The notes under the pieces: model-generated
What the model was told of the DNA's origin: nothing
Database searches by the model: none
The model's input: the letters and a program-made list of their open reading frames with translations, nothing else
Program-made: the position numbers and the translations under genes
NCBI GenBank assembly: GCA_905250025.1
Contig: CAJNOJ010000043.1
Coordinates: 434,001-498,000, forward strand
Length of the DNA: 64,000 nucleotides
Origin: Adineta ricciae
Lineage: Eukaryota; Rotifera; Eurotatoria; Adinetida; Adinetidae
Direction of reading: 5' to 3'
Shown: positions 1-64,000 of the stretch, in pieces
Position numbering within the stretch: the first letter of the stretch is position 1
Layout of the letters: each line of letters starts with the position of its first letter

Positions 1-244
1 CATCAAACCGAATGAAAAACAACAAAAGAGTAGCAATATCAATCGAACAGGGAAAAGATTGCACAAAAGAAAAAACAAATAAAAATAAATTATTCAAATC
101 CAGTAAGCATTTCGTGCATGTGTTTCATTCACCTGATCTGCTTGACTATCGAACGTATAACATGAATTGATTTGCGTTTCTTTTTTCATCTTCTTGATAG
201 ATGTATGTCCACAGAAATTCTAGATGTGTTTTAAGACAAATCTT

Positions 245-1159
245 TCATTTAGGTTGCCGGAGAAGAAGTAATGTCATAGCTGCGTCGACAACTTCAACGC
301 TTGGAGTTGAAGATGTTCCTGATGAATCAGTTTTCAAACGTTGTTTTTTTCTTTTCGTTTCTTCGGATGAGCTGAGACGATGAATAGTTTTATCTCGTTT
401 GCGATCTTTCAACGGACAACTGTTTTCATCGTTGGTATGACGAATGATATCTCGTTGCCTTTCTGAACATAGACGTTCGAATATATCTATTGTACATTGA
501 TTTGTTAACGATAGTTGCCGAGTATTCATAGTTAACAGTGTGTCAAGTAGAAGTGAACGTTTTGAACGATCAGTTGTCCATAGCGGATAACGTAATTTAC
601 TTCCATTCGACGGATTTTTGATAATTTTCACAAAAAATGAAATTTGCTTGGTCATGTGATAACGAATTTTACTTTTCAGACGAGCACTGTACAGTAGATG
701 TTCATCAGTTGAAGAAACAGTGTTGTTGTTGTTGTTATTATTATTGTTAGTTGCAGTTGATTGTTCGATATTTCGTTCAATCCAATCACAAATTTCATTT
801 AATGTTAACGTTCGGCTTTTCGAACTTTCGATTGCAAATAAAATCCAAAAACATAGAGCAGAATGTGGCGGAGAGACAATATCAGTCGTTGTAACACGTT
901 CACTCGAAGAATTTAATGATGACGAATCAATATCGTGTTCACTATCTGATGAATCAATGAGACTCGACGGTGGTGGTGATGAGCGATGGCGATGTTTATC
1001 ATTGATGTAACTTGGTAAACTTTTACTCAGTGTTGGTACAGCGTGTGTTGAACGTGATGATGAGGACGACGAAGATGAACGATCAAATATGTCCGATTGG
1101 GTTAACCAGGATAATTCTGTCAGATCATGATCAGATTGTTGTTTTAAATTAGTTAACAT
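245..1159 (-). CDS. Divergent forkhead-domain-like protein
   Basis: Single-exon reading frame of 304 aa. Residues about 97-195 read like a forkhead winged helix: PPHSALCFWILFAIES (helix 1), LTLNEICDWIERNI (helix 2), LKSKIRYHMTKQISFFVKI (recognition helix) and a wing ending in PLWTTD. Forkhead proteins are nuclear transcription factors. The usual RHNLS core is RYHMT here, and a poly-Asn run (about 138-146, coded by TTG/TTA repeats on the plus strand) is inserted between helices 2 and 3. The N-terminus is Ser-rich and the C-terminus has a Lys/Arg-rich stretch (KRKKQRLK) that could be a nuclear signal. A polypyrimidine-AG acceptor lies four bases upstream of the ATG, so a 5' leader exon or a trans-spliced leader is likely. 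Forkhead identity is by motif only; the FoxN-like flavour is a guess. Confidence 0.6.
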   Translation of the reverse strand: MLTNLKQQSDHDLTELSWLTQSDIFDRSSSSSSSSRSTHAVPTLSKSLPSYINDKHRHRSSPPPSSLIDSSDSEHDIDSSSLNSSSERVTTTDIVSPPHSALCFWILFAIESSKSRTLTLNEICDWIERNIEQSTATNNNNNNNNNTVSSTDEHLLYSARLKSKIRYHMTKQISFFVKIIKNPSNGSKLRYPLWTTDRSKRSLLLDTLLTMNTRQLSLTNQCTIDIFERLCSERQRDIIRHTNDENSCPLKDRKRDKTIHRLSSSEETKRKKQRLKTDSSGTSSTPSVEVVDAAMTLLLLRQPK

Positions 1160-3236
1160 TTGTCTAGAAGTAAATTATGTGTCATGTTCTTATTTCATTG
1201 AATAAAGATTTTTAAATACACAATCGGACGTATAAAAGCATGACATGTACTTAGAGAATTTCAAATTAATAGCTTTTCAATGGTATTGTGTTCGGCTCTA
1301 TTTCATTCTCTCAGAGTATTCCTTAGTAAATACAAAGTTAAAGATCTAACAGTGATTGAAATGGGATAAATATCGGCAGTGATCTGACTTGTTCGTCTAT
1401 CTAAAGTCAAATACACGTATGAGAAAAAAAGGCAGAAGAAGAAGAAAAAAGAAGAGAAGTGTGTAGAATTAAAAAGTAGAGGGTGAGCGAGTGAGAATAA
1501 TAGTAGCGTTGAGAAGGAGAGACAAAGACGAAAAAGAGAAGAGGAGAAAAGAGGTGAGAGAGAAGTGGATTGAATCTTTCTCGCAGAGTTAGTCGTGAAG
1601 GTATGTGTGTGCGTGTGCCCGTCGAGAAGAAAGAAGAGATAGACGACGACGATGACGACAAAGTAATACTGGTTAAGAATGAGAGAACTATTGCTTAGCA
1701 ACACGACATCTGTCTTCTACGACTTTGCTCAACATATGAAGAGACATTTACTTCTATATACTCATGTCTCATGACATCAGGATGAACGATGGAAAAATAG
1801 AGAGAGAGAGAGAAAGAAGACGGCAGACATATTGGCTTCCTTTTCTGGTGTATGCTGAAATATCTGCGTAAATCTGAGACAATATGACGAAGAGAAAAAA
1901 GATCTCTTTTATTAAAAGAGAATAACTACGTATACAAGTGATAGATGAGTAATACAAGAAAAACTAACAAGTAACTCGTAATGGAAATGATAATTTAACA
2001 AGAAAATTTTCATATTCAAGTGATGCTTTAATGAAAAAAAACCTCAACTGACAGTTTTCTTTCCATCAAACTCGGAAAAAATCTAGCAAACGTTCATTTC
2101 CTTTTTATTTCAAATCGATGAGTTTGTCATTAAATAAAAAGATAAATACTTACACGCGCGCACACACACGTCAGTTTTTATCAGAAGAAAATCATTTCAA
2201 AGGTGTCCCGTACTCTAACATTGTTTTCTCATCGATGCTACCAAGCGTCGCACTTACCTTGTTTCCTTTGAAACATGAAGATTAATACGATTGGCTCGCA
2301 AATAAGCGCAGAAAGACATTAGATTTTTCATTGAAAATTTCACTTGGCTATTAATTATTAACGATTACTTAGAAAGAGCTCGCTCCTGTCTTCTTGAAAT
2401 CTATGACGTCGTTTGTTTTTCTTGTCTTTAATAAGATGAGAAGTACAATCCACGTGAGATTACTCTAAAAACTTTCCTTTCCAGGATAGGGGATGCATAC
2501 TTCATCATTGCGTGTGAATAAATAGACAAAGTCGACTGAAAATATGTTGCATGTGAATTCTAAAATCGAAACTTTTTGTCTGGTATTCGTTACAGAGTGC
2601 GAAATACACTTCAAAATCGTATTATTTGGATGTATTAAGATAAGATTTGACTGCTGACGAATCAATCATTCCGATTAGATGGTATACAATTCTCTTCAAG
2701 CAGACATAAACTTCTTATCTTGTAGTGCTATCACTTGCTATGTTCACTTGTCACAAGAAAGGAAATATAGAAGCTGAATACCTGTTTGGACAGCTGGAAA
2801 GCGCGCAAGAGAATGAACTTCTATCTATCGATGGCAAAGCACAAAAATATTTGTATTAGATATCTATGGATTTAGATTATTAATATTTTCTTTGCCGTTG
2901 CTATGAAAGAGAATCTAATGAAATGATAAATCTCTTGCTAGACGACACTTGAGTATGTCTGGTATGAAGGAATTCCTTCTTCTTCTTTTGTTAGAAATTG
3001 ATCAGTAACTATGTGCATTTTTGTCTGAATTAAAACTTCAGCAAAAGATTTAGATGAAAAGTCGATAGAATGACATCGACAAATATCGCCATCTATGACA
3101 CTACCAATTCGTCGGTTGTGAAATACATGCCAATAATGCTGGCCCAGCTGATTTGTTCTTACGAAAGTGGGAAAAAAATGTACTCTGCCGTTATTTCCAC
3201 AACTGTTTCGGAACGATCAGTCGAATCTTCAATATA
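1160..3236. other. Intergenic region, no gene seen
   Basis: About 2 kb between the forkhead-like gene and the coiled-coil gene. It contains a purine-rich block (1420-1580), an AG dinucleotide run near 1799-1816 and a short CG/CA run near 2155-2169. The reading frames here are low-complexity and show no family motif. It probably holds regulatory DNA of the two flanking, divergently transcribed genes. Confidence 0.5.
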
Positions 3237-5217
3237 ATGAACAGAGGACTTGATGAGGATGCGAAACTTTTACAAGATCCAAACAAATTGTATGAATACC
3301 TTTTGGACAATATTGAAAGCATGAATCAAAGTCTCACTGACGAAGCAGATTTTCTTAACAACGATATTAAAGCCTGCCATGAACATATTGAAAAGATCAA
3401 AGAAAAATTCTTGAAAAAGATTGAAGAATTTTCGAAGAAGCTTGAAGACATTCGTAGACAAAATGAAGAACTATCAGGAGCAAATAAGAATGTCTTGGAT
3501 GATGCTTCGAGCAAAATTAATGACCTGTTCGAATCAAAACGATATACGGAAGGTTAGTGTAGATAATTCGCTCGACATAGGCGATTTAACTTTTTTGCTT
3601 TTAAGCTCTAGAAGAATATCGAGCATATGAAAAACGTTTCAACGAACGCAAAAGGCTGAAAAATGAAATGCTCAACTTCCGTCGAAATGAACAGGATATC
3701 GATCGATTCTTTTCAACGAATTCTCCACTAAACGAGCCTCCGGTACCATCATCAAATCCAGTACCATCTGCCACTAACACGATGTCTGTGGAGATCGGCG
3801 ACGAAGATGATGAAGTATATACTCCTAAAAAACAAGAACTACGTCAAAAAAAGAAACTTGACAAAGATGATTTTGGGAATGAGGATGACGGCATGAAAAC
3901 AGAAGATGCACAGCAGCATTTGTAAGGTTTAACATTAGAATTTTACAACATTTATGTACTGCTTCCATCATTCAGATCAACTTTTGGAATTCGTTCAAAT
4001 CGCGTAGATAAACAGTCGCAACCAACACTCACGCTAGCTAATACTAACACGTAAACTTAGATGCAATAAAATCTCTTCTTTCGAAGTGTAGCGAATGAAA
4101 AATGAATTTCATCTTAGGACAGTCAATAATCCATCTTCGACATCAAATTCAACTGTTCAACCAAAATATACCATAAGCAACAGACTACGATCGACATCGA
4201 GTAATACGAAACAATCATCGTCCAATCGTAACCTTTCTGCTGCTTCTTCCACTAAAAATAGCCAACTAGAACCTCTAAACATGAAACCGGGTATATATCA
4301 AAGTTTAATTGATAGAGTTATACTCACAAATTTATTACATTTCGCTTTTGATACAAACCACGAATATACTCCATTGTTTCGTTCTAGTTGTTCTATACAA
4401 ACTTGAAGACAATCATTTTCTGTTGATGACTTGCACGACGAACGACATTATCCTATTCAAATGTCAATGTAATCGATTAGATCGATGGCGTTTAGACTTG
4501 ATCGAGCGACGTACTCATAGTACTGCTAAGCTCGAATGGCACGACGGCTTGATCATATCGATGGGTTCGATTGACAAACAACAAATCTATATGTTCACTG
4601 AAAAAGGATTTCATACTTTTTATATTCGATCTGATCGTCGCGGTATATCACGGATCTTGCCACGAGGTAATGATGATGGGTCAGATATTGGTAATTATTC
4701 GTACAATTCGCCTGAACGTGGAATTGGTCTTGTTCACGAGAAACATATGTATCATATATTTTTAAATCGTAAAAGTCGTTGGACACTATCACAATATTTA
4801 CTGGATACTGTTGCTCATTTGTATAATTATGACTTAGCAGCGTTATTTCCCGATGTTGAACGTTTTATTCAATTTTGCATTACTGATAGAACCATGAATT
4901 TTCTCGTGCAATTGTCGGATTCATCGTATGCTGTTGTATTTTGTTCAGCGAATGACTGTAGTGTCAATGACTCCCTACGACCAGTTATTTTACCCAATGC
5001 TCATCAACCATTAACAATCTGCCCTGTTTTTATTTCGGCCAGAAACGAATACCACTTTTACATCAACGATCCATCCACTGATACTCTACATGTAATCAAT
5101 ACCGATGGATATCTATATCACCATCAAGTAAAAGCTTATGCGATATGTTATGTGCGAGAAAGCCAAGAATTATTGATTGTAACAGAAAATTCCATATGTT
5201 CGATCGATATCAATTGA
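3237..5217 (+). CDS. Coiled-coil protein with a beta-rich C-terminal half, unknown function
   Basis: Five exons join in frame: 3237-3552, 3606-3921, 3976-4050, 4118-4290 and 4388-5217, giving 569 aa. All introns are GT-AG, four of them 53-97 bp. Residues about 10-145 are a strongly charged coiled coil (ends near KRFNERKRLKNEMLNFRRNE). Next comes a low-complexity, Ser/Asn-rich and acidic linker with a KKQELRQKKKLDK basic patch. The last 280 residues are beta-rich, with repeated strand-turn units (HFLLMTCTTNDIILFKC, YHFYINDPSTDTLHVI, ELLIVTENSICSID) that look like propeller blades. This resembles the layout of TRIM or NHL-type scaffolds without a RING. I do not recognise the family. Confidence 0.7.
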
Positions 5218-5487
5218 ACAAATTTTTATTTTTAAAAACAAATTTCTCTGATGTATCAAAATAGTTTTGTGCTTTTTCTTACATCATTAGCTGAGACACA
5301 TCTGTGAATGTAGAGCGTATGTACTTTTTTTAAAAGCATGAAATCAAACGAAGCAACGTGGGATCTCGATCTATCGTCTAATGCTAACGTCGGTAAATAA
5401 TGACGAAGTCAAAGAATGAGTTTATTTCATTAGGTAATTAAGCAAAGAGAAAAAAACGAAGTGCACACGAATATGTGAAAATGAAGT

Positions 5488-7271
5488 CTACGGTTTCCAC
5501 GGCTTCTCCGAAGCACTGCTTAGATTTGAACGTTCAGAAGCAACTGACATACGTGAACTTTGTTTGGAAACGGATGTCAATGGACGTGACAAACGTGAAC
5601 TATTATCCTGTGGTAATAAGATTTTTTCTAACTGTTGGTTTAGGTCTTCAATATCATTTTGCGTGAATTGTTCGCGTGCGTCAAATGTAATCATTGGACC
5701 TCGAGCTGGTTGTATGGTACTTGCAAGTGATTGACCAACAGGAGCTTCTTGACGAGTACTGCCTGTTGATTGTGGACGCTTTGATTTCGCGGAAGACGTT
5801 CGTGATGTGCTTGGTACTGTCCATGATTGTGGACAAGTGCCAGTCAAAAGGCCACGAGAAAATTTTTGAACAGCATATTTCAAACCTAGAAGATATGCGT
5901 TGATTTAATAATCGAAAATCATTTTAAAAGTTGAAATGTACCTCCTGAAAGCAAGAAGATGTTATTGTAGCCACGTTCCATCATCACTGTTGCAGCTTGC
6001 GGAGCAATTCGTTCATCTTCATCGTACAAGACGATAATTTTGCCCTTGTGATTTTTCTACAAGAATATATCAATATCGTCTTATGAAGTGTTTTGTCACG
6101 CGAAACTCTACGACTTCCTCGACTCATGTGATGAGTGTATGTGAACAAATCTATTTATATAGGTTGCATAATCATACGTAATAATAGAAGAGCTCAGTCT
6201 ACATGTATTTCTTCAAAATCCTACACTCTCTTAGTTGTCATTATGACTGTTTTGCCATCGAGAGCACTTACGTAGAGAAGCAATTCTCTTGATTCGTTAT
6301 TTGAGCAACGTGAAAGCATTGCAGCTGGATAATGATGGGCTAAAACGCAAATCAGAAGTAATTATTTCATTTCCAAAACTAACCCGATTACCCGAGACAA
6401 TATGGTTTGCACGAAATTCGTCTTTGTCACGAAGATCAACGATTAAATACGGCCGTTCATCATACTCTAAATTCATCTGTTCACTCATTGGAGTCTTAGG
6501 CGTGATAGGTGTAGTAGAAGCACGACTTTGATAATTTCTATTTACATCCATTTCCCCAACACCACGAATAACACTAAGGAAACATATGCTAATTCTATCG
6601 TTTGTATTTTCCGAAGAACAATACCTTTGTAATGTTGATCGTTGGGTTTCAACACTCATCTGACTGTCTTGCGTTTGAGGTCGATCGAAATCAGTTAATG
6701 TACGATCGGATGCAATTGGATCTAGACAAGAAATTAATGTTTATTTGGACATATCTTCGTCAAGATAGAATCTCACCCGTATCCGTCGGTTTCGGTGTTT
6801 CAAGTGCATTGATTTCGGCGACTTGAACGATCTAGAATTGACGAAAGAATTCATCGAGATATTAAAAAGCGGAAATCTCTGCTGAACAAACCAATTGAAC
6901 AAGTGTTGATATTTTCATCCGTTTGAATATTTCGCCTGCTTGTTGCTTGCTCGCTAAATAGAAAACCACTTTGCACATGTTAGCTAACGGCAGACACTAG
7001 TTACTTACAAGCACGTGATTCTTCATTGCGTTTGATGAATTTTGTCAAACTATCCCCTGCAAAACAGTTGAAAAGGCGCGTCAGTGTTTGAAGTCTCAAG
7101 AACAAACAACCTGTGTCAAGCGTTGATTGAACATTTTCGTATTTTGGATTGCGCGGTATACGTTTTTCCAATGGCTAGAACAAAAGTCGCAATAATAAAT
7201 TATCAATGACCTTATTTGATTTATTTTACATGAAGTGGTGGTTTCAAACGCTTTGATGTTATTACTGACAT
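5488..7271 (-). CDS. CEP41: Centrosomal protein of 41 kDa, rhodanese-domain ciliary protein
   Basis: CEP41 acts at centrioles and cilia, where it is needed for tubulin polyglutamylation of the axoneme. The gene has about nine short exons, and the protein is roughly 350 aa, close to the human length. The N-terminal block [20 protein letters not shown] then [12 protein letters not shown] matches the conserved CEP41 start (KRIPQNPRYQHIKSRLDTG in human). The rhodanese domain begins at [19 protein letters not shown] and ends with [17 protein letters not shown] and [16 protein letters not shown]. The active-site Cys loop of catalytic rhodaneses is not seen, as in other CEP41 proteins. The C-terminus is Ser-rich and disordered. 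The start at 7271 follows a likely leader acceptor; a further upstream start is possible. Confidence 0.92.
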
Positions 7272-9082
7272 TGCTTCGCGATAATTTCGTAGTTTATACT
7301 CAGCTTCTGTTAAACAATGCTTTACCGTTTGTATTAATCATGTATTACATATATACTCCTCTACCATAACGGTGAGGCATTGTCAAGGCACAACCCTGCT
7401 TTTGCATCTTATTTCATATGAGTTGCTATTTGTTCGAGAAGAAAATTTCATGATTTAGTACATAAATTTACTGCAAATATCGGTTATCGAAGTGGTTTTT
7501 GATTAAAATGTAGAAAATATAGATGTCGCTCTTTTTGGTCTGTGTAAATAAGAAATAATAGCTTATAGTAAGCAAAGCCAGTTGGAGTTGGATTGTATTT
7601 CTTATCCCATTTGTTTTATTTATTTCGCTGATTTCATTTATTGAATGCAAATCTTTAATACACATCGGCAGATTTATCTGTTCTATATCTCTTAAGAGAA
7701 ATACTATATAAACGGACAGTGTTATGGTGTTTGCTGTTCTGTTTTTTTTTGCATGTACATCTTTTCGTTAATCATTCTTCCATGTGCATCATGCCCATCG
7801 AAACATGTCAAGGACAACCAGAACAAAAAATTTCTCTTTTCTTTCTTTCTTTCTTTCCTCTTTTTCTCTTTTCCATTTTTGTGAAAGAAAAAGAGTAGTG
7901 ATGTATGTGCGTACGCGTGCGTAAGTTGTAGTACTCGTATTAGCGTACACAATGTATGATCTGTTGTATAGATGTGTTCGCATACGTATAACTTATATGA
8001 CTTGTTCTCTCTTTTTTTTAATTCGCCACATTCACGATCGCGAATAACGTGGTGAACCGGAATCTTACAACAAGGTAAAATTGAATAAATTTTTGTTTGT
8101 CCTTGATGTTATTGACACAAAATAGGAATAATAACAAACAGATGCGACATAGGGCAGTTGTTTATTATTGACAGGGATACTCGTTTGTCAATTGATACCG
8201 GTCGAAAGGCATATGTTCTATTCCAGAATAGATATTTTTCTTGAATAATCAGTCAACAGCGACAGAAAGAGAAAGAGAAGAGCAGGAAAACTTTAAAAAA
8301 AAAAGTAAATGTCATTAATTTTCTCTTTTGCAAGCGAGGCAACAGCAGTAGCAGTAATAAAAAGATAGCTTTCGAGCTGACACATCACTTCAAAGCGCAC
8401 AACAGTCAAAAGCGATTGTTTGCTAATCACTTGCTCTGTGTGCAACCTTTCGTGAGCGCGGAGAAGAAAATATTTTTTTCGATTGGCAAGAAGGAGCGAA
8501 ATTTCTATATTGATACTATTAAATGTAATGAGAAATCAAATTATTAGATAAAAACCGCTTGATATCTTGAGGAAAAAAGCACAAAATCTATTATATAAAA
8601 TGAGTCATTATGTCTCAACCATCAAGTAATTATTTAAGAATCAGAGACGAAAGAGAAATGTGCATAGGACATTCGTCATTTCTTTTCTTTTTTCTTGCTT
8701 ATACTTTACTTCTTGTACATATGACATCCTGTAGGACAGAATACAATTCGCCGTAGAACAAAATGAAACTATACGAAAGAGATGTTGATGGATAAAATAA
8801 CCCTGAGTTAAGTATTCTCTAACAGTTAAGTACATTTTCTAAACATCAGTTCAAATCTATTGACATTAAAAAGTAAATCTGTTCGATGAGCATTACAACT
8901 ATTATTTTTCTTTCCTATCTTCTAATACATATGCATTATATAATAACCACTCGATGTGTTTTAAGATCTTTTCAGTCTAGATAATAAAAATTCGTGGATT
9001 GTACGAAGATACTTGTTCGTATTCATGTGCGCAGATTGTCCTTTTTTTGGCAATGTTTTAGATTTATTGAAAATTTATCGTC
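7272..9082. other. Intergenic region, no gene seen
   Basis: Divergent promoter region between CEP41 and the 7TM receptor gene. It contains a TTTC tetranucleotide run near 7836-7857 and several AT-rich stretches. The open frames are short and lack motifs. Confidence 0.5.
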
Positions 9083-12000
9083 ATGTCAGCCGATTCCGAC
9101 CAACATCGACCGTCATTTCGCTTTCGTGATAAATTTTCGCGTTTTAAGAATCGTGTGAAAGATAAAATCCGAGATAAAGCAATCAAACACAATGTTACCC
9201 TCTTCGTCCATCATAACTTGACAACAAACGACACACACGATAGTTATTCTTCGAGTTCTCACCACGGTTTTCGTGATCGCTACCATCATTACAAAGATGC
9301 GCTAAAAAACAAAACACATTATGAATCGATCAAACATAAAATCAAAGATAAAATCGATGATACATTCGATTTAAATGATAATAAAACTTATCCGAAAGGT
9401 TTTTATGATTCATTGTTTAGTCCTGAAACCGAGAATGACGTCTATTTACAAACGGCCCTTATATGTCTATGGGTTATCGCCCTTCTATGTATAATACCGA
9501 CGATTATTGTCATATTTTTACCAGCGAGAAAGAAAACTCGAACAACAACGAGTACAAATATGATATTTTTTCATGTGTTTCTCTGTGAACTTTGTTATCT
9601 TACTTATATTTTATTGGCAATGATAAACGTCGGAAAAGATTTTCGTCTAGGATCATTATTTTGCGATATTGCAAACTATGGTACGTAGAAATTTGCATTC
9701 CTAATTCCTTTCAAGTAAATCAATATTGATCATTTGATTTGATGAAATTGTTTTGAAGAAATTCGATCTTGTGATGAGAATTAGTTATTCAATCGAACAG
9801 AATTGAGTATGAAGTGATGATGTGCTAGTGGCGTATGTCAGCAACGAAAGAAACAGCTTATTATGCAAATATGCCATTAAGATATTCCGTACGTTTTATC
9901 GCAAAAATATGTAAACACGATTACACTCAAGCATTTATTACAGCAGAACCAATGTTTGTACCTTGAATTACTCTAGATAAATATAATATGGATAAAAATC
10001 CTTTTCCAAACAACATTTGGTCGATGTAATCATTACGACCAAGATAGGATTATTTTCTTCCCAACGAAAGTATAACGTAACGAGTCGATGACATTTTTTG
10101 AGAATAATAAGACGATTAGTAATGTTTATATTCCTAAAGTTCGAATAGCCAATCCTCTTCGCAGACGATGAGCTGTATATCATGTTTTTTTGATATTATC
10201 ACAAGGCCGTTCGTACTCGGAGACATCCAACGCATGCTGTTGTTCTCTGAAAGAACATCTGCGCAAGATATGATTTGTAAACAATGATAGAGTAGATGAT
10301 GCGACCAGTATCAAAGCCAAATTTCGAATAAAGAGACTTTTTTTTAAATATCTAGGTATGTATGTTACAATTCCGATTATGCAATTCGCTTTACTCTTTC
10401 TTTCGATCGAACGTTTGTCGAAACATTTTGATTTGTCAATGACCTGTTTGAAGATTTTCACAAAACCTTACTTAATCCAACTGATTCTCTGTATTATTTG
10501 GATTGTGCTCATTGCTCTACTTGTGACATTTATGTTTATTAAGAAGCAATTCTCATTCAATTTTATCAAAGACAAGGCTTATAGTTTAGCACCACCTCTT
10601 GTGGGCGATGTTGTACATAAACTCGCATCGCGTCGACATCATTGCTCAATCGATGGTCGATTATCATCAATATTGAAAGCTGTTCTCATTATCTTATTTA
10701 TTTTTTTGATTGTTAAACCGATACTGTTTTCTCTGGGTTTCAATCTGTTATCACCATTTTGTTGTCGTGGAAAAAGAAAAAAAAGTGAAAAACAAGGTGA
10801 TCGTCGAACGACAACATTAGTAACAATATTTCTTTTGTTAAATTTATTTTTCTCCTTTCCATTCTATTTTGTGTCAATGTTTAACAATATATTAACACGT
10901 ATTGATTCGACGAAAGACACATTTTCGCTGGTACTAAAAATATGTTTTATATTACGAATAACAAATATTATATTTGAATGTTTGGCATTTTACATATTCG
11001 AGAGAAATTCATGGAATTTATTGAGCAAGTTATTTTATTATATTACATGCAAGAAGTTTGAAAGTTTCAAGTCATTATCGGATGATGATACAATGTATAC
11101 GAAAGATCCTGCTGTCATAGCTTTTATCAACAATACACGACGAGAGTCGAACGAGGACGACGACGACGATGACAATGATGATGAGGATGATGAGGATGAT
11201 GACGACGACGATGGAGTTAAAATAAAGAAGAAACAAATTACTACGAAAAAGTCAAAGAGACCTGTCAAAAGTAGACCGAAAGAAGACGAAGAACATGAGG
11301 ACGAAGATGAAGATGAAGATGACGGTGCTTTTACTAAAAGGAAGAAGAAGCCATCGGTGACCAAGAGGGAGGAAACAGAAGATGAAAGTGATGATGCGAA
11401 GCTTGTGAAAAAACGAACCAAGAAGTCAAGAAAACAAGTTTCATACGATGATGACGATAAAGATGATGAAGACGATGATGATGATAGTACCAAACGTACC
11501 ACGACGACAATCAAAAGAAAATCTCGGACAAAAGAGGCTGTGATTGATGATAAAGAAGAAGATGATAGTGAAAGCGATCAAGAAGAAGAAAAACAAACAA
11601 TAACAACGGTTAGTAGAAGAAAGGCACGTCCAAAAAGTAAGGAAGAAGACGACGAAGATGAATTAGCCATAATTAGACGAAAATCAGATCACAAAATTGA
11701 AGAAGATGATGACGATGGAGTTCCGATGAATACGAGACGGAAATCGCGTCAAAAGATTAAAGAAGAAGAAGAAGAAGACGATAATGCGGCTCCATCCAAA
11801 ATAAAACGAAATTCTCATCTAAAGGTTAATAATGATGACGAAGAAGAAGAAGAAGAAGAAGAGAAAACTCCACCTACGACAAAGCGAAGATCTCATCCAA
11901 AATTTGCGATTGACATTGAGGAGGAAACTGTTAAGAAACCCAAATCGCAAGCACATACAACAGTAACTCGGCAAGAGAAAACGATTAGAAAGCCTAAAAC

Positions 12001-12400
12001 CAAACCGCATCATGACGATGGCGACATTCGAAGGTCAAATGGAAGACCTACTTCAGCTACTGCCCATCGGCATACCGACACAAAACGTCATTCTATAAAA
12101 CGTGCTTCTACTCCAGCTGAAAGTGATGCCGAAAAAGCCTCGATCGTCAGTCATACATCGGCTACAAATATCAAACCTATCAAAACAAAAGCACATTCAT
12201 CGTCGACTGAACAAAAGCGAACTAGAACTGCTTCAACCGATCCTAAACGATCCCATCATCGAACCGAATCTTCTCCTACACCTCGACCAAAAACGGAAAA
12301 CCACCATCATCATCATCATCATACTTCTACTGCGAAAAAGAAAAAACATTCGAAAGAAGACAGTCGTACTCGAATACTTAAAATGTCCGACGAAGTATAG
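9083..12400 (+). CDS. 7TM receptor (GPCR-like) with a long charged tail
   Basis: Two exons (9083-9680 and 10356-12400) join as G|GT and give 880 aa; the 675-bp intron is unusually long for this window. A charged, His-rich N-terminus (about 120 aa) is followed by seven hydrophobic segments: CLWVIALLCIIPTIIVIFLP, MIFFHVFLCELCYLTYILLA, the IPIMQFALLFLSIERL segment, LIQLILCIIWIVLIALLVTF, AVLIILFIFLIVKPILF, TLVTIFLLLNLFFSFPFYFV and a seventh near LRITNIIFECLAFYIF. SIERL stands where DRY would be, FSFPF where CWxP would be, and NPxxY is not kept. From about residue 425 on, the tail is disordered: runs of Asp/Glu alternate with basic RRKS-like blocks and end in poly-His and a basic patch. Ligand and family are unknown; rhodopsin-like class is inferred from topology. 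Confidence 0.75.
11150..11880 (+). repeat. GAT/GAC/GAA-rich coding repeat in the receptor tail
   Basis: Trinucleotide-rich purine DNA coding the acidic runs of the receptor tail. The opposite strand gives a spurious serine-rich open frame (11038-11514). A loose module of about 25-35 codons, basic RRKS-type block then acidic run, recurs from about 11515 to 11930. Confidence 0.8.
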
Positions 12401-13287
12401 TTTTGTTGAGAATGCTTCAAATCTCAAGTTTTTTTAAAATATTCTGTGATGATTATCAGTTCTATTGAAATCTCGCAATTGTTATTCAGTGAGCCGTTCT
12501 CCCTCATTCATCTTTTTACATTTTTTTTTGTATATTGATTTTTTAATGTTTAATAATATTCACAATTCTAGCGAAGGAATAGCAATTAAAAACTTATCGA
12601 GTATCATCAGCAAGCAGGAGATAGCTTAAGAAGACCTTCAAGCAATTTGATTAGTATGCAGATTGGTTTTTGTAAGAAGAAAAAGGATTGCTGTTGGTGT
12701 GAAACTTCTTGTCTTATATTCAAGGATGTTGCCATTGTGATGAAGAGATCATTTGTAATCTGCTTTTTATAAATCGTAATCGTATCGAACCGTGTCAAGT
12801 AAATAGTCAATGCGGCATAGAAATAACGAGCGACACTCATGGGAAGTTTCGGTATCACACAAACTCTTGTTTTTTATTATTGTTCCTACTCGCGCACATA
12901 AAACACGAAGAACAAGAAAAGAAAAAGAGAGAGAAAAAAAACTGAAATCAAGGAAGCACACAAGACAATTTTGCGCGGTAGCAAAAAGAAAACAACTGAA
13001 ACAAAAGACCAAAAGAGACAATAATCAGTGTGGTGATGTTCCTTTCCATCATGAAATAAATAATCATAGAAAGAAGAAAATGTTTTGGGTTTTTTATGGA
13101 ATGTAGTTAGTTTCTTATTCGCAAAGTTCTTTTTCTGAAAGCGCCGTACGACGAATGGACGGAACAACCGACCTACTACATTACTGTTCTATACATGTAT
13201 GTTGTCGTTGTCAAACAAATAACAGCAAAGAGAGAGAGAAACAAACAAAAATGAAAGTTCAACAGCAACAGGTAAACGCTCGAGTAT
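12401..13287. other. Intergenic region, no gene seen
   Basis: Convergent gap between the receptor gene and RBM12. It is AT-rich, with an A/G-rich block near 12900-13020. The short open frames are low-complexity. Confidence 0.5.
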
Positions 13288-15920
13288 TTATCTTTGTTGA
13301 AGATAGATTTTGCGCGACATGAATTCTTCATTATTTAATTCCCTAACAGCACGATTAGCATCATCAGAGGTTCCACAAGCAACAACACCAAAGCCTGTTG
13401 GTTTACCACTACCATCACAGCGAATTTTCAATGTTTCTGGAATAGGAGAATAGGGTTGAAGAAAATCTAGGATTGCTTCACGTGTTGCACGATAGGCAAC
13501 GTTTGATAGGACCAGAATGCGACCAACATATTCATTTAGTTCACTTGGTAATGGTGGTAAATTAGTTGCAGATGCAACTGGTGGCGTTGAAGAACGCCGA
13601 TCATTGAGCACCTTCTTATCATCACCTGGTTTCATATCCTGTCCTTGATCATCTTTTGGTATTCGTGGCGAATTGCGAGTATAGCCATATCCACCTGGCA
13701 AAAAAATATGTTTTAGAATTGGTATTTGTTTAGTCACAACGATTACCTTTATTGTTGTGTCCACCTTCCCATCTTGGTCTTTTCTCATTTCGTCGATCGT
13801 CATCTCTTTCGTAAAATTGTGGGTAACGTTTGACATTTGTTTGTGGAAAATGTTGATTCATTGTTGCAGCCGATGCTAAATCATTAGCTGTTAGTATTGG
13901 TGTAGTGGGCGCATTTTGAAATTCACTCAATGACATGGGTCGTAAATCTAACGTTCGTCCATGGAACATCTGTCGATTTTTCGTTTGAAATGCATGCTGA
14001 CATGATTGAGGATCGGGAAAATGAACGAAAGCTTCACCAGCACCGCGATTGAATCGATCAAATACTAATTTACAACCATCGATTTGAACAGGTATACCAG
14101 CAAAGAAATCATAGATTTGTTTTTCGGTAGTTGAATAAGGAATATTTCTTAACCGAAGACAAACAATTGGTTGATCTGAATTATTATTCATCCCTGTTGA
14201 ATAGGATGAGTCCGATGTGCGACGATACGTAGTTGGTGTCGGCAATAAATGACCAGAGTTGCCGTTACGATTGTTGCTGAGAGTCGGCTCCGGATGCAGC
14301 AGAGGTGGCCGACGAGCGGGACGATCCGGTCCACGTTTTAATGAATTTATTTCATTTTCCATATCGGGTTTTGTCATCCGATACATTTCAATTATTGCTG
14401 AACCTAAAACAGTTTGAAAATGCGGTGTTTTCTTCTCTGTAAATGGCAAGTATTTACCCATTTGTTCTCCATTGTAGAAGAAAGCCTTTTCTGCGTCAAG
14501 TTCGGTTTCGAATTCCACGAATGTTGGCCCATTCGTTGTATCTGCTTCGATAAATATTCCACCGGGACGATTAGTCACATTACAACCGGCAAAGAATCGT
14601 TTGACATCTTTTCGTTCGTAGGATTTCGGTAAACCTGTCACGCGAATGCAATTTTTCACTGCCGTAGCAGGTGCTTTCTTTGCAAGCGCTGGAACAAACG
14701 AATCAACAGCTGATGCAAATGTGAATTCATCGATCTTCTTTATATCTAATAGTGAATTGAAACATTGCATCCGACCATCTTGTGCCAGAAGGTCTGCAAG
14801 ATCTTTATTCGTGTGTAAACGCAGAACAATTTCGCCTGTACGTTGACCATTTTGATCATTGAGAATTTTGATATCCGAGAGATTTAGTTTATATTTGGAA
14901 AACAATTGTTTTATGTGATAATATGAATATCCAACAGGAATATTTTGAACACGAACATAACAGTCCTCAGCAATGGGATAGGAATTTTGAGTATCTTGGT
15001 TATGATTGCTAAATAAATTTGGACTTTGTTGAAAGAGAAGAGCAGCTCGTTGTTGCTGTTGCTGTTGTTGTTGTTGGTGTTGAAAAGCATTTGGGTACTA
15101 AATAGGAAAGGTTCAGTATACTTTTTCAAGATTTGCAGGATTATTTACTTGTGGATTCATCCATCCATTTGGTTGTTGTCCAAATTGTGCGAGAGGATTC
15201 GGAACCATTGGCAATTGAAACGGGAATTGTGCTTGTTGTGGCTGTGTTTGCTGATCTTTTTGGCCTAACGCTGCTAGTAAATGTTGAAAAGCCAATGGAT
15301 TTGTTCCATTCTGTGCTGCAGCTAATAACAAAAGATTTGTCGGATCGAGTGCTGGTGTTGGCTGTTGCACTGGTAATTGCTGTTGAGCTGTCTTTGCTTG
15401 AAATTCGGCAAGGATCGATGAAAGAGCGTTGGCTGACGGTATTTTTGATAGATTTGAAGTTGCTTGATCAGTTTGTTCGACAAAAGCTGGTTCTACAGCA
15501 ATAGTACTTGCCTTAATTGATGGAGCTGCACGAGCTTGTGCAATAACTTTTTGCATTTCAGATTGGCTACTTAAAAATAACTTGATCGGATTTCCACAAA
15601 TACTTCCTGTTTTCGTCATTGCCTGTCGAGCATCATCGTCCGAGATAAAATTAATGAAAGCATCACCTTTTTCACCGCCGACTAAAACACATCTGCACTT
15701 ATGGACATTTCAACATGATACTCTACTCACCGACATGCACACCACCGTCAGGAATGTTCAAACCGATAAAGAATCGGCGCTAGAAGGAAACATGGGTTTA
15801 GTTATATTTCAAAGACAGAACGGCAAAGTGAGAAAAACTTACAATATCAATAGCACGTGCCTCATTAGGTAAATTTTGTAATCGGATAATAATATTTGAT
15901 GATGAAGCACCAGTAGACAT
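13288..15920 (-). CDS. RBM12: RNA-binding protein 12 (SWAN-like), five RRM domains
   Basis: Starts at 15920 with an N-terminal RRM: IIIRLQNLPNEARAIDI, then (after a short intron) GGVHVGGEKGDAFINF and KLFLSSQSEMQKVI, which match the RBM12 N-terminus closely. A Gln/Pro/Ala-rich linker (PQQAQFPFQ, then poly-Gln coded near 15046-15077) replaces the proline-rich linker of vertebrate RBM12. RRM2 begins DCYVRVQNIPVGYSYYHIKQ, RRM3 NCIRVTGLPKSYERKDVKRF, RRM4 PIVCLRLRNIPYSTTEKQIY and RRM5 GRILVLSNVAYRATREAILD, ending GFGVVACGTSDDANRAV. That is the five-RRM order of the family. RBM12 is a nuclear RNA-binding protein of poorly known function. The last intron (about 13697-13747) joins NKG to GYGYT. Relatives such as ESRP or hnRNP H fit less well because of the N-terminal RRM. 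Confidence 0.88.
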
Positions 15921-16425
15921 AACTCGAGCTTTTTTCCTCTCTTATCAATAAATGATGATCAATAGCACCATGAAAATGAATAGCTTTTCGTTTGTTTTCT
16001 TTTTTTATCTTAGAAAAACACAATCACTGTTCTGAAAGAGAAAAGTCAGAGCATGGCAATTTGGCAGTTGAATTGGAGAAAATAGAGGAAAAAACAAAAG
16101 ACACGCCATAGTTTCATTATCTTTAATAGTTAATATCTTTCCGAGAGAAAAACGGTTAAGTTATAACAATGCCATTTCGATTCATGCAGATGATGATTAA
16201 TGATATACGTGTATATCTCTCGGGTGAAGATGATGTACTGAGTATGAGGCTCAAGATTGAGAAGAGAAAATCGATCTGTCTGATGCAATAAACAATAGAA
16301 TTAAACGCAGTTTATCTCGTATTACTATATTTGAAATATAAAGCAAAAAAAAATTCTCTGATTTATTCACAATAAATCTGACGTTTATTTTTTGCTCCAC
16401 TTACTTCCGTACATAATGAATATTC
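15921..16425. other. Intergenic region, no gene seen
   Basis: AT-rich spacer between RBM12 and the downstream end of the phosphopantetheinyl transferase gene, both on the minus strand. I see no coding or RNA signal. Confidence 0.5.
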
Positions 16426-17238
16426 TCAAGAAAATATATCTGTTTGTCTTTTCGTTTGAAATCTCTCCCAGGATATGAAATATTCTTGTTTATTCTCATC
16501 AAATGGTGTGCAACCATGAAGAATATCATCAATAGTTAATTCAACAAATAATTGACAAGGATTCGTCGTCGATAAGCATAAAGTTATTAGTTGTTGATCG
16601 TAGTCGTTTAAAAATATCATTTGTTCATCGAAACGTATTTTATCTGACGGTAATTGCTGATTAATTCGTAAAATTGTATCTGAAATAATCTCGTTTCTAA
16701 AAAAATTTTCTCTCTGAAGATGAAAATTTAATCTTAATAATGGAAAACCAATTCCAATACCTAACCATTTCACGTAACTTTCTTTCAATGACCATAGACG
16801 ATAAAAATTCTTCGGATTTCTTCCTATGAGTTCGAATTCGTCGAATGTAAACTTCTTTCGAAATAAATCATAGTTTTCTTGGCGTAATCGATTACTTTGA
16901 TAAAGAATTGTATCACAACCGATTTGACCGGCGAATGTCCCAGCAATCGAAACTAATTGATTGTGGTGCGAAAGATTAAAATCAAACAAATGATTGGACT
17001 TTAGATAAGGACGATTGGATTTTGTACGTTGAATTTCAAAAGATGAACTTTTCTCTTGAAAGACATGAGATAAGAGATAGCGAATTAGTAATTGCCCAAT
17101 CAATGCGAATTTTACATCACGTTCGTAAGCATATTCATCGATCCGTTGGATTTCTCGACTAGGAAGGCAACGATTAGCGTAGACCCATTGATCTCGTGTT
17201 GGTTTCCAATGATGACAATTGAAGTAGAAACGGTACAT
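16426..17238 (-). CDS. AASDHPPT: 4'-phosphopantetheinyl transferase (AASDHPPT type)
   Basis: Transfers phosphopantetheine from CoA to carrier domains of fatty acid synthase, mitochondrial ACP and the lysine pathway, turning apo- into holo-carrier protein. The 270-aa single-exon frame has the family blocks in order: RDQWVYANRCLPSREIQRI near the N-terminus (substrate-side motif W..A...L), NRPYLKSNHLFDFNLSHHNQ (the P1 block), IGCDTI (Mg-binding Asp; usually GxD) and the signature WSLKESYVKWLGIGIGFPL. It is somewhat shorter than human AASDHPPT (309 aa), mainly at the C-terminus. It lies 188 bp downstream of DHDH on the same strand. Confidence 0.93.
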   Translation of the reverse strand: MYRFYFNCHHWKPTRDQWVYANRCLPSREIQRIDEYAYERDVKFALIGQLLIRYLLSHVFQEKSSSFEIQRTKSNRPYLKSNHLFDFNLSHHNQLVSIAGTFAGQIGCDTILYQSNRLRQENYDLFRKKFTFDEFELIGRNPKNFYRLWSLKESYVKWLGIGIGFPLLRLNFHLQRENFFRNEIISDTILRINQQLPSDKIRFDEQMIFLNDYDQQLITLCLSTTNPCQLFVELTIDDILHGCTPFDENKQEYFISWERFQTKRQTDIFS

Positions 17239-17426
17239 TTTGATTTGAAAAAGAAAACAAAAAAATTGTTAAGGTCAACCGAAGATAAAAGAAATTAACC
17301 AATCAGAAACGAGTTTTATTCGCTAATCGTAATGCATTAATGCATTTGAAATCAATGGATAAATGTAGACTTCGGTTTTCGCTCTAATTAAAGCCAAAGC
17401 GCGGCTTAATGTTGAACAAAAAAAAG

Positions 17427-18527
17427 TTATTTGTGTGACTCAAGAATTTGTCGTCGACATTCTTCAATAATTCGGCCAATTTGCAACGAATTTTCGAGTG
17501 TCATCAATGGATGCTCAGTATTTTCATTCAAAATTTGTTCTCGACATGCCATTGCTTCATATCGTAAACCAGCTGAATGTTCAAAGTTGGTCTTTTTCAT
17601 TGTTTCCGGCAAAGGATCCTCAATGATTTGACCACTTGGTAGAATAATTTGAGTTGGACTCCAGAAATGGCTCGGAATGCTTACAACACCTAGGATAAAA
17701 TTTGATCCTGCACGAAAACACTCGTTATCAGTTCTATACCTTCAGTTCCATAGATTTTTAATGAACTAACTGATTCAATATCTTCTCCAAGACATGTTAA
17801 CACAGCCATTCGATTATCTTTGTATAACAATGTAATAGAAACCATCCGATCGCTTAATTGATTTTCATGTTCTTTAGTATGACCTACGGCTCGAATCGAT
17901 TCGGGCTCTTCATGGTTAAATGCAATCAAAGCAGCTTGAATTGGATAGCAACCAATCGCCATTAATGTGCTCCAAATTCCCACGGAGTTCAGATTTCGAA
18001 CACTGAAAGTGCATTCTACAAAAGTAACCTAAGATATTCAAATAAAACCAGAAGATTAGATTGAAAATAAACCCGAACAGATTTACTTTTCCAATTCGTT
18101 GAACTGCATCACGTAAATAATTATAAATAGGAAAAAATCGTGACCAAATGCCTTCCATAATAAAACTCTTAGTTTTCTTCGCGGCAGCAATAATTTCTTC
18201 AATTTCACTTGTGTTCATTGCTAATGGTTTCTCACAAAGAACATGTTTTCGATGATTCAATGCTTTAATGCATAAATCTCGATGAACTTGTTCAACCGTA
18301 CCGATATAAACAATATCAACGTTGGCATCTTGAAAAACTTCGTCTTGCGAGCCATAGATTTGCACTTTAGGGTCAAGTTGAAATTCGCGACCAAAATCTT
18401 CTGCTTGACTTTTACTTCGAGAGCCCACAGCAACAATACTATGTTCCTGGGGATCGCAAGTCAATAAAGCAAGACAAAAATCTTGACATATACGGCCCGT
18501 TCCAACAATTCCCCATCTCAATTGCAT
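17427..18527 (-). CDS. DHDH: Trans-1,2-dihydrobenzene-1,2-diol dehydrogenase / NADP D-xylose dehydrogenase
   Basis: Cytosolic NADP-dependent oxidoreductase of the Gfo/Idh/MocA family, which oxidises dihydrodiols and D-xylose. The N-terminal Rossmann motif is LRWGIVGTGRICQDF. The catalytic family block is HVLCEKPLAMNTSEIEEII (EKP signature), followed by FIMEGIWSRFFPIY. After two introns the C-terminal half reads VTFVECTFSV, LMAIGCYPIQAALIAF, SSLKIYGTEG and HFWSPTQIILPSG, ending SAGLRYEAMACREQI and LQIGRIIEECRRQI, all as in animal DHDH. Total length is about 330 aa, as in human (334). Start at the ATG 18525-18527; no earlier in-frame start makes sense. Confidence 0.93.
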
Positions 18528-19468
18528 AGTGTTTTCGTTTAGAATGAAGAAAAAAAAACGAATCGCTGATATTCATGATGTCGGTAGTTACTAAGAACAG
18601 ATAACAACGATTGTGTCGCTTTTCAATGGGATTTTGAAACGAAAATTTAAAGATGATTAGATCAGTCTTGATTGACTTTTTTTCATAACGATCATATTGA
18701 TCATCTCTAATTGCTTTTATTCTAAATTTCCGAAACGACTTCGTAAACAATATTCTCCTATTGAATTATCCAACGATGAAAGAAAGAAGAAACTTTTTCT
18801 TTTTGTCGTTGGAGGCAAAAGATCTTCGTTCGACAATAGCTCTTCGCATCATACTCATCATTTATTTTAAGAAAGAGCATCACTTGATTTTTGTGCCTTG
18901 TCATCTGGAATTAAATTTAGTTTTCATGTCAGAAATAATTCAATGTTATATATTCATCTAGTATAGCATGTCAAAAAGAAAATTGCTCATTTGTATAGAA
19001 TGAGAAGAGAGAAGGCGGCTTGGTCTCTCGTGTATTTTCTCTTGTGAAAAAAACGGGAAAATATTGTCTCTTCTCGATAATAATCAATCAGTAAAGTGGA
19101 TGAACGTTTCTTTACGAAGAAGAGAAGAAAAAAAAAGAAAGAGGATGTTGCATGTTGAACGAAGCGACTTACAATGAGATTGATAATAGTAACAAGAAGA
19201 TTTTCTCTCATCGTGAGATATTATTGATGATGATGATGAGGAGGAGGAGGATGAAGGAGAATGCAAGACTACAAGTTAAATCCCCTTGTCGCATTGTGCG
19301 AATTCGAGAAGAAAAAAACTCTACTCAATCGATGAGCTCTAATCAGCCGGAATGAAAACATGCAACAATCATATTTCTGATTCTCGCCAATGTGTCAACG
19401 ACTAAACGGTTAGAACAGTGTCAACAGATTTTTATTGTTTTTTTTCTCTTCTTCTCCTTTAAACCAAT
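18528..19468. other. Intergenic region, no gene seen
   Basis: Shared 5' region of DHDH (minus) and the glutamate receptor gene (plus). It includes a purine-rich GAT/GAG triplet run near 19227-19257. The frames are low-complexity only. Confidence 0.5.
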
Positions 19469-22400
19469 ATGAAGATGGCAATGATGAATTCCACTATTTA
19501 TTTATTTGTTATTGTTCTTGTACATATATGCATTACCGAAGCTATCTTGCATATACCTGTCGGTAAGATTTCTAATGGAAAATGTCAATATTGTCGTTTA
19601 TGAAACGAAAAAATTAAGTTTGCTGAGTGCAAGAAAGCGAAAATGATCGAATTTCGAACGATGATCGATTAGATACATAATGACATTTTCAACTACTATG
19701 CACAATTTTCTCTCAGTTGTTTTACTTCAAATCTTTTTCTCTTTGATAGGTCTAATGTTCAATGGCTATCGAGGTGATCTCTATTCACGTATCAATCCCT
19801 ATGCCCGTCAATATGTTCTCAATAAGCTCGAACGACGTTTTCAATACAATGTGACCGAATTGATCGATACCTTAGACTTGAATGATACTGATATTGATAC
19901 TTGGTCAACTTTATGTACTCAACTATCAAATGGAATCATGGCTATGATTGGTCAAGTTAGCCATGAAGACTTCGATTGGTTAGCTGGATTTTGCTCCGCG
20001 TATCAAGTGCCATTTCTTGGTTTAAACAATCATAATAATCGTGAAAATAACTATTACATGTCATTGATACCCGACGTTCTGCCAGCTCTACTGGCATTCT
20101 TACGCCGCTATCAGATTAATCAACTAGTCTATCTCTATGATGATACCATTGGAGCATATCGACTGAAAAACTTAATGGAAATGCAAACGACAAACAAAAT
20201 TCATAATTTAAATATAATTAGCCGATATCTTGGCAATCCCGATGATTCTTATGACCTCTTGCAAAACGTTGAAATGATGACCCATGCTTCACCACGCGTA
20301 TTGCCAATAACAAGTACAATATCGCGATCGCATGGACGATACATTGTGCTTGATTTTCAATCCTTAGAAACCTATCGAATTGTTATGGACAAAATCAAAC
20401 ACCGAGGAATGACCACGGCTGATTATCATTACATCATACTTTCATTGAATGCTAAACAATTGGATATGACTTATTTTCGATACGGTGGTGTCAATGTGAC
20501 GTTTTTTGCTCTGCCATCTGATCCGAATATTCATGATAATCAAACCTTACACTCATACGAGACGTATCTCAATGCCACAAAGAACCTCGATGAAAAGAAT
20601 GGTCCACTTATCGAATCCTTATTAATTGTCGACGCGTGGGAAACACTGTTACGAACAATCAATCGTATGCTCATCTCAGCAAACGAAACACGTGATAAAT
20701 TGAAAGTCTTTCGACAAGGCCGATTCTACAATGGTCTAACACCTGGCATTGATTGCCGCAATAATCATATTCAGGCATGGTCTGCTGGTCAAATCTATTT
20801 AGAAAACCTACTGAATACTACATTTGATGGTTTAACTGGCCATATACAATTTTCGAACACAACAGGACAACGAACGAATTACACATTGGATGTCTATCGT
20901 GTAACAGGAAATGCCATGCCAAAACATATTGGATACTTCCGCGCACCGAATACACTTGAGGTATTTATTATTTAGATTGGTGTTAGAAAATTGAGCATGG
21001 ACCTTGATTGATCATTTGATATTCATCACACATGGAATGACTGAGTAAATGTTATTAACGAAATTGAATGAATATTTCCCTGAGGAGGGAGACTGACATT
21101 TTCATTTTCATCGTGAAAGAACTAAGTTTTGGTTTTTCCATTTATTTTAGGTCACTGACGATTCGTCATTTCGTTTTCGGATGTCATATGATAATCGCAC
21201 ACGACTAATCGTCACTATCCTGGATGAACCATTTATGATGTTGAAGAAAAGTCGGAATGATACATTAACCATAAAGAATATTGAACGCGGTACTATTCTC
21301 GATCCATCGATGGTCGAAGGATTCTGCGTCGATCTAGCTTACGCTATATGTCATGAAAAACTACAATTACCCTACAAATTTCTCATTGAAACCAAATACG
21401 GTAATGAAGTACAAAAAGGTGTTTGGAATGGCATGATCGGTGCACTAGTTAATCGCGATGCCGATCTATCTATTGCATCGTTAACCATCAATGGTGCTCG
21501 AGAAAAAGCAGTAGATTTTTCCAAGCCATTTATTGACTTAGGTATATCAATTATGATACGCAAGCCGGAAAAACAAAAGCCAGGTGTTTTCTCTTTTATG
21601 GCACCATTATCCAAAGAAATTTGGATCTGTGTGATCGTGTCTTATTTATTTGTCAGTGCCATTCTATTTTTCGTCAGTCGAACGTCTTCCTACGAATGGT
21701 ATTTCGAAAATGAAACCGACGTCGTACCACGAAATAAATTTTCCATGCAAAATGCACTATTTTTTTCCTTTGCCGCTTTCATGCACCAAGGTGTCGATCT
21801 TTTGCCCAGATCATTTTCAGGTATGTATTCATGAACATAATTTTATGACATAGACGTTCGTTTGTCTTTCAGGTCGAGTAGTCACAAGTGCTTGGTGGTT
21901 CTTTAGTTTAATTCTGGTTTCATCCTACACTGCCAACTTAGCGGCTTTCTTAACGGTCGAGAAACTAGTAACACCAATTGAAAGTGTGGAAGATCTTGCT
22001 AAACAAACGGAAATTCGTTACGGAACAGTCAAGGGCGGTTCAACAATGGCATTTTTCAATAAGTCGACATTGATTACATTTAAACGTATGTGGGATTTTA
22101 TGCAGCAGCATAAGGATGATGTTTTCGTCACGTCCAATCATGAAGGGATTGAGAAAGTTCGCCGATCGAAAGGCAAATTTGCTTTTCTTCTTGAATCTAC
22201 ATTGAATGAATATGTTAATGAACGGTATCCATGTGACACAATGCGTGTGGGAGAAAATATTGATGCCAAAGGCTATGGTATTGCTACTCCACTCGGATCG
22301 GATCTACGCGAAGCGATTAATATTGCTGTATTAGAATTGACAGAAAGTGGATTTCTCGAACGTTTGAAACAAAAATGGTATTACGAACGAAGTGAATGTA

Positions 22401-22816
22401 CCAATGTCGGCACAAAGGATTCAAAGCAAAGCACAGAACTGAATCTGGCTAATGTTGCCGGCATGTTCTATGTTTTAATTGTTGGCCTTGGTGCCGCGAT
22501 GGTCATTGCATTTCTAGAATTCTTATTAAAAGCTAAAATAGATTCGACACGATTGAATCAGAATATACGCGAAGTTATGCGACGCAATCTACGAATTTCG
22601 ATCACAGGCATCGATTTCGATGAAAAACAACAACATGCCGATTATTGGCCACTACAAGCACCATCTCAGACGAGTCACATTCATCCCGAAACGGAACGAA
22701 CCGCAACTGTTTCAAGCACTTATGATTTAATGCGACAAGGAGACTCCAATGGTTATAACGAACAAAAAGATTTGACTTTCCGTGGTTCTAAGCGCGATAA
22801 TATCTCTCATCTCTAA
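19469..22816 (+). CDS. Ionotropic glutamate receptor, kainate/AMPA-like
   Basis: Four exons (19469-19562, 19750-20960, 21151-21820, 21873-22816) join in frame to 972 aa. Exon 1 codes a signal peptide ([16 protein letters not shown]). The amino-terminal domain follows to about residue 435. The ligand-binding domain has [18 protein letters not shown] (Thr and Arg that grip glutamate), [12 protein letters not shown] (Ser-Thr pair) and [12 protein letters not shown] (Glu that binds the amino group). M1 is [19 protein letters not shown], the pore loop is [16 protein letters not shown]3 holds [13 protein letters not shown], and M4 is [20 protein letters not shown]. The cytoplasmic tail is about 120 aa. 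Where AMPA and kainate receptors have PLT, this one has SLT, as in GluN2. The pore Q/R-site residue is His647 (CAC). It should form a glutamate-gated cation channel at the plasma membrane. Confidence 0.92.
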
Positions 22817-23165
22817 ATACTTTTCTTTCATTGTTCATAATATATGTATACTGTATGTATTAATATTTTTTTTTAAATAGATATCTATTAATCTTCAATA
22901 ATTTCTCGCGAATAAAAAGTTCAATCACACATTAGAAAGTATCCTTTTCTTGTTGTTGATTACACAACAACGCACTTTTCTCTCAGTTGAAAGAGAATGT
23001 CATTGTGTTTCATTCGCAATTTCTGGAAATCTCGGAGGATGTCTACATGACTGAGTATGTCTTAACAAGCGGAAAATTCAGCTTATGCTTATCTTATCGG
23101 ACATTTTGTTTAGATAAGAAATTGAAGATGCGAATTTATTAGAGACTGAAATACGACAAATAATA

Positions 23166-24390
23166 TTAATCGCCATTCGCGCCATCGTTTGCTGGTAATC
23201 CATTGATTTTGCGAGATAATCGAGGTCCGTTTGCTACTACCGTGTTTGCACGATCAGCTGAGACATTTTGTTCAAATGATTGTTGATTGATAAAATGAAA
23301 ACTATATTGAGTGGATGTACTAATGTAGAGAATTGGAATCCAGATAACTGATGTTTTGGCAAAGCAAGCACATAAGAATGTTGTCAAGGGCGGGAGAGCA
23401 TAATCTTTTCCTCGAAATGCCGAAACAAAGAATGTTATAGCGTAAGGCGTCCATGTGAAAATGAATCCACATGTTGTTATGATAATACCTAAAAATGAGG
23501 AAAACAGTTGCTTCGCGACCGAGAAAGCAATCGTTTACTTTTTACAATTCGCCGTTCCATTGCGATACGGCGTGCATTCAATGCGGTCTGAATTCCTCTC
23601 TCGATCTTTGAATGCATCCGCTTTAATCCTTGTACAGTAATCGTATTTGCTGTGATCAGAATAATTAATGGAATCAAATACACCACAATAAAGAGGAAAA
23701 ATAGATATGATACATATGAAAAACGACGATCGTACCAATTGATGCAACACGACGTTCGAGCTCCCTAAATTTCAATGAATCGTAACAAGATACATAGCTG
23801 ACCATCATTACTCACCTCCATGGTGTATTCATTCCATCCAACTAGGGGCAATATTGTCCATATGAAAGCGATAAGAATTGCAACGACGGAAATGATAACG
23901 CATTTTCTTGCCTGAAATTATTTGTAATGAACATTTAACATGGAATGATTTATCTTACTGTCACGTCTTTCGCTTTGAATGGTCGAACAATGATGTAACA
24001 TCGACTAAGACTAACTCCGCAAAGTAAGTATGAACTTGAGCATCCGTATAAAAATGCAACCAAGGCACTAAATTGACAGCCAGCTCGTTGGTATAGCCAT
24101 TGACAATAGATTGACGACGTGCCGGTTAATGGTAAAATTGTGCAGGAAGCGAAAAACCCTATTCCAGCAATGAACATGACGAATATATTCGATGGTGATC
24201 GAAGTTGCTTATATCGAACGAAACCATAAAGTAATGCTCCATTACAAACGATTCCAACAAACGAAGCGACACATAAGAAGATGCCAACAATACGCACGGG
24301 ATTACAATCGATTGGCGTTGGACGACTCCAAAATAACGGATCATCAGGCGACAGACTTTCATCGATGATTGAAGAGTAATTGAACGACAT
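23166..24390 (-). CDS. Opsin, retinal-binding GPCR with degenerate DRY and NPxxY motifs
   Basis: Four exons (24390-23959, 23911-23816, 23764-23539, 23488-23166) join in frame to 358 aa. The seventh helix FLCACFAKTSVIWIPILYI has the opsin retinal-Schiff-base lysine in the AKTS context (residue 296 of this model). The second extracellular loop LVGWNEYTMEGARTSCC carries the opsin EG..TSC signature, so both the Glu181-type counterion and the disulfide Cys are present; its partner Cys is in QRAGCQFSALVAFLYG. The residue at the vertebrate Glu113 position is Ser. DRY is replaced by SRC (LSRCYIIVRPF), CWxP by TWTP and NPxxY by IPILY. It is convergent with the glutamate receptor gene (349 bp apart). 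An acceptor 14 bases upstream of the ATG suggests a leader exon. The subclass (r-opsin, peropsin or other) cannot be set without a tree. Confidence 0.88.
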
Positions 24391-25875
24391 GAATGTGCTC
24401 TGTCTGAAATGAAATGTGAATAACAAGGATGTCAATGTTTTCCTAGATAAGCTAAGAATACACAAAAAGAGAATTGCTGAAAACTATTTATTTATCTGTT
24501 CTGACAAAGAATTTTCTAATTCAATGTTCTTTTCCTCCTTGAGTGCGCTCACGGTGAAATTTTTAATAATTCTTCCACCTGGTGCCGAACACCTTTCGAA
24601 CTCTTAATCTACGTTATAGTTCAATACTCTTCAACCGGAATAAAGAATCTCGTTACCGGAAAATCTCCGTCGGAGAAGAAGTTATCCAAGTGTCATCTAT
24701 ATCTCGTAGATCGACTTCTCTAGAGAATTTTCTCCATAACGGACAAGTGAAATGATTCAGTCATTTGACCTATTAGACACGAAATCTGAAATCTTGATCG
24801 TATAAAGAAGGAAATGAAAGCATAGTTTGTTTTTGAAGGGCCTACAAATTACGATATCGGATATTTGGCTCAATGGTTCTTTTTTCCGTGAGAGAAGTAA
24901 CGAAGGGTGAAAATTACAGTAGTGGCTTGATACATGAGAAATCTGATACAAAGGACATGTGATGATGTAAAACCAGGTAATGGAACAATCCGTAATTTAC
25001 ACTTTTATTCATCTCATAGAAAATTCATGTCCCCTTAAGTAATTTTGACGACCTACGACGCACATCACTATTCTCTTTGTTTAGAAAAAAGTCTATGTCA
25101 ATTTTCCACTTTGACTGTTACTGTTACGTAATAAATACGTTTGATTATAACAAATCGTAAGTTCTGAGATTAAGCAGTAAAATACTCATTTTCTTTCTTC
25201 TGATGAAAACCAAACACTTCAATTCCAAAAGTATTCATTAGCAATCGCAACGTAAAGGAAATTGTCATGTTTAAACAAAGTCTATTAGCTTATAATTAAT
25301 TCCTTGATCATTCATTCGGAAGACTTGTTCGTACTACTAATCAGTACGTGAACCACCTACCTTCGGACAAAGTCCGTGCACTCAAGTTCATCGAACAAAA
25401 GCTTGCAAATTTCAATTCACGAATCAGTGACAATGTGTACTTGTTGTTGTTGCTATTAACTATTTTCTTTCCTATAATAACGAAACTCTATCTACTGAGT
25501 TGGAACGAAGTATTATCAAGTAACAGCGTTCTGCAAAATTTCCTCTGAGAATTCAACCACTATGCATGATCATCGTTATTTCACTTCATACTCCATAGAA
25601 CTAATCACCTAAAAGCCGAAGATCACAAAGTTAATAGTAGTGTTTCTTATTTTAGGTAAGAGTAGACTTTTAACCGAATGAGTATTCCTAATTATAACAC
25701 CATCTCGTATTCTTTTCATATTCGAAGCAGAATAATTAGATTTTTTCGTCTATTTTAGTAATAAATAACGACAAAAGAAAAAAGGAATTGACGCAAAGGT
25801 TCGTTCTATAACGATTGACGAGAAGAATATTCTTGATTGATGATATTGTACAGATTTACGATCACAAATCACGTT
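24391..25875. other. Intergenic region, no gene seen
   Basis: About 1.5 kb between the opsin promoter side and the FIS1 3' end. A 66-codon open frame near 25348 lacks an ATG and any match I recognise. I see nothing else. Confidence 0.45.
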
Positions 25876-26493
25876 TTACTTCTTCAAAAGTGCAATAGTA
25901 GCAGCAGCAAGACCTAAATGCAGAAAATGAGCGTCTCGTCAACCAAAAAAACTTGAGAATTCTACCTCCAACAAGAAGTGCTCCCGCACCCACAGCAATA
26001 CCAGCCCCGATATCTAAATATTATGGCATAGCTCAATATTTCAAACATTTTTATTTCCACTTACATCCTTCACGAGTCATTCGTCGTGTAATTTCATCTT
26101 TGAGGTTTTGGGCTTGATGATTTCCAGGCTGAACATGAAGAATAGCATCCAGAAATTTGATAGCCGTTTCGTATTCGTTCAGCCGTGCATTGCCTAAAAA
26201 CACGCATGGTCTGTTCGATATGGTTTCAAGATTCGTTTCTTACCAACTGCTAAATAATACAAGTAATCACGTTTGTCTTCATCTTTGTTCGTTGAATCGT
26301 AGAGTTCTTTCAAAAAATGTAGACCTTGTCGCACATCGTTCTTATTTTTACTTCGAACAAGACAATAGGCAAAGGAGAATTTATTTTGATCGGTCACTTG
26401 GTTCGCTTCCTTGGCTTTTTCGTATACTGTTCGATACCGTTGAATTTCATCGGGTAGAACAATTTCCTCTAATAGTTTTTGACTTTCTGCCAT
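25876..26493 (-). CDS. FIS1: Mitochondrial fission 1 protein
   Basis: Tail-anchored outer-membrane protein of mitochondria and peroxisomes that takes part in fission. The N-terminal arm and TPR-like helices read MAESQKLLEEIVLPDEIQRY, FSFAYCLVRSKNKNDVRQGL and YLYYLAVGNARLNEYETAIKF, with the FIS1 hallmark LRSKN-type turn. The second TPR is AILHVQPGNHQAQDLKDEI. The tail anchor YIGAGIAVGAGALLVGG...LAAATIALLKK is split by a short intron. The protein is about 150 aa, as in other animals. It lies 261 bp downstream of VTA1 on the same strand. Confidence 0.95.
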
Positions 26494-26754
26494 GCTTTAA
26501 TTGGTTCAAGTATATGAAAACGTTGAAATCAATCTAAATAAATATTGTTTATTAGCGAGTCAGTGACGAGTCAATAGATGAATCACAGGATGACTCATTC
26601 ATGACGTGTATACAATTTATTGATGCTTCATCACCGGAAAGAAAGAGAACGCAGTAGACGCAACAATATTCGAGCAAAAACGAGAAAAAGGAGTGACAAA
26701 AAATATCGATAAAAAGCATGAGTATTTTGTTCTTCTATAGGTTTTACAGATCAT

Positions 26755-27753
26755 TCAGTTATTATTGTATGGTCGGAGTAATTCTAAAACTTCTTCGCAG
26801 TTTTGAACTGCAGTGGAGATGTCTTCATGTTCGAGAGCAGATGCTGCATATCGACAAAGTTTCTGTGCTCGAGCAATGGTATCGAAAGGTGCATCTGAAA
26901 TAAAAGATCAGATTGCTCTGAACATTTCATCTGTGAACAACTCACTAGAACTGCTAGCGCCATGGCCATGAGATACTGGAGATGGTATTTCTGATGGTGG
27001 TGTAATCTTCATTGGAGATTGTTTTTCCGCTAAAAGAAAAGAGTAGAAATAACATGGGCGGACGCTGTGAATACGCACGAGGTTTTGCCGGTGGAACACC
27101 AGTACCCGCACCGGCTTTTAGGTCACGAAAAATGGCCACTGCTCGACTTTTAGCAATCTTTCCCAGCGTAAGAAACTTGAAAACGCCTAAATGAACATTT
27201 TGAATATTTCTTGCAAATCCATTCTTACATCTTCTTTCACTGGCCCAAACACAGAAAGTACATCTGTGAGTCCACCCACAGTGTAATGTTTTCGCATTAA
27301 TGACCGCAACTGTTCAGCATTTTTGTATTCATCATCTTCAGCTTCATTTGTTTCACCAACAAGAATAGTTACTAATTCTTCGATCGTTGTTTGACCAGTT
27401 GTCATTGACTTGATAATATCATCATTTGGATTATTTCTTTTTGTCTGAATTTCGCGAGACATTGCATTAGAATAGACTATGAAATATTTCGTAACTTACT
27501 GCTTCAAGATAATCAAGTACATTGGAAACAAATTGTTTATCTTTTTGATGTTTTAATGCTTCATTTGCAATATACATTAAACAATAGTATGTTATCGAGA
27601 TGGTTTCGACATTCTTCTCATATTCTTTAGCAATACCAAAATGTTGCATTAATTTTACACGTAATTCCTGTGGAATTTGTGCTGCTAATGTCTAAGAAAA
27701 GAATTGTTTTATTTTTATAGCAGAATGTGTTGACTTACATCTAATTGAGACAT
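26755..27753 (-). CDS. VTA1: Vacuolar protein sorting-associated protein VTA1 (LIP5)
   Basis: Cofactor of the VPS4 ATPase that disassembles ESCRT-III on endosomes. The N-terminal MIT-like region includes YYCLMYIANEALKHQKDKQF, then RSLMRKHYTVGGLTDVLSVFG, which matches the family block F.TASLLIDVITVFG. The next exon gives IFRDLKAGAGTGVPPAKP, like HNCLKNGETPQAGP in human. The C-terminal VPS4-binding helices are the clearest: FDTIARAQKLCRYAASALEH then EDISTAVQNCEEVLELL. The first exon codes only MSQLD. A strong polypyrimidine acceptor lies about 24 bases before the ATG, which suggests leader splicing. The gap to the PSMA1 stop upstream is 131 bp. Confidence 0.9.
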
Positions 27754-27884
27754 AGTTATTAATAAACGGTTCTTAATCTAAAATGAAATGAAATGAAAGA
27801 AAAGAAAAAACCGTTGATCCTGTTTAACAGACAATGATTTTATGTTTTATGATAAAAAAATTCGAATAGAATATTAGAATTAGT

Positions 27885-29155
27885 CTACGATTCCATGCGT
27901 TCTGTCGCGATAGCAACTCGTGGATCAGTATTGCCACCTTGTGGTGGTGGTGGTGGAAGATCATCGCCACCAGTAATCTAAACGTGACAAAAAACTAATA
28001 TTCAATAGACTGAATGTTCTAAACATACCAAAGTATCATCTTGAGCTTGTGGTGCACGTTCATCACCTTCAATTGCGGTTAAATATGCTGTAACGCGTAC
28101 ATCATCTAAGATAGCGAATGGTGTATCTTTTCCTACGACTGCAACTGCACAATTCTAAATTCGAATAGACTTTCAATGATAATTAGGAGTCTAGTAATGA
28201 TTTTACCTTAATTGTTAATTCCACTTCATTCGGTAAGGTATCACGTAATGCCCTCATACAGTGTTTAATTAACTCGTCTTGATTTGAATCAGAGAATTTG
28301 TCAAGATTCTTTTCCAAGTATGTCCGAGCTGATTGAGAGCGAGCACCAATGGCCATGCATTTGCATGAGTAATAGTTCGCCGATGGGCATAGTTGATATA
28401 AATGTGTACCTTTTTCCTAAAAGACATGATTATTCAAATGCTAGACGTCAAACATTCTACAAACATCGAAGCCAGCCATGAGGAAACCAACACCAAATGG
28501 ACGACGTCCATAGCGTTGAGTTGGAACTTGACATTCTACAATGATCACAGTGAATACAACAAGGAATTATACAATCGCTTGCTCATTACTATTGCTAACA
28601 TGATCCATTAATCTTGTCACCGGCATAGGTTTGTCGAAACCATATTGATGATTAATACATTCAGTTCGCATGAAACGGCTGCAAATACATAAAAACAGAT
28701 CGTTTTCTTTGGAATAGTCATTATAGCAATGATGTTACCAAAGAATGCGAGCATCTGATGCTAATCCAGCGATCGAAACACCAATGTGATCATCAATAAA
28801 CATGATCTTTTTTTGATGAGCCGATAATTCTGACGGAGCACGCTAAAATATCACGTTTGAGAACGAATTCTATTCTTCGGATTATAATCATACTTTCAAG
28901 GCACAAAGAACAACATGTGTTTTCGATTTAACTGCTACAGTTGCTGCACCTTGCTTCACAGCTTCCATGGCGTATTCGATTTGGTAAAGTCTTCCCTAAT
29001 TATATGCATATTAAGACCGAAAAGGAAAACGAAATGGGTTTTAAAATGCGTACTTGAGGACTCCAAATGCTAACATCATGATCGTATTGATTACGGAACT
29101 AGGGGAGAAAAGAATAAGAATAAAAAATAAAAGATTTTCGGAGGAGAAATACCAT
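27885..29155 (-). CDS. PSMA1: Proteasome 20S subunit alpha 6
   Basis: Structural alpha-ring subunit of the 20S proteasome. After the start, [20 protein letters not shown] and [20 protein letters not shown] form the alpha-type N-terminus, followed by [69 protein letters not shown] and [15 protein letters not shown]. Each matches human PSMA1. The C-terminal tail is Pro-rich ([11 protein letters not shown]). The first coding exon holds only the ATG (29153-29155), followed directly by a GTATTT donor. An intron (AAT A|GTAATG) lies just before the KCQVPTQ block. At least seven exons; total about 265 aa. Confidence 0.95.
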
Positions 29156-31368
29156 TGTGGAGTTTTAGATCGAATCGATCAATTTATTTTGTCTGTAGAA
29201 GAGTAAAAAAACAACAAGATACGAAGAAGAAATTGTTGTACTGTGTCAATCGAATGATTCATCCGATCGAATAAATTTGCATAAAATTAAATAATTCATT
29301 TTTGAATTTGAAATTTTAGGAAAATTCTCTATATAGATTGATCCATAAGGCAATTTTTATAGAAATTATAAATTAAATTTGAAACTTCTACAGATGGCGC
29401 TACTGCGTATTCATCACAGTCAGTTCATATTGAAATTATAAATGATTCTCCGGAACCTATCGAGACAAGAACGAACACTGTCTTCTTAGCTCTATTTGCA
29501 TTGTCTCGAAGAGAGCATCTTGTCAAGTGTAAACATATTTGCAAAATTCTGCTAAGCATATTAGAATAAAATCCTAATGAAAACATCGAACTCGATCATG
29601 ATGTTATGTTATGTTATGTTTCGATGTCGAAAACGAAAAGTTAATCAATAAAAACAACAATTGAAAATGTACGATAATGTTGACACTGATATGCATAGAT
29701 GTTTCTTGCTGTTTTCTCTCGTTCTCAATCATGATTTCATCGTTTACAGAAGACAATAGAGTGAAGCACGAGTCGAAAGTAATCATTTTTCTTCTAGTTA
29801 AATGTACTTGTGCTCTTGAAGACGTACACTTCGAATTGAGTTGATGAAGTCTTGCAAGGACTGTGTTCTTCTTCGAATGGCACTGCGTAATACTATACAT
29901 TGGATGATAAGGTGTCTGGTTGTCTGTGTATGTTATTCTCTTTCAATCGTGCTATCGTGGCTTCTGTTGACGATAATTCTAAATCTTCGTGTATGCTTTG
30001 TCAACAGCACCTCACAATGGATCAAGTATAGTGTTTATTCTATAAATGGATTGACGTTGAAAGAAAAGTCTGCATTGAATCATTGTGGTTATTAGAAATA
30101 ATCATTAACCTGAGAATTCTTTCTCCTTTCGTCCAATTACTTCGAAACGGGGATGAACTGAACTTCAATGGTCTCATTCATCCTCTTTTGCCTAGTCTAA
30201 GGTTTCAATAGAATTACAAAAATTACTTGTCAAGCTTTTCATCATCATTCGATCAAGAAAAAGAAACTGTTCTCTCCACGAATTAAATAATAATGACAAG
30301 TTATTTCCATCCCAAACTCTATCTCGATACTGATTTAACATATCATTTACGTGATTCAACGGCTCGGTAAGCATTAGTAAAATACTAACACAGGTGCCGA
30401 TGTCGACATCTTACAATAACATTACTTGATCGATTATTGTTTATTTTTGCAAAAGCAATGATATCTGTTCGTATTCGAACACACGTCTTTACTCTAATTG
30501 AATGTCCTTTTTTTCTCTTTTCTTGTTCTCAGATCAATATATGTATATTATTCTTATTTTTATGCATGCGATCGCAATCGTGAAGATGGAAACGGCACGT
30601 CTCCGTCTCTCTTGTGCGCTTTTTTCATGTTCAAAGTCAAAGCGCATGCATTAGGGATTCGTATAGAATGAAGAGAAACGAAAACAGAGCAATACTATTG
30701 TATTTGTGCTTGACAGAGTGCATTTTAAACAAAAGCCATCGCCGATTGTATGAAGAAGAGCAAATACTCTTGAAAAAAATCAGAATGAATGAGTGCGGTG
30801 AGGAACTTTTTTTTTAATAATCATTTCGACCAATCGATTCTTGTTCTTATCCAGACAAATTTTCGAGCTAATCAGTTGACGAAATCCTCATGCGTATCAT
30901 ATCCGTATCCTTGATTGTTATTCTTGACATCATCATATGTCAACTACTTCAACATTGAGATGATCATATTTGTTGACTCATAAGAAGAAAAATCTTTTAA
31001 AATAACTTTAACTGTACAAACAAAACTCCGAAATGATATCAGTAAATACGGCAAACGAAAGAAAAACTTGTTACTAATTCAAGTGCTCGTTACATTTCGA
31101 GAGAAGGAAAAAAACGAATTCATGAGCACGTCCACGTCTTGATGGGAGTGTATGTGTTTCTTTTTCTATGATTCTGATTCGTTCGCCAATATTTTTCTCG
31201 CCAACCAATTGCTAAAAGCAAATAAGAAAAGAATAACATTAATACACCATCATCATCTTGTTTGACTGGTGTGTCGAACAACATCATTAAAAGCATTGCT
31301 CGCTTCTAATAGGTTCGGTTCATCCGAACGAGAGGAAGAAAAAGATTTTAATCTCTTTTCTTTCTCTC
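29156..31368. other. Long intergenic region before the assembly gap
   Basis: About 2.2 kb with no gene I can support. It contains a fourfold ATGTT repeat (29601-29620) and several stray frames. It may include the 5' part of the zinc-finger gene that resumes after the gap, but no zinc-finger motif is readable on this side. Confidence 0.4.
29601..29620 (+). repeat. Short ATGTT tandem repeat
   Basis: Four perfect copies of the pentamer ATGTT. No function is suggested. Confidence 0.85.
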
Positions 31369-31418
31369 NNNNNNNNNNNNNNNNNNNNNNNNNNNNNNNN
31401 NNNNNNNNNNNNNNNNNN
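31369..31418. other. Assembly gap (50 N)
   Basis: A run of exactly 50 N, which usually marks a gap of unknown or nominal size. It sits immediately upstream of a zinc-finger-coding stretch, so coding sequence is probably missing. Confidence 0.98.
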
Positions 31419-31419
31419 C

Positions 31420-31515
31420 GAATGTTCACTGTGTCGTCTTCGCTTTTCTCAATCAGGAAATCTTAATCGTCATATGAGAATACATATGAATGGTGGAAGT
31501 CATCACACTAAATAA
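31420..31515 (+). CDS. C-terminal end of a C2H2 zinc-finger protein, 5' part lost in gap
   Basis: The frame starting right after the gap reads [20 protein letters not shown] then [11 protein letters not shown] and a TAA stop. This is a full C2H2 finger: C-x2-C, twelve residues with Phe and Leu in place, then H-x3-H, and it ends eleven codons past the last His. Sequence-specific DNA binding is the usual role. The 5' end cannot be seen, and it is unknown whether the finger belongs to a tandem array. Partial gene; the start given is the first full codon after the gap. Confidence 0.8.
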
Positions 31516-32185
31516 CAATCTCGTCGTTGTCTTATGTGAATATGTATGTGTATAGGCAGAGAGAGAGAGAGAGAGTTGTCTTTCGTTGTCATGCGTTTTC
31601 TGTTTCATTTTACTTTATTCTATTTTTTATTTCATTATAATTCGTTTGATTTGTTTCTTCTTTTTTTTTTCTTGTCCATGAAAATTATTTCTATGATAGA
31701 GCAAAGGACAACAAAAAATTCTATATGCATATAGTTTTCTTTTGTTTAACTAATGGAATGAAATTTTAATGAGAAGAAATAAGGTGATTCGATTTCATGT
31801 TTCTTACCAACGATATGAAAACTCAAGCGATCGTAAGGAGAAGGAAAAACTTACCGATTCAATTTGTATTCCAGAGTAGGATTGTGATATGTGCATTGAC
31901 CTACAATGACGAGGATTTTATCGCTTCTGAATGATAACTCAGTAGTGTGGACTAATCCTATCCATGTTGACATCCTGTATTGTTAGATAAAACGACTGCC
32001 GCTTTGTTTGTCTCATTAGTAACATCATCAAGCTAGTATCGCAGAGAATTTGTGTTTCTTTTCAATGAAATATTTATATATGCAGAGTGAGAGATAATGA
32101 CAAAATGTAAAAATCTTTTTTTTAAAGATGAAGTGAAGAAATATTCAACAAAAATGTCTTTGAATTGTTGTTCTCGTTAGTATTT
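31516..32185. other. Intergenic region, no gene seen
   Basis: Convergent spacer between the zinc-finger exon and MEMO1. It has a GA run near 31559-31575 and T-rich DNA. Nothing else seen. Confidence 0.5.
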
Positions 32186-33279
32186 CTAACTGGCAACAGT
32201 TAAAACAGCAGATGCATAACTAACACTTGAATCGTTCGACTTTTTCACCCGACTCGATTGAGCATATTTGACGAATTGCATGTGAAATTTCGGTACTTGA
32301 TTGGCGGAAACGACCCTTTTCGCTTGCTCCATTGTCTAAAATCGAAAGACGATTTCGTCTTCAGATTTATCATATAACAAATTGAGACTTACCGCAAGTA
32401 AAAGACTAATTGGATAACGACCACAAATCGTATTGTCAGTAGCCCGAAGATATTTATGGAAATCTGCCAAGTTCATCTTTTCAATTAGTTCCATACCTTG
32501 ATGATCTAATTTTTCGATGTGCTGCCAGATTTCACCGTCTGCAGGATTATGAGGTTGATAGGAAAATCGCCGACCTAAACACCATATACATTGACATGTA
32601 CATATTTTCTGTATGAGGTTTATTCCTACATACCCCAATGGCAAAAGTCAGATGAGATAACGAATAGATTTTTCGGATCACAGAGGTATGGTGCTAACAG
32701 TTGTCCATACTTTTCCAGTTTCGACGAATCGAGAGAACCAACAAGAATGGGAATTAATTGAAAATCCTTGCGTTTTCTGAAAGTAATTGAATTGATTTCA
32801 TGCTCGCAAGTAAACGTCTCTTCATTCGAATCCTACTTTTCGAACACTTTAGCAATATATGGTAAATGCATTTCTAGCGAATGTTCATCGGAATCTTGTT
32901 GTTGATTCATAACTGAGAAAAGACCTGCTCTATGCAAATCATTGGTTATTTTCGTATCGATTTGAATATTGTACAATGGCGTTTCATATTGTGCGTGATT
33001 GCTCAACGCACAATGATCTAAACTGTAATGATGTGATGGACCAAGGAGAAACACGCGATCGACATCAGTTGGATCGATGTTTTTATATGCAAATGCAGCT
33101 GTTGGTCCACTATAAGTATAGCCAGCATGAGGAGCAATGATTGCTCGCGCTTTTAATTTCGTATTGGAACTATTTGCTGCTTCAGCCAGCCATGTTGATA
33201 GTTGTTGATCGAGATGTCTGCCATCAGCTTCGTACCAACTTCCAGCATGTGAGGCTTCGCGAACGGAACTATGTGACAT
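32186..33279 (-). CDS. MEMO1: MEMO1 family protein
   Basis: MEMO1 is related to class III nonheme iron dioxygenases, binds metal (iron or copper has been reported) and takes part in ErbB2-driven cell motility. The N-terminus SVREASHAGSWYEADGRHLD fits the family start. Further blocks are RAIIAPHAGYTYSGPTAAFA (His ligand), VFLLGPSHHYSLDHCALS (His), DEHSLEMHLPYIAKVF, LFVISSDFCHWGRRF (Asp/Cys/His) and TICGRYPISLLLA. The C-terminus SSVSYASAVLTVAS is close to human SSVSYAAGALTVH. The protein is about 295 aa. A CTTTTTCAG acceptor ends exactly at the ATG, and TRAPPC1 stops only 68 bases upstream. Confidence 0.94.
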
Positions 33280-33306
33280 CTGAAAAAGATGAATATTGCT
33301 TTTCGA

Positions 33307-33312
33307 TTTATT
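33307..33312 (-). promoter_or_regulatory. Candidate polyadenylation signal for TRAPPC1
   Basis: AATAAA on the minus strand, 35 bases past the TRAPPC1 stop and inside the 68-base spacer before MEMO1. Its place between two close same-strand genes fits 3'-end processing coupled to leader splicing. Confidence 0.5.
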
Positions 33313-33347
33313 GATCAATGTGAAATAAGAAACAGAAGAAAGAACAA

Positions 33348-33941
33348 TCACGCTTTGTTTGTTTGGGAAAAAATCGATAAATTACTAATGAATTCGTCTA
33401 GTTTTTCAATGAAGATTTCTTGATCGGAATCGATAACGTCGACGGCTGAAGCACGAGGATTCTTTACAATATAATTGACAAATATCTAAATTGAAAGCAG
33501 TGAATGGATTGCATTCGATTCTTTCGTCTACTTACTGTACTATACAATTGGTGTAGAATATCGCGAATGTTGCCAACATTGTTATCTGTGTTTAACACGA
33601 ATTTATGACCAGTTGCTGTTTCGTAGTAATGTAGTTTATAGCAGTTGGTTTTGAAACTCAGAAAACCATCTTTTCTACGAAAGTACAAAGCATAAATCTC
33701 AGCAGAAGCCGAAAGAAACTTACAAATCTACTGGTGATAGACGTTGTACAAATGATTTGACTGAAAAGAGAAAACCATTCATCAGTTTAAACTCCTAAAA
33801 TCAAAACAACGCATAAAACAATGCTATTTTGAAATCACTCACTTCTTCTTTGCTCATGTTGGTCTGTTTTCGTCGTAGCCATTCTCGATAGAATAAACAT
33901 TGTCCATTTCGATTAAAAATATAAAGATTATACACAACCAT
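33348..33941 (-). CDS. TRAPPC1: Trafficking protein particle complex subunit 1 (Bet5)
   Basis: Core longin-fold subunit of the TRAPP tethering complex that activates Rab1 at the Golgi. Starts MVVYNLYIFNRNGQCLFYRE (human MTVHNLYLFDRNG). Exons then give EFKLMNGFLFSVKSFVQRL, DLKDGFLSFKTNCYKLHYYE, TATGHKFVLNTDNNVGNIRD, ILHQLYST and IFVNYIVKNPRAS. The model is about 148 aa against 145 in human. A TTTTTTAG acceptor directly abuts the ATG. METAP2 ends 135 bases upstream on the same strand. Confidence 0.95.
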
Positions 33942-34076
33942 CTAAAAAACGTCTGGTTTATGTTTTCCAAGGAACAACGAAACGAAGAGCAAAAATTTTT
34001 CCTTCTTTCTTTTTTGTAATCGCACGGTTAAATAAACGTTCAAAGACAAAAAAAAACAGAACAAAGATGAACGTGA

Positions 34077-36168
<2,092 letters not shown>

Positions 36169-36422
36169 GCTTAATCTATAGAATTTATTTATTGTAGTGC
36201 ACTACAGCACTTCGGCGTTACTTATATTAATATTCATCCGATAGTAGTAACCATTCAGAAACTTATCCGTGACTTTTTCACAAATTGCTGACAGATGGCG
36301 TAACAGTACGCATCGACTCATGGATAGAGTTATGGTTTGCTCATGTGAATTCGTGTGTGTGATATAGATCTGTGTTAAGACTGGATTTTGACAGAACTTC
36401 CTGCTCTTTTATCGAAAGAATA

Positions 36423-36525
36423 GTATAGCATCCTTTTACATCACATAATGTTGGATACAGATTGATAGCACCGATTTCATTAGATTCTCAAAAAATGCTG
36501 GATATTCAGTTTCATCAAAAAGCTA
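36423..36525 (-). pseudogene. METAP2 relic fragment
   Basis: On the minus strand this stretch codes [15 protein letters not shown], which matches [17 protein letters not shown] in the C-terminal exon of the intact METAP2 about 2.2 kb away. DNA similarity continues over roughly 100 bases (for example the region around 34147-34252 in the intact gene), broken by stops. A more diverged piece near 36690-36900 may be a further METAP2 remnant, but that match is weak. It is the same orientation as METAP2, so a decayed tandem copy is likely. Confidence 0.72.
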
Positions 36526-37354
36526 ACAATGTTGTGTCTCTGCTTTGCATCAAAAATTTCTAGTCGAGTTCACTGCGTAAAATCAATAGCATCAGGTGAG
36601 TTCTGCCCATCGTTGAAATCATATGTTGTGCTTTCTCCGTCGTCCCTATTTCATTCAATTTGACATACATTAAGTCACGCTTTCTGTCATGCCTGACATT
36701 CGTTAAACTGTTTTTTTTCAACCATGAACTTGTTCCAGGCCTGCTGATTGTGATACGTATTGAAAACTTGAGTACAATTTTTATAGTGGACTGTATACTT
36801 CATGACTTCTCGAGTACTTGCTTTTATATTACATGCCATCGAACGACAATGCGAGCTAGCTTCGCTCAATTTATTGAAATTATGTTTCGTGTACATTTAC
36901 AAATTAATTTAACCAATGAGCGATGTTAGAGTGATAAATATTCAATATAAACACTTCACTTTCAACAGACGAATTCATCCCAAAAATCCATGGAACGGGC
37001 CATGCATGTGTAATTGATAATTGGCCAGAAAATATTGCCCAATCAAAAAATGTCTGAATTGCCCTTTCGGAGAAGATCCAGATAGACGTCTCTACCATGT
37101 TTAATTATGTTATCAGTAAATGAAATCGGGCACTAGATCAATTTGATCATTATGTAGAGAGAAAATATTTGCACATTGTTATTAGTTATACAAATTTACT
37201 GTCTCGAACATTCGACTCTTTCTGCTCGTATATTATTGATGAATACGAAGGTGGTACCATCATTATCATCTGTTTTCTTTCTGTCTCCTATATAAGAAGA
37301 CGCAAAAGATGATGGACTTTAACACTTCTTCAGTTTTAGACATCATAAACGAGT

Positions 37355-38624
37355 ATGGGACAATATATAACAACTCACGATTTTTACCATTCATATACCG
37401 ATGAGCCTCATGCCACTCGACGAAAAGAAATGTTAAGTATGTTGTTTGCACCTTCTTCTCATCCTCCTAAGTATGCATGATGAAAAACTAACTAACATCT
37501 AATCTAGAAAAATATCCTGAAATTAAACAACTCATGGGTCATGATTGGCGCATGGCAGTTCAAGTAGTTCTAACTGTCCTTATCCAGATTATTGTCTCCA
37601 TATTTGTACGCAATTCTTCTTGGTTGCAATTAATATTCATCGCATATGTCATTGGTGGTACAATAAACCATACATTATCATTAGCCCTGCATGAACTAAC
37701 TCATAACCTAGCATTTGGTCATTCTCGGCCTATGGCTAATCGTCTATTAGGTTTTCTTGCTAATCTGCCACTGGGCGTACCAGCCTCAATAACTTTCAAG
37801 AAATATCATCTTGACCATCATAGGTTAATCAACTGATAAAAATGAAATTTTCACTGTGAGATCTATTTTCTGTGCTTCTAGATTCCAAGGTGATGAAGTA
37901 TACGATACCGATGTTCCGACACGTCTCGAAGTCTTCCTGTTTTCAACTCGTCCAGGAAAATTTGTTTTCCTGCTGATAATGCCACTTTTATATTCATTTC
38001 GACCGATGTTTATCTTGCCAAAACCGATACATCTTTTGGAAATCGTCAATTTAATTATTGTATTAGCGTTCGATGTCACAATGTGGTATCTATTCGGCGG
38101 AAAAACACTGTCATACTTCTTTCTGAGTACGGCGCTGGGACTTTCACTTCATCCTATTTCGGGACACTTCATCGCGGAACACTATGTGTTCAAAGAAGGA
38201 TACGAAACCTATTCGTATTACGGACCGTTGAATTCCATTACATACAATGTCGGATATCATAACGAACGTAAGCGAGAGACATTCTAGTGTGTGACGAAGG
38301 TCTCATGACTTATTTCTAGATCACGATTTTCCGTATATACCCGGTCGAAATTTGCCGAAACTGAGAAAAATTGCGCCAGAATATTACGAAAATTTACCGC
38401 ATTATTCAAGGTAAAGGGTTCCTGTCTGATTGAATTCTCCTATCTCAAGTTGAAAAATGTTTTTTAGTTGGACGAAAGTGCTCTACGATTTTGTTATGAA
38501 TGACAATGTCGGCCCGTGGGCACGCGTAGTTCGAGAGACAAAAATTGGCCGTGTATCTGTAGTCAGTCAACAAGAGTATGAAAAACAAATGAAAAATGTT
38601 GTTAAAGAAGCTCATCAAGAATAA
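37355..38624 (+). CDS. DEGS1: Sphingolipid delta-4 desaturase, paralog A
   Basis: ER membrane enzyme that turns dihydroceramide into ceramide. The N-terminus [20 protein letters not shown] matches [20 protein letters not shown]; Gly2 is the usual myristoylation site. The three His boxes are HELTHN, HLDHHR and HNEHHDFP. Family blocks [60 protein letters not shown] and [17 protein letters not shown] are all present. Five exons; about 330 aa, near the human 323. A TTTTAG acceptor lies 14 bases upstream of the ATG. It points at paralog B, about 0.9 kb away. Confidence 0.95.
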
Positions 38625-39548
38625 TTCGTTGCTTTTTTTTCTTCGTTCATTCGATATGAAATTAATCACTCTGAGAGGTATAATAATTTTCAAAATTTAA
38701 GCTTTAGATTGTCTGTTTTGCTGTTATGAGTTACGGTGATTAATTTTTGTTTTTTTCATTTTCGTGTCAGATTTTGTTCTGTTCATCATTATGAAAGTCT
38801 TCTTTTCTTTTACAAAACAGTATTGTATGTCAGTGTGTTTTCTATGCTATATGCCTAAGTCTTCCGCTATACCCTTATTATCTTTCCCTAATGAACAAGA
38901 TGGAGTCGATCAAAATAAATTCAATTACAAACAATCGTATACTGAAGGTGAACATTTATGCACAATGGTTTATTGGTAAAATAACAACGAGAGAGAGAGA
39001 AAGAGTGGCAGACAGTTCCAGAGAAGCAAGAAAACGGAAAAGTAAGCCTGCCTATGCGGACGGAAGCCATGACGAGACGACAAAGTGACACAAAACATCA
39101 AGGATGTAAGAGAACTCGTTTTATTTGATTATCTCTCGCCTCACTCAATAGCAAATAGACACAGTCGAAAGTTTTTCTTCAGATATTTCAGAGTATGACT
39201 CATAACTATACAAGGACGGCGGAGAAGAGATTAGTAATACTTTTGAATACTAATACATGCTAATAATCTAGGAAGATATATTTTTGCATGTTAATGTAAA
39301 AAAATAAATTTCGTTCGCATGTAGATCCGAAAGAGTTGGATTAGAAATCAAACTCTAAGCGTACTAAGATCGGCTTGGGTGTCTCTTGTTATTCACATCG
39401 TACTAAACTTTGTTTGAACATGCTCTCTGAAATTTCGTCATTACCAATGAAAAACATCGACAAGTGTCATGAGGTAAAAAAGTCTTCGATTGAAAATACA
39501 ACAGAAAAGAAAAAAGAGAAATATTGAAATACACACGTTCTGGACTCG
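38625..39548. other. Intergenic spacer between the two desaturase paralogs
   Basis: Convergent 3' spacer. It contains a GA-rich run near 38987-39005. No coding or repeat structure linking the two paralogs is seen. Confidence 0.5.
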
Positions 39549-41052
39549 TTATTCATTCTTTGTATGTTGGTCAGTAGACTTGACTGCTGTTGGCAATCGA
39601 CTGGAATGTTTCTTCATATTGAGTAACTTGCGTTCTTCTTTCGACATATGTGGATGTGAATTGTTGTTGTTATCAACGACTTCATGAAGAATTTCATTCA
39701 CTTTCGATTTGTTCTTCATGTCAATAGCATTCTTCGTCTTCAATGCCTCAGAGCGAATTGTTCGTCGAATACGTGATTGTGGACCTAATGCAGGATTACG
39801 AATGAAATCATACAAGACTTTTGTCCACGAATAATGGCAAGGAAGGTTATCATAATAATCCGGTGCGATCTTTTTCAACTAGAAACAATACAAACATAAG
39901 GGTAATTGAAAAACTTGAAAAGAAAGCAAATCTTACCTGAGGCAAAGCATAACCGGGAATGTTTGGAAAATCGTGATCTATTCAATGACGAATAGGTTAA
40001 TATAGAAAGACAGATAGACGAAAATTTTCTTACGTTCATTATGATATCCTACATTGAATGTTAAGTAATTCAATGGGCCATAGTAGGAATATGTTTCATA
40101 GCCTTCGACAAAAATGTAATGTTCTAAAGAAAAAAGCAATTCATGAGTGAAAGAACAAAATGAAGGAGATTCGGTGAACCTACCAGATATAAAATGGCCC
40201 GAGATCGGATGGAGACCTAAGCCTAATAATGTACCGAATAATAAATAAACAAATGATTTCAGTCCGAGAAAATAGAAGATAATTGCATCGAAAATCAATT
40301 CAATTAACAGATTAACCACTTCCAGTAATGTCACAGGTTTCGGTACACGTAATAATGGCCGTATGGCATAAAGTAATGGTTGTGCCAAAATATAGAAGAA
40401 TTTACCAACACGCGATTGAAACAACCATGCTTCAAAATAAGTTGGCAGATCAGGATCGAGCATGTCATCACCTTGAAATCTAAAGTGAGATCTCAGTCGA
40501 TGCAAAGATCGAAAGGAAGCTGCCTGCCGAGGACTTACTTATGATGATCGATGTGGTATTTTTTGAATGTTACAGATGACGGTATACAGAGTGGTAAATT
40601 AGCAACGAAACCAAGTATTCGATTCGCTAATGGTTTATGGTTACCAAAAGCTAAGTTATGACCGACTAAACAACAAATTTAAAATGAGATTTATCATCAT
40701 TCGACGGTGTTTTCTACATACTTTCATGAAAACTGATAGAGAGTGAATGATTGAGTGTGCCACTGATAACATATGTCAAGAACCAAACATATTTCCATGA
40801 AACATCTTGAACTAAAATGGCTATCACTATTTGAATAACAACGGTGAGAACGACTTGAGCTGCAATGCGCCAGTCGTGGCCCATCAGATGTTTGATCTCG
40901 GGATATTTTTCTGTAGAAAAAGCAACAAGACGATATAAGTAGGTCGACAAAATCTCATTCGAATACATACGTAACATTTCTCTTCGACGTGTGGTATGTG
41001 GTTCATCAGTATAGACCCAATGAAAATCGGATCGAGAAAGACGAGCACCCAT
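39549..41052 (-). CDS. DEGS1: Sphingolipid delta-4 desaturase, paralog B
   Basis: Second ceramide-forming desaturase. Start [20 protein letters not shown] is closer to human DEGS1 than paralog A. His boxes: FHEIGHNLAFG (split by an intron after HE and the first base of Ile), HIDHHK and HNE/HDFP. It shares [32 protein letters not shown] and [20 protein letters not shown]. The C-terminus is longer than in paralog A or human, with about 70 extra Lys/Asn/Ser-rich residues after [29 protein letters not shown] box lies 65 bases before the ATG. It is convergent with paralog A; this arrangement fits an inverted duplication. Confidence 0.95.
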
Positions 41053-41116
41053 GACGATGATTATATCTTCAAAACTAACAAAAAATATTCTAAAACAGTG
41101 CTTTAAACTTCATTCA

Positions 41117-41124
41117 TATTTATA
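41117..41124 (-). promoter_or_regulatory. TATA box of desaturase paralog B
   Basis: TATAAATA on the minus strand, 65 bases upstream of the ATG at 41052. The spacing implies a 5' leader of only about 35-40 bases. Confidence 0.5.
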
Positions 41125-41889
41125 GAGTAACTATGATTCACATAGTGTACATAACCGTAGTAGTCCTACCCACCCATAATTGTTACTACAATAGAACGAT
41201 GCGTCATGTTCGACGGCAAAATTGTTCGAATGGAGAGAAAAAAGAAAAGACGATTACTATAGCATTGAAAAAAGTTTCAATGAGTATCTCAGATGTTTGA
41301 CGACGGGCGTTGTTTATGTAGTAACGCACTGACGGTATGGGTTGAAGTAATCCGAAGGGATTTGTTCGAGAAGAAAGAAGAAAAAGAATTCGCTTTTAAA
41401 ACTCTCGATCGTTGTATTGTGAGATGTAAAGTTCGATGATTTCTTTTATTATTACGACGTTCTGTTTTTTTAGTGAAAAAAAATCAAGAGCATATAACGC
41501 GCTCTGGCATCGGTGTACTTTTTCTTTTCTTTCTTTCCTTTTAAAACAGCTCAATAAACCATATCTTCTTCTTCTTCGGATAGAATACCCTTTACACGAG
41601 AAAAAAATAAAGTCAAAGGATTTTAGCCGTGTATGTTAACATTTATATCTACTTTTTTTTCTTTCAAACTTCGTAAGTATGTCACCGATCCGAATGTTTC
41701 ACACTGGATTTAAAGATAAAATTAACTATATTTAGATAGGACGACAAGCGTTACTCATAGATAAATCAAAAGATAAATATGAATCAGAAAACAAACGATG
41801 AGTTATTCTTACCACTATTCTTCGTTTTTTCTTCCTCTTTCTGATATTATACAACTCTCTTTGACTTGATACAACCGACAAAAATACAG

Positions 41890-41892
<3 letters not shown>

Positions 41893-41922
<30 letters not shown>
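41893..41922 (+). repeat. GA dinucleotide microsatellite
   Basis: About 15 uninterrupted GA units. Confidence 0.9.
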
Positions 41923-41926
<4 letters not shown>

Positions 41927-43212
41927 GGCTAGAGTCATAAAATGGCGACAACTGAAAATCATATATACGTTTTTTTCTCTCTTCTCTCTTTTTTCTCTTC
42001 GCCTTCTTTTCCTTCTGGCTTACTCTTGTTCACGACGAACATTGAAGCTTATTTTTTTACGTTGTCATGACAAATGTGAAGTGATTGGCTACCGTTTCTG
42101 TTTCTCATCCCACATACTCGACGACAAACTAACAGACAACGCGTCATTACTTTTGAACATTGTTTTACTTTAATGTGACAACGACGAAGGAAAAGAAAAA
42201 ACTCGAAGAAAGAAGGAAAGAACGAGAAAGAAAAAGAAAGTACGACATAACTTCAGTTGTCATTGAATCAAGGTATTCATACAAGTCTTTTAATAATAAA
42301 AACATCTGTTCAGAACGAGCTTCGAAATCAAAAGAACCAAATGATTCCTTAGGCTATCTATGTAACAGCTTGTTTTTAACTGATATCTATTACTCATCTG
42401 CTAAACTTCTATTTTGTCACTAAAAAGCTTGTTTTTCATGCATGTTCTTGAATATTCGACAGCCAGGGTCATATGGTAATGTTTTCAGTACACAGAACAC
42501 TTGTTTTTCTTATCGTAATTGATCCGATTCAAACAAGATCGATTCGAAGGAACGAAAATTTAAATTTGATCTGTACATCTCAAAGCGATAGTCAATATTT
42601 GTCAGAAAATTAATTAGATGTATCAAAGATGATCGAAAGTGCGATGATACGATGTAATGAGTGAATGATGAATTGATATTTATCTAATGGAAAGAAAAAC
42701 ATTGACAACAGTGCTCCGAATGGGAAAGAATAGAGAATACTCGATTCCCCCCATAGTGCGTTCCTTTCGTCCCATTAGGATGTCTGTCTGACAACATGCC
42801 GACGTGCTTGTGCGTCATTATTTCGAGCAGTTTTGAAAATAACAAAAACAGATGACATGAAAAGTTCTGATAAATTGTACAAATATTGATCCAAGGAAAT
42901 TAACTACTATACATGTGTTCATGTTTGTTTTTGCTTCATAAAATGTTACTCAAACATTCTTTCTTTCATTCCGTCGATGGCATGATTTCGTAACCATACG
43001 TTCGAGCTTGATTTACTTTAACCTCTAGTGGGAGGATGCATTGTCACGAATTTCAATTCTGCACCGTGTACACATTTGTTCGAGACATTAACTCGTTGCC
43101 AAAGGCATTCGGTTGTCGCGAGCGGCATCTGTCTGAAGTATAGCGCATTCGTTGGATTTCATTCTTCTCCTTATCTATGAAATGAAAATTGCATACAACA
43201 ATCGATCAAATC

Positions 43213-44168
43213 ATGAATTGCAAATACTGTTGTGTAACTTGTGGTGCCGAAGCTGATGAATTATCGCATCATTATAAAGAAGGTGTCATCAAAATCATTC
43301 ATTGCGTAAAACGACGAATATTTCGAATGAAAAGCTTGATTTCGTTGTCAATTTTAGAAAGAATGCCAAAATCCAGTTGATCCCTACATTGAATTAGATG
43401 ATCTCCTTGTCTTCATTGACTTTGTTTTACTAAAATTACGAGCACATCGACATGTTCTATTCAATATTGACAAAATCAAATATAACGTATGAACTTTTTC
43501 GAAAGTCGACGCTTTTATTCGAGACTTTTTAGCACATTATCAAACTTTCATGTGCATTGATTCTTGCTAATGCGTACATTAAATGGTTTCACCTGAAAAA
43601 CGATCAATATCAATCGATTATCAATCAAGACCATCATATTTTCTATGCTCTAGAATACGGATTCTATTCGAATTTATTCGAATCATTTCTCGGTAAATCA
43701 TCCTATTGAATCCTTGTTTTCACAATCCTCCCCGTCTAGAATACACCATTCGATTTGGATTGATATTTCTCATCGCATTTGCGCAGTGGAGACAGAATTG
43801 GACAAGAGACAGGTAAGATGATCGTTGTTCCTTTTTCGGTTTTGAGAAATGTATTTTTCAGATCCATGCTTCTCTTTCGTGCATTGATTCTTTCAAGCAT
43901 TGGTCAGCTATTCATCTTACCCTTGTTAATATGGAGTCCCGATCACCGTGATTACTACGGTTTACTAATGAGTTTTATATTTACTATTCTTTGTCATACT
44001 CAGGCGCTGAATGGTAAATTGATTCGATCATTATTATTGTACGCAAATCTATTTTTATTTTTAGCTTCACGATTATTCTCATCATTAATGTCTTTTCTTT
44101 CATCAACAATAGCAATACTTCTTTCCAAATATTTGCTTTCGATAGTTTCACAGAATTCTTTTCTATAA
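43213..44168 (+). CDS. ARV1: ARV1 lipid homeostasis protein
   Basis: ER membrane protein involved in sterol and sphingolipid traffic. The N-terminal zinc-binding ARV1 homology domain is MNCKYCCVTCGAEADELSHH then YKEGVIKIIHC and, after an intron, KECQNPVDPYIELDDLLVFI; this has the two paired-Cys knuckles. RAHRHVLFNIDKIKYN follows, like YRHILFNTQI in human. Membrane segments come next: LSCALILANAYIKWFHL, IRFGLIFLIAFAQW, ILSSIGQLFILPLLIW, LLMSFIFTILCHTQAL and a last hydrophobic pair. About 270 aa. The first true ATG is at 43213, just before the Cys knuckles; an upstream in-frame TTG is not a plausible start. Confidence 0.92.
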
Positions 44169-44190
44169 AAAAAACATTTATCTAAGATAT

Positions 44191-46066
<1,876 letters not shown>

Positions 46067-46321
46067 TCACCATAACAACGAATCAATCGTTTATTGGTAC
46101 TTTAGAGGCACAAGAACAGAAAGAACGTTATTCATCCAGATGTCGCGATACGACTAGAAGATATTTCTTTCATTTATTTAAATAAAAAGAAATTGAAATT
46201 CGCAAGAGGACAAAATATAGATGAAGATAAACGATATGAAGAAAAGAGAGAGTATTTTTTCGGAAGTGAAATATCGTGGATGTCTTTTTGCTGGATTGTG
46301 CACGCTTTTCTTTGCTAAGCT

Positions 46322-47103
46322 TTATTTAACAAGACAATCTTTACCAGCAGCACAGGTACACTCTTTCATATTCAGTCGAAAACGATAATTCCAACCAAAT
46401 TGCTCGATCAAATGAACAAGCCATGTGGCACAGAAATTCGAGACTTCTTTGTGATGACTGGATGCAAGACTAGGCTTTACATCTTGATCAACGATACCTG
46501 TTACTAGATAACTAACATAATTCGGACAGAATTTGTCACGACATTCTTGTCCTTCGGCACTATTGCTCACGACACCACAGCTTATTTCACACGTTCCAAG
46601 ATAAATTTCGTGTACTTCTTCAATTGATGGTGCTGCCAAATTACGGACCACTAAAACACGTACAGAAGGATAAGCAAGGCCAGACGAAGAAGTCCATATA
46701 GATTCTAGTCAAGTGCGCGCGATTAGCTTTATCAAATGTCTCCCATGTTGATCACTTATACTAATATAACACAATGTCTCTAGAATATTTAGCCAACAGC
46801 ATTTATTTAATCAAATAAGAATAGGAGAACATCTAGAAATTCTTTTTCAGAATAATCTCAATTGTTTTTTATCGTAAACAGAAAGTACTTTTTCTTCTCT
46901 TCTTCAACCATTCAAATATCAAGTATAATGACCTCTCTCGCTCTCAAGAATGATTTTTTTAAACTATTGTTCGACACTGAGCATAACCGTTTTCCTTTCG
47001 CGTAATTTTTAGTAAATAATTTGCAAAAAACTTCAACTGTATTTTGAAACATACCTAGCATAGCCAATAGAAGAAAGCTAATTTGGATCGTAGTTACCGA
47101 CAT
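46322..47103 (-). CDS. Small secreted cysteine-rich protein, unknown family
   Basis: Exon 1 (47103-47055) codes a hydrophobic signal sequence, MSVTTIQISFLLLAML. After a 404-base intron, exon 2 (46650-46322) joins as G|TG and gives 125 aa in total. The mature part has eight Cys (CEISC, ECRDKFC, FCATW and ECTCAAGKDC), enough for four disulfides. I do not recognise the pattern. The protein is presumably secreted. The intron also contains a stray open frame (46912-47169), which I regard as noise. Confidence 0.65.
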
Positions 47104-48257
47104 TTTGTTTGATGCGAAGATTACCGACATAAAATGGATATCTACAAACGAGGAACGAACGATTGTCAAGATGATCGAATTCTATGAGAGAAAGATATGA
47201 AGACTAATTTCATCGATCTCGATTACACTTATATATATATGTATGTAAATGTCGACGCGAGAAAAATCAATCTAGAAAGCTTTTCTTCTCATCGCCTTGT
47301 TGAACGACTTCGAATGTAGGCAGATGCGAAAGCAAAAGAAATGAGTATTACATAGATAATCTTTTTCTTCTTGATATGAAGAGAACAAACTAAAAACATC
47401 CGACAGTGAAAAAAAAGGAATGAATAAAAGCAATGCGTGAAAGTTAGCTTTCGACTGCTATTATTTATCATCAGTATTGTTGAAAATGAGATGGAATGAC
47501 CGAAGAAAGAGAGAAGAATTATTAGACACTTCCTCCTTCTCCCCATTCTCTCTTTCGGTTTTCATTGTTCGTAAAGAGATTTTTCTATTCTCATAATTGA
47601 GAATAAAATTCTTTGGAGATGAATGAGGCAAGACAATCGAAAAGGTTTGTACTTGTTTATCTCTGCAGCCCGTCAATGTAGAAAATTGCAGAAGAAATGT
47701 CACTTTACATGATGAAAATGTGTCAAAAGAAGACAGCACAGTGCACAATTGCTTTTAATTCACTTAAGAAGGCGCACAATAAAAGAGAAAAGTTTCGGAT
47801 TGACGGCTTCTATGCGAGTATGTAAAACGCAACAGTATGACTTTGAGCCAAATGTCAAATGAATCGTTTCGCAAACAGCAACAAGATCAGAACTGTTTTT
47901 GTCGCTCATTTGTGATTATTCTGCCATTGTCTTATTATCATAATCAAATCGTGTAGTGAAGTTCCAAGTAGACAATCGATTAAATTGAATCGTTTGTAAG
48001 ATTATTCGATTGATATCAGTTTGCTATTTTGTATGGTAAATATGAACATATTCTTACGTGTTCTTCGCGCCAATTCTCGGATTTAAATAACTCTTGTTTG
48101 TACGTAATCTGTTCATACGTGATTTGAACAGAGATTTCTTTGTTATTTCATGACATATTCATTACAAGGATAAAAAGGTCCAGATTTCATATGACATAAC
48201 ATAGATCTTTTCTTCATTCTTTGTTCAATTTTTCGCTCTCATGGCAAATATCATCCA
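47104..48257. other. Intergenic region, no gene seen
   Basis: Divergent upstream region of the secreted Cys-rich gene (minus) and the membrane protein gene (plus). A TATATATATA run lies at about 47230-47241. Other open frames are low-complexity. Confidence 0.5.
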
Positions 48258-49199
48258 ATGATCAGAACATCGATGGTGATCATGTTCGATAGTTTCATAT
48301 CTCTATTGATTCTCAATTCTATGTTCTTTTCAGCAACATGCTTGATCATTCACACGCAACGCACGAAGGACAACGAAGAAATATGTGTACAAAATCATTT
48401 TGAAAGTCAAACAAATGATCATCTACTCGTATGTCATATAAACAATAACCGCGATCGTTCGATTCTCATTTGGTTTAAAATTGATCCAACTCTCTTCAAT
48501 TTCTTTCACTTTTATCGTTTTATACTACGAACAGTCGATGAAATTAGTTTATCCACTAATCACATCCATTTATTAACAAACTTTACTGAATTAGTCGACC
48601 AGAACAATAGTTTACGTATACTGAATTTAAATTCTGGCCAGTATGAAATCTGCCTGGATTTCCAATCGAATAATACGACATATATATATTCACCGCGGAA
48701 TGCTTGCATAGCGATTCGTATTGGCGAACTTCTCCATCGATCGTTCAAACAAAGTTCAATTCAATTGTTCATTGCGTTAATCACAGGAATTATACTCTTT
48801 CTTCTTCTTGGCCTTGTTGTACAACATGTCAAAAGTAAACAAATTGAAAGAACTGATTCCGAGCAAATAGTGACTGATAATAAAAAAAAACAGTCGCCTC
48901 AGGAACGTTCGCGTAGCTCAAGTATTCTTTCATCAGTCATTTCGACGAAGCAACGCTTATTTCGTCGGTATATTGATCAACCTGATCCATCACAAATCAG
49001 ACAATGGGCACGTAATCGGGCATTTCGTCATCGAATATCAACACAAGATAATGATCAAACACGATGGAATCAAGCTAGATCGAATGCAATGTCGCAAAAT
49101 ACTTCCTCGTTATCAGCGAATGATATTTACATCATTCCAATGAATGATTGTTCCCGAGATATTTCTTTCTATTTGACTCCAACTAAAGAATTTTATTGA
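48258..49199 (+). CDS. Type I single-pass membrane protein, unknown family
   Basis: Intronless frame of 313 aa. An N-terminal hydrophobic stretch (FISLLILNSMFFSATCLII) fits a signal peptide. The ectodomain of about 150 aa has three potential N-glycosylation sites and four Cys and reads beta-rich (SILIWFKIDPTLF, LRILNLNSGQYEICLDF), loosely like a fibronectin III fold. A transmembrane helix follows (SIQLFIALITGIILFLLLGL). The cytoplasmic tail (about 115 aa) is basic and Ser/Gln-rich. The family is not recognised; the receptor-like role is inference from topology only. Confidence 0.7.
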   Translation: MIRTSMVIMFDSFISLLILNSMFFSATCLIIHTQRTKDNEEICVQNHFESQTNDHLLVCHINNNRDRSILIWFKIDPTLFNFFHFYRFILRTVDEISLSTNHIHLLTNFTELVDQNNSLRILNLNSGQYEICLDFQSNNTTYIYSPRNACIAIRIGELLHRSFKQSSIQLFIALITGIILFLLLGLVVQHVKSKQIERTDSEQIVTDNKKKQSPQERSRSSSILSSVISTKQRLFRRYIDQPDPSQIRQWARNRAFRHRISTQDNDQTRWNQARSNAMSQNTSSLSANDIYIIPMNDCSRDISFYLTPTKEFY

Positions 49200-49271
49200 T
49201 TGAGATTTTCGAAAAAAAAGAAGATACTTTTTATTCGGTTTGGGATATATTGTTGTTATTGTTTTTATTTC

Positions 49272-51393
49272 TTAAATTCCACCATATGCTTGACGATATT
49301 CGTGTAATAATAAAGGATTAATACTACTTTGCATGTATCGGAGTGGTGATATGAATTCTTGGTTCTGCATCGTTGGTTCCGGGGCGTTTGCCTGAGTATG
49401 TTGATGACTGGTGGAAGATTTGATTGACGAAGCAGCTTTCTCGGATGAACCATATATACTGGAAACGTATTCATCGACTTGTTCATTATTTAAAGATCTT
49501 CGTGCAGGCAAACTTTGCTGTGATGGTAATTTCATCTGTGAACGTTCGACATAATTGATCGATGGGCCTGACTTGATCGTTGAATGATGGTGCCGTCGTC
49601 GTCGACGATGACCATACTCATGATACATCTGTTTACTGGAGCTATCTGATTCTTGTCGATTTTGTTTCTTCGAGGCTGATGATGATTCTAAATGACGGAT
49701 CATAGCTTGAGCGTCGTGTCCGTTCATTTTCAATCTTCTTCCCCGATAATCTTCAAAATAACCCTCGACAATGTCTAGCATATCAGATGTTGTTAGCTGA
49801 TTGGTATCAGAGTCTTCTTGATCATGGCGAAAACTGGCTCGCCGCTGTTTCGATTTCCTTTCGTTAAATAACTTTTCAATCGATTGAAGATCGACAACTG
49901 GAACAGGTTTCGATCGTCGCCGTTGTGAATGTGCCCGATGAACTGGCTGAGATATATAAGATGTTGTGTCAATACTCTTCTGTTGTGCATTTGGTTGAAT
50001 AACATCCATGAAAAGAATACGATTTCCATCTGTAGTTATCCTTTCACCATGTTCATTGATTTGATACGTTTCAGAATATGTAGCATAACTAGGAGTGCAT
50101 TCTTGAAGTGGCGGTGGTTGGAGAATTGGCTGTGGAAAAGTGTAGGTGGGCTGTTTTTGCTGAAAACCTACAAATGAATTGGGCACAACTTTTTCGATGA
50201 TGATTGGTGTTTGTTGAACAATAACTGGTTTGATATCGATGTTATTCGGTAGTGTTGGGTCGAAAGAGCTTGATTGTGACCGAACTAATTCAGGATTCAA
50301 TTGATCTGCATGGTCATATTTCGATTTCAATCGGCGACGATGATGATGTCGATTACGTATATCCGATGAACTTGATGAACTTGAACAACTACATGAACTT
50401 GAGCGATCTTCGTCATCCATGTGACGCAGATACTTATGAATTTCTTGTGTGAGATCGTCATGATACAGACCTTGATTTTGACCGAATGGAGAAGGCGGAG
50501 GCCGTGGTCGAGTTCCTGCTACATCGTCATCGTCCCATAGTTGCCATTGTTCGAGAAGATTTCCATCCGTACGGTAGAAGAAACCGTTCAACGATGGATC
50601 TAAGAGAGTATTTCGCTCATTCAACTGGTTTATTTGAGATTCGTCTTCGTTAGCAGGCGAAAGATAAATAACTCCAGTTGTTTCACTTATTTTTCGTCCA
50701 TAACGATCTAACTATTGAAAATGAAATTCAACGATAGATGTACTCGAATCATCGAAAACAAGTCATACTTGATAGAAAATAGGCGATCTGAGAAGCTTCG
50801 ATAAGGGTGGAAGGTTAGCATAAACGTCCGATATTGCACGGACAAGTGCTAAGGCAGCATCAGCGTTTTTGGTGATAAAACAATGGCATTCATCACCTGT
50901 GAAAATTTGTGTACGATGAACAACAAGACAAAATAGTGGTGGATGTTTGCTTGGAATATTCATTGTTGAATCTAACGTTACAAAACGCCAATCGATCGAA
51001 GAGGTTTGATCGTCTTCAATGACAGAAAAGCGAAGACTTGCACAATAGATTAATGACGAGATTGGAAAGAAAATCACTGTATAAGGCTGGCGAGCAAAGG
51101 TCAATTGAATGCCATTCTCATAAACCGAAAGAATAGAATCAATACCTGAAGGAAAAACCACATGGTCATACATCTCATTTCAATCGAATAGGATTACCGC
51201 GAGCTGTATTTGTACCATCAACTGGATATCGATGTGCTAACGGTTCTTGAATGGAATCAATGCCACGACGACCAGGGCTCGGTACAGCTGTGCCAATGTA
51301 TAAAACACCGCATTGAACAACCGGTTCGATGACAGTTGTTTCAGGTAGGCTGGGCAATTGATCAGTCGCCGTGTTTACTGGTTCTTGTGACAT
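49272..51393 (-). CDS. PTB/PID-domain protein with long disordered tail
   Basis: Three exons, about 670 aa. The N-terminal 190 residues look like a phosphotyrosine-binding fold: VVQCGVLYIGTAVPSPGRRG (strand 1), SIQEPLAHRYP, GIDSILSVYENGIQLTF, YTVIFFPISSLIYCASLRFS and FTGDECHCFITKNADAALAL then VRAISDVYANL (C-terminal helix). This resembles a conserved but little-studied animal PID family in which YLGSAVP...GIDS recurs. The rest is disordered: an RPRPPPSPF proline motif, poly-Ser/Cys near CSCSSSSSSS, a basic Arg/His block (HRRRRRHHHS) and many Gln and Ser. Probably a cytoplasmic adaptor; partners unknown. Confidence 0.68.
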
Positions 51394-51816
51394 ACTTCCC
51401 GTTATAATGAAACGATAAGCGAAAGAAAAACGAGAAAAGAAAATTATTCGCTGAGGTTTTTTGTACTTGCTAACAACTATTGAACAAGGTTGAGAGGAAA
51501 AGGACTAATATGACACTATGCATTGAATGATAGTAATGTCGTCGCGTGACATACCCATATCGATATACACACATAGTTAAAACATTCTTCGCTTGTTTTA
51601 TAAACCGAAAAGAGCATTCAAGTGTGACAATGATGACTTTTCATGATACAAGAAAAAAGCTTATTGTTTTGAAGATCTTTTTTAGAAAATAAACGTCAAA
51701 CGAATTTCCTATGTGAATAATAATCAAAATAGCTATCATGCTTTCAAAACGTAAGTGAAATGAACGCAATATAGTTATTTCACTGCCGTCGATTGCATCG
51801 TTCGAACTCTCGAGCG
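51394..51816. other. Intergenic region, no gene seen
   Basis: AT-rich spacer between the PTB-domain gene's 5' end and the COMT relic. Confidence 0.4.
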
Positions 51817-52260
51817 GTGATTCGTATGTTCTTGTGAAGTAGTTTGGATTACTTCGAAGGTATTTTGCTAATCACCCTCACCCAGCGGTAGAATATTGTC
51901 AGATGCAATCAATGTAGTAGATTGGATCAAACCATATAGTTCTGATAATATAAAATCAGGAGAGTAATCAAAACTATTAGGATCGATAAAAATGAGATCT
52001 AGTGAACAAATGATAGAATTTGTTGAATCAACGATGACTTTCATTCGATTCTCAACGAGCTACAGACAAGAAATATATATTGAAACAACCATAGATAACA
52101 GGATACAAACTACAAGTAAATCAGTAAGAGTTCGACCCTTTCGATTACCAATATTTCATCAACCATTCTCGTGTTCATCCATATCAATCAGTTGTATTGA
52201 TTGTATTTTGAACATTATCTGACCGGCTTCTTTGAAGAACATAATTGAGAAATGATGCGT
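51817..52260 (-). pseudogene. COMT-like pseudogene
   Basis: Read against the intact COMT-like gene just upstream on the same strand, this stretch keeps alignable DNA at both ends. 51830-52045 follows the C-terminal part of the gene (compare 52560-52800), and 52140-52260 follows its N-terminal exon (compare 53040-53165, including the IDRYGW and NIGDQKG region). The middle is shortened and no frame stays open. It is a decayed tandem copy. Confidence 0.85.
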
Positions 52261-52481
52261 AAGCAGAACACATTTTCAAATAGAAAACGAAACTTCAATT
52301 TTGCCAACGTCAATGAGAACGTTTTCCAAGCTTGACAAATTTAATATTGGGCGTATCTGTGACATCCGAATAGTAAGAGCTTTCTTATTCATCTCAATGA
52401 TGAGTCCACTTTCCAAAGCATTTATTTTTAATTTGCTTATTAAAAACAAAATGAAACAAATATGTGACATATATCAAATAA

Positions 52482-53181
52482 TTAATTTCGTACTGTTACT
52501 TCAACCCCATCCACCATATCGTTCGTATACTCAACAAATGATTCATGAGTTTTCGTTCTATAATTTGGATTATTTCGAATATATTGTAGATAGCCAGGCG
52601 CACCTGGTGCAATAACATTATCCGCTACGATCATTGTTCCCGATCGGATTAAACCATATTCTTCCAATAGTTTAAAATCGCGTAGATAATGTGTTCCATA
52701 ATGATCAATAAAAATAAAATCGAATGAGTTTATATGAAGTTTTTCGGTTAATTGAGGAATCACACGTTCGGTAGAGTCGACGATGAATCGAATTCGATCA
52801 TCAACGCCCGCGTGTTTGTGAATAGCACGAGCGATTTCTGTTGTTTCTGGATTCATATCTACGCAAATAATCACAGCATCGTTCGGCAACTGAGCAGCCA
52901 TTCTTAGTGAACTGTAACCAAGAAAACTACCTAAATGACAACGACTGACTGGTAAAAGAAATTCTCCGGGAGAACACAGATCGATTACCGAGTTCGAGAA
53001 CTGTTTTCGGCTTTCGTGAACGAATTGCTTCGTCAAGAATTTGACCTTTCTGATCGCCAATATTCATCAGCCATCCCTTTGTCCATCCGTATCGATCAAT
53101 AGTATTGATCACACTTTGAATATTTCCCGCTTGGCTATGTTTCAAAACATAATCGAGAAATCCCGCATGTGAATGTTGCAT
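52482..53181 (-). CDS. Catechol O-methyltransferase-like protein
   Basis: SAM-dependent methyltransferase of the COMT/TOMT type. Two exons (53181-52989, 52930-52482) give 213 aa. Blocks match COMT in order: LDYVLKHSQAGNIQSVINTI, WLMNIGDQKGQILDEAI, TVLELGSFLGYSSLRMA (SAM loop), VIICVDMNPETTEIAR, FDFIFIDHYGTHYLRD (first Mg Asp), GTMIVADNVIAPGAPGYLQY (Asp and Asn ligands) and SFVEYTNDMVDGVEVTV. The catalytic Lys that follows DHW in COMT is Gly here (DHYG), as if closer to TOMT, which also lacks it. No signal or membrane segment, so it is probably cytosolic. TATATAA lies 38 bases upstream of the ATG. Confidence 0.9.
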
Positions 53182-53218
53182 TTTAAGTGAGAATTATAAT
53201 GAGCACGGCGACGCATGG

Positions 53219-53225
53219 TTATATA
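53219..53225 (-). promoter_or_regulatory. TATA-like box of the COMT-like gene
   Basis: TATATAA on the minus strand, 38 bases before the ATG at 53181. The divergent small gene starts at 53281, so both promoters lie within 100 bases. Confidence 0.45.
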
Positions 53226-53280
53226 GGAAGATGATTTTCTGCACTTTCACAATGACATAGCAAAAAATATTTATTCAGAC

Positions 53281-53416
53281 ATGATGGCTTCTTTTCTTTC
53301 TGTCCTACTCTTTTTAAATGTCGGTATAGTGATGTCAGATGATGAAAGTAAGTTTACTACATGATTCGGTTACTGTTTTCTTATTTATTTATGCTTTTAT
53401 TCAGAAGGAAGGTAAA
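53281..53416 (+). CDS. Possible tiny secreted peptide gene
   Basis: ATG at 53281 opens a near-perfect signal peptide (ASFLSVLLFLNVGIVMS). A GTAAGT donor follows DDE, and an ATTCAG acceptor lies about 52 bases later; splicing gives DDEKGR and a stop, 25 aa in all. A mature part of only a few residues is odd. It may be the first exon of a gene whose other exons are lost, or a pseudogene. The end given is approximate. Confidence 0.3.
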
Positions 53417-53431
53417 CATTTCGTCATAAAA

Positions 53432-53854
53432 TTAAACAGTTACTCGTTGAACATGAATCGTATAGGTTGGACCAACTTTATCTCCATCTCGAATATATAA
53501 TTCAATGGTGGTCTCATTCGTTGTCAATGGCATAGGAATTTTATTGGATTGCCAGTACTGTTTACTAGTCAAAATTTGAAAAAGCTGACCATCCTGTTTG
53601 ATAACGATTCCGGCTGTTTTACTTTCTAGCTGGCCAGCAAATAAATAGAAAGCAGTGTGTGGGCCATAGAGTTTACTTGGTGGTGGAACAACAAAAGAAT
53701 ACGAATAGAATTGTTCTTGGTAGGGCGGTGATAATTTCATTGCTGGTTCAAAGATCATCGACGGGAATAAATAGTCCAATTGCCAATCAGGTTGAAACTC
53801 TACGGCGCGCAAGACAACAATGGAGCATAGAAGAACATAAAGTTTAGATATCAT
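53432..53854 (-). CDS. Secreted protein of unknown family
   Basis: Single-exon frame. Starting at the ATG 53852-53854 gives 140 aa with a clean signal peptide (MISKLYVLLCSIVVLRAVEF). A longer start adds 11 residues but spoils the signal. The mature part has no Cys and looks beta-rich (TAFYLFAGQLESKTAGIVIK, TTIELYIRDGDKVGPTYTIH). TATAAAGG lies 43 bases upstream, which supports the shorter start and active transcription. No family recognised. Confidence 0.6.
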   Translation of the reverse strand: MISKLYVLLCSIVVLRAVEFQPDWQLDYLFPSMIFEPAMKLSPPYQEQFYSYSFVVPPPSKLYGPHTAFYLFAGQLESKTAGIVIKQDGQLFQILTSKQYWQSNKIPMPLTTNETTIELYIRDGDKVGPTYTIHVQRVTV

Positions 53855-53896
53855 CGTGCTAAGATCGAACAGATAACTATTTTGCACAATCGCACA

Positions 53897-53904
53897 CCTT
53901 TATA
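53897..53904 (-). promoter_or_regulatory. TATA box of the secreted 140-aa protein gene
   Basis: TATAAAGG on the minus strand, 43 bases before the chosen ATG at 53854. Confidence 0.55.
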
Positions 53905-54182
53905 GACAACTGAAAGTGACACGTTAAGCTCTTTTAAATCGATTTAGATTAGAAAGTAATTAAAAGGAAAGAAAATATACGTGTTTTTATACTAAGTCAT
54001 TGTGGATTATATACATTCGCTTGATATCAGTAATTATGATGATTTTGCAGAAAATGCAGAGCAAATTAGTGAAACTTGACAATGCACATATTCGATCATA
54101 GTTTGTATGAGTATATCTACGATATACTTTTATTTGTTTGAGTTACGTGTGTTCATAATAAGAGCAGTAGAGCAACAACTAT

Positions 54183-55810
54183 TTACAGATAAAAGCAAAA
54201 GAATAACAAAGCTAGTACAATTATAACTGTCATTTCCATACTAAAATAAAATCGACGAGGTGCATGGCCTGTTTCTGCAATTATCTTTCGTTCTTCGTGC
54301 AAACCTTTCAAACGCTGTGGACTATACACACCAAAATATTCACTTATCCAATTATTTGTGCGATACAAATTTATACCCATGTCATTCAAGTAGATTTCCA
54401 TCGATGCTAGCCAATAGTATCGATAGTCATACTCATTTCGACGAAAGATGCTTCGAACAAACAAACGGTTGGAGTTAATTTCTTCGTGCATCTGCTGTGC
54501 AGTTTGAGGCAGTCGAAGTCGTTTGAGAAAGTATTCCGAAATCCAGTGGCTAGCAACTTCAGCTACCATCAAATTGCCTGCAGAGCCTGTAAAACCAATG
54601 AAAGCTATATTTGGTATGCCAACAGGCAGTACACGGCGATAGAGATTAAGTTCGGTATTATCAGCTGGGTGGGACAAGCCCAGCATCTCGACATGTTCGG
54701 GAGAAAAGAATGGAAAGCTTCGAATAAAGCCAGTTGCTAAAATGATCATGTCTGCCTGTAAATCTTCGCCTGAATTGAGACGAATCGTTGTTGCATCAAC
54801 AATTTCTTTGATCGTATCGAGTTTTCCAATAATACGGCCATTATGTTTTAGCGATAGAAAATCAGTTGGAATCATAGAGATATTTTCTTGACTACGGAAT
54901 GAATGCTGTGGAATAAATACACCATCTTCTGTCAGGTCCGTTCCATGTATTGACATGATATCATTCGATATGATCTCAATCATGGTTGTGAATAGCTTGG
55001 GGTAATTTTTATGCAGTAAACGAAAGATTTTACTGTATGAACCATTCGGCAGTGGAACAAAAGGAGTCGCAAAGATGCGTGTAAACAACATTCGTGCAGG
55101 CAGTAGATTATGAACGATGCGACGAGGAATCATCCAGTGCGCTTTACGAAACACCATGTGACACGAACGAGCATGATGACCTGCAATCACAGCCATATCG
55201 GTTGCACATTTTCCCTGTCCGACTATCACAACACGTTTGTTTCTGACTTGATCATGCGACTTAACAGCAGATGGTGGCACAATTAGACCAGCAAACTTAT
55301 TCTGGCCAGGATAGGTTGGCAGATGAGGATGAGAGTAGAGACCACTAGCAACAACAACTAAGTGAAATTCATGTGTTCGTTCTTCGCCATTCTCATTTTC
55401 AGTCTTAATAATCCACGGGGTGCTTTCATTTTTCAGATCTTCTTTTGATACTGAGAGAACACGTGTTCGAAAATGAATTCGATCAGTAATGTGAAACAGA
55501 TCGGCATATTTTTGTAGATAGTTGTGAACATTTTGCCAAGGTGCAAATTCTAGAATTTTAAGGAGATGTATATTCAACCAAAATACTATCAATGTCTACC
55601 TTCCCCACTGAATAGATCAGAGAACTCAAAAGTTCCACCCGGCTGTTGACTATGTAAATTAGCGTATGCAGACTGTTCACACCAAATACCGCCTAATTCC
55701 TTTTGCTGATCAAAGAGAGTTACATCGAATCCGTCATCTAAAAGTGTCTTGGCACACACTAAACCGCTAGCACCTGCACCGACGATGGCTACTGTTCTCG
55801 TTCGTTTCAT
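54183..55810 (-). CDS. Flavin-containing monooxygenase-like protein
   Basis: Two exons (55810-55600, 55549-54183) give 525 aa. The N-terminal FAD motif is VAIVGAGASGLVCAKTLLDD, with KELGGIWCEQSAYANLHSQQ (GG.W block of FMOs). The NADP motif is KRVVIVGQGKCATDMAVIAG. The FMO-type motif is degenerate: FAGLIVPPSAVKSHD has Pro where the signature His should be. The late ILATGFIRSFPFF block is present. The C-terminus has a hydrophobic anchor (TVIIVLALLFFCFYL), as in ER-bound FMOs. It probably oxygenates N- or S-containing or other small molecules, but the substrate cannot be told. Bdelloids hold many acquired oxidoreductases; that origin is possible but not shown here. Confidence 0.85.
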
Positions 55811-56634
55811 GTTTTATTGTTTGATACAACATATCAATTCACGATATATATACACAGTATCGAAAAGATGTGACAAATATACATCTATCTTGTTTGTCAT
55901 AGAAGAAATGCAGATACGAAAATATAGATTACGCAGATTGAGTCAATGTGCGTTGTGAGTTATATTTAGTCGCGAGCATTCATGCATTAAATGCTTTGTA
56001 ACTATAAAATACTTGACCGATTTTTAGAAGAAAACTGGTGAGTTTATTCGACTACATTCGAACTCTGTTTTATTCTCTCATTAAAAAAACATCACTGGCT
56101 TTTCCATCCAGGGAGCGTTCATTTATATGAAAATCCTAGCGATCTTATGCTAAGTAACCTTGCATGAAGTTTCCTACTGTTTGGGACTTCTTTACTGTCA
56201 TCGCGTGAAATGTCTTTTCTATAGTCACCGCAGCTGGTGTTACATAAGATAGAGAAACGATTGTCGGAGAATTTCGATGAGCGTCTAGAGATTTATCATG
56301 ACCTCAACATTCTCAAAGTAGATCAAGTATCTTGCAATGTGCTCGAGATCATGATTTTAGTCGCTGGGAATAACTGAAAACGGACAGATGAATCTTCGAA
56401 GTTAAGACTGAGATCAAAATAAAATTTCAAACTAAAAAGTCAGGGCTTTTTTCTGGGCAATTTCAACATTTTCCACTCGAGAAAAGCCGGAAGACGCTGG
56501 AGGAAAACAGCAATTTTCCTACTCGGAATGCTTATATCTTTTGCATGAAAGCGTACGAATACCAGAGAACCTACCACATCCGCGTCAAATTCTTTTATTT
56601 ATGTATTTATCTTTGTTTTTATTAGAAATTGATT
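55811..56634. other. Intergenic region, no gene seen
   Basis: Region between the FMO-like gene start and the 3' end of the next minus-strand gene. An ATATATATA stretch near 55844 may be part of the FMO promoter. No reading frame of note. Confidence 0.45.
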
Positions 56635-57848
56635 TTATAATAAGATTGGGCGCTGTACAAGAGGTAATTGTTGAACAGAGGAATACATTTTCTCATCGTT
56701 AGCTGTTGTTCTCAGTCGGTAATCTAACACAATTGCTTGTTCTCGATGTTCAATACACGTTATTTGTATTAAATCAAGTATCGATCGATTACCAATAAGG
56801 AGATAACGTTCACGTAAATGGTCTAATTCTTTCAAATTTGATAAACTTATTTGATAAACTAGTGGACGTTTGATGTTTTTGAATAATCTTTCGAATGGAA
56901 TATGTTGTTCTGTGCATATACGTTCGAACTCATCAATTACCAATGAACGAGCTTTCGACTAAAACAAAAGAATAACATTCAATCATGCTGATGGCAGTTT
57001 GTTAAATATTTTCTGTATGAATAAACATGTATTATAATTAGAATATGTAAATGTTCACGATTTTCATGTTCTTCCTACGCTGGCTTGTTTTCTGTCGATG
57101 CCTGGACAAAATACTACTTGTCGTTAGTATTAAATTATAATCTATTCATGGAGAATTCTTTTATGTAATGACAATTAGAGAAACATGATACAATCCAGTC
57201 TAACAACAGATTCTTATTCAATGAGTACTCTAAAAAAGCTGTCGATTTCCTAAAAATAGCAGATGTCCATGATGTTTTTGCAAAATGAGCGCTTTTATCA
57301 ATATCAAGCTGTTTCTTTCAATTACAAAAACACGTTTTTGAGTAAATTAGCTCTAGCGGAAAAAACGCAACATATGACATAACTAGATAACTTTAAAACA
57401 TTGACAATGGATTTACATAACGCGCCTGTGACTTGGATTTAATCATTACCTGTATGCAGAATTGAAATGGTTTGGAAAGGTAATTCAACGATTTGATTTG
57501 TATATTACTGATTAGAAATTGTAACTTTTGCTGTTCATTGTTTAAGACAATTGTGATGAGTTTGATATCGAAACTAATTCGAAAGCGCATGAAACGGTAT
57601 TCATGTGGCGTGGCATGAAAAACTAATTGAATGCCATTATCATGACAGAGTAAATCTTGAAAAGATTCGTCTTCGGTAATTATACATAACATACGGATTT
57701 TTTGTCGAATGATGTCTTCATTAATGTAGATATGGTTGTTACGAAATTCACTGATGAATTCATTCGAACAACGTAAGTTTTTCAGCAATTGAACTAACGT
57801 GTTTTTGTTGATGAGAAATTGCGTCGCCAATTGCGTGAAGATATTCAT
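56635..57848 (-). CDS. Protein of unknown function
   Basis: Two exons (57848-57450, 56958-56635) join in phase 0 to a 240-aa frame with a long intron of 491 bases. The N-terminal half has helical blocks (FTQLATQFLINKNTLVQLLK) and a beta part (YRFMRFRISFDIKLITIVLN). Exon 2 begins SKARSLVIDEFERICTEQH and is again mixed alpha/beta. No signal peptide or membrane segment. I recognise no family. The consistent splice phase and even composition argue for a real gene. Confidence 0.55.
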
Positions 57849-59308
57849 TTGAATGGTTGCCAGAGTATATGCAACACAGAAGAATGTGTGAAGAAGTAGA
57901 TGTATATACCACAGTACGAGACAATATGAGAGAAAACGAGACAGGAAAGGAAAGAACTCTATGATGACAGCTAGAGCTGTTTTACAGTGAACTAAATATC
58001 GAATAGAACGAGAAGAAAGAGAGATGTGTTAATTGTTCTCTCTTTCACAACTCGTTCATTGTCTATATCAATGCTGTCTAAGAAAGAGATTGACTCTGCC
58101 TGTCTAGCGAAAACACCAGTACTACCATACTTGCTTCCGATCATCCAAATTCATCAGTATAAAAACGGAAGTCAATTGAAATATCAAAGCAAATACAATA
58201 AGATCCTCAGTTTCTCTAGTGATGATATCCGGCGAAGAAAAGACGATCGTCATTTGTGTAGTTTTCACCATGAAACTCTTCAAAGCATATCTTATCGGCG
58301 AAAACAAACGGATATGCAGCTAATACATTTATTGATGAGATTTTCTTCCAGATCTGCATTCTTTTTAACTTTGCTTCGAATATTCACAAGGAAACGTGCC
58401 TATTTCAGGCGGATGTTCATATAGAAACTATTTAACTAGTTAAAAGACATGTGAATGACAAGAAAAGCATACTTTCATCTGAATTACTTTCCATATGGTA
58501 AAACTTCATACATAAATAATTAGTTTGCAATGGTGCATTGGCAAATATCAGGAGGAATTCATTGCTTAGTCCTTTGATAAATAGAGGAAGAGTCATGTCA
58601 TCTGTGATTATTACTTCGAAACGATCGTCATCCTATTCTTCCTTGTCAACAGAGTATTTTGAAGTCTTACAACATGATAAAAGACTTCGACGTCTTCATC
58701 TCGGAGCTGACAAACTTGGAAAAAATGAGATGGTGTTTAAATTTTAATCGAGAAAATCATTTCATATCACTAATTTTATGTATGCGGGCAATACTCATAC
58801 ATCTAACATACAATCACATGTTAGTAGTTCATTGTATGATTGCGTTAAATTCTATTCAAGAAGTAGGAACTAAGCAAAACTACGGCAAAATAATGCTAAA
58901 TGATCAATGACATTCGCATATATAGTTTTATTAGGAATGAATATGATAAACGATACAAAGTAGTAGGAACATCAATACAACAAATTTTAAATAAGCGATC
59001 ACTCTATCAGTGCGTGGCAAACTCGCCGGTATCATAGGTGACTTTTTGATTAAATTCTCATATTTCGCTGTGAATATAACCAGGTGTGTTTCATGTTTTG
59101 AATATGTTTCGTATAGAAGACTGACTTCTTTCCAAAGAATGACAAAACAGAGTGCGTGAGAATATATAAAGACTAATATCACTTGTTAATTTTTCTTATT
59201 TGATTCTATTTTTGTATTCGCACATCATTCATAGCCTTGCCTTATTTGTTAATAAGAATTAAAGTCCAAAACAAAATTATCGATACTTGCTTTGTCTTTT
59301 GCATCATA
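57849..59308. other. Intergenic region, no gene supported
   Basis: About 1.5 kb. Two frames (58026-58424 and 58538-58910) have no recognisable motif and unclear starts. A TATATAAAG sequence near 59164 could serve the granulin gene. Confidence 0.4.
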
Positions 59309-59626
59309 ATGAAGCTGTTTGTAATTATCCTAGTTCTCACATTGATCATAATGGTATACGCGAATAGTCATGAAGAGAAACCACCGGTGAATTCTGAGAT
59401 TATCTGTCCTGATGGAGTGTCCGTCTGTCCATCAACTAGCACATGTTGTATTTCTGTCGACGGTGATTACTCTTGCTGTCCAATTGAAAGTGGCGTCTGT
59501 TGTTCGGATCATATCCATTGTTGTCCTAAACATTACAAATGCGATTTAAAAATCTTCAAATGTGATCGTGTTTTCAACGCCAAAATTCTTTCAATGGAAC
59601 CATCATTGAATAAAGTTGAAATTTAA
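59309..59626 (+). CDS. Secreted single-domain granulin
   Basis: 105 aa. The signal peptide is MKLFVIILVLTLIIMVYANS. One full granulin/epithelin module follows, with twelve Cys in the canonical order of single, single, four CC pairs, single, single: CPDGVSVCPSTSTCC, then DYSCCPIESGVCC, SDHIHCCPKHYKC and DLKIFKC. It ends with about 20 non-granulin residues. Animal progranulins usually string several modules and act as secreted growth or lysosomal factors. A one-module gene resembles the short granulins of some invertebrates. Start chosen at the ATG that gives the signal peptide, ignoring an upstream in-frame extension. Confidence 0.9.
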   Translation: MKLFVIILVLTLIIMVYANSHEEKPPVNSEIICPDGVSVCPSTSTCCISVDGDYSCCPIESGVCCSDHIHCCPKHYKCDLKIFKCDRVFNAKILSMEPSLNKVEI

Positions 59627-60384
59627 ATTCAGTATTGTGTAGATATTGGAATGGTTCGGGACAATATGAATTCTGGTTTTTGTTTTAGTAATACTACAAT
59701 AAAGATGATTTATGCCATGCATAAAGAAATGGCTTTTTGCATTGAAAATAGTTGTAGAACAGGTAGATCTAGAAGGACGACATCTGAAGTAAAAGAATTC
59801 CCAGTGAAACTTTCTCTCTCTATGAATATCAATGAACGAGACAAGTGTGAAATTAGATCCGATGTTCTTCGTCGAATATTTTTTGAATATCGAAGAGGTC
59901 AATAGTCCACCAAGATGCGTCGAACAGCTTGCGTACCTCATATGTCAACAACCGCGTGTTAGTCGGTCTAGCATTTGATATCTATCCCTTCTTTTCTCTA
60001 TTCCTCTCATCAGCATGGCGATGAAATGTTTGTTTACATGTCTTACGACTCTACTCAACAAAACTGCTTGTTCTCCTATTTGCTGGCTTCTCTGGGGGAA
60101 TGTTGTTGTTTGTTTTTTGTCGTCCTATACCATGTACTTCGACGATGGTTCTTTTTTTATTGGCGGCATAACAAGCAGTTTCTAATACCGGTATGTCAGA
60201 TTTCTGTTTTATTCAAGAAAACTTTTTGAATAATGAAGACGACGGATCGATGTCGACTTATCAAGTTTCACATAAGACTTCTAAAGACGTATATTTATGG
60301 TTGCTTATCACTAAGTATAGTTTGTGAAGAAATAGTATACAAGCATTTATAGATGTGCTGATTAAAATGTCAGTTATATTTCGT
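59627..60384. other. Intergenic region, no gene seen
   Basis: Convergent spacer between granulin and the Ig-like gene. Frames on both strands are short and without motifs. Confidence 0.45.
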
Positions 60385-61426
60385 TTAGAGGCGTTCGATG
60401 CGAAGATTAGTCCCATTGCTAGTCGATGACGAGCGGCGACTAGTTCGACGATGTTGACTTGTAATCGTATCCGTGTCATCGTTAGCAAATACTATCGAAT
60501 AGAACGCGAACTTTTTAAACATTTCTCACAAGAACACACTTCGTAGCTACCTGGATTGGTTTGTTCGATAATGATAGGTTCGACTGTACCAGGTCGTTTC
60601 GATAAACGCTGCGTTGATGAAGATGAATGTGGACGATACCGATACTTATTTGCCAAGAGAATCAAAGCGAACGTAATAAGTACAGCTATAAAACAATATA
60701 TTTGCAAAATAGTAAAGATTTAGATATCACTTTTTACCCGACATAGCTACAAGACCACCGACGACCTATATTAAGTGAGACGCAAATAGACTATAAAGTT
60801 GAAAAAATACAAAACTCCATTACATTAGGCCAATATTCCAACCAAAGGGTAGCAAACGGTGCTCCGTGTAAATTCAACAGTGCTTTTGAAACAATCCATT
60901 TGTTATTTTCCAGTTGGAAAAAATGATAGATTCCATTATCGCTTGCTTGAATATCCACAATAGTTAAAACTCCATTCGACGATATTGTATATCTCGATGA
61001 CGTACTTGCATTTACTGGATAATAAATTTGAGTGTGTTTATCAGGTAATAACCAATAGCATTGCGATTGAGGAAAGCACTGCGTTTTATTGAAAAGTGGC
61101 TCGAGGTGTACTGTAGTTCCATACGGTTTGTGGTACATCCATTTGTATTCTACTTTTGCACAAAATCCATTTTCAATAAACGACAAGAGCAGGAAAAAGC
61201 AAATCTAAATTACGAGAAATATTTATGTTATTGTATACAACTATTTGTTCATTATCATTTGTCGTTGACGACAAATAACAAACGGATTAGGTAGCTGTTC
61301 GATATGTAATTTGTATATTTCTTTTACAATGACGAATTCCACTACAGCAACTTTTCATTTAGTTTTATCTGGTTAAATCAACACAGCAGAGTAAGTTCTT
61401 ACCTTTGTATTTGTTCCTATTTCCAT
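60385..61426 (-). CDS. Ig-like type I membrane protein
   Basis: Five exons (61426-61403, 61204-60824, a 28-base micro-exon, 60685-60493, 60439-60385) give 226 aa. The signal peptide spans exons 1-2 (TKICFFLLLSFIENGFCA). The ectodomain ends with an Ig V-like strand pattern, GVLTIVDIQASDNGIYHFFQ, where the canonical Cys after Y.. is Phe; two other Cys (CFPQSQC) are close together. The transmembrane helix is VVGGLVAMSAVLITFALILLA, its first half coded by the micro-exon. The short tail is Ser/Arg-rich with a CSCEKC cluster. Surface adhesion or recognition is a reasonable guess only. Confidence 0.65.
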
Positions 61427-62042
61427 AGTTACTTTTTGTTTTTTGGATTATGTGTCTGTTGCCTATAAATACTTATGTTTTTACCGTTTGCTTTAATCTA
61501 TGATTTGATATTTGTCTATCGAGACAAGGCTCTCGACGAAAAGAAGCAGAAAGGTGACGGAAGACGATTGAATGTCATAATGTAGATTGACGAAAATCAA
61601 TTCTTTTCTGTTTATAATGTTTTCTGCAGGGAAGAAAAGGATGAGTTGAATTTTTTATCTACTATTCGATGACTCATTCTCTCAAGTTTTTATCAAATAC
61701 TTTTACCATTTCGTATTCGTAACTCTTTCTTTTATGCGTAGATATCTGCGATGAAAGTATTTCACGAATGTATCGGACATGCCTTAATCGTTTATGCTTG
61801 TCTTGTTTGTAGCTAACCTAGTCGTTGGCAAATTTGCTCTGCGATCGATGCTTGTAATAAAAACTACCCACATTGTGAATTCGACGTATATTAATGTGTA
61901 TCGCTTTCTTTTGTTCTATTATTTGAATAGCATCCCAATAATCGGCGCATACGAAAAGAAGCATGATTTTCGTATTCTGCCATGTGAATTACTTTTAGAT
62001 TTCATTTGTTTTTTTCTTGACGTTATTTTACCTACATACGTA
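61427..62042. other. Intergenic region
   Basis: Upstream of the first SOD gene and of the Ig-like gene (divergent). A reading frame runs in from 61794 and continues into the SOD, but the SOD signal peptide starts at 62043, so the extension is probably chance. Confidence 0.45.
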
Positions 62043-62801
62043 ATGTTCACATTAATTATTTGCGCTGTGCTCTTGATGGTTCATCAAGTGCAATGTTCGA
62101 TGAAAGCTGTAGCGGTTCTCTATGGAGATAACTCACCAACATCCTATGGTAGTTTAACATTTTCTCAAGCGGATGCTGGTGCACCCGTTCGAATCACTGG
62201 CACACTTTCAGGACTCAATGTCAGCAGCGCACACGTAAGTGTGAAACGTGAAAGAATCAAGGAAAAATGTTCTATTGTAGGGTTTTCATGTTCATGTTTA
62301 TCCAGTCTCAGATGGCACACCGAATTGTACAGCTGCTGGTGGACACTTTAATCCATACAGTTCGTTACGGAACTAATGTCAGTTGTTTACACATGACTGA
62401 TTGATATTTTCAGATGTTACTCATGGTTCAGAAACAGGTAATTTACGTACTCGACATGTTGGTGATCTCGGAAATATAACAACGAATGCCAATGGTGAAG
62501 TGACAATTGATAGGACAGATATAATTATTCAACTATACAATACTACACAGTCAATCATGAATCGAACTATAGTTGTCCATCGTATGCGTGATGACGGTGG
62601 CCAAAGTGGAGCCCCAGATAGTACGACAACAGGGTATGACAAATCATTAGCATGAAAAAATCAGTTTCAGTATATTCTTTTCATAGAAATGCTGGTGCTC
62701 GTGTTCTCTGTGGTTTGATTAAATCAGTTGCTGTTCATATGCAACCAACAATGTTCATTCTGTTCACTATTTTGACCATTGTTTTCATGCAATTATTCTA
62801 A
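62043..62801 (+). CDS. Extracellular Cu/Zn superoxide dismutase, copy 1
   Basis: Turns superoxide into oxygen and hydrogen peroxide outside the cell. The signal peptide is MFTLIICAVLLMVHQVQC. The SOD domain is MKAVAVLYGD..., GFHVHVYP (two Cu His), NCTAAGGHFNPY (bridging His and the disulfide Cys), THGSETG and RHVGDLGN (Zn ligands), TIVVHRMRDDGG (fourth Cu His) and NAGARVLCG (active-site Arg and partner Cys). All metal ligands are present. Several N-glycosylation sites occur. The C-terminus carries a hydrophobic tail (MFILFTILTIVFMQLF), which suggests a GPI or membrane anchor. Three introns, including one right after SSAH. Confidence 0.93.
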
Positions 62802-63328
62802 ACCAAGACATGATCAATTTTTTCTTTGCTTAACGGGCAAATTAATCGCTATAATTCTACTATTTCGTTTTTGATAATGTCTCATGCTTTCGATGTAACC
62901 TATATCATTCTATCTTGTTGAGTATAAATATCCTTGCGAAAGTTTTTTTATTACGTAAATAACAATAACCATACTTGTAGAACACCGAAGGTTAAGCCCG
63001 TTTGAAAAAAGACAACATACAGTGAAAATTTATATTCAACTGTAAGATAAGACATGCAATAAATTTCAGAAATAATTGCATACAAAGAACAGATGCATGA
63101 AGTCATGCAAAAAGTAAATATAAATACATTACCAGTAACTTCCAATTGGCATCGAGTACTCTATTAAAAAGTAAAATTCAGCTGTAAAGTGGTGGATCCT
63201 AAGAATTAAAGATAAAGTCAGCACCCCCTGCAAATTTAAATAGAGCACCTTGCTGATAAGCTTTTTCCTTCTATAAATAGAGCAATTCTAGTCACAGTTA
63301 ACACAGTAAATCTTTCTGTGGTTTAAAA
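62802..63328. other. Intergenic spacer between the SOD copies
   Basis: Holds the 3' end of SOD copy 1 and the promoter of copy 2, including the TATA box at 63272. Nothing else seen. Confidence 0.5.
63272..63280 (+). promoter_or_regulatory. TATA box of SOD copy 2
   Basis: TATAAATAG, 48 bases before the ATG at 63329. A strong match to the TATA consensus, with spacing that implies a short leader. Confidence 0.65.
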
Positions 63329-64000
63329 ATGAAACTAATATTCATTACGCTTTGTCTCTTATCACTTGTCCATACTAAACACTGTTCATTAGTTGCAACT
63401 GCAAACCTTCACATAGATTCTGCTCAAGTTGGAATCGGTACCCTTCTGTTTCATCAACGTGATCCAGCATCTCCAGTTCGTATTGTCGGTATTATAGATG
63501 GTCTGAAGAGTAACACAGTTCACGTAAGCTCGTCACAACAACATTACACCTCGTCTCATAGCAAATTTAGGGTTTTCATGTTCACAGAGATCCATTGGTT
63601 ACCGGTCAACTCAATTGTACTGCTGCTGGTCCTCACTTCAACCCATACAGTAAAGGCGAAACATGTCCATCATCTAAATCTCTTTTTTTCAATCAATTTA
63701 GATACTTTACACGGTCCACGTGAAGCTGATATAAAAAATCGACACGTTGGTGATCTCGGCAACCTTACAGCAAACGAAAATGGTATAATCGTTGTGGAAA
63801 TATCCGATGCCATCATTGATCTATACAACGCGACACGATCAATCGCGAATCGTACGATTGTATTACATGCAATACGAGATGATGGCGGTAAAGGTGGTTT
63901 TCCCGATAGTAATACAACAGGGTATGTCTTACCTTCATCAAATTTTCTTCCTTATGCTTTTCTTCTCTTAGAAATGCTGGTGCCCGTATCGCATGCGGTG
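63329..64000 (+). CDS. Extracellular Cu/Zn superoxide dismutase, copy 2 (cut by window end)
   Basis: Tandem neighbour of copy 1, same orientation. Signal peptide MKLIFITLCLLSLVHTKHC. The SOD blocks are GFHVHRDPL, NCTAAGPHFNPY, TLHGPREAD, NRHVGDLGNLTANENG, IVLHAIRDDGGKGG and NAGARIACG, the last at the window edge. All Cu and Zn ligands up to there are present. Intron positions match copy 1 (after the residue before GFHVH, after NPY, and before NAGAR), so the two copies come from a tandem duplication. The two sequences have since diverged a lot in the first 60 residues. The C-terminus, and thus any anchor, is outside the window. Confidence 0.93.
   Translation, partial: MKLIFITLCLLSLVHTKHCSLVATANLHIDSAQVGIGTLLFHQRDPASPVRIVGIIDGLKSNTVHVSSSQQHYTSSHSKFRVFMFTEIHWLPVNSIVLLLVLTSTHTVKAKHVHHLNLFFSINLDTLHGPREADIKNRHVGDLGNLTANENGIIVVEISDAIIDLYNATRSIANRTIVLHAIRDDGGKGGFPDSNTTGYVLPSSNFLPYAFLLLEMLVPVSHAV

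Follow-up and report, generated by a model that had tools for sequence, protein, structure and literature searches.

The minus strand of the 64-kb window (the whole stretch of Adineta ricciae DNA analysed, 64,000 nucleotides) carries three intact animal housekeeping genes in tandem between positions 36168 and 32186. METAP2, encoding methionine aminopeptidase 2, spans 34077-36168 (11 exons, 497 aa) and would be the first gene of a putative unit, followed by TRAPPC1 at 33348-33941 (4 exons, 148 aa) and MEMO1 at 32186-33279 (4 exons, 305 aa). The METAP2-TRAPPC1 spacer (33942-34076) measures 135 bases and the TRAPPC1-MEMO1 spacer (33280-33347) only 68. All three identities come from phmmer searches against proteins of known structure. 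The alignment of spliced METAP2 with METAP2 chain 9fpz_A begins at residue 22 of the predicted protein and extends to the C-terminal residue of both (E 2.5e-198). TRAPPC1 and TRAPPC1 chain 2j3t_C align from the first residue of each (E 1.6e-51), and there is an additional match to Pfam Sybindin (E 2.3e-37). For MEMO1, the alignment with MEMO1 chain 7kq8_A starts at residue 7 of the predicted protein and residue 5 of the chain (E 4.3e-97). Because these alignments cover the ends concerned, the stop codon of METAP2 and the start codons of TRAPPC1 and MEMO1 are credible. Coordinates and identities thus agree with a sequence-only reading of this DNA, which had described three minus-strand genes lying 135 and 68 bases apart. 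A fused METAP2-TRAPPC1-MEMO1 protein was considered and rejected, since the conserved C-terminus of METAP2 would be lost. A short relic of METAP2's own last exon (36478-36422, minus strand; 19 residues, 68% identical, E 6e-4) lies upstream of the gene, where its promoter is likely to be.

The window has a GC content of 35.9%, a median intron of 53 bases (79 introns, all <130 bases, long introns left out) and a coding fraction of 49%. These values are consistent with those given for A. ricciae in PMC5916493 (35.6% GC, median intron of 55, exon span of 47.8%), which also reports GC contents of 30.8% for A. vaga and 31.9-32.6% for two Rotaria. Gene-finder models obtained under strict settings, with METAP2, TRAPPC1, MEMO1, PSMA1, VTA1 and sec19b set by hand, make up a set of 29 genes. 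A run of 50 N at 31369-31418 is probably an assembly gap. Two tandem genes at 62100-64000 (plus strand), the second of which extends past the window end, presumably encode superoxide dismutase-like proteins. A glutamate receptor is also present, the best 60 of 402 PDB matches being glutamate receptors. Searches of the window with Rfam at gathering thresholds and with ARAGORN returned no matches.

The start codons of TRAPPC1 and MEMO1 each abut a 3′ splice site. The stretch ...TTTTTTAG terminates at 33942 with the TRAPPC1 ATG immediately after it, and ...CTTTTTCAG terminates at 33280 with the MEMO1 ATG immediately after. Donor and acceptor weight matrices were built from 79 cis introns of <130 bases, drawn from 18 curated genes in the window, with true sites scored leave-one-out. 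By this measure, the acceptor whose AG occupies 33942-33943 (minus strand) scores 5.80, at the 72nd percentile of true acceptors, and the one with AG at 33280-33281 (minus strand) scores 5.93, at the 75th; both would be used in trans. The earlier statement that 3′ splice sites end exactly at these two ATGs is therefore upheld, both sites being good by weight matrix. No acceptor up to 80 nt from the METAP2 start codon scores above 1.25. The METAP2 mRNA may therefore begin at its own transcription start. Elsewhere, 377 bases before the start of a DHDH-like gene, a good acceptor scoring 6.06 directly precedes an ATG at 18904 (minus strand).

T-rich DNA ending in AG could by chance precede two starts of close-packed but otherwise ordinary genes. 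The genome is AT-rich, AG lies directly 5′ of 192 of the 2924 ATGs on both strands of the window, and an acceptor-like site occurs within 45 nt at 5 of 22 other gene starts. Adjoining acceptors of good quality are much rarer: a score of at least 4.5 is found at 6/2924 ATGs on both strands, namely the TRAPPC1 and MEMO1 starts, a VTA1 exon start (26894) and three others. When the TRAPPC1 and MEMO1 starts are excluded, an adjoining acceptor scoring at least 5.0 is found at only 3/2922 ATGs, one of them the VTA1 exon start. At this rate, with thresholds picked after the two sites had been seen, two or more matches among 29 gene starts have a Poisson P of about 4e-4, and matches at both of the two named starts a P of about 1e-6. 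Acceptors are present in a second cluster, PSMA1-VTA1-FIS1, too. The acceptor matches at the TRAPPC1 and MEMO1 starts are real and a chance origin for them is unlikely; chance as an account of the whole arrangement is highly improbable.

These acceptors could instead serve in cis, so that the start codons of TRAPPC1 and MEMO1 are spliced to a non-coding 5′ exon or, after read-through, to an exon of the gene upstream. In parasitic flatworms, acceptors are often common to cis- and trans-splicing (PMC12582326), and the gene finder itself chained METAP2, TRAPPC1 and MEMO1 through the acceptors described here. A usable cis donor was sought in both spacers with the donor matrix, and neither holds one comparable to true donors. 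Among sites 40 nt or more upstream of the ATG, the best donor of the 135-base spacer reaches 2.0, at the 6th percentile of true donors. The 68-base spacer has two GTs in that range, with scores of -1.9 and -2.0, lower than any of the 79 true donors. The gene-finder chain relied on weak donors (GATGTGAAA at 2.7 and GACGTTATC at 1.4), and its METAP2-to-TRAPPC1 join deletes the conserved METAP2 C-terminus. Because the spacer donors are poor and chaining both needs weak donors and removes this C-terminus, a 5′ exon inside either spacer appears unlikely; an exon of an upstream gene might still supply the donor. A cis-spliced 5′ exon had been named beforehand as evidence that would count against an operon, and within the spacers it finds no comparable donor. 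Taken over both of its forms, cis use of the acceptors is decidedly improbable.

A similar arrangement recurs on the minus strand at 29155-25876, where a PSMA1-like proteasome alpha subunit gene (27885-29155, 9 exons, 280 aa; Pfam Proteasome, E 4.8e-53; hand-corrected model) is followed by VTA1 (26755-27753, 6 exons, 247 aa; Pfam Vta1, E 8.4e-17, and Vta1_C, E 6.3e-13) and FIS1 (25876-26493, 4 exons, 154 aa; Pfam Fis1_TPR_C, E 2.2e-21). We name the genes PSMA1, VTA1 and FIS1 after these Pfam families. The PSMA1-VTA1 spacer measures 131 bases and the VTA1-FIS1 spacer 261. An acceptor with its AG at 27778-27779 (minus strand) precedes the VTA1 ATG by 24 nt. None of the 79 true acceptors exceeds its score of 8.6, and no other gene start among the 29 has a stronger one within 45 nt. 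The AG of the FIS1 acceptor lies at 26534-26535 (minus strand), 40 nt before the ATG, and this site scores 4.8 (47th percentile). No good acceptor lies near the PSMA1 start, the best within 80 nt of its ATG scoring 2.3. The PSMA1-VTA1 spacer holds no donor above 1.1, and the best donor in the VTA1-FIS1 spacer scores 2.6, at the 10th percentile of true donors. A CATAAA lies 61 nt upstream of the VTA1 acceptor, and an AATAAA ends 14 nt upstream of that of FIS1. Judged from these features, PSMA1-VTA1-FIS1 probably works like a METAP2-TRAPPC1-MEMO1 operon. In the hand model, exon 1 of PSMA1 (29155-29099, minus strand) encodes the ATG alone, a 54-base intron following directly after the start codon.

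Poly(A)-type hexamers precede both acceptors of the METAP2-TRAPPC1-MEMO1 trio. The AATAAA reported earlier within the 68-base spacer is indeed present, at 33307-33312 (minus strand), and ends 27 nt before the end of the MEMO1 acceptor. The METAP2-TRAPPC1 spacer lacks both AATAAA and ATTAAA and holds only the variant CATAAA at 33957-33962 (minus strand), which ends 15 nt before the end of the TRAPPC1 acceptor and may act as a poly(A) signal. When AATAAA, ATTAAA and CATAAA are counted, the last having been added after the sites were seen, a hexamer ends 8-35 nt before the acceptor in 3 of only four cases (TRAPPC1, MEMO1, VTA1 and FIS1). The same 8-35 nt placement is found at 7 of 89 cis acceptors, at 13 of 89 intergenic acceptor-like sites scoring at least 4.5, and at 7.9% of 51,378 intergenic positions. 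Among the five other start-side acceptors, those of sec19b, DEGS_a, g0 and opsin have none of the three hexamers within 70 nt (4/5). The fifth, at g5, has an AATAAA 23 nt upstream, and g5 does not lie in a short tandem gap. Because 5/22 other starts have an acceptor of at least 4.5 and g5 also has an AATAAA, neither acceptors nor hexamers are specific to operon positions.

Gene spacing bears on how TRAPPC1 and MEMO1 might be transcribed. Among the 29 models, whose gaps depend on the models themselves and several of whose starts were placed solely by the gene finder, the 7 divergent gaps span 673-2281 bases, the 6 convergent gaps 22-924 and the 15 tandem gaps 68-3424, seven of the latter being at most 328 bases. 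Since divergent gaps are at least 673 bases long, promoter-bearing gaps appear to be long, and short gaps fall where no promoter is needed or within these tandem pairs. The sequence-only reading had seen little room for a promoter before MEMO1, and the comparison of 68 bases already holding AATAAA and an acceptor with divergent gaps of at least 673 agrees with it. Compactness explains part of this closeness, because convergent pairs lie as near as 22 bases. The coding ends of ARV1 and RUVBL1 converge with 22 bases between them (44168-44191), as do those of g21 and g22 with 72 (49199-49272), and the 3′ UTRs of both pairs probably overlap.

Where a tandem gap is at most 328 bases, 5 of 7 downstream genes (TRAPPC1, MEMO1, VTA1, FIS1 and, as a doubtful case, sec19b) have an acceptor of at least 4.5 within 45 nt of the ATG; the remaining two, AASDHPPT and COMT, have no AG within that distance. 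Such an acceptor occurs at 7.1% of 7187 intergenic control positions and downstream of 1/28 stop codons. The 5/7 proportion departs from the intergenic rate with a binomial P of 3e-5 and from the other 22 starts (5/22) with a Fisher P of 0.03. Over all upstream intervals, an acceptor of at least 4.5 is found in 10/29 on the sense strand vs 5/29 on the antisense strand, a modest window-wide excess at this threshold; the counts become 8 vs 2 at 5.0 and 7 vs 2 at 5.6.

Close packing without co-transcription is the remaining account, in which both TRAPPC1 and MEMO1 undergo SL trans-splicing and each gene has a small promoter of its own in or upstream of its spacer. Leader addition to single genes is common among SL-using animals (PMC12582326), some genes of tandem pairs in this window (COMT) carry TATA-like motifs, and the nearness of convergent genes attests to a compact genome. 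Against this stand the occupied 68-base spacer and the length of all seven divergent gaps. No TATAWAW lies within 130 nt before the TRAPPC1 or MEMO1 ATG, which is weak evidence given that only 6/29 starts have one; TATA boxes were dropped as a discriminator for this reason. A scan for bacterial promoters and terminators, a method ill-suited to animals, gave no clear excess over shuffles. Separate promoters for the two genes are improbable.

Two further tandem groups were examined as operons and rejected. An FMO-like gene, sec19b and COMT (O-methyltransferase-like) lie in tandem at 55810-52482 (minus strand) with gaps of 328 and 250 bases. Besides the lack of an AG within 45 nt of the COMT start, sec19b, which encodes a small protein with no Pfam match, has good cis donors upstream that could be used, along with a TATAAA that lies 44 nt 5′ of its start codon. 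The TATA-like motifs at this group suggest separate promoters over an operon. DHDH-AASDHPPT was set aside as AASDHPPT has no AG near its start.

Together, these observations make it probable that METAP2-TRAPPC1-MEMO1 is a polycistronic unit, that is, an SL-resolved operon. A single pre-mRNA would initiate upstream of METAP2 and span all three genes. Internal 3′ ends would form near the CATAAA and AATAAA hexamers, and a spliced leader RNA supplied from elsewhere would be attached at the two AGs that terminate at 33942 and 33280. TRAPPC1 and MEMO1 mRNAs would then have the leader as their entire 5′ UTR. With 15 and 27 nt between hexamer and acceptor ends, poly(A) cleavage would fall almost at the trans-splice site. 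The operon put forward in the sequence-only reading is supported in part: acceptors at both downstream starts, spacers that are short and free of comparable donors, hexamers and the second cluster favor it, while acceptors also appear in the antisense control and at non-operon starts, and the METAP2-TRAPPC1 hexamer is only CATAAA. Both spacers of the trio fall below the cut-offs of ~250-300 bases taken from PMC12460157 and PMC12582326 for SL operons.

The leader that this mechanism calls for is documented in bdelloids. SL trans-splicing in this group was described in 2005 (cited in PMC1925144), A. ricciae is listed among its users in PMC2481426, and the leader is reported as a 23-nt exon present on >50% of transcripts (PMC1925144), with its sequence given in PMC3795323. 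These three sources agree with the earlier remark that SL trans-splicing is reported for bdelloids. The published SL exon is absent from the 64-kb window at up to 3 mismatches and has no exact match in viral_contigs or genome_contigs. When viral_contigs was scanned for MEMO1 and TRAPPC1, peptide patterns appeared at 4 and 8 stretches, none of them a relative by tblastn.

Gene chains resolved by a shared leader are known in worms and sea squirts. In Ciona and in C. elegans SL1-type operons, the upstream poly(A) site adjoins the trans-splice acceptor and no intercistronic RNA is left (PMC12582326). The trio resembles the operons of Ciona intestinalis and the SL1-type operons of C. elegans in the short distances, 15 and 27 nt, from its hexamers to the acceptor ends; it differs in belonging to another phylum and in that its poly(A) sites and leader joining are predicted from sequence. 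C. elegans SL2-type operons also consist of short-spaced same-strand genes whose downstream members receive a leader, but their leader is the specialised SL2 and an intervening sequence separates the poly(A) site from the SL acceptor (PMC12582326), unlike the layout predicted for the trio. The table in PMC2481426 lists one SL form for bdelloids.

Closer in phylogenetic terms are the chaetognaths, which like rotifers belong to Gnathifera (PMC12460157) and whose operons, in Spadella (RPS14-PCNA) and Paraspadella gotoi, likewise consist of tightly packed same-strand genes, there resolved by SL trans-splicing. In Spadella RPS14-PCNA, 3 bases separate the poly(A) site from the acceptor (PMC2481426), and chaetognath operons, called at gaps <250 bp, are enriched in protein metabolism (PMC12460157). 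Chaetognath operons are backed by EST or RNA-seq data, whereas METAP2-TRAPPC1-MEMO1 is predicted from the DNA sequence. Operons in Rotifera are entered as 'ND' in a 2008 table (PMC2481426) and are said in a 2021 paper to 'have not been reported' (PMC7986045). A 2025 paper lists rotifers loosely among lineages with both trans-splicing and operonic transcription, its relevant passages giving no rotifer operon data (PMC12460157). No report of a rotifer operon was found among the matches listed in our literature search, and an earlier one may exist. The mechanism itself is already known; Rotifera as a taxon for operons seems new.

A wider reading can be offered tentatively. With two candidate operons in a 64-kb window (METAP2-TRAPPC1-MEMO1 and PSMA1-VTA1-FIS1), bdelloids might use operons widely, with poly(A) and trans-splice sites nearly coincident, and the gnathiferan ancestor may already have had SL-resolved operons, which monogononts, where no leader was found, would then have lost. 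If both SL-using gnathiferan groups, bdelloids and chaetognaths, were operon users, such an ancestry would become possible. For bdelloids, the passages on A. ricciae and Philodina sp. cover leader addition by SL trans-splicing, not operons, and in these sources the bdelloid SL has so far no known role in resolving them. A clear operon would extend to the bdelloid SL the function known from nematodes, tunicates, flatworms and chaetognaths, and would help to settle whether operons in Gnathifera had a single or a repeated origin.
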